Source of the DNA: Actinomycetota bacterium
GTDB lineage: Bacteria > Actinomycetota > Geothermincolia > Geothermincolales > RBG-13-55-18
Direction: 5' to 3'
Length of the DNA stretch: 62,448 bases
Assembly (NCBI GenBank): GCA_013178005.1
Contig: JABLXL010000026.1
Coordinates: forward strand, 1-62,448
Shown: positions 1 to 62,448 of the stretch, piece after piece
Position numbering within the stretch: position 1 is the first letter of the stretch
Layout of the letters: every line of letters starts with the position of its first letter
Position numbers and translations under genes: made by a program
Notes under the pieces: model-generated
The model's database searches: none
What the model was told of the DNA's origin: nothing
Seen by the model: only the letters and a program-made list of their open reading frames with translations

Positions 1-6
1 CCTGGT

Positions 7-51
7 GAAGCAACCACAAGCAAAGCGAGGAATAATTCAAGATACGACCCC
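7..51. repeat. Left arm of 45-bp inverted repeat flanking groESL
   Basis: This 45-bp stretch is the reverse complement of 2241-2285 with one mismatch (T versus A near the middle). The arms lie outside the groEL stop and the groES promoter, so the pair brackets the whole heat-shock operon. The arm is not itself palindromic and encodes nothing evident. Such long, near-perfect arms suggest mobile-element ends or a dispersed repeat inserted twice; no transposase lies between them. Confidence 0.9.
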
Positions 52-76
52 ATGGTTTGGGGAGGGGATTGCAAAT

Positions 77-97
77 GGGAGGGGCGGAGCCCCTCCC
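77..97 (-). terminator. Probable groEL terminator hairpin
   Basis: A perfect 9-bp GC-rich stem (77-85 pairing with 89-97) with a 3-base loop lies 20 bases past the groEL stop codon. The T-run on the minus strand is short, so termination efficiency is uncertain. The hairpin is symmetric and could also act on transcripts entering from the left. Confidence 0.6.
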
Positions 98-116
98 CTT
101 TGTGCGACTATCTTTA

Positions 117-1751
<1,635 letters not shown>

Positions 1752-1776
1752 TTAAGGCTCTCCTGCCTTAAGCCGT

Positions 1777-2076
1777 TTACTTTTTCTTCTCTTTTTCGAC
1801 CACGGCGAGAATGTCGCGCTCGCTGAGGATGAGGTGCTCCTCTCCTCCGATCTTCACCTCGGTCCCGCCGTACTTGGAGTAGATGATGGTGTCCCCTTCC
1901 TTGACCTCCAGGGGAACGTACTTGCCGTCTTCCCAACGTCCGGGACCCACGGCGATGACCGTCCCCTCCTGGGGCTTTTCCTTGGCGGTGTCGGGGATGA
2001 CCAGTCCGGACGGGGTCTTTTCCTCGCCCTCACCGGGCTTCACGATCACCCGATCACCCAGAGGCCTCAGTTTCAT
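1777..2076 (-). CDS. groS: Co-chaperonin GroES (10 kDa)
   Basis: A 99-residue GroES starting [14 protein letters not shown], a classic N-terminus. It forms the heptameric lid on GroEL. The mobile-loop region and the C-terminal segment ending in a lysine run are in place. A strong GGAGGG ribosome site lies 8 bases before the ATG. It is the first gene of the groES-groEL operon, with two CIRCE elements in its leader. Confidence 0.98.
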
Positions 2077-2134
2077 CTACACATCCCTCCAATCCTCTCT
2101 TTCCTCTTCCTGCTTCCTTCCTGCATATATACAC

Positions 2135-2161
2135 CTGGCACTCCAAGCGCCAGAGTGTTAT
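2135..2161 (-). promoter_or_regulatory. Second, degenerate CIRCE operator
   Basis: Two 9-base half sites (2135-2143 and 2153-2161) flank a 9-base spacer. They match the CIRCE consensus TTAGCACTC-N9-GAGTGCTAA at 14 of 18 positions. It lies 46 bp, centre to centre, downstream of the perfect CIRCE and within the groES leader. It is probably a lower-affinity HrcA site. Confidence 0.75.
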
Positions 2162-2180
2162 CACTCTCGTATCCAGGCTG

Positions 2181-2207
2181 TTAGCACTCTAGATGTTTGA
2201 GTGCTAA
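2181..2207 (-). promoter_or_regulatory. Perfect CIRCE operator (HrcA site)
   Basis: TTAGCACTC at 2181-2189 and GAGTGCTAA at 2199-2207 with a 9-base spacer match the CIRCE consensus exactly. The site sits at the expected transcription start of groES-groEL, so HrcA bound here would block initiation at normal temperature. Confidence 0.97.
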
Positions 2208-2211
2208 ATGA

Positions 2212-2240
2212 AGGATACGGCACCGTCGAGGAAAAATCAA
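2212..2240 (-). promoter_or_regulatory. Putative groES promoter
   Basis: On the minus strand, TTGATT (2240-2235) and TATCCT (2217-2212) are separated by 17 bases. Initiation would fall at the upstream edge of the perfect CIRCE, the usual arrangement. The -35 box abuts the right arm of the flanking inverted repeat. The -10 match is only moderate. Confidence 0.45.
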
Positions 2241-2285
2241 GGGGTCGTATCTTGAATTTTTCCTCGCTTTGCTTGTGGTTGCTTC
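2241..2285. repeat. Right arm of 45-bp inverted repeat flanking groESL
   Basis: Reverse complement of 7-51 with one mismatch. It begins directly upstream of the putative groES -35 box, so whatever placed it here may have altered or supplied upstream promoter sequence. No clear target duplication can be judged because only 6 bases lie outside the left arm. Confidence 0.9.
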
Positions 2286-2559
2286 TTCCGGCCCGGGCCG
2301 TTGGGTAACGGTCTCGCTCGGCGCGCGAGGCCAGTCAGGAGAAAAGAAACTGCAGCCGGCGGGGCCTCCCTGCGACCGACCCGGTCGTTCCCGGGCAGCT
2401 GGCAGCGGAAAAGTACCGCCCGTCTTTCTTTCCCGCGTCGCTTCGAATCCTTCGGCAACGTCTTTCGAGCAGGCGGAAGCGCATACTGCCTTGTTCCAGC
2501 TTAGGCTGCCGTACAGGCTGTTGGACGGGGGACGATAACCCCACGGGTGAGTGTCCGAT
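2286..2559. other. Intergenic region, no gene seen
   Basis: GC-rich spacer between the inverted-repeat arm and the tsaD stop codon. Short open frames on both strands lack family resemblance and ribosome sites. I see no convincing terminator with a T-run for the tsa operon. Confidence 0.5.
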
Positions 2560-3573
2560 TCAGGAACCGAGGGGCAATGAGGCGGATGCGTCCACGTCCA
2601 GGGGGGCCGTGTCGCCCTCCTGCAACATGCGCCACCCCAGGGCGGCGATCATGGCCGCGTTGTCCACGCACAGGTTCATGGGCGGGTAATAAAGGGTGAT
2701 TCCCAGCCTGGAGAGCTCCTCCCCTAACCTCTCGCGTAGGCTGCGGTTGGCGGCAACCCCTCCAGCAAGTACCACCCGCTCCGCCCCCTTCTCCTGCGCG
2801 GCCCTGGTTATCTTGTGCACCTGCACGTCCACCACCGCCGCCTGGAAGGAGGCGGCGATGTCTGCGACCTCGAACGGAGCCCCCGTCTCCCTCAGCTTCC
2901 TCACGTGGTTTATCACCGCCGTTTTCAAACCCGAGAGGGAGAAGTCATAGCTGCCGTCGTGCATGAGGGCGCGGGGAAAGCGGACCGTCTGGGGATCGCC
3001 CTCGCGGGAGAGGCGGTCGATCTCCGGTCCGCCGGGATAGCCGAGGCCAAGGTATCTCGCCACCTTGTCGTACGCCTCTCCCGCGGCGTCGTCCACGGTC
3101 TCCCCCAGCACCTCGTAGCGGCGGTGGGCGGCCATGTGCACGAGCACGGTGTGGCCCCCGGAGGCCAGGAAGGCGATCAGCGGCGGCTCGAGGTCGGGGA
3201 AGTGCAGAAAATTGGCGTAGATGTGCGCTTCCAGGTGGTTTACGGCGATGAGCGGAACGCCGAGGGAGAACGCCAAGGCCTTGGCTGCGGTCACCCCCAC
3301 CAGCAACGAACCGATGAGGCCGGGGCCGCGGGTAACCGCCACCGCGTCCATATCGCCCAGGCCGACCCCCGCATCCCGGAGCGCCTCCTGGAGCGCTGGG
3401 AGGATGGCCTCTAGGTGCGCTCTTCCGGCGAGCTCAGGGACCACGCCCCCGTAACGCCGGTGCAGGTCGACCTGGGAAGAGATCACCAGGGACAGGATCT
3501 CCCTCCCGCTCCGTACCACTGCGGTGGAGGTCTCGTCGCATGATGTCTCGATGCCCAGGACCAGGCCTTCCAT
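2560..3573 (-). CDS. tsaD: tRNA N6-adenosine threonylcarbamoyltransferase TsaD
   Basis: Transfers the threonylcarbamoyl group to A37 of ANN-decoding tRNAs (t6A synthesis) in the cytoplasm. The chain opens with the Kae1/TsaD signature GIETSCDETS, carries the metal-binding HLEAH motif in the first half, and has the glycine-rich LASGGHT and LAGGVAANR nucleotide-binding segments. Length is about 337 residues, normal for the family. I place the start at the ATG at 3573 because a GAGGTG ribosome site lies 9 bases before it; a GTG four codons upstream is also open. It is the last gene of a tsaE-tsaB-rimI-tsaD group, which supplies all TsaBDE parts but not TsaC. Confidence 0.96.
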   Translation of the reverse strand: MEGLVLGIETSCDETSTAVVRSGREILSLVISSQVDLHRRYGGVVPELAGRAHLEAILPALQEALRDAGVGLGDMDAVAVTRGPGLIGSLLVGVTAAKALAFSLGVPLIAVNHLEAHIYANFLHFPDLEPPLIAFLASGGHTVLVHMAAHRRYEVLGETVDDAAGEAYDKVARYLGLGYPGGPEIDRLSREGDPQTVRFPRALMHDGSYDFSLSGLKTAVINHVRKLRETGAPFEVADIAASFQAAVVDVQVHKITRAAQEKGAERVVLAGGVAANRSLRERLGEELSRLGITLYYPPMNLCVDNAAMIAALGWRMLQEGDTAPLDVDASASLPLGS

Positions 3574-3639
3574 CTCCCTGCTCACCTCCCCGCCCGCCCC
3601 CCGCTGGACAAGTGCGGGCAGCGGGAGCTCGGAAGCGCG

Positions 3640-4149
3640 TCAGCCCTCTTCCTCATCCCCGTACCTTTCCCACAGTTCCTCCAGCAGCCGACGGTACTCG
3701 GGCGTGCCGATATCGTCCGTCCACATGATGAGCGCGTTCTCCAGGTTGTCCAGGTAATAATGCTTACGTTCTCCCATTATCTGGAAACCAAATCGGCCAT
3801 AGAGCTCGATGGCGGCCAGGTTGGATTTCCTCACCTCCAGGGTCAGGAAACGGGCGCCCTTTTCCTCCGAGCGGCGTACCAGCTCCAGGAGCAACCTCGC
3901 GCCTATGCCGCGACGGCGCCTGTCTTCCCTTACCGCCAGGGTCATCACGTGGGCTTCGTCCAGAATGAGGAGGGTCCCTCCATATCCCGCCAGCTCACCC
4001 TCTTGCCTGGCGATGATGTAGCATCCCTCGGGCTTCTCCAGCTCGCGAAGGTACATGTCCCTCGTCCAGGGGCTGGCGAAAGCCCTTCTCTCGAGCTCCA
4101 TCACCTCGGCCAGGTCCTCCTCGCGCATGGGGTGGATCAGCAGGCGCAT
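3640..4149 (-). CDS. rimI: Ribosomal protein S18 alanine N-acetyltransferase family (RimI)
   Basis: A 169-residue GNAT-fold acetyltransferase. The acetyl-CoA loop RRRGIGARLL and the C-terminal KSNLAAIELYGRFGF segment are typical of RimI, which acetylates the N-terminus of S18. Its frame overlaps the end of tsaB by 13 bases, and a strong AAGGAGG precedes the ATG, so the two are probably translationally coupled. Placement between tsaB and tsaD is common in Gram-positive bacteria. The true substrate could be broader than S18. Confidence 0.93.
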   Translation of the reverse strand: MRLLIHPMREEDLAEVMELERRAFASPWTRDMYLRELEKPEGCYIIARQEGELAGYGGTLLILDEAHVMTLAVREDRRRRGIGARLLLELVRRSEEKGARFLTLEVRKSNLAAIELYGRFGFQIMGERKHYYLDNLENALIMWTDDIGTPEYRRLLEELWERYGDEEEG

Positions 4150-4850
4150 CTCCCGCCCTCCTTAGCCGGCCCCAGATCCGGGCGCCTCACATAAAGCGGC
4201 GCCAGCTCGAAGGGGTCGATTACACGCCCATGGGCCATCTCCCCGCGACATGACATCGCCAGCCCCTCCGCCCTCGGGGGCTCGCTTTCCATCACCTCGA
4301 CTCCCGGCGGCCAGGCGTCGGGGTAGGCCGTGATCCCCGTGCCCGCCAGCACTAGACCACCCCCCTCCCGCTCCAGATACGCGTCCAGGTCGGCGGCCGC
4401 CCTTTCGGGAGACGCCGACCGGGGCCCCAGATACTCCATGGGGCGCCCTCCCTCAATGCGGTAGATTCCGTAATAGACCTCACCCCTGCGCGCGTCCAGG
4501 GCCACGAAAACGGCTCCGCTCGAGACCTCCGCTCCCGCCGCCCGCACGGCCAGGCTATCCGGCGCCACGAGCGGTTTTCCCGTGGCGAAGGCAAGGGCCT
4601 TTGCCGCGGCGGCGGCAACGCGCACCCCGGTGAAGGACCCCGGACCCCTGCCCACCCCTAGAAGGGAAATATCATCGAGGCCGATGCCGGCATCCCCCAT
4701 CAGGATTTCCATCTCCATGAAGAGCCGCGCGGTGCGCTCGTGCCCCGAGATCTCGCGTCCCAGGGTCCCTTCCGGACCATCCAGCGCCACCACGCCCCTG
4801 GAAGTGGATAGGTCTAGGGCCAGCAGCCAGCCGCGCTCCGGCCCGCTCAC
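4137..4850 (-). CDS. tsaB: t6A biosynthesis protein TsaB (YeaZ)
   Basis: Scaffold protein that dimerises with TsaD for t6A37 synthesis. The ASKHA-like N-terminus LLALDLSTS and the GVGRGPGSFTGVRV motif are diagnostic. The open frame extends up to 4955, but the upstream 35 residues are basic and unlike the family. A GTG at 4850 with GGAGGTG seven bases upstream gives 237 residues, the normal size, and is my preferred start. It overlaps rimI at its 3-prime end. No nuclease or catalytic role is expected for TsaB itself. Confidence 0.93.
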   Translation of the reverse strand: MSGPERGWLLALDLSTSRGVVALDGPEGTLGREISGHERTARLFMEMEILMGDAGIGLDDISLLGVGRGPGSFTGVRVAAAAAKALAFATGKPLVAPDSLAVRAAGAEVSSGAVFVALDARRGEVYYGIYRIEGGRPMEYLGPRSASPERAAADLDAYLEREGGGLVLAGTGITAYPDAWPPGVEVMESEPPRAEGLAMSCRGEMAHGRVIDPFELAPLYVRRPDLGPAKEGGRCAC

Positions 4851-5000
4851 CCTCCGCCACCTCCGATCACGCGGGACGCTTTTGTACTTCCTTCGTGCCG
4901 ATGTCTCATACTGTATTCCGCCACCATAACGTTTTGCTGCCCCCTCTCCGTCCATGACTTCGAGCCGTTGGCCCGGGCATCAGGACTTTGCGTAATACCA

Positions 5001-5013
5001 ACGGCAATGCCGT
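5001..5013. promoter_or_regulatory. 13-bp palindrome in the tsaB upstream region
   Basis: ACGGCA and TGCCGT flank one base, a perfect inverted repeat within the 270-base gap before tsaB. It lies between a weak -35-like TTGTAT and a -10-like TATTAC on the minus strand, so it could be an operator. There is no family evidence for the binding protein. Confidence 0.3.
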
Positions 5014-5119
5014 ATACAAGGACTTTCGCCATAAAGCGCGTGGAACCCTTAAAACATTAGAAACCTGCCGTCATACCCACACACCTTGAATGGCATTACC
5101 GCGCTTCCAGTGCCCCTAC

Positions 5120-5602
5120 TCAAGCTTCAAGAATCCCCGACAGCCTCTCGCTCCAGCCCTCGCCCACCGGGGTGAAGACCACGCGCCTCACATCGTCACC
5201 GCTTCCGTATTCGAACTTCACCTCTAGGTAGGGGGGCTCGAAGAAACCCTTGACCCGGTCCCCCCACTCGACCACCAGCACGCCGTTCCCGTCCAGGTAT
5301 TCCTCCACCCCGATCTCGTAGAGGTCGAGCGGACCCTCCAGGCGGTAGGCGTCCAGGTGAATGAGGGGAAGCCTGCCCGCGTATTCGCGCACCAGGGTGA
5401 AGGTGGGGCTTGTCACCCTCTCGCTCACGCCCAATCCCCTCGCCAGCCCCTGGGCGAAAGAGGTCTTTCCCGCTCCCAGCTCGCCCACTAGCAGCAGCAC
5501 GTCCCCCGGCCGCAACTCCTGCGCCAGGGCCTTGCCCAGCTCACGCGTCTCCGAGGCGTTGCGGGTGATCGCCTCGACGAAGCCCTCGGCGAAAGCGTTC
5601 AA
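5120..5602 (-). CDS. tsaE: tRNA t6A ATPase TsaE
   Basis: P-loop ATPase that binds TsaBD and drives turnover of the t6A complex. The Walker A motif GELGAGKTS is followed by [10 protein letters not shown] and the LDAYRL segment, all typical of TsaE/YjeE. The frame is open to 5791, but the first ~58 residues are not family-like. Two starts are plausible: ATG at 5617 with a weak ribosome site, or TTG at 5602 with AAGGAG five bases before it. I prefer TTG, giving 160 residues, the usual length. It is the first gene of the tsa group, separated from tsaB by 269 bases, so tsaB may have its own promoter. Confidence 0.93.
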
Positions 5603-5830
5603 ACCAACTCCTTGCATAGTCAACTCAAGTGGGATCGTAAAACCGCCAGCCAGGTTCACGGCTCTCCCCGGCGCTCGCCCAACCTGCGGACGAACCTGCG
5701 CCAGCGCCGAGAACCGTTGATACCATGATAACCGCACAGGCGACGGAAAATTACTAACGTCCTCGAGATACCCCGCCCGAGATGCCCGCACGCCGCGAAC
5801 CCGACATGGATATATGCCCTCGTCACGCGC

Positions 5831-6496
5831 TCAGAAGAGGCCCATCTGCTCCGGCTCGTCGGATTCAGCCGGGGACTCGAGCGCCGGCTCCGGCTCCGGC
5901 TCCCCTTCGCGCCTCCACCGCGCCCGCTCGGCCTCAAGGTGTTCGCGCAACCTCTGGAAATCCTCGATGAGCACGCTTTTCAAGGGCGGTTTATGCAGGG
6001 CCGCCGCGGGGTGGAACAGGGGCACATAAGCAAGGCCGTCCCTGTGCAACAACTTGCCGTGAAGCTGGGTGATGCCCGTGCTCGTCTTGAGCAGGGTCTT
6101 TGTGGCGTGGTTGCCCAGGGTGCATATGATGCGCGGAGCGATGATCTCGATCTGTTTAAAAAGGTAGGGGGTGCATGTCTCCAACTCCTCGGGCGACGGG
6201 TCCCGGTTGTCGGGAGGACGGCATTTCAGGGTGTTGGCGATGTATACCTGGGACCGCCTGAGCCCGATGGAGGCCAGGAGCTGGTCCAGGAACTGGCCCG
6301 CAGGGCCGACGAAAGGTATGCCCTGGCGATCCTCGTGGAAACCGGGCGCCTCGCCGACGAACATGATGTCGGCATGCTCATCCCCCGTGCCGAGGACCAG
6401 GTTGTTGCGGGTTTGCCCCAGCGAGCAGCGGCGGCAGTCTTTGATCGCCTCGTAGAGCTCCCCTATGGTCGCGGCCTCGCGCCAGTCGCCGGACAT
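5831..6496 (-). CDS. Family 4 uracil-DNA glycosylase (4Fe-4S)
   Basis: Removes uracil from DNA to start base-excision repair. From the ATG at 6496 (AGGGAG just upstream) the protein is 221 residues. The four cysteines expected to hold the 4Fe-4S cluster are C21, C24, C108 and C125. The uracil-pocket motif runs from GEAPG at about 48 to GPAG at about 67, and the HPAA motif is near the C-terminus. The acidic, proline-rich tail is variable in this family. The open frame upstream overlaps the preceding fmdB gene and is discarded. It lies 7 bases after fmdB and is likely co-transcribed. Confidence 0.94.
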   Translation of the reverse strand: MSGDWREAATIGELYEAIKDCRRCSLGQTRNNLVLGTGDEHADIMFVGEAPGFHEDRQGIPFVGPAGQFLDQLLASIGLRRSQVYIANTLKCRPPDNRDPSPEELETCTPYLFKQIEIIAPRIICTLGNHATKTLLKTSTGITQLHGKLLHRDGLAYVPLFHPAAALHKPPLKSVLIEDFQRLREHLEAERARWRREGEPEPEPALESPAESDEPEQMGLF

Positions 6497-6503
6497 GATC
6501 TCC

Positions 6504-6740
6504 CTACTTGGAGCATCCCGTGCAGCTCGAGGCGGTGCACGAGCTGCATCCCGAGGAACCGGCCGACGACCTGAAGTCACCCGACGAGGCCGATCCACTC
6601 TTGAATCCGAAGGTGGAAAACAGCTTTTTTATCTTCTTCTTTCCGCAGACGGCGCAGCTCTCCGCCTCATCCGACATGCTGCGCGCGAAGTGCTCGAAGG
6701 TCTCCCCGCAAGCCTCGCATTTATATTCGTAGAAAGGCAT
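6504..6740 (-). CDS. FmdB-type zinc ribbon protein
   Basis: A 78-residue protein opening MPFYEYKCEACG, the FmdB/CxxC regulatory family signature. C8, C11, C29 and C32 form one zinc ribbon. The glycine/serine-rich C-terminal half has a second cluster of cysteines, common in this family. The function is unknown; the historic link to formamidase regulation is weak. AGGAAGGGA precedes the ATG. It is co-oriented with, and 7 bases ahead of, the uracil-DNA glycosylase gene. Confidence 0.88.
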   Translation of the reverse strand: MPFYEYKCEACGETFEHFARSMSDEAESCAVCGKKKIKKLFSTFGFKSGSASSGDFRSSAGSSGCSSCTASSCTGCSK

Positions 6741-6773
6741 CTTCCATCCCTTCCTCTCGACTTCATCGATTTG

Positions 6774-6803
6774 ATTTTACCCACAACCGCCACGGGCAGG
6801 CAA
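6774..6803 (-). promoter_or_regulatory. Putative promoter of fmdB-udg
   Basis: Minus-strand TTGCCT (6803-6798) and TAAAAT (6779-6774) with an 18-base spacer, 33 bases ahead of the fmdB ATG. The remaining intergenic sequence to 7054 holds no gene that I can support. Confidence 0.5.
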
Positions 6804-7054
6804 CGAACCTTGTCAGGATGACAGGGTGGTCTCCCAACTTTTTCAACTCGGAAAGCGTCCACTGAAAGGATGAAGCTTCCGTCATTCGGAAAACGCCCGG
6901 GCCGACTTCCCATGCGGCCTTGGAACCCCGTCCGCTGCTTGGTAGTCGAAAAAGCGGGGCTTCGGGTTTCCCGGAATTGCCTCGCCATCCGCCATGAGTT
7001 AATTTCTTGCTAGCCCTGTCCCGGATCGGAGGCAGTAGAAAGATAGGAAAAGCC

Positions 7055-10000
7055 ATGGCCGCTTCACCCCGTTGGGAACGAAAATGGAGACTGTGGCCGT
7101 TCGTCGTCACCGCGCTTGCGCTGGCGGCCTTCTTCCACTCCATGCTCACCCTGTCGAAGGTTCCCTGGATCAGCGACATCAAGTCCTATTATTACCCCGC
7201 CTGGCGTTATCTCTCCCATGCCTTCCGTTCCGGGGGCCCTTCCCTGTGGTGCCCCGGGATATACTGCGGTTTTCCCCTCTTCGCCGACAGCGAGATGGGG
7301 ATTTTCTACCCCATCAACCTCCTCTTTTTCCAGCTCCCCGCCACGGCTGGGTTCAACTATTCCATCGTCCTTCACTACCTTCTGGGGGCCGCTTTCACCT
7401 ACGCCTACTGCCGCCGCCTGCGCCTGGGCCGTTCCGCCTCCCTTTTCGCCTCCCTCCCCTTCATGTTAGGGGGGTTCTTCCTGGCCCACCTGGTGCACCC
7501 CAACGCCGTCGCCACCGCCGCCTGGATGCCCCTGTTCCTGTACTGCCTGGAGAGGGCCCTTGCGGAAGGAAGGCCTTCCTTTCACCTCGCCGCTGGAGGC
7601 GTGGTCGGCCTCCAGTGCCTCTCGGGTTTCCTGATGATACCGCTCATGGAGGGGCTGCTTGCCGCCTTCTACGTGGTCTCCTACCGTTTCGAGGACCACG
7701 GGGAAAGGCGGAGGGCCGTGCTGTCCAACCTCGCCTGGCTCGCCCTGGCGCTGGGCCTGGGGGCGGGCTTGGGAATGGCGCAAAACCTTCCCAGCTACAA
7801 CCTGGTGCAGAGCTCATACCGGGCGGGCGGCCTTTCGGAAAAGGTCGCGGGGATAGGGAGCCTGCCCCCTGCTCAGCTGATGGGCATCGTCTTCCCGCGC
7901 CTTTTCGGGCGCGGCATAGCCCAGGGTGGTTACCTGGGAGCCTGGACCTTCGAGGAAACCTATGCCTACATGGGAATACTCCCGATTCTCTTCGCCCCCG
8001 CGGCGTTGCTGCGTCCGCGCAGGCGACACGCGGTTTTCTTTTTCTGGGTCGGCGCCGTCTCCCTCGTCCTGAGCCTGGGGAAGTACGGCCTGCTCTGGTC
8101 GGCCCTTCGCCACCTTCCGGGCTTCAACGTGCTCAAAGGATCGAGCCGCTTCCTGCTCACCTTCAACCTTTCCCTGGCCGTGCTGGGAGGCATGGGTTTC
8201 GAGCGCTGGCGGAGCGCGGAGTGCCCCTCGCGCCTGGCCGCAACCCTCTCCCGCGCCTGGCTGAGGTTCGCCGCGGCCTCGGCCTCGTTCCTGGCCCTAT
8301 TCGCTCTCCTCTACCGCTTCAATCCCCTTGGCTTCAGGGACTTGGCCGTGGCGGCGGCAAGGCCTTTTCTGGCAGGCATTAAGCTCCCCACCCACCAGGT
8401 CCTGGATGGCATGGTCTCATTCTTCACCGCGCCGCGCCTCGAGTTCCTGCTGCCGTTGGTGATGCTCGCCCTTTTCCTGCTGCTTATACGTGTAAACGGC
8501 GGGAGCGGTTACGGGCCGAGCCGCCTCAAAGCGTTCATCGCCGTGGGCCTGGCCGTGGTGGATGTCTTCGCCTTCGGCAGCTTCGTCTTCAAGCCCGTGC
8601 CCCGAGCCCGCGCCGATTACAAGCCCCCGGTCATAGGGTTCCTGGAGGAGAACGCCGACGGCGCGAGGGTGGCCATGGCCAAGGAGCCGGGGGTGGATCG
8701 CGGCGAGTTTCCCCTTTGCTCCAACCAACTGCTCCCCTACGGACTCGAGGACGCCTTTGGGTTTTCCACCATCCCCCCCGCGCGCCTGGACCGCTTTCTC
8801 GCCCTGGTGAACAACCGCCCGGAAGCCCCCGCCTTCGAGCTGCTTGGAGTGAGCATGCTTTACTCCAGCCTGGTGCGGGTTGACGGCACCGCCTACGACC
8901 TCTCCGACCCCTATAACATGCCCGCCGGGCTGGGATCCGTGGTCTACGCCTTCCCGCAACAGACCTCGGGCAGGGAGCTGCGCCTGCTCTTGGACGGCGC
9001 GATCCTTGATCCCAGCGCATCCGGAAGCCTGTGCATCAAGTTGAACTCCATCGTCAACGGCCGCGTGGTGAAGCACCCCGTACTCTTCCTGCACAAGGAC
9101 ACCGGCGACGATCCCTATTTCCTGGAGGTCCTGGACGCGGAGCAGACTGCCTCCTTCGCGCGCGTCCGCTTCAAGTCCCCCGGCCACGGCCAGGGACGGG
9201 ACGCGCTGGAGATAAAGGTACCCCTACCCAGTTTGGGAAAGGCCGACGAGCTGATCCTGACCACGCTTTGCGATAACTCCCTGGAGGGAACTCGCCTCGC
9301 GGCCCTCACTGTAATCGACGAGGATGGGCGGCGCGTGCCCCTCACCGCGTGGCCTTCCGTGTACAGCGACGGCAGGCAAGTGGTCTACCGGCTGCCGGGC
9401 GACCCGGCCTTGGCCTACCCGGCCTGGAAGGTCGCCTGGAGCGGAAGCTGGGGGGAAGCGGTGGATCGCGCCTTCCGCGAAGGGAAAGGAGTGTCCGAAG
9501 GAGAGGTCATCCTGGTCGAAGGCGAGGTGGACGCCGCTTTGCGGGAGGCGCTCTCGAAACTGCCCGTCCCCGAAGAAGCGCCTTCCATTGAGGTCACGGA
9601 ACGCGGGGACGGACGCCTTTCCCTGCGCGCGCGTGGCGAGAGCGATTTTGTGCTAGTAGTCTCGCTGGATTACCTTCCCGGGTGGAAGGCTGAGGTGGAC
9701 GGCGAGAAGGCCGACCTCTTCTCCGCCAACGGCTTTCTCACCGCCCTCTATCTGACCGGGGGAGACCACGAAGTTGTTCTCTCCTATCGCCCTCCCGGCC
9801 TCGTGGCGGGAGCCGTCTTGTCCTCCATTTCGCTTGTATTGCTTGCAGCGCTTTTCCTCCTGCTGAGGAAACGGGAGCGCGAGGCGCAGGCGACGGATCG
9901 GGCCGGCGGGGAAACGCCTGTAAAGGAGCCGTCACGGGGGAGCATAAGCGCTTTCTTCCCCTGCTACAACGATTCCGCGACTTTGAGGGAGCTCATCGAG

Positions 10001-10636
10001 AAAGCCCTCTCCGTGCTCGAGGAGCTCACCGACGACTACGAGGTGATCGTGGTCGACGACGGGAGCGCCGACTCCTCGGGCCAGGTCATCGATTCGCTCG
10101 CGGCGCGCTACGAGAAGGTCCGGGTGGTGAGGCACGACCGTAACCGGGGGTACGGGGCGGCCCTGCGCAGCGGGATAAAGACCTCGACCAAGGAATGGGT
10201 CTTCTACACCGATAGCGACGGACAGTACGACGTGGAGGACCTGCGCCGGCTGCACGCCTTGAGCGGCGGGGCTGACGTGGTCAACGGCTTCAAGGCTGGG
10301 CGCAGCGACGCTTGGTACCGCGTGCTGCTGGGCTCGGCCTACAACCGGCTGGTCCACTTCGCTTTTGCCATCCCCATCCGTGACGTGGACTGCGACTTCA
10401 GGCTCATGCGCGGGGAACTGGTACGCGGCCTGGACCTTCGCTCCGAGGGAGGGGCGATCTGCGTGGAGCTGGTGAAGGAACTGGAGGCGGCCGGGGCGGT
10501 CTTCGCGGAGACGCCGGTGGGCCATTACCCGCGCGCCGAGGGCAAGAGCCAGTTCTTCCGCCTGAAAAACCTGCTTGTCATGGGCAGGGAGATTGCGGCA
10601 CTATGGTGGAGAATGCAGAGGAAAGGGGTGGTGTGA
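7055..10636 (+). CDS. YfhO-like membrane glycosyltransferase fused to a GT2 polyprenyl-phosphate glycosyltransferase
   Basis: About 1193 residues. The first ~500 contain roughly a dozen hydrophobic helices starting at WPFVVTALALAAFF, with YfhO-family features such as the early extracellular D/Y-rich loop (SDIKSYYYPAW). A large non-membrane region (~510-910) follows, then one helix at ~916-939 ending in a basic RKRERE stop, which puts the rest in the cytoplasm. Residues ~962-1193 are a soluble GT-A family 2 domain (FFPCYND, VVVDDGSAD, and TDSDGQYD near 1050), closest to dolichol/undecaprenyl-phosphate sugar synthases. In Firmicutes, CsbB-type GT2 and YfhO are separate proteins that charge a lipid carrier and transfer the sugar outside. 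Here both appear in one chain. I start at ATG 7055 (AGGA upstream) rather than the TTG at 7007. It is followed directly by sugar-modifying genes. Confidence 0.85.
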   Translation: MAASPRWERKWRLWPFVVTALALAAFFHSMLTLSKVPWISDIKSYYYPAWRYLSHAFRSGGPSLWCPGIYCGFPLFADSEMGIFYPINLLFFQLPATAGFNYSIVLHYLLGAAFTYAYCRRLRLGRSASLFASLPFMLGGFFLAHLVHPNAVATAAWMPLFLYCLERALAEGRPSFHLAAGGVVGLQCLSGFLMIPLMEGLLAAFYVVSYRFEDHGERRRAVLSNLAWLALALGLGAGLGMAQNLPSYNLVQSSYRAGGLSEKVAGIGSLPPAQLMGIVFPRLFGRGIAQGGYLGAWTFEETYAYMGILPILFAPAALLRPRRRHAVFFFWVGAVSLVLSLGKYGLLWSALRHLPGFNVLKGSSRFLLTFNLSLAVLGGMGFERWRSAECPSRLAATLSRAWLRFAAASASFLALFALLYRFNPLGFRDLAVAAARPFLAGIKLPTHQVLDGMVSFFTAPRLEFLLPLVMLALFLLLIRVNGGSGYGPSRLKAFIAVGLAVVDVFAFGSFVFKPVPRARADYKPPVIGFLEENADGARVAMAKEPGVDRGEFPLCSNQLLPYGLEDAFGFSTIPPARLDRFLALVNNRPEAPAFELLGVSMLYSSLVRVDGTAYDLSDPYNMPAGLGSVVYAFPQQTSGRELRLLLDGAILDPSASGSLCIKLNSIVNGRVVKHPVLFLHKDTGDDPYFLEVLDAEQTASFARVRFKSPGHGQGRDALEIKVPLPSLGKADELILTTLCDNSLEGTRLAALTVIDEDGRRVPLTAWPSVYSDGRQVVYRLPGDPALAYPAWKVAWSGSWGEAVDRAFREGKGVSEGEVILVEGEVDAALREALSKLPVPEEAPSIEVTERGDGRLSLRARGESDFVLVVSLDYLPGWKAEVDGEKADLFSANGFLTALYLTGGDHEVVLSYRPPGLVAGAVLSSISLVLLAALFLLLRKREREAQATDRAGGETPVKEPSRGSISAFFPCYNDSATLRELIEKALSVLEELTDDYEVIVVDDGSADSSGQVIDSLAARYEKVRVVRHDRNRGYGAALRSGIKTSTKEWVFYTDSDGQYDVEDLRRLHALSGGADVVNGFKAGRSDAWYRVLLGSAYNRLVHFAFAIPIRDVDCDFRLMRGELVRGLDLRSEGGAICVELVKELEAAGAVFAETPVGHYPRAEGKSQFFRLKNLLVMGREIAALWWRMQRKGVV

Positions 10637-11704
10637 TTGCAGGGCTTCGCGCCGTTGAGCGAAAGGTATTCCGGCAAGCGCGTCCTGGTGACGGGTGGTC
10701 TTGGTTTCATCGGGAGCAACCTGGTACGACGCCTGGTGCGTACGGGAGCCTCGGTAACCGTCATCGACGCCTGTTTCCCGGACCAGGGAGCCAACCTCTT
10801 CAACCTCAAGGGAATACTCGACGAGGTGGCCTTGGTGATCGCCGACGTGGGGCGCGTTGACGATATCTCCGCCTATATGGTCGACCAGGATTACGTGTTC
10901 AACCTCGCGGCTTGCATAAGCCACGTGGGCTCGCTCCGCGATCCCCTGCGTGACCTCGAGCGCAACTGCGTAAGCCAGCTCCGTTTCCTGGGAGCCCTCA
11001 CCGAGCTAAGCCCGGGGGCACGGGTGCTGTACACGGGCTCGCGCAGTCAGTACGGGAGCCCCTCGTACCTGCCCATGGACGAGGAACACCCCATGAAGCC
11101 CGTGGACTTCAACGGCGTACACAAGACCGCGGTGGAGGAGTACCACCGTATCCTGCACGGGCTGGGTAAGCTTCGCTACACCTCCCTGCGCCTCACCAAC
11201 ATATACGGCCCCCGTCACCAGATGCACCATGACGGGCAGGGCTTCCTCAACTGGTTTATCCGCCAAGCCCTGGCGGGCCAGGAGATCTGCGTTTACGGCG
11301 ACGGCGCCCAGAAACGCGATTTCCTGTACGTCGACGACGCGGTGGAGGCCATACTTCTGGCCGCCTCGGACCCCAGGTGCGAGGGGGAAGCCTTCAACCT
11401 CGCCTCGGGAGTGCCTACGAGCGTTAAAGAAGCTGCGGAAACGATATGTGGACTCGCGGGGAACTCATGCCGCTGCGTTCCCTACCCTCCCGAAGCGGTG
11501 GCGGTGGAACCGGGCGACATGCACCTGGACGGATCGCGCCTGCAAAAACTCCTGGACTGGAGGCCACGCGTCGGCCTCGAGGAGGGAATAGCCAGGACCC
11601 TTGCTTTCTACCGCCGCTACGGCTCGCGCTACTTCCACGAAGGCAGGGGACGCGTGGCGCTGGAGGCCAGCACCCTGGGATTAGGAGCAAGTTCGGAAAA
11701 ATGA
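10637..11704 (+). CDS. Extended SDR nucleotide-sugar epimerase/dehydratase with altered active site
   Basis: A 355-residue Rossmann-fold enzyme of the NAD-dependent epimerase/dehydratase family. The NAD motif TGGLGFIG is at residues 19-26 and a TGSRSQYG segment follows the central strand. The usual catalytic YxxxK appears as N159-G-V-H-K163, so lysine is kept but tyrosine is replaced by asparagine. The C-terminal substrate-binding part (RDFLYVDDAVEA, LASG) is normal. The TTG start directly follows the stop of the preceding gene, with AAAGGGG upstream, so translation is probably coupled. The likely role is processing a nucleotide sugar for the surface glycan made by this gene block; the exact sugar cannot be read from sequence. 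Confidence 0.88.
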   Translation: MQGFAPLSERYSGKRVLVTGGLGFIGSNLVRRLVRTGASVTVIDACFPDQGANLFNLKGILDEVALVIADVGRVDDISAYMVDQDYVFNLAACISHVGSLRDPLRDLERNCVSQLRFLGALTELSPGARVLYTGSRSQYGSPSYLPMDEEHPMKPVDFNGVHKTAVEEYHRILHGLGKLRYTSLRLTNIYGPRHQMHHDGQGFLNWFIRQALAGQEICVYGDGAQKRDFLYVDDAVEAILLAASDPRCEGEAFNLASGVPTSVKEAAETICGLAGNSCRCVPYPPEAVAVEPGDMHLDGSRLQKLLDWRPRVGLEEGIARTLAFYRRYGSRYFHEGRGRVALEASTLGLGASSEK

Positions 11705-11828
11705 GAAACCCCACGCCGGGCGCGGAGAAAAGATCCGTGCTCCACGAGCCGATTCTTGGACGGGGGTCGGGAAGACGAGGAAACCCGGGCCGGTTGCGGG
11801 ACGCCCTCGCGAAACGGATTTAAGCCGG

Positions 11829-12944
11829 ATGGTCGATACCTACATCCCCTTTCTGGATCTGTCTACCCGAGACCAGGGCCTGGTCGCCGAGCTCTCGGAG
11901 GCCTTCGCGCGCGTCATCTCGAGGGGAAGGTTCGTCCTTGGCCCCGAGGTCACCGCCTTCGAGCGTGAATTCGCCACCTTTTGCGGGGCGCGGGAAGCGG
12001 TGGGAGTTGCGTCTGGAACCGACGCCCTCATCCTCGCCCTAAGGTCCTTGGGCATATCTCCCGGAGACGAGGTGATCACACCCGCCCTTTCCGCTCCCCC
12101 CACCGCCGTGGCCGTGTCCCTGGCCGGGGGGCGTCCGGTCTTCGTGGACATACATCCGGAGACCCGCTGCATCGACCCGGACAAGATCGAGGAGGCCATC
12201 GGGCCGCGCACGCGTTTCCTGCTCGTCGTACACCTATACGGGCGCGTCGCCGACATGCGGGAGCTGGCGCGCATCGCGGATGAACACGGCCTGGCGATAG
12301 TCGAGGACTGCGCCCAGGCCCATGGCGCGCGCGCGCACGGAAGGTCGGCGGGCACCTGGTCGCGAGCCGGCTGCTACAGCTTCTATCCCACCAAGAACCT
12401 GGGCGCGTACGGTGACGGGGGGGCGGTGATCACCGATGATACGGAGCTGGCCCGGCGCTTGCGCAGATTGCGCGACTACGGTCGCGTCGACCGCGACAGG
12501 CTGGGGGAGATAGGGATGAACAGCCGACTTGACGAGCTGCAGGCCTCCTTCCTGCGCGTCAAGCTGCGTCGCCTCGAGGAATGGAACCGTCGCCGCCGAG
12601 AGCTGGCGCGCCGTTACCGGGAAGGCCTGGAAGGCCTCCCCCTCGACCTCCCCGCCTGGGACGGAGAGGAGGACCATTGCTTTCACCTCTTCGCAATAGG
12701 CTGTGACAAGCGCGACGAGCTCCGCCTGCACCTCGAGGGAAAGGGCATCGAGACCGCCGTGCACTACCCCGTGCCCCTCCACCTCCATGATCCTTACCTG
12801 GAGGGAGGGAGGCCGGTTTTTTCCTGCCCGGAGGCGGAGCGTTTCTGCGCGCGGGCGGTATCCCTTCCCCTTCACCCCTCCCTGACCGACGAGGAGCAGG
12901 ACGCGGTCATCCTGGCGGTCAGGGACTTCTACCGCCGGCGATAA
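11829..12944 (+). CDS. DegT/DnrJ/EryC1/StrS-family PLP aminotransferase
   Basis: A 371-residue fold-type I sugar aminotransferase. The PLP-binding lysine is K189 in PTKNLGAYGDGG; the upstream SGTDAL and EDCAQAHGA motifs are standard. Enzymes of this family aminate keto-sugar nucleotides (for example at C3 or C4) in glycan or antibiotic-sugar pathways. The ribosome site before the ATG is weak, and there is a 124-base GC-rich gap after the epimerase gene, in which I see no gene. The context suggests that the epimerase/dehydratase and this enzyme together make an amino sugar delivered by the YfhO-GT2 protein. Confidence 0.93.
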   Translation: MVDTYIPFLDLSTRDQGLVAELSEAFARVISRGRFVLGPEVTAFEREFATFCGAREAVGVASGTDALILALRSLGISPGDEVITPALSAPPTAVAVSLAGGRPVFVDIHPETRCIDPDKIEEAIGPRTRFLLVVHLYGRVADMRELARIADEHGLAIVEDCAQAHGARAHGRSAGTWSRAGCYSFYPTKNLGAYGDGGAVITDDTELARRLRRLRDYGRVDRDRLGEIGMNSRLDELQASFLRVKLRRLEEWNRRRRELARRYREGLEGLPLDLPAWDGEEDHCFHLFAIGCDKRDELRLHLEGKGIETAVHYPVPLHLHDPYLEGGRPVFSCPEAERFCARAVSLPLHPSLTDEEQDAVILAVRDFYRRR

Positions 12945-13023
12945 GGGAGGGCTACCGCCTCCGGCGACCAGGAATGTATTCCCATGGCACCCGTTCCCCA
13001 AACGGCCCAGGTCGCATTGCGGC

Positions 13024-13542
13024 TTAAATATAAGTAGTGAGCCGCTTGCAATCCAACTTGCGCGGCTGCACCTCTTCGCGCGCCGGGTATCCCACCGGGA
13101 CCAAGGCGAGGGGCCTGATGTCGCGGGCCAGGTTCAGCGCGCGCGCCACCTCATCCTCCCTGAAAGCGCCCACCCAGCATGCACCGAGTCCCAGGGCGAC
13201 CGCGCACAGAAGCAGGTTCTCGATGGCCGCCGCGGTGTCCTGAATGGCATACAGTTCCACCCCGCGCCTGCCGTAGGCCGAGGCATGGGCGGCGAGGTCG
13301 GCGCACACCACGATGACAACGGGAGCATCGGCCACGAAGGACTGGCCCAAGGCCGCTTCCGCCAGCCTCGTCTTGATGTCGGCGTCGCGCACCACCACGA
13401 AGCGCCAGGGCTGCACGTTCCCCGCCGATGGCGCCTGGCACGCGCATCGCAAGAGCTCCTCCACCAGCTCTTCGTCCACCTTTCTCCCGGGATCGAAGGA
13501 GCGCACGCTCCTCCTCTTCTCCATGGCCTCGAACACGTCCAT
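13024..13542 (-). CDS. Nitroreductase-family FMN oxidoreductase
   Basis: A 172-residue flavoprotein. The N-terminal EKRRSVRSF phosphate-binding motif, the QAPSAGNVQPW segment and the late GLGACWVG loop are typical of small nitroreductases. It probably uses NAD(P)H to reduce a nitro compound, quinone or flavin; the substrate is unknown. It begins 12 bases after the P1 peptidase stop with GAGGGG upstream, so the two likely form an operon. It converges with the aminotransferase gene, with no clear terminator in the 79-base gap. Confidence 0.93.
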   Translation of the reverse strand: MDVFEAMEKRRSVRSFDPGRKVDEELVEELLRCACQAPSAGNVQPWRFVVVRDADIKTRLAEAALGQSFVADAPVVIVVCADLAAHASAYGRRGVELYAIQDTAAAIENLLLCAVALGLGACWVGAFREDEVARALNLARDIRPLALVPVGYPAREEVQPRKLDCKRLTTYI

Positions 13543-13554
13543 CGCCAGCCCCTC

Positions 13555-14502
13555 TCATGCCAGGTCGGCGTGGGCGGGAATGCCCGCCACTCCCTCTGCG
13601 TGCAGGACCGCGTTGCGCACCGCCCGCGCCATGAGCGCCGCGCCCAATATGCCCACCGCGTCCGCGGCCGCCTCCACCTCTCCCGTTGCGGCCGCGAACA
13701 CCAGGTCGCCGTCCAGCTTGGTGTGGCTGGGCACTATGGCCCTGGCCAGGCCGTTATGCCCTCTCTGAGCCACCCAGTTCACGTCGGTCTTACCGAGCCG
13801 GGCGTTGGTCACTATCACGCCCAGGGTGGTGTTGGTCAGAGGGGAGATGCCTCCACCCCCCAGGGCGGCCTCTATGCACGATTCCGTGCGGGCGAATCCT
13901 CCCCCGGGAAGCCGCGCTCCCGCCAGCACCCGTCCCTCCTCGTCCACCACGTCCCCGAAGGCGTTGACCACCGCGAGCGCCAACACCTTCAAGCCATCTC
14001 CCTCGAAAAAGGCGGTCCCCAGGCCGCCCTTGGTGGCGTTCGCGGGGCCCAGCATCATCCCCACCGTGGCGCCCATCCCCGCCCCCACATTTCCCTGGCG
14101 CGTCAGGTCTTCCTCCGCGTTCAGGCAGGCGAGATAGCCCATTTCCGCATCCGGCCTGGCGCCGGCATCCCCCACCGCCAGGTCGTAGATGACCGCCGCG
14201 GGGACGATGGGGACGCGCGCCACCCCGGTATCGAAACCGATGCCCCTTTCCTCCAGGTAACGCACCACGCCCACGGCGGATGCCAGCCCGAAGGCGCTGC
14301 CGCCGGAGAGGACGAAGGCGTGCACTTCCTCCACCAGGTTCACTGGGTCGAGGAGGTCGGTCTCCCGCGTCCCCGGCGCTCCCCCCCTCACGTCAACGCC
14401 CCCCTTGGCGCCCGGGGGCAGCAGCACCACCGTGCACCCGGTAAGGCCCTTTTCGTCCTCCGCGTGCCCCACCTTCACGCCATCGATTCCGAAAGCCGCC
14501 AT
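13555..14502 (-). CDS. P1 family (DmpA/NylC-type) self-processing peptidase or amidase
   Basis: A 315-residue Ntn-hydrolase-like protein. The family is made as one chain and cleaves itself to free an N-terminal nucleophile. The predicted break is N224-T225 in PLTNTTLGV, the same Asn-Thr site as in nylon oligomer hydrolase NylC, rather than the Gly-Ser of DmpA. The upstream GGSAFGLASA and NATKGGLGTA segments are also conserved. Members hydrolyse N-terminal amino acids, beta-amino acid peptides or cyclic amides. AAGGAGG precedes the ATG. The leader contains a palindrome and a spaced direct repeat. Confidence 0.92.
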   Translation of the reverse strand: MAAFGIDGVKVGHAEDEKGLTGCTVVLLPPGAKGGVDVRGGAPGTRETDLLDPVNLVEEVHAFVLSGGSAFGLASAVGVVRYLEERGIGFDTGVARVPIVPAAVIYDLAVGDAGARPDAEMGYLACLNAEEDLTRQGNVGAGMGATVGMMLGPANATKGGLGTAFFEGDGLKVLALAVVNAFGDVVDEEGRVLAGARLPGGGFARTESCIEAALGGGGISPLTNTTLGVIVTNARLGKTDVNWVAQRGHNGLARAIVPSHTKLDGDLVFAAATGEVEAAADAVGILGAALMARAVRNAVLHAEGVAGIPAHADLA

Positions 14503-14532
14503 GGATTCCTCCTTTTCGAGAAAAGGCGCCGC

Positions 14533-14641
14533 GAGCGAATCGCCTCCTCAAAGCACCTCTTTGTGATTATCACAAAGTCATCAAATTATTATGGACAAGA
14601 AAATCTTGAGCGAATCGTCTCCTCAAAGCACCCCTCTGTGA
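14533..14641. repeat. 34-bp direct repeat pair, 75-bp period
   Basis: 14533-14566 and 14608-14641 are the same sequence with 3 mismatches in 34, in direct orientation, separated by an AT-rich 41-base spacer. They lie in the leader of the P1 peptidase gene. One copy ends inside the operator-like palindrome at 14560-14576. Confidence 0.9.
14560..14576. promoter_or_regulatory. Operator-like palindrome TTTGTGA-TTA-TCACAAA
   Basis: A perfect 7-bp inverted repeat with a 3-base centre, 58 bases before the P1 peptidase start codon, in an unusually AT-rich patch. On the minus strand it contains the -10-like hexamer GATAAT. This is the form of a dimeric repressor or activator site, and its position suits control of the P1 peptidase-nitroreductase pair. 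The regulator is unknown. Confidence 0.5.
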
Positions 14642-14718
14642 CCCCCGCGCCGGTCCGGGTTTCAGCGGGCTACAACCTAGGAGTCGACGCCCCGGCACGG
14701 CCCGGTCCCCAGGGCCAG

Positions 14719-16278
14719 CTAGTCTCCGTAGCGGACCAGGTCCCTCGCGAACCTCAGGGCATCCTCCCTGCTCTTCAGGGCTCCCTCCAACTGCGCCACG
14801 CGCACTTCCTTCAATATCTCCCCTATGAACGGGCCTTGCTCCAGGCCGAGCTCGTGGATGAGGTCGCGACCCATGATCAGGGGCGGCATCTCCCTTTCGC
14901 GACGGTGCTCGTCCAGCAACGTCCGGCAGAAAGCGACGTAACGCTCCAGTTTCTCCGGGGTGGAAAGGGGACCCCGGGTCGCGTAACGGTCCGCGGTGGA
15001 CAATAGGACCACGTCCACCAGCTCGTCACCGAGGCGGGCCAGCAGCCTGCGTATCCGCCTTGGAGTCGGGCGGTCCGCCATGGCCAGCCCGATGTCCATA
15101 TGGCCCGCCACCACGCCGACTATATAGTCCCCCGCCCTGCGCGAAAGCCGCAGGCGCTCCACCAGCTCCACCGCCGCCTCGCGGCTGTGCTTCTGGTGGG
15201 CGTAGAAGTGTATGCGTCCCGAAGCGTCCCGCGACAGAGTCTCGGCCTTGCCCGCGTCGTGGTACAGTGCCGCGAGACGCAGGAAGGCCTTGCGCGGGTA
15301 TAGGTCTTGCAGCGGTTCCTCAAGGCGCCCCGTGATGTATTCCTCGTGCCCGGGAAAGACCGCCCTGGGATCCGAGATCAGGCGGTCGAGCTCCTCCAGG
15401 GCGAGCAGGGTGTGGGACCACACGTCCAGGTGATGGTAAGCGTTCTGCTCCAGTCCCACCAGGGGCACGAGGTGAGGGAACACGTGCTGCATGAGCCCCG
15501 TGGCCTCCAGGTCAGAGAATATGGGCGCGGTGTCGGGCATGAGAAGCGTCTCCAGCAACTCCACGGCTATGCGCTCGCCCGGCGCCCTGGTGATAAGAGG
15601 GGCGTACTTCTTCATGTGGTTTAGGGTGCGCTCCTCGTACTCCAAGCCCAAGATGTGCCGGAAGCGCAAAGCCCGCACCAGGCGCACCGGGTCCATGAGA
15701 AAGGATTCATTGGAACATTCGCGCAGGATGCCCCGGGAGAGGTCCCTCCACCCATAGTGCTTATCCACCAGGTCCCGCGGCAAGCGCAGTTCCCCTCCCA
15801 CCAGCCTCTCGATGTCCAGGGCCATGGCATTTATGGTGAAATCCCGGTAGGACAGATCCTCCTCCACGCTCATGCCCTTTATGGGAGCGAAATCGATGGT
15901 GCGCCTCCCATTCCAGCCCCCTTCGGCCACCACGCGATAGGCTCCGTCCTCCTCGTGGAGCAGAAAAGCCTTGCCGCCCAGGCGGGCGGCCGCCTCTTCC
16001 GCAAGCTCTCGAGGATCGCCTGCGGTGATGAAGTCTATATCCGCGGGCGTCGTTCCCAGGAAATAGTCCCTGAGGTAACCGCCCACGAGATAGATCTCCT
16101 TCCCGCGCCGCGAGGCCAGGAAGGACAGCAGCGGCCCCATGAAGGGGTCTGCGCTTTTCAACTCGCCCAGCTCAAGGGTCTTGGGAAGGGGTCGCAAGCT
16201 CTCTCCTCCGCTACGAATCTCCCATGGGGCAGGGACCTGGATGATGAATGCCCTCCGGTAGGCACGGCGGTCTGACAT
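14719..16278 (-). CDS. cca: CCA tRNA nucleotidyltransferase with HD domain
   Basis: Adds or repairs the CCA end of tRNA. The class II polymerase-beta-fold head has LVGGYLRDYFLG and the metal-binding ADIDF pair, followed by YRDFTINAMA and RLVRALRF. The second half holds an HD phosphohydrolase domain with LYHDAGK. The open frame runs to 16452, but the first ~58 residues are atypical; ATG at 16278 gives about 519 residues and is preferred, although no strong ribosome site is visible. The length and HD tail match actinobacterial PcnA/Cca proteins, so poly(A) polymerase activity cannot be excluded. Confidence 0.9.
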   Translation of the reverse strand: MSDRRAYRRAFIIQVPAPWEIRSGGESLRPLPKTLELGELKSADPFMGPLLSFLASRRGKEIYLVGGYLRDYFLGTTPADIDFITAGDPRELAEEAAARLGGKAFLLHEEDGAYRVVAEGGWNGRRTIDFAPIKGMSVEEDLSYRDFTINAMALDIERLVGGELRLPRDLVDKHYGWRDLSRGILRECSNESFLMDPVRLVRALRFRHILGLEYEERTLNHMKKYAPLITRAPGERIAVELLETLLMPDTAPIFSDLEATGLMQHVFPHLVPLVGLEQNAYHHLDVWSHTLLALEELDRLISDPRAVFPGHEEYITGRLEEPLQDLYPRKAFLRLAALYHDAGKAETLSRDASGRIHFYAHQKHSREAAVELVERLRLSRRAGDYIVGVVAGHMDIGLAMADRPTPRRIRRLLARLGDELVDVVLLSTADRYATRGPLSTPEKLERYVAFCRTLLDEHRREREMPPLIMGRDLIHELGLEQGPFIGEILKEVRVAQLEGALKSREDALRFARDLVRYGD

Positions 16279-16759
16279 CGCGAGGAAAAGCTGCGAGAAC
16301 CATGACCTACCCTTTTCCCTCGGATCCTTGTCTTGCCTTTTCGATCGCGTGATCGCGGCAAGTTTTTCCGCGCCAACATTATAACCCAACCCATGGCCGC
16401 TTGCCCCAAGCCGCGTACGAGCGTTCACGTACAGCATGTGTCCCGCGGGCATGGGTAAATAATAAATAGCCTCTCGTCCACCCAGGGGACTTGAAACGTG
16501 GCCGGCTCTCTCCTGGCGCGACGCTTTCCGTGCAGGCTTGCCCCCCGGCCTTGGCGATGCTCAAACTTGGGGCTCAGAGCGTCTTGTATAGCCTCGCCAG
16601 AATAGGGCTTGCCCCTCACCCCCGGCCTTGGCGATGCTCGAGCCTTGTCCTCCGGCGGTGCCGGTTTTCCCAAGCGGCGCACACCGGATCTTGCCCTTAT
16701 CCGCCCAGCGTTCGGCCCCTTCCTATCCGGCACCAGAGGCGACCGGCGCGTGAGGGGGA
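16279..16759. other. 480-base intergenic region with short repeats
   Basis: Upstream of the CCA enzyme gene and downstream of the BCAM0308 gene. It holds a direct repeat pair (listed separately). Open frames extending into it from the cca side lack family similarity. No tRNA-like clover leaf or good promoter was recognised. Confidence 0.5.
16544..16639. repeat. 19-bp direct repeat pair, about 77-bp period
   Basis: CCCGGCCTTGGCGATGCTC occurs at 16544-16562 and 16621-16639. Both copies are preceded by GCTTGCCCC-like sequence and followed by a weakly matching CTTG/CTC stretch, so the original repeat was longer. It looks like a decayed tandem duplication. Confidence 0.85.
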
Positions 16760-17179
16760 TCAGTCGCGGGTCCAGTAGACACGGGCGAAGTCGGAATGGT
16801 GCTGCCACTGGATATCAAGGTGGCCCGAGTACGCTTTCTCGAATTCCTTGCCCAGCCTTTCCGCCAGCGCCCGGTCGGTGGTCTCGATGACGATCTCGTT
16901 CTTCTTTTCCTCTATATGGTAAATGCGCGCGGCGATGTTCTTGCGCAGTTTTTTCTGGGCCACGCTGCGGATGAGGTTCTTTACCTCCTCACGGTGCCTC
17001 GCCACGAAGTCCCCCCTCAGATATACCACGCCGTCGACCTGCCCGCGCGCCACCCTCTCGCACCCCGGGCAGAGGTGTTTCTCCCACCCGTTGCCCTTCA
17101 TGGCCTTTTCGCGGGCTGGTTCGTTGAAATCCCACTTCTGGTCGACGCAAACCGCGTAGCAGGACGGGCAGATCTTCAT
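16760..17179 (-). CDS. BCAM0308-like zinc-binding protein of unknown function
   Basis: From ATG 17179 (AGGAGG nine bases upstream) it has 139 residues. C4/C7 and C37/C40 form two CxxC pairs of a rubredoxin- or NMD3-like zinc knuckle. The next part has a GVVYLRGDFVARHREE segment followed by a basic alpha/beta domain with EIVIETTDRALAERLG. This arrangement resembles the uncharacterised BCAM0308 family from memory. Its start overlaps the stop of the THEP1 NTPase by four bases (ATGA), so the two are translationally coupled. The basic second domain and zinc knuckle suggest RNA or ribosome binding; that is inference. Confidence 0.75.
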   Translation of the reverse strand: MKICPSCYAVCVDQKWDFNEPAREKAMKGNGWEKHLCPGCERVARGQVDGVVYLRGDFVARHREEVKNLIRSVAQKKLRKNIAARIYHIEEKKNEIVIETTDRALAERLGKEFEKAYSGHLDIQWQHHSDFARVYWTRD

Positions 17180-17859
17180 GTCTCCGTACCTCCTTCTGGT
17201 TCCGCGCGAACACCACCGCCTCCAAGTATCGCCAGCAGCGCTTCTCTTACCATTCTTATGCATTCCTCGCGATTGGAAGCGGACAACCTAAGGACACTCA
17301 CGTCCTCTCGCGCCATCAGGCCTCGCGTGAAGGGATCGCCTCCTGCATGAACGGTGGCAAGCAGCGGCAGGGGTGAATCAAACAGGGACGGCAGGAAGGC
17401 ACGAAAGGACGGGGAGAGCAACTCCATGCGGCCTATCTCGTCCACCACCAGCAGATCCACGTCCCTTTCATCGGTCCTGAGGGATCTCAAGGCCACCCTT
17501 TCGAAGGCTTCCGTATCGACACCGTACCTGCCCACCCGGGGCAAGCCACCCCTCTCGACATGCGCCAGGACCTCCGAGCCTCCCGCCAGGTCGCGCACCC
17601 TGAACCCGATCCGGGACCGCCCCCTCCTCATCTCCTCGGTCACGAAGCCTCCCGCCTTGAAACCCACCTCGGTTAATCCCTCCACCACCCTCAGCACAAG
17701 GGTGGTCTTGCCGCACCCCGGTTTTCCCGTTACCAGGATGTTCCCGGTCCCAGGCTTCCCCGGGCGATCCTCGCGGACCTGCGATGCCCAGGCAATTCTC
17801 TCCTTTCCGTCGCCCCGCTTCCCCAAGGGCACGCCGCGGGCTTCCGGCATCACTCCCAT
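17176..17859 (-). CDS. THEP1-family NTPase
   Basis: A 227-residue P-loop NTPase. Walker A is GKPGCGKTT at about 45-53; then come the family motifs GGFVTEEMRRG and RIGFRV, Walker B with VVDEIGRMEL, and LATVHAGG. THEP1 enzymes hydrolyse ATP/GTP slowly in vitro, and their cellular role is unknown. There is no clear ribosome site before the ATG, but a TAGATT -10-like box ends 6 bases upstream, so a leaderless transcript is possible. It sits 56 bases after alr and overlaps the BCAM0308-like gene. Confidence 0.88.
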   Translation of the reverse strand: MGVMPEARGVPLGKRGDGKERIAWASQVREDRPGKPGTGNILVTGKPGCGKTTLVLRVVEGLTEVGFKAGGFVTEEMRRGRSRIGFRVRDLAGGSEVLAHVERGGLPRVGRYGVDTEAFERVALRSLRTDERDVDLLVVDEIGRMELLSPSFRAFLPSLFDSPLPLLATVHAGGDPFTRGLMAREDVSVLRLSASNREECIRMVREALLAILGGGGVRAEPEGGTET

Positions 17860-17915
17860 ATTACGAATCTACCCCGCCTGCGTGTCCCTGAAACGAGAAG
17901 CCGCCGGTTTTATCT

Positions 17916-19076
17916 TCAACCTCCATCCTCCTCTTTGCGCCCCGAGGCTCGGTCGATATAACACCTCGGCACTCGCTTCCCGATGCCGCAGACCACTTCG
18001 TAGTTGATGGTGCCCAGCTCCGCCGCCATGCGCTCCACGCCCACCAACTCCTCCCCGTATCCGCCCACCACCGTCACCTCCTGCCCTGGTTCGTAACGAT
18101 CATCCCCCAGATCCACCATGCACAGGTCCATGCAGATGGTGCCCACCTGGGGATATCTCTTTCCCGCTATGATCACTTCCCACCGCCCCGAAAGGGCCCG
18201 GCTCAGCCCGTCGGCGTAACCCAGGGGCAGGACGGCGATCCAGGTGTCCACGGGGCAAAGGTACCTCAGGCCGTAACTTATTCCCTCCCCGGCGCGGGCG
18301 CGGAAAACGTGACTGATGCGGGTGCGGAGGGAAAGCGCCGGCCTCAGGTCGAGCTTCCCCCGGTAGGCCTCTCCGGGAAGGAGCCCGTACATGGCGATGC
18401 CCAACCTGATCATATCCAGCCTCAAGTGGGGATAAGCCATGGCCGCCCCGGATGCCGCGGCATGCCGCAGCGCCGGGCGCAACCCCCCTATCTCCAGGCG
18501 CTCCAGGACGCGGGCGAAGGCCTCGCCCTGGCGCAGGTTGAAGGGATGCTCCGGGTCCGAGGCCATGGCCAGGTGGGTATAGACTCCCTCGAGGAACAGG
18601 CCGGGCGCGGCGGCTATCTCCTCCGCCACGGAGAGAGCGCCCTCCGGGTCGATGCCCACCCTGTGCATGCCCGTGTCCACCTTGAGGTGCACGGGCACTT
18701 CTATCCCCGCGGAAACGGCGGCGCGAGAAAGCGCCTGGATATAACCCGGGGTGTACGCGGTGGGAGTGAGCGCAAGCTCCACCACTTTGGCCGCCGCCTC
18801 CGGGGGCGGCTCGAAGAGAAGGTGCACGGGAACTCCCAGTCCCGCCTCCCGCAGCTCCTCCCCCTCCTCCACCAGGGCCACGCCAAGCCGCGTCGCGCCC
18901 GCTTCCAGCGCGGCGCGCGCCGTCTCCACCGCGCCGTGGCCGTAGCCGTCGGCCTTGACCACGGCCATGACCTCGCAGCCAGGCCCCACCATCTCCACGA
19001 AGAGCGCGACGTTGTGGCGGATGCAGCCCAGGTCCACTTCCGCGCGCGTCGGCCTCCAGGATGCCCCTCCGGTCAA
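17916..19076 (-). CDS. alr: Alanine racemase
   Basis: Makes D-alanine for peptidoglycan, using PLP. K41 in VVKADGYGHG is the PLP lysine, and the C-terminal beta-domain supplies the second catalytic tyrosine in the ISYG segment, followed by PLGYADGLSR. The 386-residue length is standard. The apparent start is TTG at 19076 with GGAGGG upstream; no better ATG exists. It follows the CBS-domain gene by 30 bases, within the glmM operon, which fits a cell-wall precursor theme. Confidence 0.96.
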   Translation of the reverse strand: MTGGASWRPTRAEVDLGCIRHNVALFVEMVGPGCEVMAVVKADGYGHGAVETARAALEAGATRLGVALVEEGEELREAGLGVPVHLLFEPPPEAAAKVVELALTPTAYTPGYIQALSRAAVSAGIEVPVHLKVDTGMHRVGIDPEGALSVAEEIAAAPGLFLEGVYTHLAMASDPEHPFNLRQGEAFARVLERLEIGGLRPALRHAAASGAAMAYPHLRLDMIRLGIAMYGLLPGEAYRGKLDLRPALSLRTRISHVFRARAGEGISYGLRYLCPVDTWIAVLPLGYADGLSRALSGRWEVIIAGKRYPQVGTICMDLCMVDLGDDRYEPGQEVTVVGGYGEELVGVERMAAELGTINYEVVCGIGKRVPRCYIDRASGRKEEDGG

Positions 19077-19106
19077 CGTAGCCGCCCTCCTCTCCGCGGC
19101 CCGGGA

Positions 19107-19565
19107 TCATCCCCCGGCCAGCGTTCTCAGGATATCCGCGCGCGTGACCACGCCCTCCAGGCGATCTTCATCGATCACCAGCACGTACTCAAGGTCCCGG
19201 TCCACCATGAGTGTGGCTATGTCCTCCACGCTCTCCAGGGGATCCACGGACTGGAAATCCTTCTCCATAACGTCTGCCGCAGTGGCCCCCACCGCCTGCC
19301 GCAATTCCTTCTCGAAGCGCTTCAGGGAGGTGGGCAGCATGATATAGCTTTCCAGGAAGTGGATGAAGGTGGGAAAATGTATCTTCGCGTCCTGGTGCAC
19401 CAGGTCTTCTTCGTCCACCACGCCCAGCACGCGGCCGTCATCATCCACCACCGGGAGGCAACGGATACGGTTGTCCACCATGACCTGGGCCATCTCCTTA
19501 ACCGTGGCGTCAGGTCCCACGGTGACGACCTCCCTGCTCATGATGTCGCGCGCCGCTTTCACCAT
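19107..19565 (-). CDS. Two-CBS-domain protein
   Basis: A 152-residue protein made of two CBS motifs (about 8-60 and 95-150) joined by a helical linker. Stand-alone CBS pairs bind adenosine nucleotides and act as regulatory modules for partner enzymes or channels; the partner is not evident. The start at ATG 19565 has AAGGGG six bases upstream; the frame nine codons longer is less likely. Its ribosome site lies next to a duplicated copy of the nnrDE 3-prime end (see repeat 19594-19777), so the gene's leader has been rearranged. Confidence 0.88.
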   Translation of the reverse strand: MVKAARDIMSREVVTVGPDATVKEMAQVMVDNRIRCLPVVDDDGRVLGVVDEEDLVHQDAKIHFPTFIHFLESYIMLPTSLKRFEKELRQAVGATAADVMEKDFQSVDPLESVEDIATLMVDRDLEYVLVIDEDRLEGVVTRADILRTLAGG

Positions 19566-19593
19566 CTCGCACCCCTTTCTCTTTCTCTCCACC

Positions 19594-19777
19594 GCCCGGC
19601 GAGCGCCAACGGGAGGCGGGAAACGATGTCGCCAGCCATCATGCCCACGCCCCCCACCATGTGCTCCACCCCTGCCACGACGCGCCCCTCGCGCTCTACC
19701 TCGAAAGCCCGGCGAGCGCCAACGGGAGGTGGGAAACGATGTCGCCCGCCATCATGCCCACGCCCCCCACCATGTGC
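19594..19777. repeat. 71-bp direct repeat: duplicated 3-prime end of nnrDE
   Basis: 19594-19664 and 19707-19777 match at 69 of 71 positions, with a 113-bp period. The right copy is the coding end of nnrDE; the left copy lies beyond its stop, in the spacer before the CBS gene. After each copy, in the direction of transcription, the next ~26 bases align at about 16 of 26, including the AGGGG-GCG that serves as ribosome site for the CBS gene in the left unit. This indicates an old tandem duplication whose coding block has stayed nearly identical. Confidence 0.95.
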
Positions 19778-21231
19778 GCCGCCAACTCCGCCGCTCTCGC
19801 GTGCACATAAACCCCGCATATTCCCGCTCCCTCGGGATCCAGTCCCTGGGCCAGGAAAGCCGCTGCGCATCCGGTAAGCACGTCTCCGCTCCCCGCCGTG
19901 GCCAGGGCGGGGAGCACCATGGGGTTTATGTGAAGCGCGCCGCGTTCCGAGGCGATGAGGCTGTACGCCCCCTTGAGAACCACGGCGCAGCCATACCTCT
20001 CCGCCGCCCTGACAACGCTCTCCAGGCGCGCGCTTTGCACCTCGCGCGCCCCCTTCCCCAAAAGCCGCCCCAGTTCCCCCGGATGGGGAGTGATGAGGGT
20101 GGGATGAGCCCTCTCCTCCAGGGCGTCAGGCCGCGCTGCCGCGCAGTTGATCCCATCCGCGTCCAGAACCAGCGGCTTACGCGCCCGCCGCAACAGCCCG
20201 CACACCACCTCCAACGTGGATGGCGCGGTGCCCAGGCCGGGTCCCAAGGCCAGCGCGTCGTAGCCCTCCAGCTCCCCCAGGATGACCTCCAGGGCCTCCT
20301 CCGCCAGGTGGCCTTCCTCGTCCGGCAGGGGCAGGGTCATGACCTCGGTGAGCTTTACCTCCATAATGGGGTTTAACGAGCGCGGGATGCCCAGGGTGAC
20401 CACGCCCGCTCCCGAGCGCATGGCGGATCGCGCGCAAAGCGCCGCGGCCCCCGTCAGCCCCTCGCTTCCCGCCACCACCAGGACGCGCCCGCACTCCCCC
20501 TTGTGGGCATCAAGGCGCCTGCGCGGGAGCGTGGCCGCCACCTCCGACTCCTCGGTGGTCACGATGTCGCTTCGCACCACCTCTCCCAGCAGCCGCTCGG
20601 GGATACCGATGTCCACCACCACCAGCTCCCCCACCAGCTCCGCGCCCGGAAACAGGTAATGCCCCACCTTGGGCCAGGCGAAGGTGACCGTCCGCGCTGC
20701 CTTTACCGCTGGTCCATCGACGGCGCCCGTCGCCGCGTCCATTCCCGAAGGCACGTCCACCGCCAGCACCGGGGTTCCGCCCTCGTTCATCGCCTCGATC
20801 GCCCGGGAGTTAACGCCCTCCACGACGCCGTGGAAGCCGGTGCCGAAGACGGCGTCGATGGCCAGATCGTGGCGCTCGGCAGCCAGCCTGGCCAGGCCTT
20901 CGTCGGCCCCCACCACCTCGACGCCGGTGCCGGCGAGGCGTCCATGGTTGGCGGCCGCGTCGGGGCTCAGCCTTGATGGCTCGTCCAGCATGACAACCAA
21001 TGTGCTGGCTCCCCATCCCGAGAGGTAACGCGCGGCCACGAAGCCGTCTCCTCCGTTGTTACCCCTGCCCGCCACCACCACGATCCTTTTCCCAGCGCAC
21101 AGCCCCAGGAGGTCGCGCGCCTGCTCAGCCACGTGCCTGCCCGCCCTCTCCATGAGATCCAGAGAGGGTATGCCGGACGCTATCGCCGCGCGGTCGAGGG
21201 CGGCCATCTCCTCGGGATACACCACCCTCAT
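19696..21231 (-). CDS. nnr: Bifunctional NAD(P)H-hydrate repair enzyme (epimerase/ADP-dependent dehydratase)
   Basis: Repairs hydrated NADH and NADPH. Residues 1 to ~215 are the YjeF_N epimerase (GRGNNGGDGFVAARYL, DAVFGTGFHG, DVPSGMDA). Residues ~225-505 are the ribokinase-like ADP-dependent dehydratase, with the GSGDVLTGCAAAFLAQG active-site loop. The 511-residue fusion is the normal bacterial form. It starts 2 bases after acpS with AGGAG upstream. The last ~24 codons exist as a second copy downstream of the stop codon, a local duplication described as a repeat. Confidence 0.95.
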   Translation of the reverse strand: MRVVYPEEMAALDRAAIASGIPSLDLMERAGRHVAEQARDLLGLCAGKRIVVVAGRGNNGGDGFVAARYLSGWGASTLVVMLDEPSRLSPDAAANHGRLAGTGVEVVGADEGLARLAAERHDLAIDAVFGTGFHGVVEGVNSRAIEAMNEGGTPVLAVDVPSGMDAATGAVDGPAVKAARTVTFAWPKVGHYLFPGAELVGELVVVDIGIPERLLGEVVRSDIVTTEESEVAATLPRRRLDAHKGECGRVLVVAGSEGLTGAAALCARSAMRSGAGVVTLGIPRSLNPIMEVKLTEVMTLPLPDEEGHLAEEALEVILGELEGYDALALGPGLGTAPSTLEVVCGLLRRARKPLVLDADGINCAAARPDALEERAHPTLITPHPGELGRLLGKGAREVQSARLESVVRAAERYGCAVVLKGAYSLIASERGALHINPMVLPALATAGSGDVLTGCAAAFLAQGLDPEGAGICGVYVHARAAELAAHMVGGVGMMAGDIVSHLPLALAGLSR

Positions 21232-21233
21232 GG

Positions 21234-21614
21234 CTACTCCTTTCCCAGGGCTTGCGCCACCGCCACCACCATGCCCCGGGTATGGGACACGCTGATAAGG
21301 AGCTCGCTCACCCCGAGGCTCTCCGCCAGGTCCTTCGCCTTCCCCGAAAGCTCCAGGCGCGGCCGCCCGCTATCCTCAGCGACCAGCTCCACCTCTCGCC
21401 AGGAGAACCCCCTGATGCCCGTGCCCAACGCCTTCGCCGCGGCCTCCTTGGCGGCGAAACAGGCGGCGTAACGCAGGGCGGGACGGGAGCAATCCCGGCA
21501 CCTCTCCATCTCACGCGGCGAGAAAAGGCGCGGCACGAAGGCCTCGTGCCGCGCCACGGCTCGCTCGATCCGCTCCACCTCGACCAGGTCAACCCCTATC
21601 CCCAGTATTCGCAT
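21234..21614 (-). CDS. acpS: Holo-[acyl-carrier-protein] synthase
   Basis: A 126-residue phosphopantetheinyl transferase that activates ACP. The metal-binding GIGVDLVEVERI (Asp9 region) and FAAKEAAAKALG motifs define the family, with the C-terminal SVSHTRG strand. AAGGAG precedes the ATG. It sits between glmS (78-base gap) and nnrDE (2-base gap); the acpS-nnr-alr order is frequent in Gram-positive bacteria. Confidence 0.96.
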   Translation of the reverse strand: MRILGIGVDLVEVERIERAVARHEAFVPRLFSPREMERCRDCSRPALRYAACFAAKEAAAKALGTGIRGFSWREVELVAEDSGRPRLELSGKAKDLAESLGVSELLISVSHTRGMVVAVAQALGKE

Positions 21615-21692
21615 GCTCTCCTTCTAATCCGGCTCTCGCGGGAGGGATAACCCTCATGAAATTCTTCCCCGCCCCGGGCCGCCTTCCCTCCC

Positions 21693-23519
21693 TCATTCCA
21701 CGGTTACCGTCTTTGCCAGGTTACGAGGCTGGTCCACGTTGCACCCCCGCAGCTTGGCGATGTGGTACGCCAGGAGCTGGAGTGCCGGCGCCAGCACCAC
21801 GGGGTTGAAGTGCGGCCTTACCTCGGGAACGAACACGGCTTCGTCGCAGAAACCCCCCACCTCGCCGTCTCCCTTGGTCGCCATGGCTATCACCGGCGCC
21901 TGCCTCGCCCGCACCTCCTCGATGTTGTTGCGCACCTTGTCGTAGATGGGATCGCGCGGGATCAAGGCCACCACCGGGAAGCCGGGATGGAGCAGGGCTA
22001 TGGGGCCGTGCTTCATCTCCCCCGCCGGGTAACCCTCGGCATGGATGTATGAGATCTCCTTGAGCTTGAGCGCCGCTTCCATGGCCATGGGATAATTGAT
22101 GTTCCTGCCCAGGAAGAGGAAGTCCTCGCAGCGGCAGTACTTGTCGGCGATGGCCTCGACGGCCTCGGTGTCCCCGAGCACCTCCTCTATTTTGCCGGTG
22201 AGGCCCTCCAGGTATGAAAAGACCTCGCGCACGAACCCCTGCTCCAGGAGTCCCCTCTCCTGCCCCAGGTAGAGGCCGAGGAGATAAACCGCGGCCATCT
22301 GCGCCATAAAGGTCTTGGTCGCCGCCACGCCGACCTCCAGGCCGGCGTGTGTGTAGAGCACCCCGTCCGACTCCCTGGCCATCATGCTGCCCACCACGTT
22401 CACGATGGAGAGAGATGGGGCTCCGCAGCGCGCCGCCCAGCGCACCGCCCCCATGGTGTCGAGGGTCTCCCCCGACTGGCTCACCGCCACCACCAGGCAG
22501 GTGGGATCGAGGCGGGGCTCGCGGTAATAGAACTCGGAGGCGATGTCCACCTCCACCGGTATGTCCATCCAGGTCTCGAAGATGTAGCGTCCCAGGAGGG
22601 AGGCGTGGTAAGAGGTACCGCAGGACACGAAGATGATGCGTCGGATGGAGCGGAGATCGATCCCGTGCCCCTCCAGCTCCTCTATGCGCAGCTTGCCCGT
22701 CCTGTCCAGGCGGCCGCGCAGGGTGTCCCTCCATGCCTGAGGCTGCTCGTAGATCTCCTTGAGCATGAAATCCGCGTAGCCGCTCTTTTCCACCGCCGTG
22801 ACGTCATAGGGGACCTCGAAGGGCTCGCGCTCCACCGGGTTGCCCGCAAGGTCCACCAGCCTCCATGAATCACTGGTAATCCTTGCCAGCTCACCGTTCT
22901 CCAGGGCGAGCGCCCGGTGCGTGCAGTCCAGCAGCGCAGGGGTCGCGGACGCGAGGAGGTTCTCGCCCTCCCCCAGCCCCAACACCAACGGGCTGTCCTT
23001 GCGCGCTCCCACCAGCACCCCGGGCTCGCGGGAGCTCATCACCACCAGCGCGTAGGCGCCCTCGATCTCACGCAGCGCGCTCCTGACCGCCTCCAGGAGG
23101 TCGCCCTCGTAACGTTCCTCCACCAGGTGCGCCACCACCTCGGAATCGGTCTGGGAACGGAAACGGTGCCCACGGGATTCCAACTCCTCCCGCAGCTCCT
23201 GGAAGTTCTCGATGATGCCGTTGTGCACCACGGCGATCTCCCCCTCGCAGTCGAGGTGTGGATGGGCGTTCTCGGTGGAGGGATGGCCGTGGGTCGCCCA
23301 GCGGGTATGCGCGATGCCCATGGCCGCGTCTCCGGGGAGAATCCCCAGGTGAGGCGCGAGGGTGTCCAGGTTGCCCTTGCGTTTGAGCAAAGCTATCCTC
23401 TCCCCGTCGTGCACCGCGATCCCCGCCGAATCGTAGCCTCGGTATTCCAGGCGACGAAGGCCTCGGAACAGGGTTTCCTTCACTGGCCGGTCGCCGACGT
23501 AACCGATAATCCCGCACAC
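21693..23519 (-). CDS. glmS: Glutamine-fructose-6-phosphate aminotransferase
   Basis: Makes glucosamine-6-phosphate from fructose-6-phosphate and glutamine, the first step to UDP-GlcNAc. The N-terminal nucleophile Cys2 is in MCGIIGYVG; the amidotransferase domain covers about 1-240. Two SIS isomerase domains follow (SCGTSYHASL, SQSGETLDT), and the C-terminus ends LAKTVTVE, the conserved tail. It has 608 residues. A GTG start lies one base after the glmM stop, so the genes are coupled. No glmS ribozyme is seen, consistent with the lack of a leader. Confidence 0.97.
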   Translation of the reverse strand: MCGIIGYVGDRPVKETLFRGLRRLEYRGYDSAGIAVHDGERIALLKRKGNLDTLAPHLGILPGDAAMGIAHTRWATHGHPSTENAHPHLDCEGEIAVVHNGIIENFQELREELESRGHRFRSQTDSEVVAHLVEERYEGDLLEAVRSALREIEGAYALVVMSSREPGVLVGARKDSPLVLGLGEGENLLASATPALLDCTHRALALENGELARITSDSWRLVDLAGNPVEREPFEVPYDVTAVEKSGYADFMLKEIYEQPQAWRDTLRGRLDRTGKLRIEELEGHGIDLRSIRRIIFVSCGTSYHASLLGRYIFETWMDIPVEVDIASEFYYREPRLDPTCLVVAVSQSGETLDTMGAVRWAARCGAPSLSIVNVVGSMMARESDGVLYTHAGLEVGVAATKTFMAQMAAVYLLGLYLGQERGLLEQGFVREVFSYLEGLTGKIEEVLGDTEAVEAIADKYCRCEDFLFLGRNINYPMAMEAALKLKEISYIHAEGYPAGEMKHGPIALLHPGFPVVALIPRDPIYDKVRNNIEEVRARQAPVIAMATKGDGEVGGFCDEAVFVPEVRPHFNPVVLAPALQLLAYHIAKLRGCNVDQPRNLAKTVTVE

Positions 23520-23520
23520 T

Positions 23521-24876
23521 TCAGCCCAGCTCCCGTTCTATCAGCGCGGCCAACTCCCGGGCGGCTTCTTCCGCCAGTGCTGGGTCCAGGGCTTCCACCA
23601 TCACCCTCACCAGGGGCTCTGTACCCGAGGGGCGCAGGAGCACGCGGCCTCGGTCGGCAAGGCGCTCCTCCCATTCCCGCTGCGCCCTCCATACCTCGCT
23701 CGACCCCTCGAGCGCGGATTTATCCGCCACCTTCACGTTCAAGAGCACCTGGGGGATGCGCTCCACCATGCTCCTAAGGACCGAGAGCCTTTCCCCGCTT
23801 TCCGCCATCACCTCCATGAGCTGCAAAGCGGTCACCAGGCCGTCGCCGGTGGTGGCGTGATCGCCGAATATGATATGTCCCGACTGTTCCCCTCCCAGGT
23901 TCAGGCCCTCCTCGAGCATCTTCTCCAGCACGAAGCGGTCGCCCACCGATGCCACGTGCACCTCTATGCCCTCCCTGCGCATGGCGCGGTGGAAGCCGAG
24001 GTTGGACATCACCGTGGCCACGAGGGCGTTCTTGTTGAGGCGACCGGCGGCCTTCATGTGCACGGCGCACGCGGCCATGATGGCGTCCCCGTCTACGAGC
24101 CCGCCCGTCTCGTCCACCGCCAGCAACCGGTCCGCGTCACCGTCGAAGGCGAGGCCGAAATCAGCCCCTTCCTCCACCACCGCGCGCTGTAGACCCTCCG
24201 GCTTGGTGGAACCGCAGTCGAGGTTGATGTTGAGCCCGTCGGGATCCGCGCCCAACGCCTTAACCTGCGCCCCAAGCCTCCTGAGGAGAACGGGGGCCAG
24301 GCGGTAGGCGGCGCCGTTGGCGCAGTCCACCACCACCTTTAAACCCGACAGATCGGGGCAAGCCGTGGAGAGAAGGTGCTCCAGGTAGAGCTCCTCCGCG
24401 TCCTCTCCCCGGGAGACGCAACCGACGCAATCCCCGCCCGGCCTCTCTTGCTCGGCGCCCGCCTGGACGAGCTCCTCCATCTCCCGCTCCATCTCGTCCG
24501 GCAGCTTGTAACCCGAGGCGTGGAAGAACTTGATGCCGTTGTCGCGCGCCGGGTTATGGGAGGCGGAGATGACCACCCCCGCGTCGGCGCCCTTCCTGCG
24601 CGTGAGGTAGGCCACCGCCGGTGTGGGGACCACCCCCAGGCACTCCACCCTGCCGCCGCAGGAGCAGATCCCCGCCACCAAGGCCGACTCCAGCATGGTC
24701 CCGGAGATCCTGGTGTCCCTGCCGATGACCAGGAAGGGACTGGGATTTGTCCCGGCCAGCACCTTCACCGCAGCGCAGCCCACGCGCATGGCCAGCTCGG
24801 GCGAGAGTTCAATATTCGCGATACCCCTGATGCCATCGGTGCCGAAAAGACGCGTCTTGCTCTCAGCATCCCGCAT
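23521..24876 (-). CDS. glmM: Phosphoglucosamine mutase
   Basis: Converts glucosamine-6-phosphate to glucosamine-1-phosphate for UDP-GlcNAc. It has 451 residues and starts with the LFGTDGIRGIAN signature. The phosphorylated serine is S106 in SASHNPA, the metal loop is DGDADR, and the phosphate-binding RPSGTEPLVRVM is near the C-terminus. GGGAG precedes the ATG. It is the first gene of an eight-gene operon running to the BCAM0308-like gene, with a clear promoter upstream. Confidence 0.97.
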   Translation of the reverse strand: MRDAESKTRLFGTDGIRGIANIELSPELAMRVGCAAVKVLAGTNPSPFLVIGRDTRISGTMLESALVAGICSCGGRVECLGVVPTPAVAYLTRRKGADAGVVISASHNPARDNGIKFFHASGYKLPDEMEREMEELVQAGAEQERPGGDCVGCVSRGEDAEELYLEHLLSTACPDLSGLKVVVDCANGAAYRLAPVLLRRLGAQVKALGADPDGLNINLDCGSTKPEGLQRAVVEEGADFGLAFDGDADRLLAVDETGGLVDGDAIMAACAVHMKAAGRLNKNALVATVMSNLGFHRAMRREGIEVHVASVGDRFVLEKMLEEGLNLGGEQSGHIIFGDHATTGDGLVTALQLMEVMAESGERLSVLRSMVERIPQVLLNVKVADKSALEGSSEVWRAQREWEERLADRGRVLLRPSGTEPLVRVMVEALDPALAEEAARELAALIERELG

Positions 24877-24904
24877 CGTGCACTCCCGTCATTTCCATAC
24901 CAGG

Positions 24905-24934
24905 ACTATAGCACCCGCGCTTTCGGCCCTTCAA
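24905..24934 (-). promoter_or_regulatory. glmM operon promoter
   Basis: Minus-strand TTGAAG (24934-24929), 18-base spacer, TATAGT (24910-24905). It lies about 29 bases before the glmM ATG, giving a short leader that contains the GGGAG ribosome site. Confidence 0.65.
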
Positions 24935-25005
24935 GGAAACGGTCTCCCCCCGTGCGCATGCAACCGCGCATACGCCATGCGGTCTTGGGTTCCGGAGGGA
25001 TGGAA

Positions 25006-25407
25006 TCAGCGCTTGGAGAACTGCGGGCGCTTGCGTGCCTTCTTGAGGCCGTACTTCTTGCGCTCCTTCATGCGCGGGTCGCGCCTGAGCAACCCCGCTT
25101 TCTTGAGGTCGGTACGCAGGGTCTCGTCGCAATCGACCAGGGCGCGGGCTATGCCGTGGCTCAGCGCGCCCGCCTGCCCCGAGATGCCGCCGCCCTTGAT
25201 GGTTGCCTTTACCAGATACCTTTCAGCGCTCGCCGAAACCTCCAGGGGCTGCATGATCTGGTAGCGTAGCGTCGGCCTGGGGAAGTACTCCTCCAGGGTC
25301 TTGCCGTTGATGGAGAAACCTCCGTCACCGGGGTAGAGCCAGACCCTGGCCACCGCCTCTTTCCGCCTTCCCGTGCCGTATCCCAGATGCTGAGGCAAGC
25401 GATTCAC
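25006..25407 (-). CDS. rpsI: 30S ribosomal protein S9
   Basis: A 133-residue S9 with the [14 protein letters not shown] opening and the basic [12 protein letters not shown] tail that reaches the P-site tRNA. The long frame upstream is a shadow of rplM. The start is GTG at 25407 with AAGGAAAGGG upstream. It follows rplM by 11 bases, the usual L13-S9 pair. Confidence 0.97.
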
Positions 25408-25418
25408 CCGCCCTTTCC

Positions 25419-25859
25419 TTAACCGTTGGAGGCCAGCATGATCTTCTCGGGTTTCTGAGCCTGGTGAGGATGATCGGGGCCCGCGTACACGTGCAGCTTC
25501 TTGATCATGGCCCTTCCCAGGCGGTTTTTCGGCAACATCCCCTTCACCGCCTTCTCCACCACCAGCTCCGGCTTTTCCTTCAGGAGCACCTCGTAGGGGG
25601 TCTCCTTGAGCCCGCCGGGGTAACCCGAGTGCCTGTAATGTATCTTGTCCCGCAGCTTGTTGCCGGTGAGCACCACCTTGTCCGCGTTGACCACCACCAC
25701 GTGATCGCCCACATCCAGGTGGGTGGTGAAGATGGGCTTGTTCTTCCCCCTGAGGATCTTGGCGAGCTCCGCCGCCAGCCTCCCCAGGACCAAGCCTTCG
25801 GCGTCCACCAGGTACCACGACCTGGTTATATCGGCCTTCTTCACGCTGTAGGTCTTCAT
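25419..25859 (-). CDS. rplM: 50S ribosomal protein L13
   Basis: A 146-residue L13, starting at [11 protein letters not shown] with the conserved [17 protein letters not shown] and the [12 protein letters not shown] segment. I reject the longer frame to 26030 because the upstream residues are non-homologous and a good promoter lies inside it. It is an early-assembly protein of the large subunit. Confidence 0.97.
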
Positions 25860-25907
25860 GTTTCCCGCGCGTTCCATTCCGTCGGATTCATTGCACGACA
25901 AGCAATA

Positions 25908-25936
25908 ATGATAGAGGCGCATTCCACGCCTGTCAA
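25908..25936 (-). promoter_or_regulatory. rplM-rpsI promoter
   Basis: Perfect -35 TTGACA (25936-25931), 17-base spacer, -10 TATCAT (25913-25908) on the minus strand, about 49 bases before the L13 ATG. One of the strongest sigma-70-type promoters in the window. Confidence 0.85.
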
Positions 25937-26131
25937 GGCAGGTGGCGGGGCAGCCTACCAGCCCATTTCGCCCCCGCAGGCATCCTTTCGACGGAACGGC
26001 GCCGCCGGAGAACGCAGCAGCCCGACACAAGCCGGGAAACGCCGCCTTTCCCGCGCATCATGCAGGAAAAAGCGAGGAAAACCCGTAACCGTCCTTGTGC
26101 CGATCGGCAAGCGCCGCCCGCACGCTGGGAC

Positions 26132-26863
26132 TCATTCCTTCGCCCTGGCGCCCAGCTTGCCGTCCGCCATGTGGAAGGCTCGGTCGGCGACCTCCAGTAT
26201 GGACTCGTCGTGGGTGACGATGAGCACGCACCTGCCGTCCTCCCGCGCCAGCCTGACCAGGATGTCCACCACCGTCCTGCCGGTTGCGCTGTCCAGGTTT
26301 CCCGTGGGCTCGTCGGCAAGGATGATCTCGGGGTCGTTGGCAAGGGCACGGGCGATGGCCACCCTCTGCTTTTCCCCTCCGCTCAGGCGGTTGGCGCGGG
26401 TGCGCTGAAGCCTGCCGTCGATACCCATGCGCTCCAGGAGCTCCGCCGCCTTTTTTCCCTGGACCTTGGATGGCGCCGCCGAGATGTCCATGGGAAGGGC
26501 GACGTTCTCCAGGGCGGTGAGCGCGGTGACGAGGTTGAAGAACTGGAACACGAAGCCGACCCGCTTGCGGCGGTATGCGATGAGGTCCGCGCCGGGAGCG
26601 CATATATCCTCCCCCGAGACCAGTATCCTCCCCTCATCCGCTCTTTCGAGGGACCCTATTAGATAGAGCAGAGTGGTCTTGCCCGAGCCCGAGGGGCCCA
26701 CGATCACCACCACTTCGCCCTTTTCCGCCTCGAAGGAGACATCGTCGACGGCCTTTACGTCGCCCGCCTTGCCGTGGAAGGTCTTGGACAGGCCCTCCAC
26801 CTTCAGTAAGGCTACCCCGTCTTTTGAGCCGGCATCCTCCGCCTTCGTTTCAGGTGCGGACAC
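26132..26863 (-). CDS. ABC transporter ATP-binding protein (LolD/MacB type)
   Basis: A 243-residue ATPase. Walker A is GPSGSGKTT, the Q-loop region reads FQFFNLV, the signature is LSGGEKQRVAIARAL, and Walker B is ILADEPTGNLDS with the H-loop THDE. This subtype pairs with FtsX-like permeases that move lipoproteins, peptides or antibiotics, or that transmit mechanical force. It ends the three-gene set lipoprotein-permease-ATPase (13-base gap from the permease). The spacer to rplM carries the L13 promoter and no other gene. Confidence 0.94.
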   Translation of the reverse strand: MSAPETKAEDAGSKDGVALLKVEGLSKTFHGKAGDVKAVDDVSFEAEKGEVVVIVGPSGSGKTTLLYLIGSLERADEGRILVSGEDICAPGADLIAYRRKRVGFVFQFFNLVTALTALENVALPMDISAAPSKVQGKKAAELLERMGIDGRLQRTRANRLSGGEKQRVAIARALANDPEIILADEPTGNLDSATGRTVVDILVRLAREDGRCVLIVTHDESILEVADRAFHMADGKLGARAKE

Positions 26864-26876
26864 CTTGACCTCCCTT

Positions 26877-28394
26877 TTATTCCATGCTCAGGACCCTCGC
26901 CGGCCTGAGACGGCTGATCCAGGCAACTGGTATGGCCATTCCCAAAAGGCTTATCCCTAAAAGGATCAGGATGCCGTAGGCGAGCATCCTGCCCTGGTAG
27001 ACCACGTCCAGCTCCACCTCCTCTTTCTCGCTCTTCGGCGTGGAGAAAAGCCCTCCTTCCTTGTACAGGTTACGTTCAGTGAGGCGTGCCATCATGGCGG
27101 CGTAACCGGAAGCCTCCCCTTCCCCCTCCTCCGCCATCCGATCGGTCTCGTTCCCCGAGAGGAGCCAGTCCCCGAGGCCCTGGCTGACCAGCGCCGTGGC
27201 CGCGGTGGCGAGCATTATGGAGACCAGGCAGACGCAGATCACCTCCACAGCGTACTGCGCCACCACTTGGCGGTCCGTAGCCCCTATAGCCTTGAGCACT
27301 CCCAGTTCCCGGGTGCGCCCCCCAACGATGATGGCCATGGCGAGGAGGATGATGAGCGCGCACGCGCCCAGGGCTCCCCCGAACCCGATGAGCGAGGTTT
27401 TGCCCACCTTCTCCAGGGGATCGCTGATTATCTCGTAATCGGCTTGATCGGTCACGAACTCGTAGCGCCCGGAGCCGTCGGTCATCTCGGCGAACGCGCT
27501 GCTCAGTTCCCCGGTGTGATCCACGCTGTCGAAATAATACGAGCCCAGTTCCACGTATCCCGGCGTGTCGTTTAAGACCTGGACCACCGAAAGCGGGGCG
27601 AAAAACTTGTTTCCCGCGGGGTTGAAGGTGGCAAAGGAGCCCTTCTGGCTCTGGCGCTCCGCCTCCACCGTTTCGTAGATGCCCACGATCTCCAGGTCCA
27701 CCTCGGCGCTTTTTCCCCTCTCGCCGTTGATTAACGCCGTTACCGTGTCCCCCACCTCCAGGCCGTTCTCCTCCGCCAGGTTCTTCTCCACCAGCACCAC
27801 GGGGTTGGCCTCGCGGTGGTCGGCGTAGGTGTAGAAGACGCCGGCCACGAGGCGCTTGGACCCGTTGAGGAACTCCGAGGCCGAGGCCCCGTTGGTGTTG
27901 CCCTCGAAGACGAAGGTGTGCTCGGTAATGCCGGAGGCGGCGGCCCCCTCCTTTATCTCCTTGCTCAGGTTGAGCATGGACGCGAGCTCCACGTTCTTTA
28001 TCCCCGGGACGCTCACCCCCGCAGTGAGCACCTTGTCGTAGGTCAAGACGTAGGGTTGGCGGGAGAAGTCGTCCGCAAGCCCCTCGGGCACCAGCGTCTT
28101 GGCCCGCTCCTCAAGCTCCTCCTCCTCGGACATGCCGCGGGCCTCGCGGGCTCGCTCGGCCTCGCTCTTTTCCCTCTCCCGCTCGAAGGTGGACATCATG
28201 AAACCGGAGCTGGAGCGGATCTCGCCGTAGTTGCCCACCCTCCCCTTCACCGCCTTGGTCTGGCTGTCCGCGGCCAGTTTCACCGCCAGCATGGAGAGGG
28301 AGAAAGTCAGGCAGACGAAAAGCAGCAGCACCACCACCAGGTTGGCGGCGGGATGACGCCGGAAGCTCCTGAACCCCCTTCTAAACGCTCGCAT
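26877..28394 (-). CDS. FtsX-like ABC permease (MacB-related)
   Basis: A 505-residue membrane protein. One helix near 17-37 (NLVVVLLLFVCLTFSLS) is followed by an extracytoplasmic domain of about 300 residues that includes a strongly charged, probably coiled-coil stretch around 70-105. Three C-terminal helices (~346-372, ~385-412, ~478-500) carry the FtsX domain, with GRTRELGVLKAIGAT between the first two. It lies between the lipoprotein and ATPase genes, each about 15 bases away. The substrate is unknown; no MacA-type adaptor is nearby, so the lipoprotein may act as partner. Confidence 0.9.
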   Translation of the reverse strand: MRAFRRGFRSFRRHPAANLVVVLLLFVCLTFSLSMLAVKLAADSQTKAVKGRVGNYGEIRSSSGFMMSTFEREREKSEAERAREARGMSEEEELEERAKTLVPEGLADDFSRQPYVLTYDKVLTAGVSVPGIKNVELASMLNLSKEIKEGAAASGITEHTFVFEGNTNGASASEFLNGSKRLVAGVFYTYADHREANPVVLVEKNLAEENGLEVGDTVTALINGERGKSAEVDLEIVGIYETVEAERQSQKGSFATFNPAGNKFFAPLSVVQVLNDTPGYVELGSYYFDSVDHTGELSSAFAEMTDGSGRYEFVTDQADYEIISDPLEKVGKTSLIGFGGALGACALIILLAMAIIVGGRTRELGVLKAIGATDRQVVAQYAVEVICVCLVSIMLATAATALVSQGLGDWLLSGNETDRMAEEGEGEASGYAAMMARLTERNLYKEGGLFSTPKSEKEEVELDVVYQGRMLAYGILILLGISLLGMAIPVAWISRLRPARVLSME

Positions 28395-28409
28395 TTCCCG
28401 CCTCCCAAC

Positions 28410-29189
28410 TCAGTCCGGGTATCCGGCGAGGTTGATCTCCGCCTCCTCGCCCGCTCCGTCCCCCCGCAGCTTGCGCACCACCAGGTTGGTGTTGTCCTTG
28501 GCGACCCCCTGGTTGCGCGCCACGCTGCTGGGGTTGAGGTCGCAGAATAGAAACGCCCCCTCCAGGGGCTCTCCCGCCTTGAGCTTGCGCGAGGCCGGCT
28601 GCAGGGTGGCGTAATCCAGAAGGACCAGGGAAACCATGTTGTCCGACACGTATCTCCCGAACCTGGGATCCGCCCCGTAATACCCCTCGTAGGAGCCGGC
28701 GTCGATGCCGGGGCTCCACAACCGGAAGGAGAACTCCGAGAGGTCGACCACGCCATCGCTCACGTTCTCGGCGAGGATCTCCACCTCCAGGTAATCTCCC
28801 GGCACCTCCGGCTGCCCCGCGGACAACACCGTGTCGTTGGAATCCCGGCGCCTCGCCTCCACCACCGTGAACCTCACTCCGGCGAGCTCGACCGAGGCGC
28901 CGGGCCCCTCGACCGCCTCGTCGGCCGTAGCGTCCGTCTCCTTCTCCGGGTCTTCACCGCCGTCCCCGCCCCCGGCCAACGGGGCCAGCGAGCCGCTGCC
29001 CGTGGTTTCCGCCAACATCTCCCCCGTGGTCCCAGGAGGATACTTCTGCTCATCTCGGGCGGGTGACACCTGCTCCCCGGCCTTACCGCAAGAGGCCGCC
29101 AGCAACACGAGCGAAGCCATGACCGCAATTATCGCCAGCGCTTTCGCAACGCGAGCCAAAGATCCCGAACCCCGCAAATCATCCCACAT
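28410..29189 (-). CDS. Secreted lipoprotein with DUF4352-like domain
   Basis: From ATG 29189 (AAGGAAGGGG upstream) it has 259 residues. A signal peptide ends in the lipobox LLAASC with the lipidated Cys at 34. A linker rich in glycine and acidic residues (about 40-95) leads to a beta-sandwich domain resembling DUF4352/telomeric-repeat-factor-like extracellular domains (GDYLEVEILAENVSDG). It precedes an FtsX-type ABC transporter and is likely its extracytoplasmic partner or cargo. The longer frame to 29336 is rejected because it would bury the signal peptide. Confidence 0.82.
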   Translation of the reverse strand: MWDDLRGSGSLARVAKALAIIAVMASLVLLAASCGKAGEQVSPARDEQKYPPGTTGEMLAETTGSGSLAPLAGGGDGGEDPEKETDATADEAVEGPGASVELAGVRFTVVEARRRDSNDTVLSAGQPEVPGDYLEVEILAENVSDGVVDLSEFSFRLWSPGIDAGSYEGYYGADPRFGRYVSDNMVSLVLLDYATLQPASRKLKAGEPLEGAFLFCDLNPSSVARNQGVAKDNTNLVVRKLRGDGAGEEAEINLAGYPD

Positions 29190-29902
29190 CGAACCCCTTC
29201 CTTTCCCCTGATCCCTCGTCCCTCGAGCCGGTTTCAGCAGGCGATTTTCGCCCAACGCGTCCGAAATACCCGACTCGCTTGGATAGGTATGTTCTGCCAT
29301 CTGCAAGAGCTTCACCGCCGATGATCGCCAGCCCATACGCCTTCACCTCGCCCCTCCCATCTCCTCCCAATCCCCAGCGTCCATCCCTACGCATGGCCCA
29401 TTTTCGGCCCGCCGCCTTCGCCAAGGGAGCTCAAGCTCACCTGGACATCCCGATCTTTACCTGGCTCCATTGAACACGTAACCTGTTATGTAACCATTAA
29501 GGAATCGTTAGATCTGGCTTATTCCTGAATGAGATAGGTCTCTTTGCCCAGCTTATGGCCTGTATATCACATTACGCCCGTCCAGGATCCGTGTCGTGTC
29601 CTCCCTCTTATGTTCCCAGTTGAGGATGCGCTGTTGCCCGATAAAAGGGCTGAATGGGCAAATGCATACGCGTCCTTCGTCACCGCTCCGTGCTGAAGAA
29701 GGGGTCTTATTGGCATTCCAGAACATTCCGCGTTCCGGCACAAACGAACCGGGCGGCCGGAAGGGTTTGCCGTCGCGCATCGATGCGGCGCCTGCCCTCC
29801 GCCGCCATGCGCTCCTTGAGCAAGGTTATGACCTCCACCGGGGTGGGGTCCACTCCAATGAAACGGGAGAGGAAGGGTTCGACGTCTCCCCGCACGCCTG
29901 CC
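29190..29902. other. 713-base region without a functional gene
   Basis: Contains AT-rich sequence around 29470-29570 with GTAACC repeated 12 bases apart (29478 and 29490), and the displaced copy of the isomerase 3-prime end at 29795-29857. An open minus-strand frame through that copy (29707-29895) encodes only isomerase C-terminal remnants plus basic residues. I see no strong promoter for the lipoprotein operon, although one must lie here. Confidence 0.6.
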
Positions 29903-29969
29903 TCAACCCTCCGCCGCCATGCGCTCCTTGAGCAGGGTTATGACCTCCACCGGGGTGGGGTCCACTCCA
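29795..29969. repeat. 63-bp direct repeat: duplicated 3-prime end of the isomerase gene
   Basis: 29795-29857 and 29907-29969 match at 62 of 63 positions with a 112-bp period. The right copy codes for the last residues of the isomerase (ending AAEG); the left copy is past the stop. Further on in the same register, 29759-29773 and 29871-29885 match at 13 of 15, so the whole 112-bp unit was duplicated and the segment directly after the stop codon has diverged most. Confidence 0.95.
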
Positions 29970-30979
29970 TTCAGCAAGGCGAGGTAGGCGCTCACGAAAT
30001 CCCCCAGGTGAACGGCGCTGAAAAGGCGCTCCGTGCGCGTGTCTCCCCCTACCCGCAGCACGGTGACCCCGCCCACCTTCTCTCGCAGCAAGTCCGCGGT
30101 TATCTCCACCCTTTTGGCCACCCGCGAGGCGTCGTCCTCCTCGGCCAGAAAGATCGCCTCCACCTTCCTGGAATATTCGTCCAGGACATGCCATCCCACG
30201 ATCTCGTTGTGGTTCATCTCCGGGAGAGCGTGGTGGAAGGCGGGCACCTTGGAGTTCTCGTTGAACTGGCACTTCCAGCGATACGCCGCCACCGCGAGCA
30301 TCCCCTCCACGCCGTAAATGACGGGGATCTTTCCCCGCAACCGCAAGGCGAGCTGCTTGGCGAAGTTTTTCTCCAGAGGGGAAAGGCGCCCCCATTCCTC
30401 TCCCTTCGCGCGCAGGGACTCCGCCATCCCGTGGGCCACCCTCACGAAACCCTGGATGAGCCCCATTCTCTCCATGGCCGCGGCGGCGGTGAGGGACAGG
30501 TACCCGAGGGCCGCCCTTGGCTGCAGGCCGCCTGGGATCACCACCGCGGGATAGCGGTTGGCGCGCGCCCTCTCGAGCAGCTTGCCCCCCGTGGTCAGCA
30601 CCAGCACCCGGCATCCGAGGTAGATGGCGTCATCGAGGGCGGAGAGGGTTTCCTCGGTGTTGCCCGAATAGCTCACGAAAACGGCGAGGGTATCCGGACC
30701 CAGCAGGCTGGGCAGGCGGTAGGAGCGATGCACGCTCATGGGCATACCCACCACGTCCTCGAGCAAGGCCCTCAGGATATCCCCGCCGATGGCGGAGCCC
30801 CCCATGCCCACGAAGGCCACCCTGGATATCCCCTCCGCATCGGGGAGTTCGGGGGCCTCCCTGCCCAGGTTGAGCGCCTCGGCGCACTGGCGGGGGAAAT
30901 CCTCCACGGCCGCGAGCATCCCCCCGGGATCCATTTCCCCCAAGGTCATCACATCATCCAGGTTCACCGGCTCTTGCAT
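29903..30979 (-). CDS. Bifunctional phosphoglucose/phosphomannose isomerase
   Basis: A 358-residue SIS-fold sugar isomerase of the Pgi/Pmi type known from archaea and actinobacteria. It interconverts fructose-6-P with glucose-6-P and mannose-6-P. The first SIS domain has GMGGSAIGGDI and SYSGNTEETL; the second carries the catalytic Glu/His region EMNHNEIVGW. The start at ATG 30979 has AAGGGGG five bases upstream; the frame reaching 31102 is not family-like. It is divergent from the phosphomannomutase gene, which would use mannose-6-P. Its 3-prime end is duplicated downstream. Confidence 0.92.
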   Translation of the reverse strand: MQEPVNLDDVMTLGEMDPGGMLAAVEDFPRQCAEALNLGREAPELPDAEGISRVAFVGMGGSAIGGDILRALLEDVVGMPMSVHRSYRLPSLLGPDTLAVFVSYSGNTEETLSALDDAIYLGCRVLVLTTGGKLLERARANRYPAVVIPGGLQPRAALGYLSLTAAAAMERMGLIQGFVRVAHGMAESLRAKGEEWGRLSPLEKNFAKQLALRLRGKIPVIYGVEGMLAVAAYRWKCQFNENSKVPAFHHALPEMNHNEIVGWHVLDEYSRKVEAIFLAEEDDASRVAKRVEITADLLREKVGGVTVLRVGGDTRTERLFSAVHLGDFVSAYLALLNGVDPTPVEVITLLKERMAAEG

Positions 30980-31119
30980 GGAAACCCCCTTGCGTACGTC
31001 CGATCCCGAAAACCCGGCAGAGAGAGCGCGCTGGTCCCGCGCCTCTCCGCGGCCGTCCCCGACACCGCGGCCCGACCGTGTCCGGGCCATGCCGGCCGTC
31101 ACGGCCCGCCTTTTCGCTA

Positions 31120-31128
31120 TGGTAGAAT
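31120..31128 (+). promoter_or_regulatory. Extended -10 promoter of the mutase gene
   Basis: TGG directly followed by TAGAAT forms an extended -10 box 26 bases before the GTG start. No good -35 box is present, as is usual for this type. Confidence 0.5.
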
Positions 31129-31154
31129 TCTAGCATGCGCGAAAGGAGGTCGGT

Positions 31155-32498
31155 GTGAAAGAGGTGAATTCAGGCATCTTCAAGGCCTATGACGTGAGAG
31201 GGGTATACCCGGACGAGATAGACGAGGAGGTCGCCTATCGCATCGGCAGGGCTTTCGTCACCTTCCTCGGAGAACGGAGCATCGTCACCGGCAGGGACAT
31301 GCGCCTCTCCTCGCCCCCCCTTTCCCGCGCCTTCATCGCGGGAGCCACCGACCAGGGAGCGGACGTGACCGACATCGGGCTTTGCTCCACCGACATGCTC
31401 TATTACGCATCCGGGGCGCTGGATATGCCCGGCGCCATGTTCACCGCCTCCCACAACCCCAAGGAGTACAACGGCCTCAAGCTATGCCGGCGCAAGGCGG
31501 GCCCCATAAGCATGGACACCGGCATCGCGGAAATACGAGACCTGGTGCTTGCGGGGGAGTTCCCGGAGGCCGCCTCAAGGGGCAAGGTCACCGAAGCCGA
31601 TATGCTCGAACGTTACGTGGAGCACGTGCTCGGCTTCATCGACGTCACCTCCCTGCGCCGCCTGAAGGTGGTGGCCGACGCCGGCAACGGCATGGCGGGA
31701 ATGATCCTGCCCGCTCTCTTCGATCGCCTGCCCTGCGAGCTTGTGCCCCACTGTTTCGAACTCGACGGCTCCTTTCCCCATCACCAGCCGGACCCCATCA
31801 ACCCGGAGAACATCAAGCTCCTGTCGGCGTGGGTGCTGGAGGCGGGAGGAGACCTGGGCATGGCCTTCGACGGCGACGCCGACCGCGTCTTCCTGGTGGA
31901 CGACAAGGGCGACCCGGTGAGCGGTTCCCTGACCACCGCCATGGTCGCCAAGCGTATACTGGAGACCAACCCGGGTGAGAAGATCATCTACAACTGCATC
32001 AACAGCTGGGTGGTGCCGGAGACCATACGCGCTTACGGCGGGACCCCGATCCGCGAGAGGGTCGGCCATTCCTTCATCAAGCAGACCATGGCGGAGACGG
32101 GCGCGGTCTTCGGGGGAGAGCACTCCGGGCATTACTATTTCCGCGACAACTACCGCGCCGACTCCGGTCTCATCGCCGCCATGTTCATCCTCGAGATCGT
32201 GAGCCTGGAGAACAAACCCCTTTCGGAGATCCTCGCGCCCTTCAAGGTGTACCACGCCTCGGGGGAGATCAACAGTCGCGTGGATGACATACCCGCGAAA
32301 CTGGAGGAGATAGCGCGGGCCTATTCCCGGGGCAGGGTGGACCGGCTGGACGGCGTGACGGTGGAGTTCGACGACTGGTGGTTCAACGTGCGCCCCTCCA
32401 ACACCGAACCGCTCCTGCGCCTCAACCTGGAGGCCAAAAGCCGTGAGCTCATGGAGGAAAAGCGCGACGAAGTCCTGGCGGTGATACGCTCGCGATGA
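31155..32498 (+). CDS. manB: Phosphomannomutase/phosphoglucomutase
   Basis: A 447-residue alpha-D-phosphohexomutase. The start segment FKAYDVRGVYP, phosphoserine loop TASHNPKEYNG, metal loop DGDADR and C-terminal RPSNTEPLLRLN are all in place and fit the PMM/PGM class. It makes mannose-1-P or glucose-1-P for nucleotide sugars. The GTG start has AAGGAGG upstream. It is divergent from the bifunctional isomerase and overlaps the following lipoprotein gene by four bases. Confidence 0.95.
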   Translation: MKEVNSGIFKAYDVRGVYPDEIDEEVAYRIGRAFVTFLGERSIVTGRDMRLSSPPLSRAFIAGATDQGADVTDIGLCSTDMLYYASGALDMPGAMFTASHNPKEYNGLKLCRRKAGPISMDTGIAEIRDLVLAGEFPEAASRGKVTEADMLERYVEHVLGFIDVTSLRRLKVVADAGNGMAGMILPALFDRLPCELVPHCFELDGSFPHHQPDPINPENIKLLSAWVLEAGGDLGMAFDGDADRVFLVDDKGDPVSGSLTTAMVAKRILETNPGEKIIYNCINSWVVPETIRAYGGTPIRERVGHSFIKQTMAETGAVFGGEHSGHYYFRDNYRADSGLIAAMFILEIVSLENKPLSEILAPFKVYHASGEINSRVDDIPAKLEEIARAYSRGRVDRLDGVTVEFDDWWFNVRPSNTEPLLRLNLEAKSRELMEEKRDEVLAVIRSR

Positions 32499-33220
32499 GG
32501 CGTCCCCGCCCAAGGCCGCCGCTTTGCCTGGTCCTCCTGGTCGCCCTCGCGTTTGGCGCCGGCTGCGGCGCTCCCCGCGACGGGCACGAAACCGCGCTGC
32601 GCGAAGAAGCCCTGTCTTCGCTGGAGACCCTTGCGGACGCCGCCGCTTTCCGCTACCGCCTCCACCTCGAGACCTGGGTGGGGGTGTCGGGGCAGACCGT
32701 TTACGGCGACGAGCTCTGCGAAGGATCGCGGACCGGAGAGGGATTTCACATCTCCGTGAGGCGTTCAACGCCCACCGGGGTAGAGGAGTTCGCGCTGCTC
32801 GCGTCGGGAAAGCGGTTCTTCGAGCAGGATAACGGGACCTGGTACGAAATGGAAGGCAAAGCCAGGGCCAACCCCCTTTACGACCCCGCGAACGTCGCCG
32901 CCCTCGCGAAGCGCTTCCAGTCGGCCTCCCTGGAGGGCGAGGAGGAGCTGGAGGGGACGCCGCTCAGGCGAGTCCTGTTGCGCCTGGATCCCGGGGCGGC
33001 GGAGGAGGTCCTTACCGAGGGCGCATGGTCCTACTTCTCCTCCCTGCGCTTCGAGCCCCTCCTCCGGGTCTGGATGTACCAGCCCTCCTCTCCCCCGCAT
33101 ACCGTGCAGCTCGAGTTGCTCGGCTACGACCCGGTAGAAAACCTGCTGCGCTTCCGCCTCCTCGCCACCATGGAGCCCTTTGACCTGGACGCCCCGGACA
33201 TATCTCTGCCGGTTCCTTGA
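32495..33220 (+). CDS. Predicted lipoprotein of unknown function (LppX/LprG-like)
   Basis: A 241-residue protein with a short signal peptide and the lipobox FGAGC (Cys24). The mature part is predicted to be beta-rich: repeated paired strands such as FRYRLHLETWV, and a C-terminal helix-strand pattern reminiscent of lipid-binding LppX/LprG/LolA folds. That similarity is structural guesswork. The ATG overlaps the mutase stop (ATGA), so expression is coupled to phosphosugar metabolism. It may carry or anchor a mannosylated lipid in the envelope. Confidence 0.75.
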   Translation: MRRPRPRPPLCLVLLVALAFGAGCGAPRDGHETALREEALSSLETLADAAAFRYRLHLETWVGVSGQTVYGDELCEGSRTGEGFHISVRRSTPTGVEEFALLASGKRFFEQDNGTWYEMEGKARANPLYDPANVAALAKRFQSASLEGEEELEGTPLRRVLLRLDPGAAEEVLTEGAWSYFSSLRFEPLLRVWMYQPSSPPHTVQLELLGYDPVENLLRFRLLATMEPFDLDAPDISLPVP

Positions 33221-33307
33221 GGAAGCGGCCTGCGTCCGCTGAGCAAGCCTTTCCCGGCGGAGGGAGAACCCGCCCCAGCGCGCCGCGCCCCAGAGGCGAT
33301 TTGCATC

Positions 33308-34042
33308 TTACGGGTAATATACCCGCTCCAGGAAAAGGCCGTGCGGCGGGAGGGTCTGGGCGCCGTGCGAACTTTCGCCACTTTCCAAAATATCCCTGAA
33401 CCGGTCCGGGGTCCACTTTCCCCTGCCCACCTCCAGGAGGGCCCCGCAGAGCATGCGCATCATCATCCAGGCGAAGGCATTGGCCTTCACCCGTATGCGC
33501 AACTTCTCCCCCACCGCCTCCAGTTCCGCTTCGTATACATCGCGGACGGTGGACTTCCCCTCTTCCCGCCTGCAGAAGGCCGCGAAGTCGTGCACGCCCA
33601 CCGCCGCCCCCAGGGCCTCTCGCATAGCCTCCACGTCCAGTCCGCCCCGGCAGCGGAACACGTACCTGCGGTCGAAGGGAGAGGGCTGGCCGCCGCACTG
33701 TACGTGGTAAGCGTACTCCCTGGCCAGCGCGCTCCTGCGGGCGTTGAAGCCGTCATCCACCTCCGCGCATTCCTTTACCGCGATATCCGGCGGGAGCAGC
33801 GCGTTGAGGGCTTGCGCGAGGCGCGCGCAGGGAATCTTCAAGCGGCCGTGGAAGCTCACCACCTGTCCCCTCGCGTGCACCCCGGCGTCCGTCCTCCCCG
33901 CCGCATAAAGGGGAGATTCCATCCCGGCCACCCGCGAGAGCGCCCCCTCCAGGGCTCCCTGGATGGTGGGCAGGCCGGGCTGTTTCTGGAACCCGTGATA
34001 AGCGGTCCCGTCATATTCAAGTACCATCATGTAGTTGGGCAT
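33308..34042 (-). CDS. truA: tRNA pseudouridine synthase A
   Basis: A 244-residue enzyme that isomerises uridines 38-40 in tRNA. The catalytic aspartate is in AAGRTDAGVHARGQV, and the N-terminal LEYDGTAYHGFQKQPG is typical. There is no ribosome site before the ATG at 34042; a promoter -10 box ends only 6 bases upstream, so the transcript is probably leaderless. It converges on the lipoprotein gene. Confidence 0.96.
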   Translation of the reverse strand: MPNYMMVLEYDGTAYHGFQKQPGLPTIQGALEGALSRVAGMESPLYAAGRTDAGVHARGQVVSFHGRLKIPCARLAQALNALLPPDIAVKECAEVDDGFNARRSALAREYAYHVQCGGQPSPFDRRYVFRCRGGLDVEAMREALGAAVGVHDFAAFCRREEGKSTVRDVYEAELEAVGEKLRIRVKANAFAWMMMRMLCGALLEVGRGKWTPDRFRDILESGESSHGAQTLPPHGLFLERVYYP

Positions 34043-34048
34043 GTCACG

Positions 34049-34077
34049 ATTCTAAACCAGCGGCCACTTTCTGTCCC
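34049..34077 (-). promoter_or_regulatory. truA promoter, probably leaderless
   Basis: Minus-strand GGGACA (34077-34072), 17-base spacer, TAGAAT (34054-34049). The expected start site falls on or next to the truA ATG at 34042. Confidence 0.65.
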
Positions 34078-34153
34078 GCAGGCGAGATCTCTCCCGAAAA
34101 GTGCTCCCCACCGGGAGGATCGCACCCACTCCGCTATGCCCGCAATAGCAGAG

Positions 34154-34256
34154 CTGCTCGTCAAGGGCCTGGTCGCCGTGAGTGGTATCGCCATTCTTTC
34201 GGGGCGCCTGAACATGTCCATAACAGACGGACTGCTCGTCAAGGGCCTGGTCGCCG
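34154..34256. repeat. 25-bp direct repeat pair, 78-bp period
   Basis: 34154-34178 and 34232-34256 are identical over 25 bases, and the bases before each copy (ATAGCAGAG versus ATAACAGAC) also align. They lie in the 530-base gap between truA and rplQ, where no gene is evident. Confidence 0.85.
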
Positions 34257-34351
34257 GGCAGACGTGGAAGCTATCGACATCCGGGTGGATTCCGGCCGAA
34301 AAATCCGCGCGCCAGGTGCAACCGCGCGCTAACGCCCAAGCCTTATCGCGT

Positions 34352-34382
34352 AAAAAACGGCGGCGCTGCCGGCAGGCGCCGC
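34352..34382 (-). terminator. Rho-independent terminator of the ribosomal supercluster
   Basis: On the minus strand a perfect 7-bp stem GCGGCGC/GCGCCGC encloses a 9-base loop that is itself largely palindromic. Two bases later comes TTTTTT. It lies about 195 bases past the rplQ stop and is the only terminator with a good T-run that I found in this region. Confidence 0.85.
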
Positions 34383-34576
34383 TTCATGTTCGCCAAGCGT
34401 GACATGGCGCGGATGCGTTCCCGTTCAAGGGAGGGAACAACCGGGGGTCAGGCGGCCGAAGCCCTCTTCATGGATATGGCGGGACCTGCCTTTTCCCGCT
34501 CCGGATCCCTCCATTTCCGGATCGCACCGGTTCCCTCGAGGGCGTGGATTGCTCGGGGATCCGCGCGGATACGGCC

Positions 34577-34927
34577 TTAGACGAACTCGATGACCGCCAT
34601 GGGAGCGGCGTCGCCCTTGCGGAAACCGGTCTTCACCACCCGGCAGTAGCCTCCCTCGCGGTCCTCGTAGCGGGGAGCGATCTCGTCGAAGAGCTTGTGC
34701 ACGATATCGCGATCGGGGATTATGGCCAGGGCCTGGCGCCTAGCGTGCAGGTCTCCGCGCTTGCCGAGGCCCACCAGCTTATCCACCAGCGGCTGCACTT
34801 CCTTGGCCTTGGCCTGCGTGGTCTCTATCCTCTCGTGTTCGATCATGGCCCTGGCAAGGTTGGCCAGGATCGCCTTCTGGTGGGAGGCGGTTCCCCCCAG
34901 TCTTCTTCCTTGTTTTGGTTGCGGCAT
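34577..34927 (-). CDS. rplQ: 50S ribosomal protein L17
   Basis: A 116-residue L17 starting [21 protein letters not shown] with the conserved core and a short C-terminus. It is the last gene of the supercluster, 34 bases after rpoA, the standard rpoA-rplQ end of the alpha operon. Confidence 0.97.
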
Positions 34928-34961
34928 GCCAGTTACCTCTCGTATCCTTGCCGGCCTGCGC

Positions 34962-35915
34962 CTATTCCTCCTTGGAGCGCAGGGAAAGCCCTTTCTTGGC
35001 GAGTTTTTCCTTGACGTCCTCGATGGAGCGCGCCCCGAAGCTGCGCAGCGCCAGAAGGTCGTCCTCCGTCTTCTCTATCAATTGACCCAGGGTGCTGATG
35101 CCTCCGCGGTGCAGGCAATTGAGCACGCGCACCGGCAGCTCCAGCTCCTCGATTGGTTCCTGGTGCACCTTCCCGGCTCCCGTCTGCGCAGGAGCTCCGA
35201 ATATGCCCCCCTCTTCCGCCATCCCCTCTTCCTCCGCCAGGGACGAGAAAATGGCGACATGCCCGGAGAGCACCTGCGCGGCCTTCACCAGCGCCTCTTG
35301 GGCGCTGATGCTGCCGTCGGTGTGAACGTCAAGGATGAGGCGGTCGTAGTCGGTGCGCTGCCCCACCCTGGTGTTTTCGACCTGGTAGGAAACGCGAACC
35401 ACGGGCGAGAACATGGCGTCGAGGGGAATGGTGCCCGCCACCTCGCGGTACCCTCCCATCTGCTCCGCGGCCACGTAACCGCGGCCCTTCCGCGCCACCA
35501 TCTCCGCCTTCAACTTCCCCTTGCCGTTAAGGGTGCATATCTTGAGGTCCGGGTTGATGATCTCCACCTCCGCCGGAACCTGTATATCCCCCGCGGTGAC
35601 CGTTTTCGGTCCCGTCACGTCCAGGTAGAGCGCGTGGGACCCCTCTCCCTCCACCTTCAGGATCACGCTCTTGAGGTTGAGGATGATGTCCATGGTGTCC
35701 TCTTTGACTCCCTCGATGGTGGTGAACTCGTGCACCACTCCCTCGATGCGCACCGAGGTTATCGCCGCCCCCGGAATGGACGAGAGCAACACGCGGCGCA
35801 TGGAGTTACCCAGCGTGTGCCCGAGCCCCCTCTCGAGGGGCTCCACTATAAATCTGCCGTAGGAGTCCTCAAGCTTGTCCACCACGACATGGGGTTTCTG
35901 CATCTCAAGAACCAA
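34962..35915 (-). CDS. rpoA: RNA polymerase alpha subunit
   Basis: A 317-residue alpha subunit. The N-terminal assembly domain (about 1-230) has [27 protein letters not shown] in pieces as expected; the C-terminal domain (about 255-310) keeps the DNA-contacting pattern VRVLNCL with Arg and Asn at the E. coli R265/N268 positions. The frame upstream is not homologous. TTG at 35915 with GGAGGG eight bases before it is the best start; an ATG four codons later is too far from the ribosome site. A second alpha-CTD-like module occurs at the end of RpoC. Confidence 0.97.
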
Positions 35916-35983
35916 GGCCAGTTCCCTCCTTGTACCGGCCCGCCCACGCGGACCCGCCTTGACCGAAAATCCACCGTATATAT

Positions 35984-36610
35984 TTACTTGGAATAGAGCT
36001 CCACGATAAGGTGCTCCTTGATGGGGAGCTCTATGTCCTCGCGCTTGGGCTGCGCCGCCACCTCCACCCGCCGCTTGTCCAGGTCCACCTTCAGCCACGG
36101 CACGACCGGGCGTCCCTCGGCGTACTTGACCGCCTGCAGCACGCGCATGGCGTCCTTGCTCTTCCCCTTTATCTCCACCACGTCTCCCACCCTCAACTGG
36201 TAGGAGGGGATGTTGACCTTGCGTCCGTTCACCGTAACGTGCCCGTGACGCACGAGCTGCCTGGCATCCTTGCGGGAAGTGGCCATACCTCCCCGGTAGA
36301 CCACGTTGTCAAGCCTGGTCTCCAGGAGGAAGAGCAGGTTCTCGCCCGTGATGCCCTTCTGGCGCGAGGCCTTGCCGTAATAGCGACGGAACTGCCTTTC
36401 CAGCACGCCGTAGATGCGCTTGGCCTTCTGTTTCTCGCGCAACTGCAACAGGTACTCCGTCTCCTTGACCCTGCCTCGGCCGTGTTCGCCGGGCGGGTAA
36501 GGCCGCCTTTCCATGGCGCACTTGTCGCTCTCACAACGCGGCCCCTTGAGGAAGAGTTTCTCGCCCTCCCTCCGGCACTGCTTGCACGATGGATCGGTGT
36601 TCCTCGCCAT
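35984..36610 (-). CDS. rpsD: 30S ribosomal protein S4 (zinc form)
   Basis: A 208-residue S4, a primary 16S rRNA binder. C9, C12, C26 and C31 form the N-terminal zinc site (the C+ form). The S4 RNA-binding domain is in the second half ([21 protein letters not shown]). It is placed between rpsK and rpoA as in many Gram-positives. In other bacteria S4 represses its own operon; no such site was identified. Confidence 0.97.
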
Positions 36611-36622
36611 CTCCTCGCCCCT

Positions 36623-37024
36623 CTACACTCTTCTTCTCTTCTTGGGCCGGCAGCCGTTGTGTGGCTGCGGCGTTTCGTCGGTTATGCTGGCCACCTCGAG
36701 GCCGTTGGCCTGCAGGGTCCTGATTGCGGTCTCGCGTCCCGAGCCCGGTCCCTTCACGAAGACGTCCACCCTCTTCATGCCGAAATCCTGCGTCGCCTTC
36801 CTGGCCACGTTCTCCGCCGCCTGCTGCGCGGCGAAAGGCGTGCTCTTGCGCGAGCCCTTGAACCCCACCGTTCCCGAGCTGCTCCAGGTCAGGGTATCGC
36901 CGTTCTTGTCCGTTATGGTGATGATGGTGTTGTTGAAGGTCGACTTGATGTGTGCCTCACCATGCAGCACCGTCTTTTTCTCTTTCCTCTTGCCTCTTCC
37001 TCTTCCCCTCGCAGGCCTGGCCAA
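36623..37024 (-). CDS. rpsK: 30S ribosomal protein S11
   Basis: A 133-residue S11 with the basic N-terminus and the [15 protein letters not shown] segment. The C-terminus ends with the conserved [11 protein letters not shown]. The start is TTG at 37024, seven bases after GGAGG. Confidence 0.97.
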
Positions 37025-37070
37025 ATCTCAACCTCCTGTAAATCCGCTTCGCCTCGCGTCAGCGCCCAGC

Positions 37071-37445
37071 CTACTTCTTCTTCCTCTTCACGCCCACCGT
37101 CTTGCGCGGGCCCTTGCGGGTGCGGGCATTGGTGTGGGTGCGCTGTCCGCGTACCGGCAGACCCACGCGGTGGCGCAGTCCCTGGTAACACCCGATCTCC
37201 ATCTTGCGCTTGATGTTCTGGGCCACCTCGCGCCTCAGGTCTCCTTCCACCTTGAGGTTCTGGTCTATGTAGCTGCGCAGGCGCACCACCTCCTCGTCGG
37301 TGAGGTTGCGCACCTTGGTGTTCGGGTCGATACGGCAGTTGTTGAGGATGTCCTTGGAGGTGGACCTGCCCACCCCGTAGATGTAGGTGAGAGCTATCTC
37401 CACCCTCTTGTCCCTGGGAAGATCAACGCCTGCTATACGCGCCAA
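37071..37445 (-). CDS. rpsM: 30S ribosomal protein S13
   Basis: A 124-residue S13 beginning [20 protein letters not shown] and ending in a basic KKRKK-type tail that reaches tRNA. Conserved [15 protein letters not shown] is present. The TTG start has GGAGG nine bases upstream. It follows rpmJ by 21 bases. Confidence 0.97.
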
Positions 37446-37466
37446 CTCAACCTACCTCCTCCGGGC

Positions 37467-37580
37467 CTATCCCTGCCGCTGCTTATGTCGCGGGTTCTGG
37501 CAGATCACCAGCACCTTGCCGTGACGGCGGATGATCTTGCATTTGTCGCACATCTTCTTGACCGATGCCCTTACCTTCAT
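37467..37580 (-). CDS. rpmJ: 50S ribosomal protein L36 (zinc form)
   Basis: A 37-residue L36 with C11, C14, C27 and H32 forming its zinc site. Translated from the sequence between infA and rpsM, it reads [15 protein letters not shown] and ends RHKQRQG. The order infA-rpmJ-rpsM is standard. Confidence 0.96.
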
Positions 37581-37610
37581 CTCGTACGCGACCTTTCCAT
37601 TCCTTACCGC

Positions 37611-37832
37611 TCACTTGTACCTGTACACTATCCTTCCCCGGGTCAGGTCGTAGGGGGAGATCTCCACCACCACCTTGTCGCCGGGAAGGATGCGTATGTA
37701 ATGCATCCTCATCTTGCCGGAAATATGCGCCAGTATCTTGTGTCCGTTCGCCAGCTCCACCTTGAACATGGCGTTGGGAAGCGGCTCCAGCACGGTTCCC
37801 TCGACCTCTACGGCGCCTTCTTTCCTGGCCAA
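37611..37832 (-). CDS. infA: Translation initiation factor IF-1
   Basis: A 73-residue OB-fold protein that occupies the A site during initiation. It has [17 protein letters not shown] and the conserved [16 protein letters not shown]. The TTG start has GGGGAG upstream. The 106-base gap to map is AT-rich and holds a TATAAA box at 37896-37901 on the minus strand with no good -35; a promoter here is possible but unproven. Confidence 0.97.
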
Positions 37833-37938
37833 TCCTCACTCTCCCCACGCTTCCGACCCCGACCGGGTGGCGCGCATAAATTTTTCACACCAGAATTTAT
37901 ATACTAACAAAGCCTTTCGTATTAGTCCAATCGACACC

Positions 37939-38688
37939 TCAGGGCAGTGTCAGTATCACCGGCCCTTCCTCCGTGACGGCCACGGTATGCTCGAAGTGCG
38001 CGGACAGCGTTCCGTCCACGGTGCGCACCGTCCAGCCGTCCTCCCCGTCCACCTCCACCTCGTAGCTTCCCTCGTTGACCATGGGCTCCAGCGCGAAGGT
38101 CATCCCCGTCTCCAGCGAGGGACCCCTGCCTGCGGGTCCGAAGTTGGGTATCTGCGGCTCTTCGTGCATCTCCTTGCCTATCCCGTGTCCCACGAACTGC
38201 ACCACCACCGAGAAGCCCCCGGCCTCCACCGTGCGCTGGATGGCGTTGGAAACGTCTCCCAGGCGGTTTCCCCGCCGGCAGGCCCGTATCCCCGCCTCCA
38301 GGGCGTCCTCCGTCACCCGCATCAGCCTCCTGGCCACCTCGCTTATCTCTCCCACCGCGTAGGTGCGCGCCGCGTCGGCGTGGTAACCGTCCAGGATGAC
38401 TCCCACGTCCACCCCGACTATATCCCCTTCCCTCAGGCGCTCGCGCCCGGGGATACCATGCACTACCACATCGTTGACGGAGGTGCATATGGAGGCGGGG
38501 AATCCCCGGTACCCGAGGAAAGAGGGGGTTCCTCCCCGCTCCCTGATATACGCGTCCGCCAGCTCGTTCAGGTTATCGGTCCTCGTGCCCGGCTTGATGT
38601 GCTTCTCCAGCATGTCGAGCACGCCCGCCACCACGCGACCGGCCTCGCGCATCTTCGCTATCTCTTCGCGCGACTTCCTTATGATCAT
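37939..38688 (-). CDS. map: Methionine aminopeptidase, type I
   Basis: A 249-residue metalloenzyme that removes N-terminal methionine from nascent proteins. The metal ligands are in DVGVILDGYHADAART, FVGHGIG, EPQIPN and the C-terminal TVAVTEEGP region. It follows adk by 22 bases. The adk-map-infA-rpmJ order is widespread. Confidence 0.96.
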   Translation of the reverse strand: MIIRKSREEIAKMREAGRVVAGVLDMLEKHIKPGTRTDNLNELADAYIRERGGTPSFLGYRGFPASICTSVNDVVVHGIPGRERLREGDIVGVDVGVILDGYHADAARTYAVGEISEVARRLMRVTEDALEAGIRACRRGNRLGDVSNAIQRTVEAGGFSVVVQFVGHGIGKEMHEEPQIPNFGPAGRGPSLETGMTFALEPMVNEGSYEVEVDGEDGWTVRTVDGTLSAHFEHTVAVTEEGPVILTLP

Positions 38689-38710
38689 GCGTCCTTCCGT
38701 CCGCCGGCCC

Positions 38711-39355
38711 TCACTTATCCACCACCGCGCGGATCTCCTGCAGCACTTCCTCCATGGAAGCCGCGCCGTTTATGTTCCGCAACAGCCCCTCGCGCTGGTA
38801 GTAATCGATGAGAGGGCTGGTCTTGGCCTCGTACTCGCGCAGGCGGGCGCGCACCGTGTCCTCCCTGTCATCGTCCCGGCAGTAGAGCTCGCCGCCGCAG
38901 GCGTCGCAGGTGTCCTCGCGCGCCGGGGGATCGAACACGAGGTGGAAGACCTTTCCGCAGGAACGGCAGGTGCGTCGCGCGGTGAGCCTCTGCACCACCA
39001 CTTCCTCCGGGACCTGCACGTTGAGGACGTGGTCGATGGCCTTGCCCGTCTCCGCCAGCATGGCCTTCAAGGCGTCCGCCTGGGCCGCGGTGCGCGGGAA
39101 CCCGTCCAGAATGAACCCCCGGTCGCAATCGGGCTCCGCCAGCCTGTCACGCACGATGCCGATGACCACCTCGTCCGGCACCAGCTCCCCGCGGTCCATG
39201 TATTCCTTGGCCTTACGTCCCAGCTCCGTGCCTCGCTTGAGATTGTCACGGAAGATGTCGCCGGTGGAGATGTGCGGCACGCCGTAGATTGAGCTTATCC
39301 TCTCGGCCTGCGTCCCCTTCCCCGCGCCCGGCGGGCCAAGCAGCACAAGGTTCAT
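38711..39355 (-). CDS. adk: Adenylate kinase (zinc LID form)
   Basis: A 214-residue kinase equilibrating AMP, ADP and ATP. The P-loop GPPGAGKGT is at residues 7-15. The LID holds four cysteines (C130, C133, C150, C153), so it binds zinc as in many Gram-positive enzymes. It lies between secY and map. Confidence 0.97.
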   Translation of the reverse strand: MNLVLLGPPGAGKGTQAERISSIYGVPHISTGDIFRDNLKRGTELGRKAKEYMDRGELVPDEVVIGIVRDRLAEPDCDRGFILDGFPRTAAQADALKAMLAETGKAIDHVLNVQVPEEVVVQRLTARRTCRSCGKVFHLVFDPPAREDTCDACGGELYCRDDDREDTVRARLREYEAKTSPLIDYYQREGLLRNINGAASMEEVLQEIRAVVDK

Positions 39356-39386
39356 TCCCGTTAAACCTCCCCCATTCTCGCGGCCT

Positions 39387-40655
39387 CTACCTCAGGAATC
39401 CCTCGTAATGGCGCATCTGCAGCTGCGCCTCGATCTGTTTCATGGTCTCCAGGGCCACCCCCACGATGATCATGATCGCGGCCCCGCCGAAGGGTATCTG
39501 CCTGGTTCCGAAGAAATAGAACATCACCGCGGGCAGCAGGGCGATGGCGGCCAGGGCGATGGAGCCCGGCAGGGTGATGCGGTTGATGACCTTGCCGAAA
39601 TACACCGCGGTGGGAGTGCCGGGCCGGATGCCGGGCACGAAGGCGCCGTACTTCTTGAGGTGTTCCGCCTGCGTGTAGGGATCGAAGACTATATAAGTGT
39701 AGAAGTAGGCGAAGAAGATGATCATCCCGGTGTAGATGACGAAATACAGCCAGCCCTGGGTAAGCGTCTCCGCGAAACCCTTAAGTCCGGGGATGAACTG
39801 CGCCAGCATGGTGGGGAAGAAGATCACCGACGAGGCGAAGATGATGGGGATGACGCCGGAGGTGTTTATCTTCAGGGGTATGTAAGTGGTGCCCCCCATG
39901 GTCATGCGCCTCCCCCTTATCTGCTTGGCGTACTGCACCGGGATGCGCCGCTCCCCCTGGTCGAGGTAGATCACGGCCACGATCACCCCGAGCGACATCA
40001 CCACGGAGATGATGATGCCGTAAACGATGCTGCCGTAACGGAGGTCCGTCTGGGTGATGAGGGTTTTGAACTCATTGGGGACGCGGGCGATGATGGAGAC
40101 GAAGATGAGGATGGACATGCCGTTGCCGATGCCGCGTTCGGTGATGAGCTCTCCGAACCACATGAGCAGGGCCATGCCCGCGGTCAGGGTGACGATGATG
40201 ATGATGCCCTTGAGCCAGGTGAACTGGACGATGGGGGTCCCGTCCACGTCCTGCCGCGAGAAGGTGTACACCAGCCCGATGGACTGCATCAGGGCCAGCC
40301 CCAGGGTCAGGTAGCGGGTCACCTGGGTTATCTTCCTGCGCCCGGATTCGCCTTCCTCCTGCCATTCCTTCAGCTTGGGGATGACCGCCACGAGCATCTC
40401 CATGATGATCGCCGCGGTGATGTAGGGCATGATGCCCAGCCCGAAGATGGCGAGTTGCGCCAGTGCGCCCCCGGAGAAGAAGTTGAGGAAACCGAGCACA
40501 CCTCCCTCCTCCACCAGCTTTCCCAGCGCCTGGGTGTTGACGCCGGGGGAGGGGATGGCGCTTCCCACGCGGTAGAGGAGGATGATGAGGAGGGTGAATA
40601 ATATCTTGCGGCGCAGGTCCGCCACCTTGAAGATGTTGCGGAAGGTTCGGAGCAA
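39387..40655 (-). CDS. secY: Preprotein translocase subunit SecY
   Basis: A 422-residue ten-helix membrane channel for protein export. The first cytoplasmic segment, the plug region after helix 1 (SPGVNTQALG) and the basic C5 loop (VQYAKQIRGRRM) are typical. The TTG start has GAGGTGG six bases upstream. It directly follows rplO. Confidence 0.97.
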   Translation of the reverse strand: MLRTFRNIFKVADLRRKILFTLLIILLYRVGSAIPSPGVNTQALGKLVEEGGVLGFLNFFSGGALAQLAIFGLGIMPYITAAIIMEMLVAVIPKLKEWQEEGESGRRKITQVTRYLTLGLALMQSIGLVYTFSRQDVDGTPIVQFTWLKGIIIIVTLTAGMALLMWFGELITERGIGNGMSILIFVSIIARVPNEFKTLITQTDLRYGSIVYGIIISVVMSLGVIVAVIYLDQGERRIPVQYAKQIRGRRMTMGGTTYIPLKINTSGVIPIIFASSVIFFPTMLAQFIPGLKGFAETLTQGWLYFVIYTGMIIFFAYFYTYIVFDPYTQAEHLKKYGAFVPGIRPGTPTAVYFGKVINRITLPGSIALAAIALLPAVMFYFFGTRQIPFGGAAIMIIVGVALETMKQIEAQLQMRHYEGFLR

Positions 40656-40656
40656 A

Positions 40657-41100
40657 CTATACCACCTCTGCGCTTCCCCCGGAGGCCTCGATCTTCGCCG
40701 CGGCCCCCCGGGTGAAAGCGTGCGCCCTCACCGTGAGCCTGCGTTCGAGCTCTCCCCTTCCCAGGATTTTCACTTCCTTGTCCAGTTTACGGATCATCCC
40801 CTTCTCCACCAGGGCTTCGGGGGTTACAACATCCCCGTCAGAGAAGGCGTTGAGCGCCTCCACGTTCACGAGGTGGAACTCCTTCTTCGATCGCGGTTTG
40901 AACCCGCGCAGCTTGGGCACCCTGCGCTGCAGCGGCATCTGCCCGCCCTCGAACCCGATGCGGGTCTTGCCACGCGCCTTCTGGCCCTTCATGCCCCGGC
41001 CACTGGTCTTGCCGTGCCCGGAGGACCTTCCCCTGCCCACCCGCTTGGGGGCATGGGTGGAACCCTCCGCCGGCCTCAGGTCGTTTATCTTGAAGGTCAT
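40657..41100 (-). CDS. rplO: 50S ribosomal protein L15
   Basis: A 147-residue L15 from ATG 41100: MTFKINDLRPAEGSTHAPKR, then the glycine- and arginine-rich RGRSSGHGKTSGRGMKG. The frame extending to 41163 adds residues that are not conserved. It ends one base before the secY start. Confidence 0.97.
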   Translation of the reverse strand: MTFKINDLRPAEGSTHAPKRVGRGRSSGHGKTSGRGMKGQKARGKTRIGFEGGQMPLQRRVPKLRGFKPRSKKEFHLVNVEALNAFSDGDVVTPEALVEKGMIRKLDKEVKILGRGELERRLTVRAHAFTRGAAAKIEASGGSAEVV

Positions 41101-41159
41101 TGGCGTCTCTCCCCTCAACCTGTGCGCGTCACGCCCGGGTCGCGCGGACCGGGCGCGTG

Positions 41160-41354
41160 TCAATCCAACCTTTCCACCTTCACCAGGTGCCGTACCCTCT
41201 CGATCATCCCCAGGATCTCGGGCGTCTCCCTCTGCTCCACGGAGTGGTTAAGCCTCTTCAGGCCAAGGGCGCGCACCGTGCGCTTCTGCTTGAGTTGCCT
41301 TCCAATGGGGCTGCGCACCAGGGTTATCCGCAGCCTGCCCCCCTGCGCGCTCAT
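41160..41354 (-). CDS. rpmD: 50S ribosomal protein L30
   Basis: A 64-residue L30 with [20 protein letters not shown] and the short C-terminal strand. Its ATG overlaps the rpsE stop by four bases, as is common. Confidence 0.95.
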
Positions 41355-41863
41355 GCCTCCACCGCCTTCTCGGCTTTGCGCGCCTGCGCGATTCTCATCC
41401 TGGCCACCTCGCGCGTGCGGCTGATGGACTTGAGCCCCTGCACCGTCGCCTTGACCACGTTCACGGGGTTGCGCGACCCGTAGGCCTTGGTCAGGACGTC
41501 CTGCACCCCCGAGAGCTCCATAACCGCCCTCACCGGCCCGCCGGCGATCACCCCGGTGCCCTCGCTTGCCGGCTTGAGCAGCACGCGGGAGGACTCGTAT
41601 TTCCCCACCACCTGGTAAGGAATGGTGGTCCCGCGCGTGGGAACCTTGAATAGGTTTCTCTTCGCCCTCTCGACGCCTTTCTGGATGGCCAGCGGCACCT
41701 CGCGCGCCTTCCCGTATCCGTATCCCACCACGCCGGCCTTGTCCCCGACCACCACCAGGGCGGTGAAGCTGAACCTCCGGCCTCCCTTCACCACCTTGGC
41801 CACGCGGTTTATATCTATGACTCTTTCCTCCAGCTCAAGGACGGTCGGGTCTATCTTGGGCAT
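41351..41863 (-). CDS. rpsE: 30S ribosomal protein S5
   Basis: A 170-residue S5 from ATG 41863 (GGAGG six bases upstream). The double-stranded RNA-binding part has [18 protein letters not shown]; the decoding-fidelity loop and [11 protein letters not shown] follow. The extra residues up to 41890 are not conserved. Confidence 0.97.
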
Positions 41864-41900
41864 CTGCAACCTCCGCGCTTCATCTCGCACTCTCTCCGTA

Positions 41901-42263
41901 TCAGAACTCCAGGCCGCCTTCCCGCGCTCCTTCGGCCAGGGCCTTCACCCGCCCGTGGTAGAGGTTGCCTCCGCGTTCGAAGACCACCCTCTCCACTCCC
42001 TTCTCGCGGGCTCTGACCGCCACCAGGCGGCCCACTTCCCTCGCGACTTCCGTCTTGCTCTTGCCGTCGAGCTCCAGGCCCTTCTCCATCGAGCAGGCGC
42101 TGGCCAGCGTGTGGCCGGCGACGTCGTCGATAACCTGCGCGTAGATGTGCCGGTTGCTCCGGAACACGGACAGCCTGGGGCGTTCCGGCACGCCGCTTAT
42201 CTTCTTGCGCACCCGCTTGCGCCGGCGCGCCCTTCCCGCCTCTCTGGTATGGTTTTTCTTCAT
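41901..42263 (-). CDS. rplR: 50S ribosomal protein L18
   Basis: A 120-residue 5S rRNA-binding protein. The basic start [17 protein letters not shown] is followed by the conserved [18 protein letters not shown]. It lies 35 bases after rplF. Confidence 0.97.
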
Positions 42264-42298
42264 CTCGCTTTCACTCTCTCTGGTCCCCGGCAGCGACC

Positions 42299-42835
42299 CT
42301 ATGCGGAGGTCTTGCCGGCCTTGCGCCTGATCTGCTCTCCCGCGTACCGCACTCCCTTGCCCTTGTAGGGGTCGGGCTTGCGCAGGGCCCTGATCTTGGC
42401 CGCCATCTGCCCCACCTGCTGCTTGTCAACGCCCTTGATGCGCAGCTTGGTCGGGGTCACCACCTCGAACTCGATGCCCTCCGGCGCCTTAACCAGCACC
42501 GGGTGGGAGAATCCGAGGCTCAGCTCTATGTCGCGGTCGCGGGCCACCGCGCGGTAGCCGACGCCGTGTATCTCCAGGTTCTTCTCGAAACCGTTGGTAA
42601 CGCCTTCCACCATGTTCGCCAGGAGGGAGCGCGTGAGGCCGTGCAGGGAACGGTGGAATCCCGAGTCCGAGGGGCGCTTGACGAGGACCTTGTCCTCCTC
42701 CATCTCGATGCTCATGTCCGGGTGGAACTCGCGCGAGAGCTCTCCCTTGGGGCCCTTTACCGTCACCCTCGCGCCCTCTATCTTGACCTCCGTCCCCGGC
42801 GGAACGGTTATGGGCATTCTTCCGATCCTTGACAA
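42299..42835 (-). CDS. rplF: 50S ribosomal protein L6
   Basis: A two-domain 178-residue L6. Family members begin MSRIGRxPI, which places the start at the TTG at 42835, six bases after GGAGG; another TTG two codons earlier is too close to that site. The C-terminal GxDKQxVGQxAAxIR and [14 protein letters not shown] segments are present. Confidence 0.97.
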
Positions 42836-42857
42836 TTCCAACCTCCGCTTCTTTTCC

Positions 42858-43256
42858 CTACCACACGTATGCTATGACCTCTCCGCCCACGTTGAGTTCC
42901 CGCGCCTCGCGGTCGGTGATGACCCCCTTGGAGGTGGAGATGATGGCAATCCCCAGCCCCCCGAGGACGCGGGGCAGTTCGGTCCTCTTGCTGTAAACGC
43001 GCAGGCCCGGTTTGCTGATGCGCTTGATGCCGTTGATAAGCTGCTCGCGGTTGGGCCCGTATTTCAAGGTCAACCTCAGGTTGTCGTAGCTTTCCCCCTT
43101 GACGACCTCGAAATCCTCGATGAAACCCTCCCGCTTGAGTATCTCCGCGATGGAAAGCTTGATGCCGGAATAGGGCATCTCCACCCTCTCGTGCCGGGCG
43201 GCGCTGGCGTTCCTCACGCGGGTCAACATGTCCGCTATGGGATCGGTCATGGTCAT
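42858..43256 (-). CDS. rpsH: 30S ribosomal protein S8
   Basis: A 132-residue S8: [13 protein letters not shown] start and the C-terminal [21 protein letters not shown]. In other bacteria it represses the spc operon by binding near rplE; no matching hairpin was looked for in detail. Confidence 0.97.
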
Positions 43257-43271
43257 CGTCAGTCTGCCTCC

Positions 43272-43457
43272 TTACCAGCTGGACTTGGTTATTCCCGGTA
43301 CCTCGCCCTCGTGCACCAGCTCGCGCAGGCATACGCGACAGAGGTCGAACTTGCGGAAATACCCGCGCGGCCGCCCGCAACGCTTGCACCGGTTGTAGGC
43401 CCGGGTGCTGAACTTGGGAGGTCTCTTCTGCTTGGCGATCAGCGATTTCTTTGCCAT
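43272..43457 (-). CDS. rpsZ: 30S ribosomal protein S14, zinc type (S14Z)
   Basis: The 61-residue short form, with C24, C27, C40 and C43 for zinc. It begins [16 protein letters not shown] and ends GITKSSW. The longer open frame to 43757 is a shadow of rplE. This is the Gram-positive in-cluster version. Confidence 0.97.
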
Positions 43458-43468
43458 GCGGCCTCTCC

Positions 43469-44035
43469 TTATTTCCTGGCGCGGAAGGGCATGCCAAGGG
43501 CTTCCAGCAGGGCAAGCCCCTCCTCGTCCGTCGACGCCGTGGTCACGATGGTGATGTCCATGCCCCTCACGCGGTCGATATCGTCGTAATCGATCTCCGG
43601 GAAGACCAGTTGCTCGTCCAGGCCCATGTTGTAGTTTCCCCTGCCGTCGAAGGACTTGGGGTTGAGGCCCCGGAAGTCCCTGACCCGCGGGATGGCCAGC
43701 GAGACGAGGCGGTCCAGGAACTCGTACATGCGGTCCCCGCGCAATGTAACCTTGCAACCCACGGACATCCCGGTGCGCAGCTTGAACCCCGCCACCGACT
43801 TGCGGGCGCGGTTCAGCTTCGCCTTCTGGCCCGTGATCACCGCCAGGTCCTTCATGGCCCCGTCGATGGCCTTGGGATCGTGGGCTCCTTCCCCCACGCC
43901 CATGTTCACCACGATCTTCTCCAGCCGGGGCACCTGCATGTCGTTGCGGTAGCCGAATTTTTCCTTTAGCGCCGGGAGGACCTCCCCGCGGTATCTCTCC
44001 TTCAACCTGGGCACCGTTCTTCCTTCCTTGGCCAC
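43469..44035 (-). CDS. rplE: 50S ribosomal protein L5
   Basis: A 188-residue 5S rRNA-binding protein with the [15 protein letters not shown] opening and the [16 protein letters not shown] segment. The start is GTG with AGGAGAG upstream. Confidence 0.97.
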
Positions 44036-44045
44036 TGTATCTCTC

Positions 44046-44369
44046 CTAATCGAGGTCAGCGCCGCACTTGCGGCAGATACGCCTCTTCACTCCCTCGCCG
44101 TCGAAGCGGTATCCCACCCGCACGGCGCGGCCGCAGCTGTCACATACCAGGGCGACGTTGGAGACGTGTATCGGGGCCTCCTTGGTGGCTATGCCTCCCT
44201 GGGGGTTTTCCTGTGTCGGCCGCTGGTGCTTCTTTACCAGGTTGACCCCCTCGACGATAACCCTCCGCTTCTCGGGGATGCTCCTGAGCACCTTTCCCTG
44301 CTTGCCACGGTACTTGCCCGTGAGCACCTCCACCTTGTCTCCCCTTCTTATCTTCATGCTTCCGCCCAT
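44046..44369 (-). CDS. rplX: 50S ribosomal protein L24 (with zinc ribbon)
   Basis: A 107-residue L24. The KOW motif [20 protein letters not shown] is near the start, and the C-terminus has C76/C79 and C99/C102. The first ATG (44369) has AAGGAG eight bases upstream; an internal ATG four codons later is an alternative. Confidence 0.96.
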
Positions 44370-44391
44370 TTCCTCTTCTCCTTGACTGCCC

Positions 44392-44760
44392 CTAAAGCAC
44401 TTCCGGGGCCAGCGAGATTATCTTCATGAATTTCTTTTCCCGCAGCTCCCTTGCCACCGGGCCGAAGATGCGCGTTCCGCGCGGGTCCTTGGCCTCGTTG
44501 ATGATCACCACCGCGTTTTCGTCGAACTTGATGTAGGAGCCGTCCTGCCTGCGGCGTTCCTTCTTGGTGCGCACCACCACCGCCTTCACCACGTCGCCCT
44601 TCTTCACCGCGCCGCCCGGGGTGGCGACCTTCACCGTCCCCACCACGATGTCCCCCACGTAGGCGTAGCGGCGCTTGCTCCCGCCCAGGACCTTGATCAC
44701 CAGCAGCTCCCTCGCGCCGGTGTTGTCGGCGATTCTTACTCGCGATTCCGCCTGTATCAT
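44392..44760 (-). CDS. rplN: 50S ribosomal protein L14
   Basis: The canonical 122-residue L14: [19 protein letters not shown] start and the [24 protein letters not shown] end in segments. First gene of the classical spc order. Confidence 0.98.
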
Positions 44761-44790
44761 CTTCTTCCTCCGAATCGCGGCCCGGGACCG

Positions 44791-45051
44791 CTACTCCGCC
44801 TTTTCCACTATCTCCACCAGGCGCCAGCGCTTGGTGCGCGAGAGGGGCCTGGTCTCCATGATCCGCACCAGGTCTCCGACCCGGCACTGGTTCTCCTCGT
44901 CGTGCGCCGTGTACTTCTTGCTGCGGCGCACGATCTTGCCGTAAAGCGGATGGGGCATGCGCGTCTCCACCTTGACCACGATGGTCTTGTCCATCTTGTC
45001 CGAGACCACCGTGCCCACCCTGACCTTTCTCCGGCTCGTCCTCTCCGCCAT
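44791..45051 (-). CDS. rpsQ: 30S ribosomal protein S17
   Basis: OB-fold S17 with [24 protein letters not shown] 45051 gives 86 residues, the normal size. The frame is also open from ATG 45084, which overlaps the rpmC stop as TGATG and would add 11 residues; coupling favours that start and family length favours the shorter one, so this end is uncertain. Confidence 0.94.
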
Positions 45052-45083
45052 AAGCTCGGTTTCCCTTCTTCTCCCTACCGTCA

Positions 45084-45299
45084 TCAGGAAGCTTCCTCGC
45101 TCAGCTCGCGCTCCCTGATGACCGTGCAGATACGCGCTATGTCCTTCCTGGTCTCGAGGATCCTGCTGGTGTTGTCGAGCTGGCCCGTGGCCGCCTGAAA
45201 ACGCAGGTTGAACAGCTCCTCCTTGGCCTCCTTCAACTTCGCCAGCAGTTCCTCGTAGGAATAGTCCCGCAGCTCCCTCGCCTTCACCTCATTCACCAC
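45084..45299 (-). CDS. rpmC: 50S ribosomal protein L29
   Basis: A 71-residue helical hairpin protein near the exit tunnel: [29 protein letters not shown] in segments. The GTG start overlaps the end of rplP by 11 bases. Confidence 0.96.
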
Positions 45300-45711
45300 C
45301 CATCGTCTCCCGCTTCACGAAACGGCACTTCATGGGCATCTTGTGCGCCGCCCTGCGCATGGCCTCGGCGGCGGTGTGCTCCGGGACGCCGGACAGCTCG
45401 AACATCACCCGGCCGGGCTTCACCACCGCCACCCAGTGGTCGGGGTTTCCCTTGCCGCTTCCCATGCGCGTCTCGGCGGGCTTCTTGGATATGGGCTTGT
45501 CGGGGAAGATGTTTATCCATACCTTCCCGCTCCTCTTGACGTGCCTGGTGATGGCCACCCTGGCCGCCTCGATCTGCCGCGCCGTTACCCACGACGGCTC
45601 GAGCGCCTGCAGTCCATATTCTCCGAAATGCACCTGGGTACCGCCCTTGGAGCGGCCCTTCATGCGGCCCCTCTGCACTTTCCTGTGCTTGAACTTGCGC
45701 GGCATCAACAT
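45289..45711 (-). CDS. rplP: 50S ribosomal protein L16
   Basis: A 140-residue L16: [17 protein letters not shown] start and the conserved [27 protein letters not shown] region. A second ATG two codons in (45705) is equally plausible and gives the usual MPRKxKxRK start. Confidence 0.97.
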
Positions 45712-45717
45712 GGGTCG

Positions 45718-46557
45718 TCAGACCTCCTCGTCCTCTTCCGCACCCGCCGGGACGTCCGCCGCAACCGTAACGGGTAGGTCGTCTTGCTCGCCCGGAACCG
45801 TCGCCTCTTCCTCCACGGCTTCCGGTATGCCCTCCACGGCTTCGCGCTCCGGCCCGGACCGGCCGATCTTTTCGGAGACGGAAACCGCCTCGGCCTCGTG
45901 CGCGGCGGGCTTCTCCTTGGACTTGCGGTCGGGCCCGGATATCTCCCCCTTGTAGATCCAGACCTTGACCCCGATAACGCCCATGGTGGTGCGAGCTTCG
46001 TAGTAGCCGTAATCTATGTCTGCGCGAAGCGTCTGCAGTGGGACGCGTCCCTCCCGGTACCATTCCGTGCGGGCCATCTCCGCTCCGCCCAGCCTCCCGG
46101 CGCAGGACACCTTGATGCCCTTGGCCCCCGCCCGCATGGCGTTCTGAACGGACCTCTTCATGGCGCGGCGGAAGGAGACCCTTCCCTCGAGCTGCTCCGC
46201 GATGTTCTGGGCCACCAGGTAGGCGTCCAGCTCGGGGTAGTTGATCTCCTGGATGTTTACCTGCACTTCCTTATCGGTCATGCGCGCGAGGTCGCGCTTG
46301 ATGCGGTCGACCTCCGCCCCCTTCCTTCCGATGACGATGCCAGGCCTGGCGGTGAAGATGTCGACCTTCACCCGCTTGCTGGTCCTCTCGATTTCCACGC
46401 GCGAGATGGCCGCCCTTCTCATGTGATTCCTTATGTAGCGCCTTATGGCCAGGTCTTCCTGGAGGAGATCGGAGTAGCCGCGGCTGGCGAACCAGCGCGA
46501 CTTCCAGTCGTATATCACTCCCAGGCGGAAACCATAGGGATGGACCTTCTGACCCAC
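45718..46557 (-). CDS. rpsC: 30S ribosomal protein S3 with acidic tail
   Basis: A 279-residue S3. The KH domain ([12 protein letters not shown]) and C-terminal domain ([44 protein letters not shown]) are normal up to about 215. The last ~60 residues are low-complexity and acidic, a known actinobacterial habit. The start is GTG at 46557 with AAAGGA upstream. Confidence 0.97.
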
Positions 46558-46561
46558 GCTC

Positions 46562-46975
46562 TCATCCTTTCCTTCTCCTCGCCGGACGCCTGCGCCCTCG
46601 GCGTCCGCCCTTCTCCTCCACTTCGCGCTCTCCCACGATAACCGTGATGTGGCTGGTGCGCTTGCGGATGCGGTTGGCCATGCCCCTGGCGCGCGGCCGC
46701 CAGCGCTTCAGGGTCGGGCCCTCGTCCACGTAGCAGTTGACCACCACCAGGTCCTCGGCGCGCAGCCCGTTGTTGTTCTCGGCGTTGGCCACCGCCGATT
46801 CCAGGACCTTGCCCACCAGGCGGGCGGCGGCCCGGTTGGAGTAATTGGTTATGTAACGGGCTTCCTCCAGGTCCTTGCCGCGGATGAGGTCCGCGATCTG
46901 CCTGGCCTTGTAAGGCGAAACGCGCACGTAGCGCGCAACCGCGCGTACCTTTACGCCCTCTTCTGCTTCCGCCAT
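46562..46975 (-). CDS. rplV: 50S ribosomal protein L22
   Basis: A 137-residue exit-tunnel protein. Conserved [24 protein letters not shown] and the beta-hairpin [20 protein letters not shown] are present, with a basic tail. It follows rpsS by 34 bases. Confidence 0.97.
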
Positions 46976-47009
46976 GCTTCTCTCCTGCCTGCTCTTTTTC
47001 CCTCGACGC

Positions 47010-47294
47010 TCACTTCAAGCGGGTGGTTCGCTCGTGGGCGTGTCCGTGCTTGGTCCGGCGCCGCGTGGGCGCGAACTCCCCCAGCTTGTGCCCGACCATG
47101 TTCTCGGTCACGTACACCGGGACATGCCTCTTGCCGTCGTGCACGGCGATGGTGTGCCCGACCATCTCCGGAAAGATGGTGGAGCGGCGAGACCAGGTCT
47201 TCACCACTCGCTTCTCGTTGCGACGGTTCAGTTCCTCTATCTTGAAGTAGAGCTTCTCGTCGATGTAGGGACCCTTCTTCAACGACCTGCCCAA
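47010..47294 (-). CDS. rpsS: 30S ribosomal protein S19
   Basis: A 94-residue S19: [14 protein letters not shown] and [22 protein letters not shown] are diagnostic. The TTG start is five bases after GGAGG. Confidence 0.98.
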
Positions 47295-47311
47295 GGCTAC
47301 CTCCCTGTCCC

Positions 47312-48139
47312 TCAGCTCTTGCGCCGACGTACGATGTACTTATCGGAGGGCTTGTTTTTCTTGCGCGTGCGGTACCCCAGCGTCGGCTTCCCCCAGGGGG
47401 TCACCGGGTGGCGTCCCGACGAGCTCTTGCCCTCGCCGCCGCCGTGCGGATGGTCCACCGGGTTCATGACCGTCCCGCGCACCGTGGGCCGCCTTCCCTT
47501 CCAGCGGCCGCGGCCCGCCTTGCCCTCCGACAGCAGCTCGTGCTCCACGTTCCCCACCTGTCCGATGGTGGCGCGGCAGTTGATGTCCACCAGGCGCACC
47601 TCGCTGGAGGGCAGGCGCACGTGGGCGAAACCGCCTTCCTTGGCCATGAGCTGGGCAGCCCCGCCGGCGGATCGCACCATCTTCCCGCCCGCCCCGGGCT
47701 TCAGCTCTATATTATGTATGGTGGTGCCGGTGGGGATGGCGTAAAGCGGCAACGCGTTGCCCGGCTTGATGTCCGCCTCGGGACCCGACATCACCTTGTC
47801 CCCCACCTTGAGCTTGAGGGGCGCGAGTATGTACCTTTTCTCGCCGTCCTCGTAGTGCAACAGCGCTATGCGCGCGCTGCGGTTGGGGTCGTACTCGATG
47901 GCGGCCACCTTGGCGGGGATATTGTCCTTGTCCCGCTTGAAGTCGATGATGCGGTACTTGCGCTTGTTCCTGCCCCCCTTGTGGCGGGTGGTTATCCTTC
48001 CCTTGTTGTTGCGGCCCGCCTTGTAGTTGATGGGGGCGAGAAGGGATTTCTCGGGCTCTTTCTTGGTGACCTCGGAGAAATCCGAGACGGAGGCAAAGCG
48101 CCTTCCCGGCGAGGTCGGCTTGTATCTCTTGATGCTCAT
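47312..48139 (-). CDS. rplB: 50S ribosomal protein L2
   Basis: The 275-residue core protein of the peptidyl transferase region. [14 protein letters not shown] start and [14 protein letters not shown], including the conserved functional histidine, are present. It lies between rplW and rpsS. Confidence 0.98.
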
Positions 48140-48161
48140 GTCCCTACCATCCTCTTCTTCA

Positions 48162-48455
48162 TCAACCCAGCGGACCCTCGAAGAACTCTATGCTGTACCC
48201 CGGGGCCAGCGTCACCACCGCCTTCTTCCGGGCCGCCGTCTTTCCCGCCGTCCATCCCTGCCGCTTGGGCTTGGGGGGCACCTTTATGGTGTTCACCCCG
48301 GTGACCTTGACGTTGAAGATCTCCTCCACCGCCTTGCGCACCTCCGTTTTGTGCGCCTTGGGGTGCACCTCGAAGGTGTACTTGTTCTGATCGATGAGCG
48401 CGTAGCTCTTCTCCGAGATGATCGGCCGTATGATCACGTCATGCGGATCCTTCAT
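48162..48455 (-). CDS. rplW: 50S ribosomal protein L23
   Basis: A 97-residue tunnel-exit protein, docking site for SRP and trigger factor. [19 protein letters not shown] start and [15 protein letters not shown] are typical. It overlaps the rplD end by 17 bases. Confidence 0.97.
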
Positions 48456-49077
48456 CTTCCTCCCCTTCCTGCAACCTGTCCAGTGACGTGCGGGTGAAGA
48501 TGACGCGGTCGTTGGAGAGCACGTCGTAGGTGTTCAAGTGCTCCAGCCGGACCACCTCCACGCCCGGGAGGTTCCGCATGGACTTGATCACGTTCTCGTC
48601 CTCCTCGGCGAGCACCAGCAGAACGTAATCGTCGACTCCCAGCGCCTTGAAGATGGAGGCCGCCGCCTTCGTCCTGGGCTCGCTGAAGGTGAAATCCTCG
48701 AGCACCATCACCCTGTCCTCGCTCGCGCGCACGCTGAGCGCCGACCGCAGGGCGAGCTTGCGCACCTTGCGGTTCACCTTGAAGCCATGGTCGCGCGGCT
48801 GGGGGCCGTGCACCGTGCCCCCGCCCCTCCACAGGGGAGAACGGGTGGATCCGGCCCTGGCCCTCCCCGTACCTTTCTGGCGCCAGGGCTTGCGCCCTCC
48901 GCCCCGAACCTCGCTGCGCGTCTTCGTGGATGCCGTGCCCCGGCGCGCGAAGGCGAGCTGGCGGCGCACCGCCAGGTGCATCACGGGCACGTTGATCTCG
49001 CAGCCGAAGTAATAGTCCTTGAGCTGCGCCTCGCCCTTCTTGTTACCCTCTATGTCGTAGACCGGTACCGTCTTCAT
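48439..49077 (-). CDS. rplD: 50S ribosomal protein L4
   Basis: A 212-residue L4. The tunnel loop RGTASTKTRSEVRGGGRKPWRQKGTGRAR is recognisable in segments, then the Rossmann-like C-terminal half. In enterobacteria L4 autoregulates the S10 operon; no leader of that type is evident here. Confidence 0.97.
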   Translation of the reverse strand: MKTVPVYDIEGNKKGEAQLKDYYFGCEINVPVMHLAVRRQLAFARRGTASTKTRSEVRGGGRKPWRQKGTGRARAGSTRSPLWRGGGTVHGPQPRDHGFKVNRKVRKLALRSALSVRASEDRVMVLEDFTFSEPRTKAAASIFKALGVDDYVLLVLAEEDENVIKSMRNLPGVEVVRLEHLNTYDVLSNDRVIFTRTSLDRLQEGEEDEGSA

Positions 49078-49093
49078 CTCTTCTTCCCATCCG

Positions 49094-49756
49094 TCAGGTC
49101 AGTACGTGGGCCTTTTTCCCGGCTTTTTTGCGCGTCTTTATGGACTCCCGGATGAGCAGGATCCCGCCGTCGGGCCCCGGAACGCTGCCCTTCACCAGCA
49201 GGAGGTTGCGCTCCGGCTTCACGTCGACGATCTCCAGGTTGAGGGCGGTCACCCGCTCCCCTCCCATGCGTCCCGGCATGCGCGAGCCCTTGAACACGCG
49301 CGACGGGGTGGCGCACGCCCCTATGGCGCCGGGGGCGCGGTGGAAGTGCGCTCCGTGCGATCCCGGTCCTCCCCCGAAGTTATGGCGCTTGATGACCCCC
49401 GCGTATCCCTTCCCGCGCGACCTGCCGGTGATGTCCACGCGGTCTCCTTTGGAAAACATTTCCACGGTGATCTCCTGGCCCAGCCGGTAGTCCGAGGGGT
49501 TCTGCACCCTCACCTCCGCCAGGTGGCGTCGCGGCTCCAGGTCCTTGCTCCGGAAATGTCCGCGCTGCGGGCCGTTGAGCTTCTTCTCCTTGACCTCTCC
49601 GAACCCCAGCTGCAACGCGTCGTAGCCCTCCTTCTCCACCGTCTTTATCTGGGTGACCAGGCAGGGGCCAGCCTCCACCAGGGTGACGGGGATGACCTTC
49701 CCGTCTTCGGCGAAGACTTGGGTCATGGCTATTTTCCTACCGATAATTCCCTTCAA
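49094..49756 (-). CDS. rplC: 50S ribosomal protein L3
   Basis: A 220-residue L3. The family start MKGIIGRKIxMTQVF places initiation at TTG 49756, five bases after GAGGTGG; a GTG three codons upstream has no ribosome site. Conserved HNFGGGPGSHGAHFHRAPGAIG lies in the tip reaching the active site. Confidence 0.97.
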   Translation of the reverse strand: MKGIIGRKIAMTQVFAEDGKVIPVTLVEAGPCLVTQIKTVEKEGYDALQLGFGEVKEKKLNGPQRGHFRSKDLEPRRHLAEVRVQNPSDYRLGQEITVEMFSKGDRVDITGRSRGKGYAGVIKRHNFGGGPGSHGAHFHRAPGAIGACATPSRVFKGSRMPGRMGGERVTALNLEIVDVKPERNLLLVKGSVPGPDGGILLIRESIKTRKKAGKKAHVLT

Positions 49757-49808
49757 TTTCTCCACCTCTCGACGGCGCGGCTTTCGTCTCCGCCGCGACC
49801 TTTAGGGA

Positions 49809-50123
49809 TCACAGCTTGATCTCGATATCCACCCCGGCCGGCAGATCCATGCGCATGAGCGAGTCCACCGTTTTCGGCGTCGGCTCCATGATATCGATGA
49901 GCCTCTTGTGCACCCGCATCTCGAAATGCTCCCTCGAATCCTTGTTCACGTGCGGAGACCGGATGACGCAATAGACGTGTTTCTCCGTGGGCAGAGGCAC
50001 CGGCCCGGAGATGGACGCCCCCGTCCGCTTCACCGTCTCCACGATCTGCCTGGCCGAACGGTCGATCACCTCGTGATCGTAGGCCTTGAGCCTTATCCTT
50101 ATCTTCTGTCTCTGCTTGGCCAA
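49809..50123 (-). CDS. rpsJ: 30S ribosomal protein S10
   Basis: A 104-residue S10, also a NusG/NusB partner in antitermination. Family start [18 protein letters not shown] fits TTG 50123, five bases after GGAGG; a GTG eight codons upstream lacks a ribosome site. The 132-base gap to tuf is very GC-rich; I found no promoter in it. Confidence 0.97.
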
Positions 50124-50255
50124 CCTAGCCTCCAATCTAGCTGCCACCTGCCGCCGCCGGTGCCGCCCGGGGCTCTAGTCCGCCGGCGCGGCGGCGCCTG
50201 GACGCGCCCTTCCGGCAAGATGGCTACGCGACGTCTGTCCAGCCCTCTCCCGCCT

Positions 50256-51458
<1,203 letters not shown>

Positions 51459-51513
51459 TTTGACTTTCCTCCTGAATCAACTTCCGGTGTCGCGCTCTGG
51501 ACACAACTTCCCT

Positions 51514-51542
51514 ATTCTAATAGCCTTAAATGCCGCGCTCAA
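51514..51542 (-). promoter_or_regulatory. tuf promoter
   Basis: Minus-strand TTGAGC (51542-51537), 17-base spacer, TAGAAT (51519-51514), about 56 bases before the tuf ATG. This would let tuf and the S10 genes be transcribed independently of the str genes. Confidence 0.65.
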
Positions 51543-51550
51543 TACCTTTT

Positions 51551-53680
51551 TCACTCCCCCTTGATGCGCCGCACGATCTCGGCCGCTATGTTCTGGGGGA
51601 CCTCCCCGTAATGCGAGAACTGCATGTGGTGGGTGGCCCTGCCCTGGCTCAGGCTGCGTATGTCCGTGGCGTACCCGAAGGTCTCCGCGAGGGGTATGAA
51701 GGCCGTGACCACCTGGTGCCTTCCCCGCGTCTCCAGGCCCTCCACCTTTCCCCGGCGGGAGTTGATATCGGCGATGATGTCGCCGAGGTGCTCCTCGGCC
51801 ACGTTGATCACCACCTTCATCACCGGCTCCAGGAGTATGGGATCGGCACGGCGAAGCGCCTCCTGGAAGGCCGCCGAGCCCGCCGCCTTGAAGGCCAACT
51901 CCGAGGAATCCACCTCGTGATAGGATCCGCCCTTCAGCGTGACCTTCACGTCCACCACCGGGTAGCCCCCCAGTACGCCGAACTCCATAGCCCCCCTCAC
52001 CCCCTGCTCCACGGCGGGGATGAACTCCTTGGGAATGGCGTTTCCCGTTACCCTGTTCACGAACTCGAATCCGCCGCCCCTGGGCAGTGGCTCGAGGTCG
52101 ATGATCGCGTGTCCGTACTGGCCGCGACCTCCCGTCTGGCGGATGAACCTGCCCTCTACGCCCTTGGCCGTGCCCGCCACGGTCTCGCGGTACGATACCT
52201 GAGGCTTCCCCACGTTGGCTCCGACCCCGAACTCGCGCAGCAGGCGGTCCACGATTATCTCCAGGTGCAGCTCCCCCATGCCGGAGATGATGGTCTGTCC
52301 GGTTTCGGGATCGAGTTTGACCCGGAAAGTTGGGTCCTCTTCGGCGACGCGCTCCATGGCCTCGCTCAGCTTGTCCTGGTCGGCCTTGGTCTTGGGCTCG
52401 ATGGCGATGGAGATCACCGGCTCCGGAAAAACCATGGACTCCAGGAGAATGGGTCGGTGCGCTGAGCATAAGGTATCGCCGGTGTAGGTCTCCTTCAGGC
52501 CCACCGCGGCCACGATATCCCCGGTGAAAATGGTCTCCAGCTCCTCGCGGTGGTTGGCGTGCATCTGCAGCAGGCGCCCGATGCGCTCCTTCTTTTTGCG
52601 CGCGCTGTTGAAGACCGTCGCCCCCGCCTTAAGGGTGCCTGAATACACGCGGATATAGACCAGCTTGCCCACGTAGGGGTCCGACACCACCTTGAAGGCC
52701 AGGGCGGAAAAGGGCTCCTCGTCCGAGGCGCGCCTGATCTCCTTCTTCTCCTCCTTCCCCACCTGCACCCCCTCGATGGGAGGGACATCCAGCGGCGAGG
52801 GAAGGTAATAGACCACCCCGTCCAGTAGCGGCTGCACCCCCTTGTTGCGGAAGGAAGCTCCGCAGAAGACGGGGACCACCTCGCAAGCGAGCACGCCTCT
52901 GCGCAACGCCGACCGTATCTCCTGGGGGGTTATGGCGTCCTCGTCGGATAGGTATTTCTCCATCAACGCGTCGTCGTAACCGGCGCATACCTCGAGCATG
53001 GCGTGGCGGTAGAGCTCCGCGGCCACCTGCAGGTCCTCCGGGATCTCCTCCACCTCCCACTCCGTGCCCATCTCGTCGCGGTAGTGGATGGCCTTCATCT
53101 CCACCAGGTCGACGCAACCGCGAAAGTCGCTCTCGGCGCCCAGGGGAATCTGCACCGCCACCGGCCGGGCGTCGAAACGCTCTTCCAGCATCTCCAGGCA
53201 GGCGAAGAAATCGGCCCCCGGGCGGTCCATCTTGTTCACGTAGCATATGCGCGGCACGCCGTAGTGGTCGGCCTGCCTCCAAACCGTCTCCGTCTGGGGC
53301 TCCACCCCCGCAACCCCGTCCAGGATGGCGATGGCCCCGTCCAGGACCCTCAGGGAACGTTCCACCTCTACGGTGAAGTCCACGTGCCCGGGAGTATCTA
53401 TAATGTTTATGCGGTGGTCTTTCCAGAAGCAGGTGGTCGCGGCGCTGGTGATGGTTATCCCGCGTTCCTGTTCCTGCACCATCCAGTCCATGACCGTGGA
53501 GCCCTCGTGGACCTCCCCCATCTTGTAGGTCTTCCCGGTGTAGAAGAGGATGCGCTCGGTGGTGGTGGTCTTTCCGGCATCGATATGTGAGATGATGCCG
53601 ATGTTGCGCACGCGGTGGAGGGGGAACCTCCCCTCCACCGAGGCCGCTTTCTCCACCCTTCCCGTCGTGGTTACCTTCAT
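51551..53680 (-). CDS. fusA: Elongation factor G
   Basis: A 709-residue translocase from ATG 53680, ten bases after the rpsG stop. [15 protein letters not shown]-like G1 ([10 protein letters not shown]), DTPGHVDF and NKMDRPGAD motifs are present, as are domains IV and V near the C-terminus. A TTG at 53710 inside rpsG is open but unlikely. The ribosome site (GGTGAT) is weak. Confidence 0.97.
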
Positions 53681-53690
53681 ATCACCGATA

Positions 53691-54161
53691 TCACCAGCGG
53701 TAGTGCGCAAAGGCCTTGTTGGCCTCCGCCATCTTGTGCAGGTCCTCCTTTTTCTTAATGGAAACGCCGACGCCGTTGGAGGCGTCCAGGAGCTCCATGG
53801 CCAGGCGTTCCATCATGCTCTTCTCCTTGCGCTGCCGCGCGAAGTTGACGATCCACCGGATGGCCAGGGTGGTGCTGCGGCGCGGCCGCACCTCCACCGG
53901 GACCTGGTAACTGGCCCCGCCCACGCGTCGAGACCTCACCTCGAGCACGGGCCGCACGTTGTCGGTGGCCCTCCTCAGGACGGTGAGGGGATCGTTGCCC
54001 GTCTTCTGGTGCAGTATGTCCAGCGCCCCGTAGACGATCTTCTCCGCCTTGCTCTTCTTGCCGTCCAGCATCACCTTGCGGATGTACTGTTCGACCAGGA
54101 CGCTGTGGTACTTGGTGTCCGGGGGGATCTCCCGTTTGGGCGCCGGTCCTTTCCTGGGCAT
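53691..54161 (-). CDS. rpsG: 30S ribosomal protein S7
   Basis: A 156-residue S7 from ATG 54161 (AAGGAG seven bases upstream): [19 protein letters not shown] start and [14 protein letters not shown] end. Residues further upstream in the open frame are not conserved. Confidence 0.98.
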
Positions 54162-54186
54162 CCTTACTCTCCTTCCGTCCCGGCCC

Positions 54187-54564
54187 TTACAGGCCGGCCG
54201 TCTTCTTCGTCCCGTAGCGGGAACGCGCCTGCTTGCGATCCGATACCCCCGCGGCATCGAGGGTGCCGCGGATGATCTTGTAGCGCACGCCGGGGAGGTC
54301 TTTCACCCTTCCTCCCCTTACCAGGACGATGGAATGTTCCTGCAGGTTATGTCCGATTCCGGGGATGTAGGAGGTAACCTCTATACCGTTGGTCAACCTG
54401 ACCCTGGCGATCTTGCGCAGCGCCGAATTCGGCTTTTTGGGCGTGGTGGTCTTCACCTGGGTGCATACCCCTCGCCGCTGCGGGCAACCCTGCAGAGCCG
54501 GGGTCTTGGTCTTCTTCCGCTTCTCGGCGCGGCCCTTGCGAACCAGTTGGTTGATGGTGGGCAA
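54187..54564 (-). CDS. rpsL: 30S ribosomal protein S12
   Basis: The 125-residue decoding-centre protein. [20 protein letters not shown] and [12 protein letters not shown] are conserved; lysines at the streptomycin-resistance positions are wild type. The TTG start is five bases after GGAGG. First gene of the str group, with its own strong promoter. Confidence 0.98.
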
Positions 54565-54629
54565 ACCTACCTCCTCCGTGCGATATATCCTGATTTACCT
54601 GCTGTTTTTCCTCTGGCGCACAAAACGCA

Positions 54630-54658
54630 AGTTTACCATCGGGTTCTTTGGGTGTCAA
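54630..54658 (-). promoter_or_regulatory. rpsL (str operon) promoter
   Basis: Perfect -35 TTGACA (54658-54653), 17-base spacer, TAAACT (54635-54630) on the minus strand, in the 116-base gap after rpoC. No terminator precedes it, so rpoBC transcripts may read through. Confidence 0.8.
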
Positions 54659-54680
54659 TCGCGTGCCACGCGCTCCACCC

Positions 54681-58826
<4,146 letters not shown>

Positions 58827-58872
58827 GGGATTACCTCCTTAAACGATACATCCGTGACGTCTCCAGGAGAGC

Positions 58873-61800
58873 TCAGAACTCCTCGTCCAGCTCCGCATCC
58901 ACGCTCCTCTCCCCCTCGCTCCGGGTGGAAAGAAGGGCGGCGGAGGCGCTCCTGAGGTCGATGCCGAGGTCATCGGCGGTGCGCATGAGGTCCTCATCGG
59001 TTTCCCGTATCTCTATCTCCTCGCCGGTCTCCGAGAGCACCTCCACGTCGAGACACAGGGCCTGCATCTCCTTTACCAGAACCTTGAAGGATTCGGGTAT
59101 TCCCGGCTCCGGTATGTTCTCGCCTTTCACGATGGCCTCGTATACCTTGACGCGGCCCATGACGTCGTCGGACTTTACGGTGAGGAGCTCCTGCAGGGTG
59201 TACGCGGACCCGTACGCCTCCAGGGCCCACACCTCCATCTCCCCGAACCTCTGCCCGCCGAACTGCGCCTTTCCGCCCAGCGGCTGCTGGGTGACCAGGG
59301 AGTAAGGGCCGGTGGAACGGGCGTGTATTTTGTCATCCACGAGGTGGAGCAGCTTCATCACGTATATGTAGCCCACGGTAATGGGCTGGTCGAAGGGCTT
59401 TCCGGTTATGCCGTTGTATAGGATGGTCTTACCAGACTCCGGGAGCCCCGCCTCCCTCAAAGCCTCCTCGATCTCATGCTCGCGGGCGCCGTCGAACACG
59501 GGTGTGGCCACGTACACCGGTCCGTCCGCCTTGTTCTTGCCTTTCTTGGGCCAGCCCTCGTGGGCCGCCCAGCCCAGGTGGGTTTCCAGGATCTGGCCGA
59601 TGTTCATGCGCGAGGGGACTCCGAGGGGGTTCAGCACCAGGTCCACGGGCGTGCCGTCCTCCATGAAGGGCATATCCTCGACGGGGAGGATCTTGGAGAT
59701 GACTCCCTTGTTGCCGTGGCGCCCGGCGAGCTTGTCGCCGTCGGATATCTTCCTCACCTGGGCGACGTAGACCCTCACCATCTGGTTGACCCCCGGCGGA
59801 AGCTCGTCCCCCGCGTCGCGCGAGAAGACCTTCACGTCGATCACCTTGCCCGACTCTCCGTGGGGGACCTTGAGCGAGGTGTTGCGCACCTCGCGGGCCT
59901 TTTCGCCGAAGATAGCCCTGAGCAGACGCTCCTCGGCGGTCAGCTCAGTCTCGCCCTTGGGGGTGACTTTTCCCACCAGGATATCGCCCGGGTTGACCTC
60001 GGCCCCGATGCGGATGATGCCCATCTCGTCCAGATCCTTGAGCATATCCTCGCTCACGTTGGGGATATCGCGGGTGATCTCCTCCGGGCCCAGCTTGGTG
60101 TCGCGAGCATCCACCTCGTGCTCCTCGATGTGGATGGAGGAAAGCACATCGTCGTAGACCATGCGCTCCGAAACGATGATGGCGTCCTCGTAGTTGTAAC
60201 CCTCCCAGGGCATGAAGGCCACGAGGAGGTTCTTCCCCAGGGCGATCTCCCCGTGATCGGTGCAGGGGCCGTCGGCGATGACCTGTCCCTCCACCACCTC
60301 GTCTCCTTCGTCGACGATGGGCTTCTGGTTGACGCAGGTGCCCTGGTTGGAGCGGCGGAACTTGGCCACTTTGTACACGTCCACCTTGCCGTTCTTCCTC
60401 TTCACCTCGATGCGCTCCGCATCTACGTAGGTCACGGTGCCGCCTGCCTTGGCGGTGATGACGTCGCCGGTGTCCTTGGCGGCACGGTACTCCATGCCCG
60501 TGCCGATGAGGGGAGCCTCCGAGCGCAGCAGGGGTACTGCCTGGCGCTGCATGTTCGAGCCCATGAGGGCCCGGTTCGCGTCGTCATGCTCCAGGAAGGG
60601 GATGAGGGCCGTCGCCACCGAGACGATCTGTCGGGGCGAGACGTCCATGTAATCCACGTCCTCGGGATGCGCCGCCACCACGTTTCCTCCCTTGGTGCGG
60701 CAGAGGATGGTGGGGCTCTCGAAACGCCCCCTCTTATCCACGGGAGCGTTCGCCTGGGCGATAACGTATTTCTCCTCCTCGTCCGCGGTGAGATAGACGA
60801 TCTCGTCCGTGACTCTCCCTTTCACCACCTTGCGGTAGGGGGTCTCGATGAAACCGAACTCGTTCACGCGCGCGTAGGTGGCAAGCGACCCGATGAGCCC
60901 GATGTTGGGCCCTTCCGGAGTCTCGATGGGACACATGCGCCCGTAATGCGAGGGGTGCACGTCGCGCACCTCGAAGCCCGCGCGCTCCCGCGAAAGCCCG
61001 CCCGGCCCCAGGGCGGAGAGCCTCCGCTTATGGGTGAGTCCCGCCAGGGGGTTGGTCTGGTCCATGAACTGGGAGAGCTGGCTGGAGCCGAAGAACTCCT
61101 TTATGGCCGCCACCACGGGGCGGATGTTGATGAGGTTCTGGGGCGTTATGGCCTCCGCCTCCTGGGTGGTCATGCGCTCCTTCACCACCCGCTCCATGCG
61201 GGAAAGCCCTATGCGCACCTGGTTCTGTATGAGCTCGCCGACCGAACGGACCCTGCGGTTTCCGAAATGGTCGATGTCATCCACCTCGTCGATGTCGTTT
61301 TCCACCACGCTCAAGAGGTAGCGGATGGTGGCCAGGATGTCCTCGAAAGTGAGGGTGGTCACGGAGAGGTCTATATTCAATCCCAGTTTTTTGTTCAGCT
61401 TGTAGCGCCCAACCTTCGCCAGGTCGTAGCGCTTGCGGTTGAAGAAGAGGTTTTCGAGCAAGGTGTTGGCGGAATCGGCGGTCGGGGGCTCGCCCGGCCT
61501 CAGCTTGCGGTAGATGTCGATCAGGGCGTCGTCCCGGTTCTTTGTGTGGTCCTTCTCTAGGGTGGCCTCTATGATCGGCGAACCGTCGAAAAAGGAGAGG
61601 ATCTGTTCGTCTTTCTCGTACCCCAGTGCGCGCATGAGCACCGTCACCGGCTGCTTGCGCTTGCGGTCTATCCTGACCCCGATGACGTCCCTCTTGTCGG
61701 TCTCGAACTCCAGCCAGGCGCCTCGCGAAGGGATTATCTTTGCGTAGTACAGTTCTTTGTCCGAGGCCTTGTCCAGCTCCTTGTCGAAATACACCCCCGG

Positions 61801-62211
61801 CGACCTGACCAGTTGCGACACCACCACGCGCTCGGTGCCGTTGATGATGAACGTACCCCGGTCGGTCATGAGGGGGAAGTCCCCCATGAAGACCACTTGC
61901 TCCTTTATCTCCCCTGTATCCTTGTTGATGAAACGCACGGTGACGAACAGCGGCGAGGAATAGGTCATATCCTTTTCCTTGCACTCGTCCACGTCGTATT
62001 TCGGATCCTGGAAATGGTGCTCTCCGAACTCAACCGCCAGGTTCGCCGTGTAGTTCTCTATGGGCGAGATGTCCTCAAAGACCTCGCGCAGCCCGTCGGT
62101 GCGGAACCATTCGTATGATTTCTTCTGGATGTCGATTAGGTTTGGCACTTCGAGGATTTCCGGTATTTTGGCGAAGTTTCTCCTCACGCGAACGCCCTGG
62201 CTTTCGTTCAC
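58873..62211 (-). CDS. rpoB: RNA polymerase beta subunit
   Basis: A 1112-residue beta subunit. The rifampicin pocket [20 protein letters not shown] and [12 protein letters not shown] has wild-type residues, so sensitivity is expected. The lysines and [17 protein letters not shown]-type C-terminal region are conserved. The open frame continues to 62271, but GTG 62211 with GAGGT five bases upstream begins the conserved part. rplJ/rplL do not lie directly upstream within the window. Confidence 0.98.
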
Positions 62212-62272
62212 CGTTGACCTCACTCCTTTACCGTGATAAGGCGCAAAATACCCTCCTGATACGCAAAACACT

Positions 62273-62302
62273 ATACTATGATAAATTTTTATGGTTTGTC
62301 AA
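62273..62302 (-). promoter_or_regulatory. rpoBC promoter
   Basis: Perfect -35 TTGACA (62302-62297), 18-base AT-rich spacer, TAGTAT (62278-62273). The leader to the GTG start is about 55 bases. The AT-rich spacer stands out from the surrounding GC-rich sequence. Confidence 0.8.
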
Positions 62303-62370
62303 TGGAGGGCTTGCGCAAATGAATGCGTGCCAGGCCTTGCATCGCTTCGCGACACAACGCGCTGGCACCG

Positions 62371-62395
62371 TTGCGCCTCCCTCCGGTCGGCGCAA
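62371..62395. repeat. Hairpin upstream of rpoB
   Basis: TTGCGCC (62371-62377) and GGCGCAA (62389-62395) form a perfect 7-bp stem with an 11-base loop, flanked by imperfect outer arms (CATCGC and GCGATG). There is no T-run. It may be a terminator remnant of an upstream gene or a palindromic repeat unit; nothing coding is seen from 62303 to the window end. Confidence 0.45.
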
Positions 62396-62448
62396 TCGCT
62401 TTCGCGATGTCGCTTCATCCCGGCTGACTGCCTCGCGCGACCGTATGC

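Follow-up and report, generated by a model that had tools for sequence, protein, structure and literature searches.

The window, the whole 62,448-nucleotide stretch of DNA that was analyzed, encodes on its forward strand a long protein in which a GT-C glycosyltransferase of the YfhO family is followed, in one reading frame, by a GT2 glycosyltransferase. Genes for an extended SDR and for a DegT-type sugar aminotransferase come next on the same strand (Table 1). Upstream, on the opposite strand, are groEL, tsaD, an acetyltransferase gene, tsaB, tsaE, and a uracil-DNA glycosylase gene. An open frame at 13285-15006 (+) gave no family match and lies opposite genes for a nitroreductase and an S58 peptidase, so we regard it as a shadow frame. 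The core genes for rpoC, rpoB, and EF-Tu (54681-62271 [-] and 50256-51458 [-]) share this contig with the fusion and the genes behind it.

Table 1. Coordinates of the features of the fusion gene and the two genes behind it, with the evidence for each
Feature	Position in window	Strand	Evidence
Fused GT-C (YfhO family)-GT2 protein, 1193 aa	7055..10636	+	One open frame; PF09586 and PF00535 above cut-off
Membrane core of the GT-C half (residues 1-511), starting on the inner side	7055..8587	+	Foldseek GT-C matches, topology
First extracytoplasmic loop, residues 34-95, with invariant Asp41	codon 7175-7177	+	Alignment
Beta-rich extracytoplasmic domain (residues 512-915), flanked by the last two membrane helices	8588..9799	+	Pfam, hydropathy, AlphaFold
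Last membrane helix (916-951), Lys/Arg-rich cytoplasmic exit, and linker: the fusion junction	9800..9940	+	Hydropathy, AlphaFold
Cytoplasmic GT2 domain, residues 963-1193, without C-terminal transmembrane helices	9941..10633	+	Pfam, alignment, model
Nucleotide-sugar enzyme of the extended SDR type; its TTG start immediately follows the fusion stop	10637..11704	+	Profile and alignment
SDR Asn159, replacing the catalytic Tyr of YxxxK	codon 11111-11113	+	Alignment
DegT/DnrJ/EryC1/StrS sugar aminotransferase, after a 124-base gap from the SDR gene	11829..12944	+	Profile and alignment
DegT PLP-binding Lys189	codon 12393-12395	+	Lys in 30/30 rows

The ATG at 7055, taken as the start of the fusion gene, is backed by the N-termini of relatives; a TTG at 7007 likewise opens the frame. 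Both families named in the sequence-only reading of this DNA were recovered above their Pfam cut-offs. PF09586 (YfhO) scored 46.3 bits over residues 855-923 (cut-off, 28.5), and PF00535 (GT2) matched residues 965-1093 with 91.4 bits; both families were matched by all 13 full-length fusions described below. In the fusion protein the direct PF09586 match is limited to profile positions 766-835, the last 70 positions, and most of it falls in the extracytoplasmic domain. The possibility that the N-terminal half belongs to another GT-C family was rejected: the direct Pfam match is to YfhO, and a PMT_2 match at residues 105-235 scored below its cut-off (24.4 versus 26.1). Among NCBIfam profiles, the YfhO end of the fusion was matched by the C-termini of PgfM1 and PgfM2, and the best match of the GT2 domain, below threshold, was ArnC. 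The GT2 motifs are DDGS (residues 1001-1004), DSD (1053-1055; codons 10211-10219), RDVDCDFR, and RxxGxS, the first two being where the earlier reading had placed them. The linker ahead of the GT2 domain differs in length among relatives.

Hydropathy averaged over the fusions gave 13 membrane segments ahead of the GT2 domain. Because the AlphaFold model (pLDDT 90.2, pTM 0.80, from 44 sequences) breaks residues 174-208 into two helices, we count 14. With this count the Arg/Lys-rich loops lie inside and the GT2 domain is cytoplasmic, and both hydropathy and the model predict an extracytoplasmic loop of 407 residues ahead of the last helix. The earlier description of about 12 helices, a large extracellular domain, and a final helix was essentially right, as was its placement of the GT2 domain inside the cell. 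For B. subtilis YfhO, 13 helices and a loop of 389 residues at the same place have been reported (PMC5836110). A weak additional hydropathy peak at residue 1099 is within the GT2 fold; no hydropathy peak was found beyond that fold, and in the model the chain finishes with a single helix (1170-1190).

Structure searches with Foldseek gave separate answers for the two halves. For the GT2 domain, the whole fusion model matched ArnC (E of 2e-11), DPMS (5e-10), and GtrB (2e-9). The model of residues 1-950 matched AftD, EmbB, PglB, ArnT, STT3, and AftA, all of them GT-C enzymes, down to an E of 1e-3. In a viral structure library the hits were, among the matches listed, mostly generic GT2 proteins. 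The GT2 domains of CsbB, ArnC, and GtrB carry a C-terminal pair of transmembrane helices. The sequence-only reading had likened the GT2 domain to CsbB-type enzymes, and this did not hold up: the domain is closest to ArnC and DPMS, carries no membrane-spanning helices itself, and in the GT2 tree falls far from the GT2s of the unfused YfhO-GT2 gene pairs of its own class. In the GT-C half, Asp41 was present in all 27 aligned rows, which included both fused and unfused YfhO-like proteins, and it is likely the catalytic base. The catalytic roles given here to both halves are inferred from their families.

The class with the fusion is the actinobacterial Geothermincolia, or Ca. Solincola. The closest named relative is Candidatus Solincola daggyaiensis, a name we take to belong within this class. 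Of 31 class genomes that were searched, 13, including the genome of the window, encode a full-length fusion, with the halves in the same order and with neither internal stops nor frameshifts. The survey of related genomes that had been suggested yielded the same fusion repeatedly, and the fusion is real and lies outside Firmicutes, as had been claimed. A join produced by sequencing error is excluded by the same uninterrupted frame in 13 separate assemblies. When 396 genomes were drawn from the phylum, those outside the class contained no fusion, only stand-alone GT2 or GT-C matches (E ≤ 1e-40). No report of a YfhO-GT2 fusion was found in the literature covered, which included subscription papers in part.

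Not every genome of the class has the two halves in one gene. In genus g3 the GT-C and the GT2 are separate genes; in one genome of this genus (G008) they are divided at the fusion junction, where the GT-C gene ends in ...YRRKREGDGLEG* and is overlapped by the GTG start of the GT2 gene, with GGAGG ahead of the GTG. In a second genome of this genus (G004, L127:3195-6809) the GT-C is broken into three pieces and in-frame stops occur within the GT2; because stops interrupt both halves, we consider this locus to be decayed or badly assembled. Elsewhere in the class, in G003, the fusion is spread over contig ends. A tree of GT2 domains unites the 17 from the class in a single clade (99/98), inside which the three unfused domains are nested, and in the GT-C tree the 13 full-length fusions are on one side of a branch. 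To judge from these trees, a single fusion event with later splits would fit best, and more than one fusion event may be an alternative history.

YfhO-family proteins also occur apart from the fusion. A second member in the genome of the window (769 aa; L111:8705-11014, contig C6) is 33% identical to the fusion over residues 27-417 and matches PF09586 positions 53-389 and 755-834. Its gene adjoins a gene for a TMEM260-like mannosyltransferase and lacks a neighboring GT2 gene. Elsewhere in the class, YfhO and GT2 genes that are not fused form pairs with the order of the fusion. Pairs of another type, in which YfhO is succeeded by a different GT2, belong to other families of the class, where the two genes lie near each other (L112-L118 and L120). 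One of these pairs (L115) is beside PMT_2, DUF2079, and ABC-2 exporter genes, which suggests a surface polysaccharide locus.

The enzymes encoded behind the fusion gene are candidates for making its sugar donor. The SDR aligns with UDP-glucose 4-epimerases, with Asn159 in place of their catalytic Tyr, so that the motif reads NGxxK instead of YxxxK. Among 48 aligned SDRs of GT2-SDR-DegT cassettes from several phyla, the Asn and the Gly next to it were present in all and the Lys in 45; judged by this alignment, the NGxxK proteins are possibly an undescribed SDR subfamily. The solved structures closest to the DegT protein include 2oga, QdtB, and WbpE, which we take to be 3-aminotransferases, 2oga being of the DesV type, that aminate C3. 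Because the nearest relatives of the DegT protein are these C3 enzymes, an amino sugar, perhaps a 3-amino sugar, is the likely product, and such a sugar is probably the donor of the fusion. Two points weigh against this scheme: the SDR is missing the usual catalytic Tyr, which leaves its reaction in doubt, and in two of the genomes (G015 and G017) no SDR was seen beside the gene.

The same association is found with unfused GT2s. Unfused relatives of the GT2 domain, mostly 40 to 50% identical to it, occur in Chloroflexota, Acidobacteriota, Verrucomicrobiota, Planctomycetota, and other phyla. Among 27 close GT2 relatives with enough downstream sequence, an SDR gene was within 5 kb in 19, a DegT gene in 17, and both in 15; the corresponding numbers in a more distant GT2 set were 1 of 20 for SDR and 0 of 20 for DegT. 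The unfused GT2-SDR-DegT cassettes (L029-L105, for example, L037, L050, and L069) often have, just upstream, a gene of about 245 codons and a gene for a PMT_2-type GT-C; in the one case tested (L037) the smaller gene encodes a methyltransferase. When multi-helix neighbors of unfused GT2s were scanned (n = 30), 18 were PMT_2 and 3 were DUF2079, and YfhO-like genes were beside the cassette at two loci (L047 and L052). Multi-helix genes were near 14 of 19 unfused GT2s versus 12 of 31 background genes at the same loci, a modest excess.

A GtcA-like flippase had been expected nearby or elsewhere in the genome. None of 20 Geothermincolia genomes, that of the window among them, gave a match to PF04138 (GtrA/GtcA), whereas 7 of 14 control genomes were positive; consequently, the fusion does not reproduce the complete CsbB-GtcA-YfhO trio. 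Matches to PF00893, the small-multidrug-resistance type and presumably the family of ArnE and ArnF, were found in 5 of the 20 genomes, none of them in families f1 to f3. Wzx-type flippases (PF01943) were present in all 20, and because they are present in all, their presence is uninformative about which one serves the fusion. In the Gac system of S. pyogenes, a flippase of this type is proposed to substitute for GtrA (PMC8035078).

We consider it likely that the fusion is a bifunctional membrane glycosyltransferase that both loads a lipid carrier and carries out the transfer from it. From its family and motifs, the cytoplasmic GT2 domain would move a sugar, probably the amino sugar made by the SDR and the DegT aminotransferase, from a nucleotide sugar onto polyprenyl (undecaprenyl) phosphate. 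The lipid-linked sugar would then cross the membrane by means of a flippase other than GtcA/GtrA, possibly of the Wzx type. On the outer side the YfhO-family half would attach the sugar to a glycan or protein of the cell surface, with Asp41 as the likely base and with the extracytoplasmic domain perhaps aiding in acceptor binding. Against this scheme, the GT2 domain may serve a different GT-C, and the YfhO half may draw on another donor. A bolder version would have loading and unloading take place as one unit without a flippase, the amino sugar coming from an SDR with a new catalytic center (Asn for Tyr), and the whole being a surface glycosylation pathway that shares its sugar-making cassette with many little-studied phyla; we think this very unlikely.

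Fusion alone is no proof that one domain uses the product of the other, because Ppm1 of M. tuberculosis joins such a GT2 to a membrane domain that is unrelated (PMC3485146). The GT2 of the Geothermincolia protein could thus supply several GT-C enzymes of the cell with a polyprenyl-phosphate sugar, with the fusion just keeping a GT2 that has no transmembrane helices at the membrane. Ppm1 has the same layout, a membrane domain and then a GT2, which are one protein in M. tuberculosis and two in M. smegmatis (PMC3485146); Geothermincolia have fused and split forms as well. However, the partner in the fusion is not an unrelated protein but belongs to the type of glycosyltransferase that draws on lipids of this sort, and unfused YfhO-GT2 gene pairs recur in Geothermincolia. 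We judge that the fusion is unlikely to be an anchor and nothing else, although this is the leading rival reading.

Two readings would assign the locus to a known pathway. According to one, the fusion is a direct member, in Actinomycetota, of the CsbB-GtcA-YfhO teichoic acid system with GlcNAc as the sugar. Membership in the YfhO family and the matching loop topology are consistent with this, but no PF04138 protein was found in 20 of 20 genomes although controls were positive, the GT2 has no membrane helices, its best NCBIfam and structural match is ArnC, and the linked SDR and DegT genes are foreign to that system; we find direct membership quite improbable. What stands of the sequence-only reading is that a YfhO-family GT-C and a GT2 share one chain in an actinobacterium, with the predicted topology that loading inside and transfer outside would require, and that coupling of the first and last steps is likely; the identity with CsbB-GtcA-YfhO does not, given the missing GtcA, the other GT2 subtype, and the attached SDR and DegT genes. 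According to the second reading, the locus is an arn-like pathway that makes and transfers 4-amino-4-deoxy-arabinose, for which speak the adjacency of an SDR, an aminotransferase, an ArnC-like GT2, and a GT-C, and the recovery of ArnT in the structure search with the GT-C half. Yet the aminotransferase is nearest to C3 enzymes and not to ArnB, the equivalog cut-offs were missed by far (75 versus 529 bits for ArnC and 213 versus 631 bits for ArnB), and the SDR is without the catalytic Tyr, and so we consider this pathway extremely unlikely.

If the fusion is the bifunctional enzyme proposed above, a single natural chain would allow loading and transfer to be tested together and would pose directly the question of whether a flippase is needed; it also comes with two candidate enzymes for making the donor. 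The role of YfhO-type proteins in the last step rests mainly on genetics, and a 2018 study stated that biochemical evidence is lacking (PMC5836110). The linked GT2, SDR, and DegT genes in many phyla point to a widespread surface sugar, of which we found no description.

The fusion and its locus share features with several known systems. Like YfhO, CsbB, and GtcA of B. subtilis and Listeria (PMC5836110, PMC8035078), the fusion combines a GT-A enzyme to load the lipid carrier with a GT-C of the YfhO family whose last helix is preceded by a large extracytoplasmic loop; in contrast, the Geothermincolia enzymes are in one chain, the GT2 is without helices, GtcA/GtrA was not found in the genomes searched, and SDR and DegT genes follow. 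AftD, ArnT, STT3A, and PglB have been named in a review as homologues of the GT-C members of such systems (PMC8035078). Mycobacterial Ppm1 (PMC3485146) likewise has an N-terminal membrane domain and a helix-less C-terminal GT2 that are fused or split depending on the relative, but its membrane part does not belong to the GT-C glycosyltransferases. ArnC and ArnT, which together with ArnA and ArnB put Ara4N on lipid A, resemble the locus in combining an SDR, a DegT aminotransferase, a GT2 that loads undecaprenyl phosphate, and a GT-C that unloads it; they are, however, separate proteins, the ArnC and ArnB cut-offs are not reached at the locus, its aminotransferase is of another type, and its SDR has Asn for Tyr. 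In the S. mutans protein glycosylation system, PgfS, PgfM1, PgfE, and PgfM2 (PMC5856776), a GT2 and an SDR are also clustered with membrane proteins whose C-terminal domain is similar, but the proteins are separate, the epimerase is not an Asn-type SDR, there is no aminotransferase, and the acceptor is a protein. Finally, GacI, GacJ, GacK, and GacL of S. pyogenes (PMC8035078), although they include no fusion, are similar in having a GT-A enzyme, there with a separate membrane partner, a proposed flippase of the Wzx rather than the GtrA type, and transfer by a GT-C.
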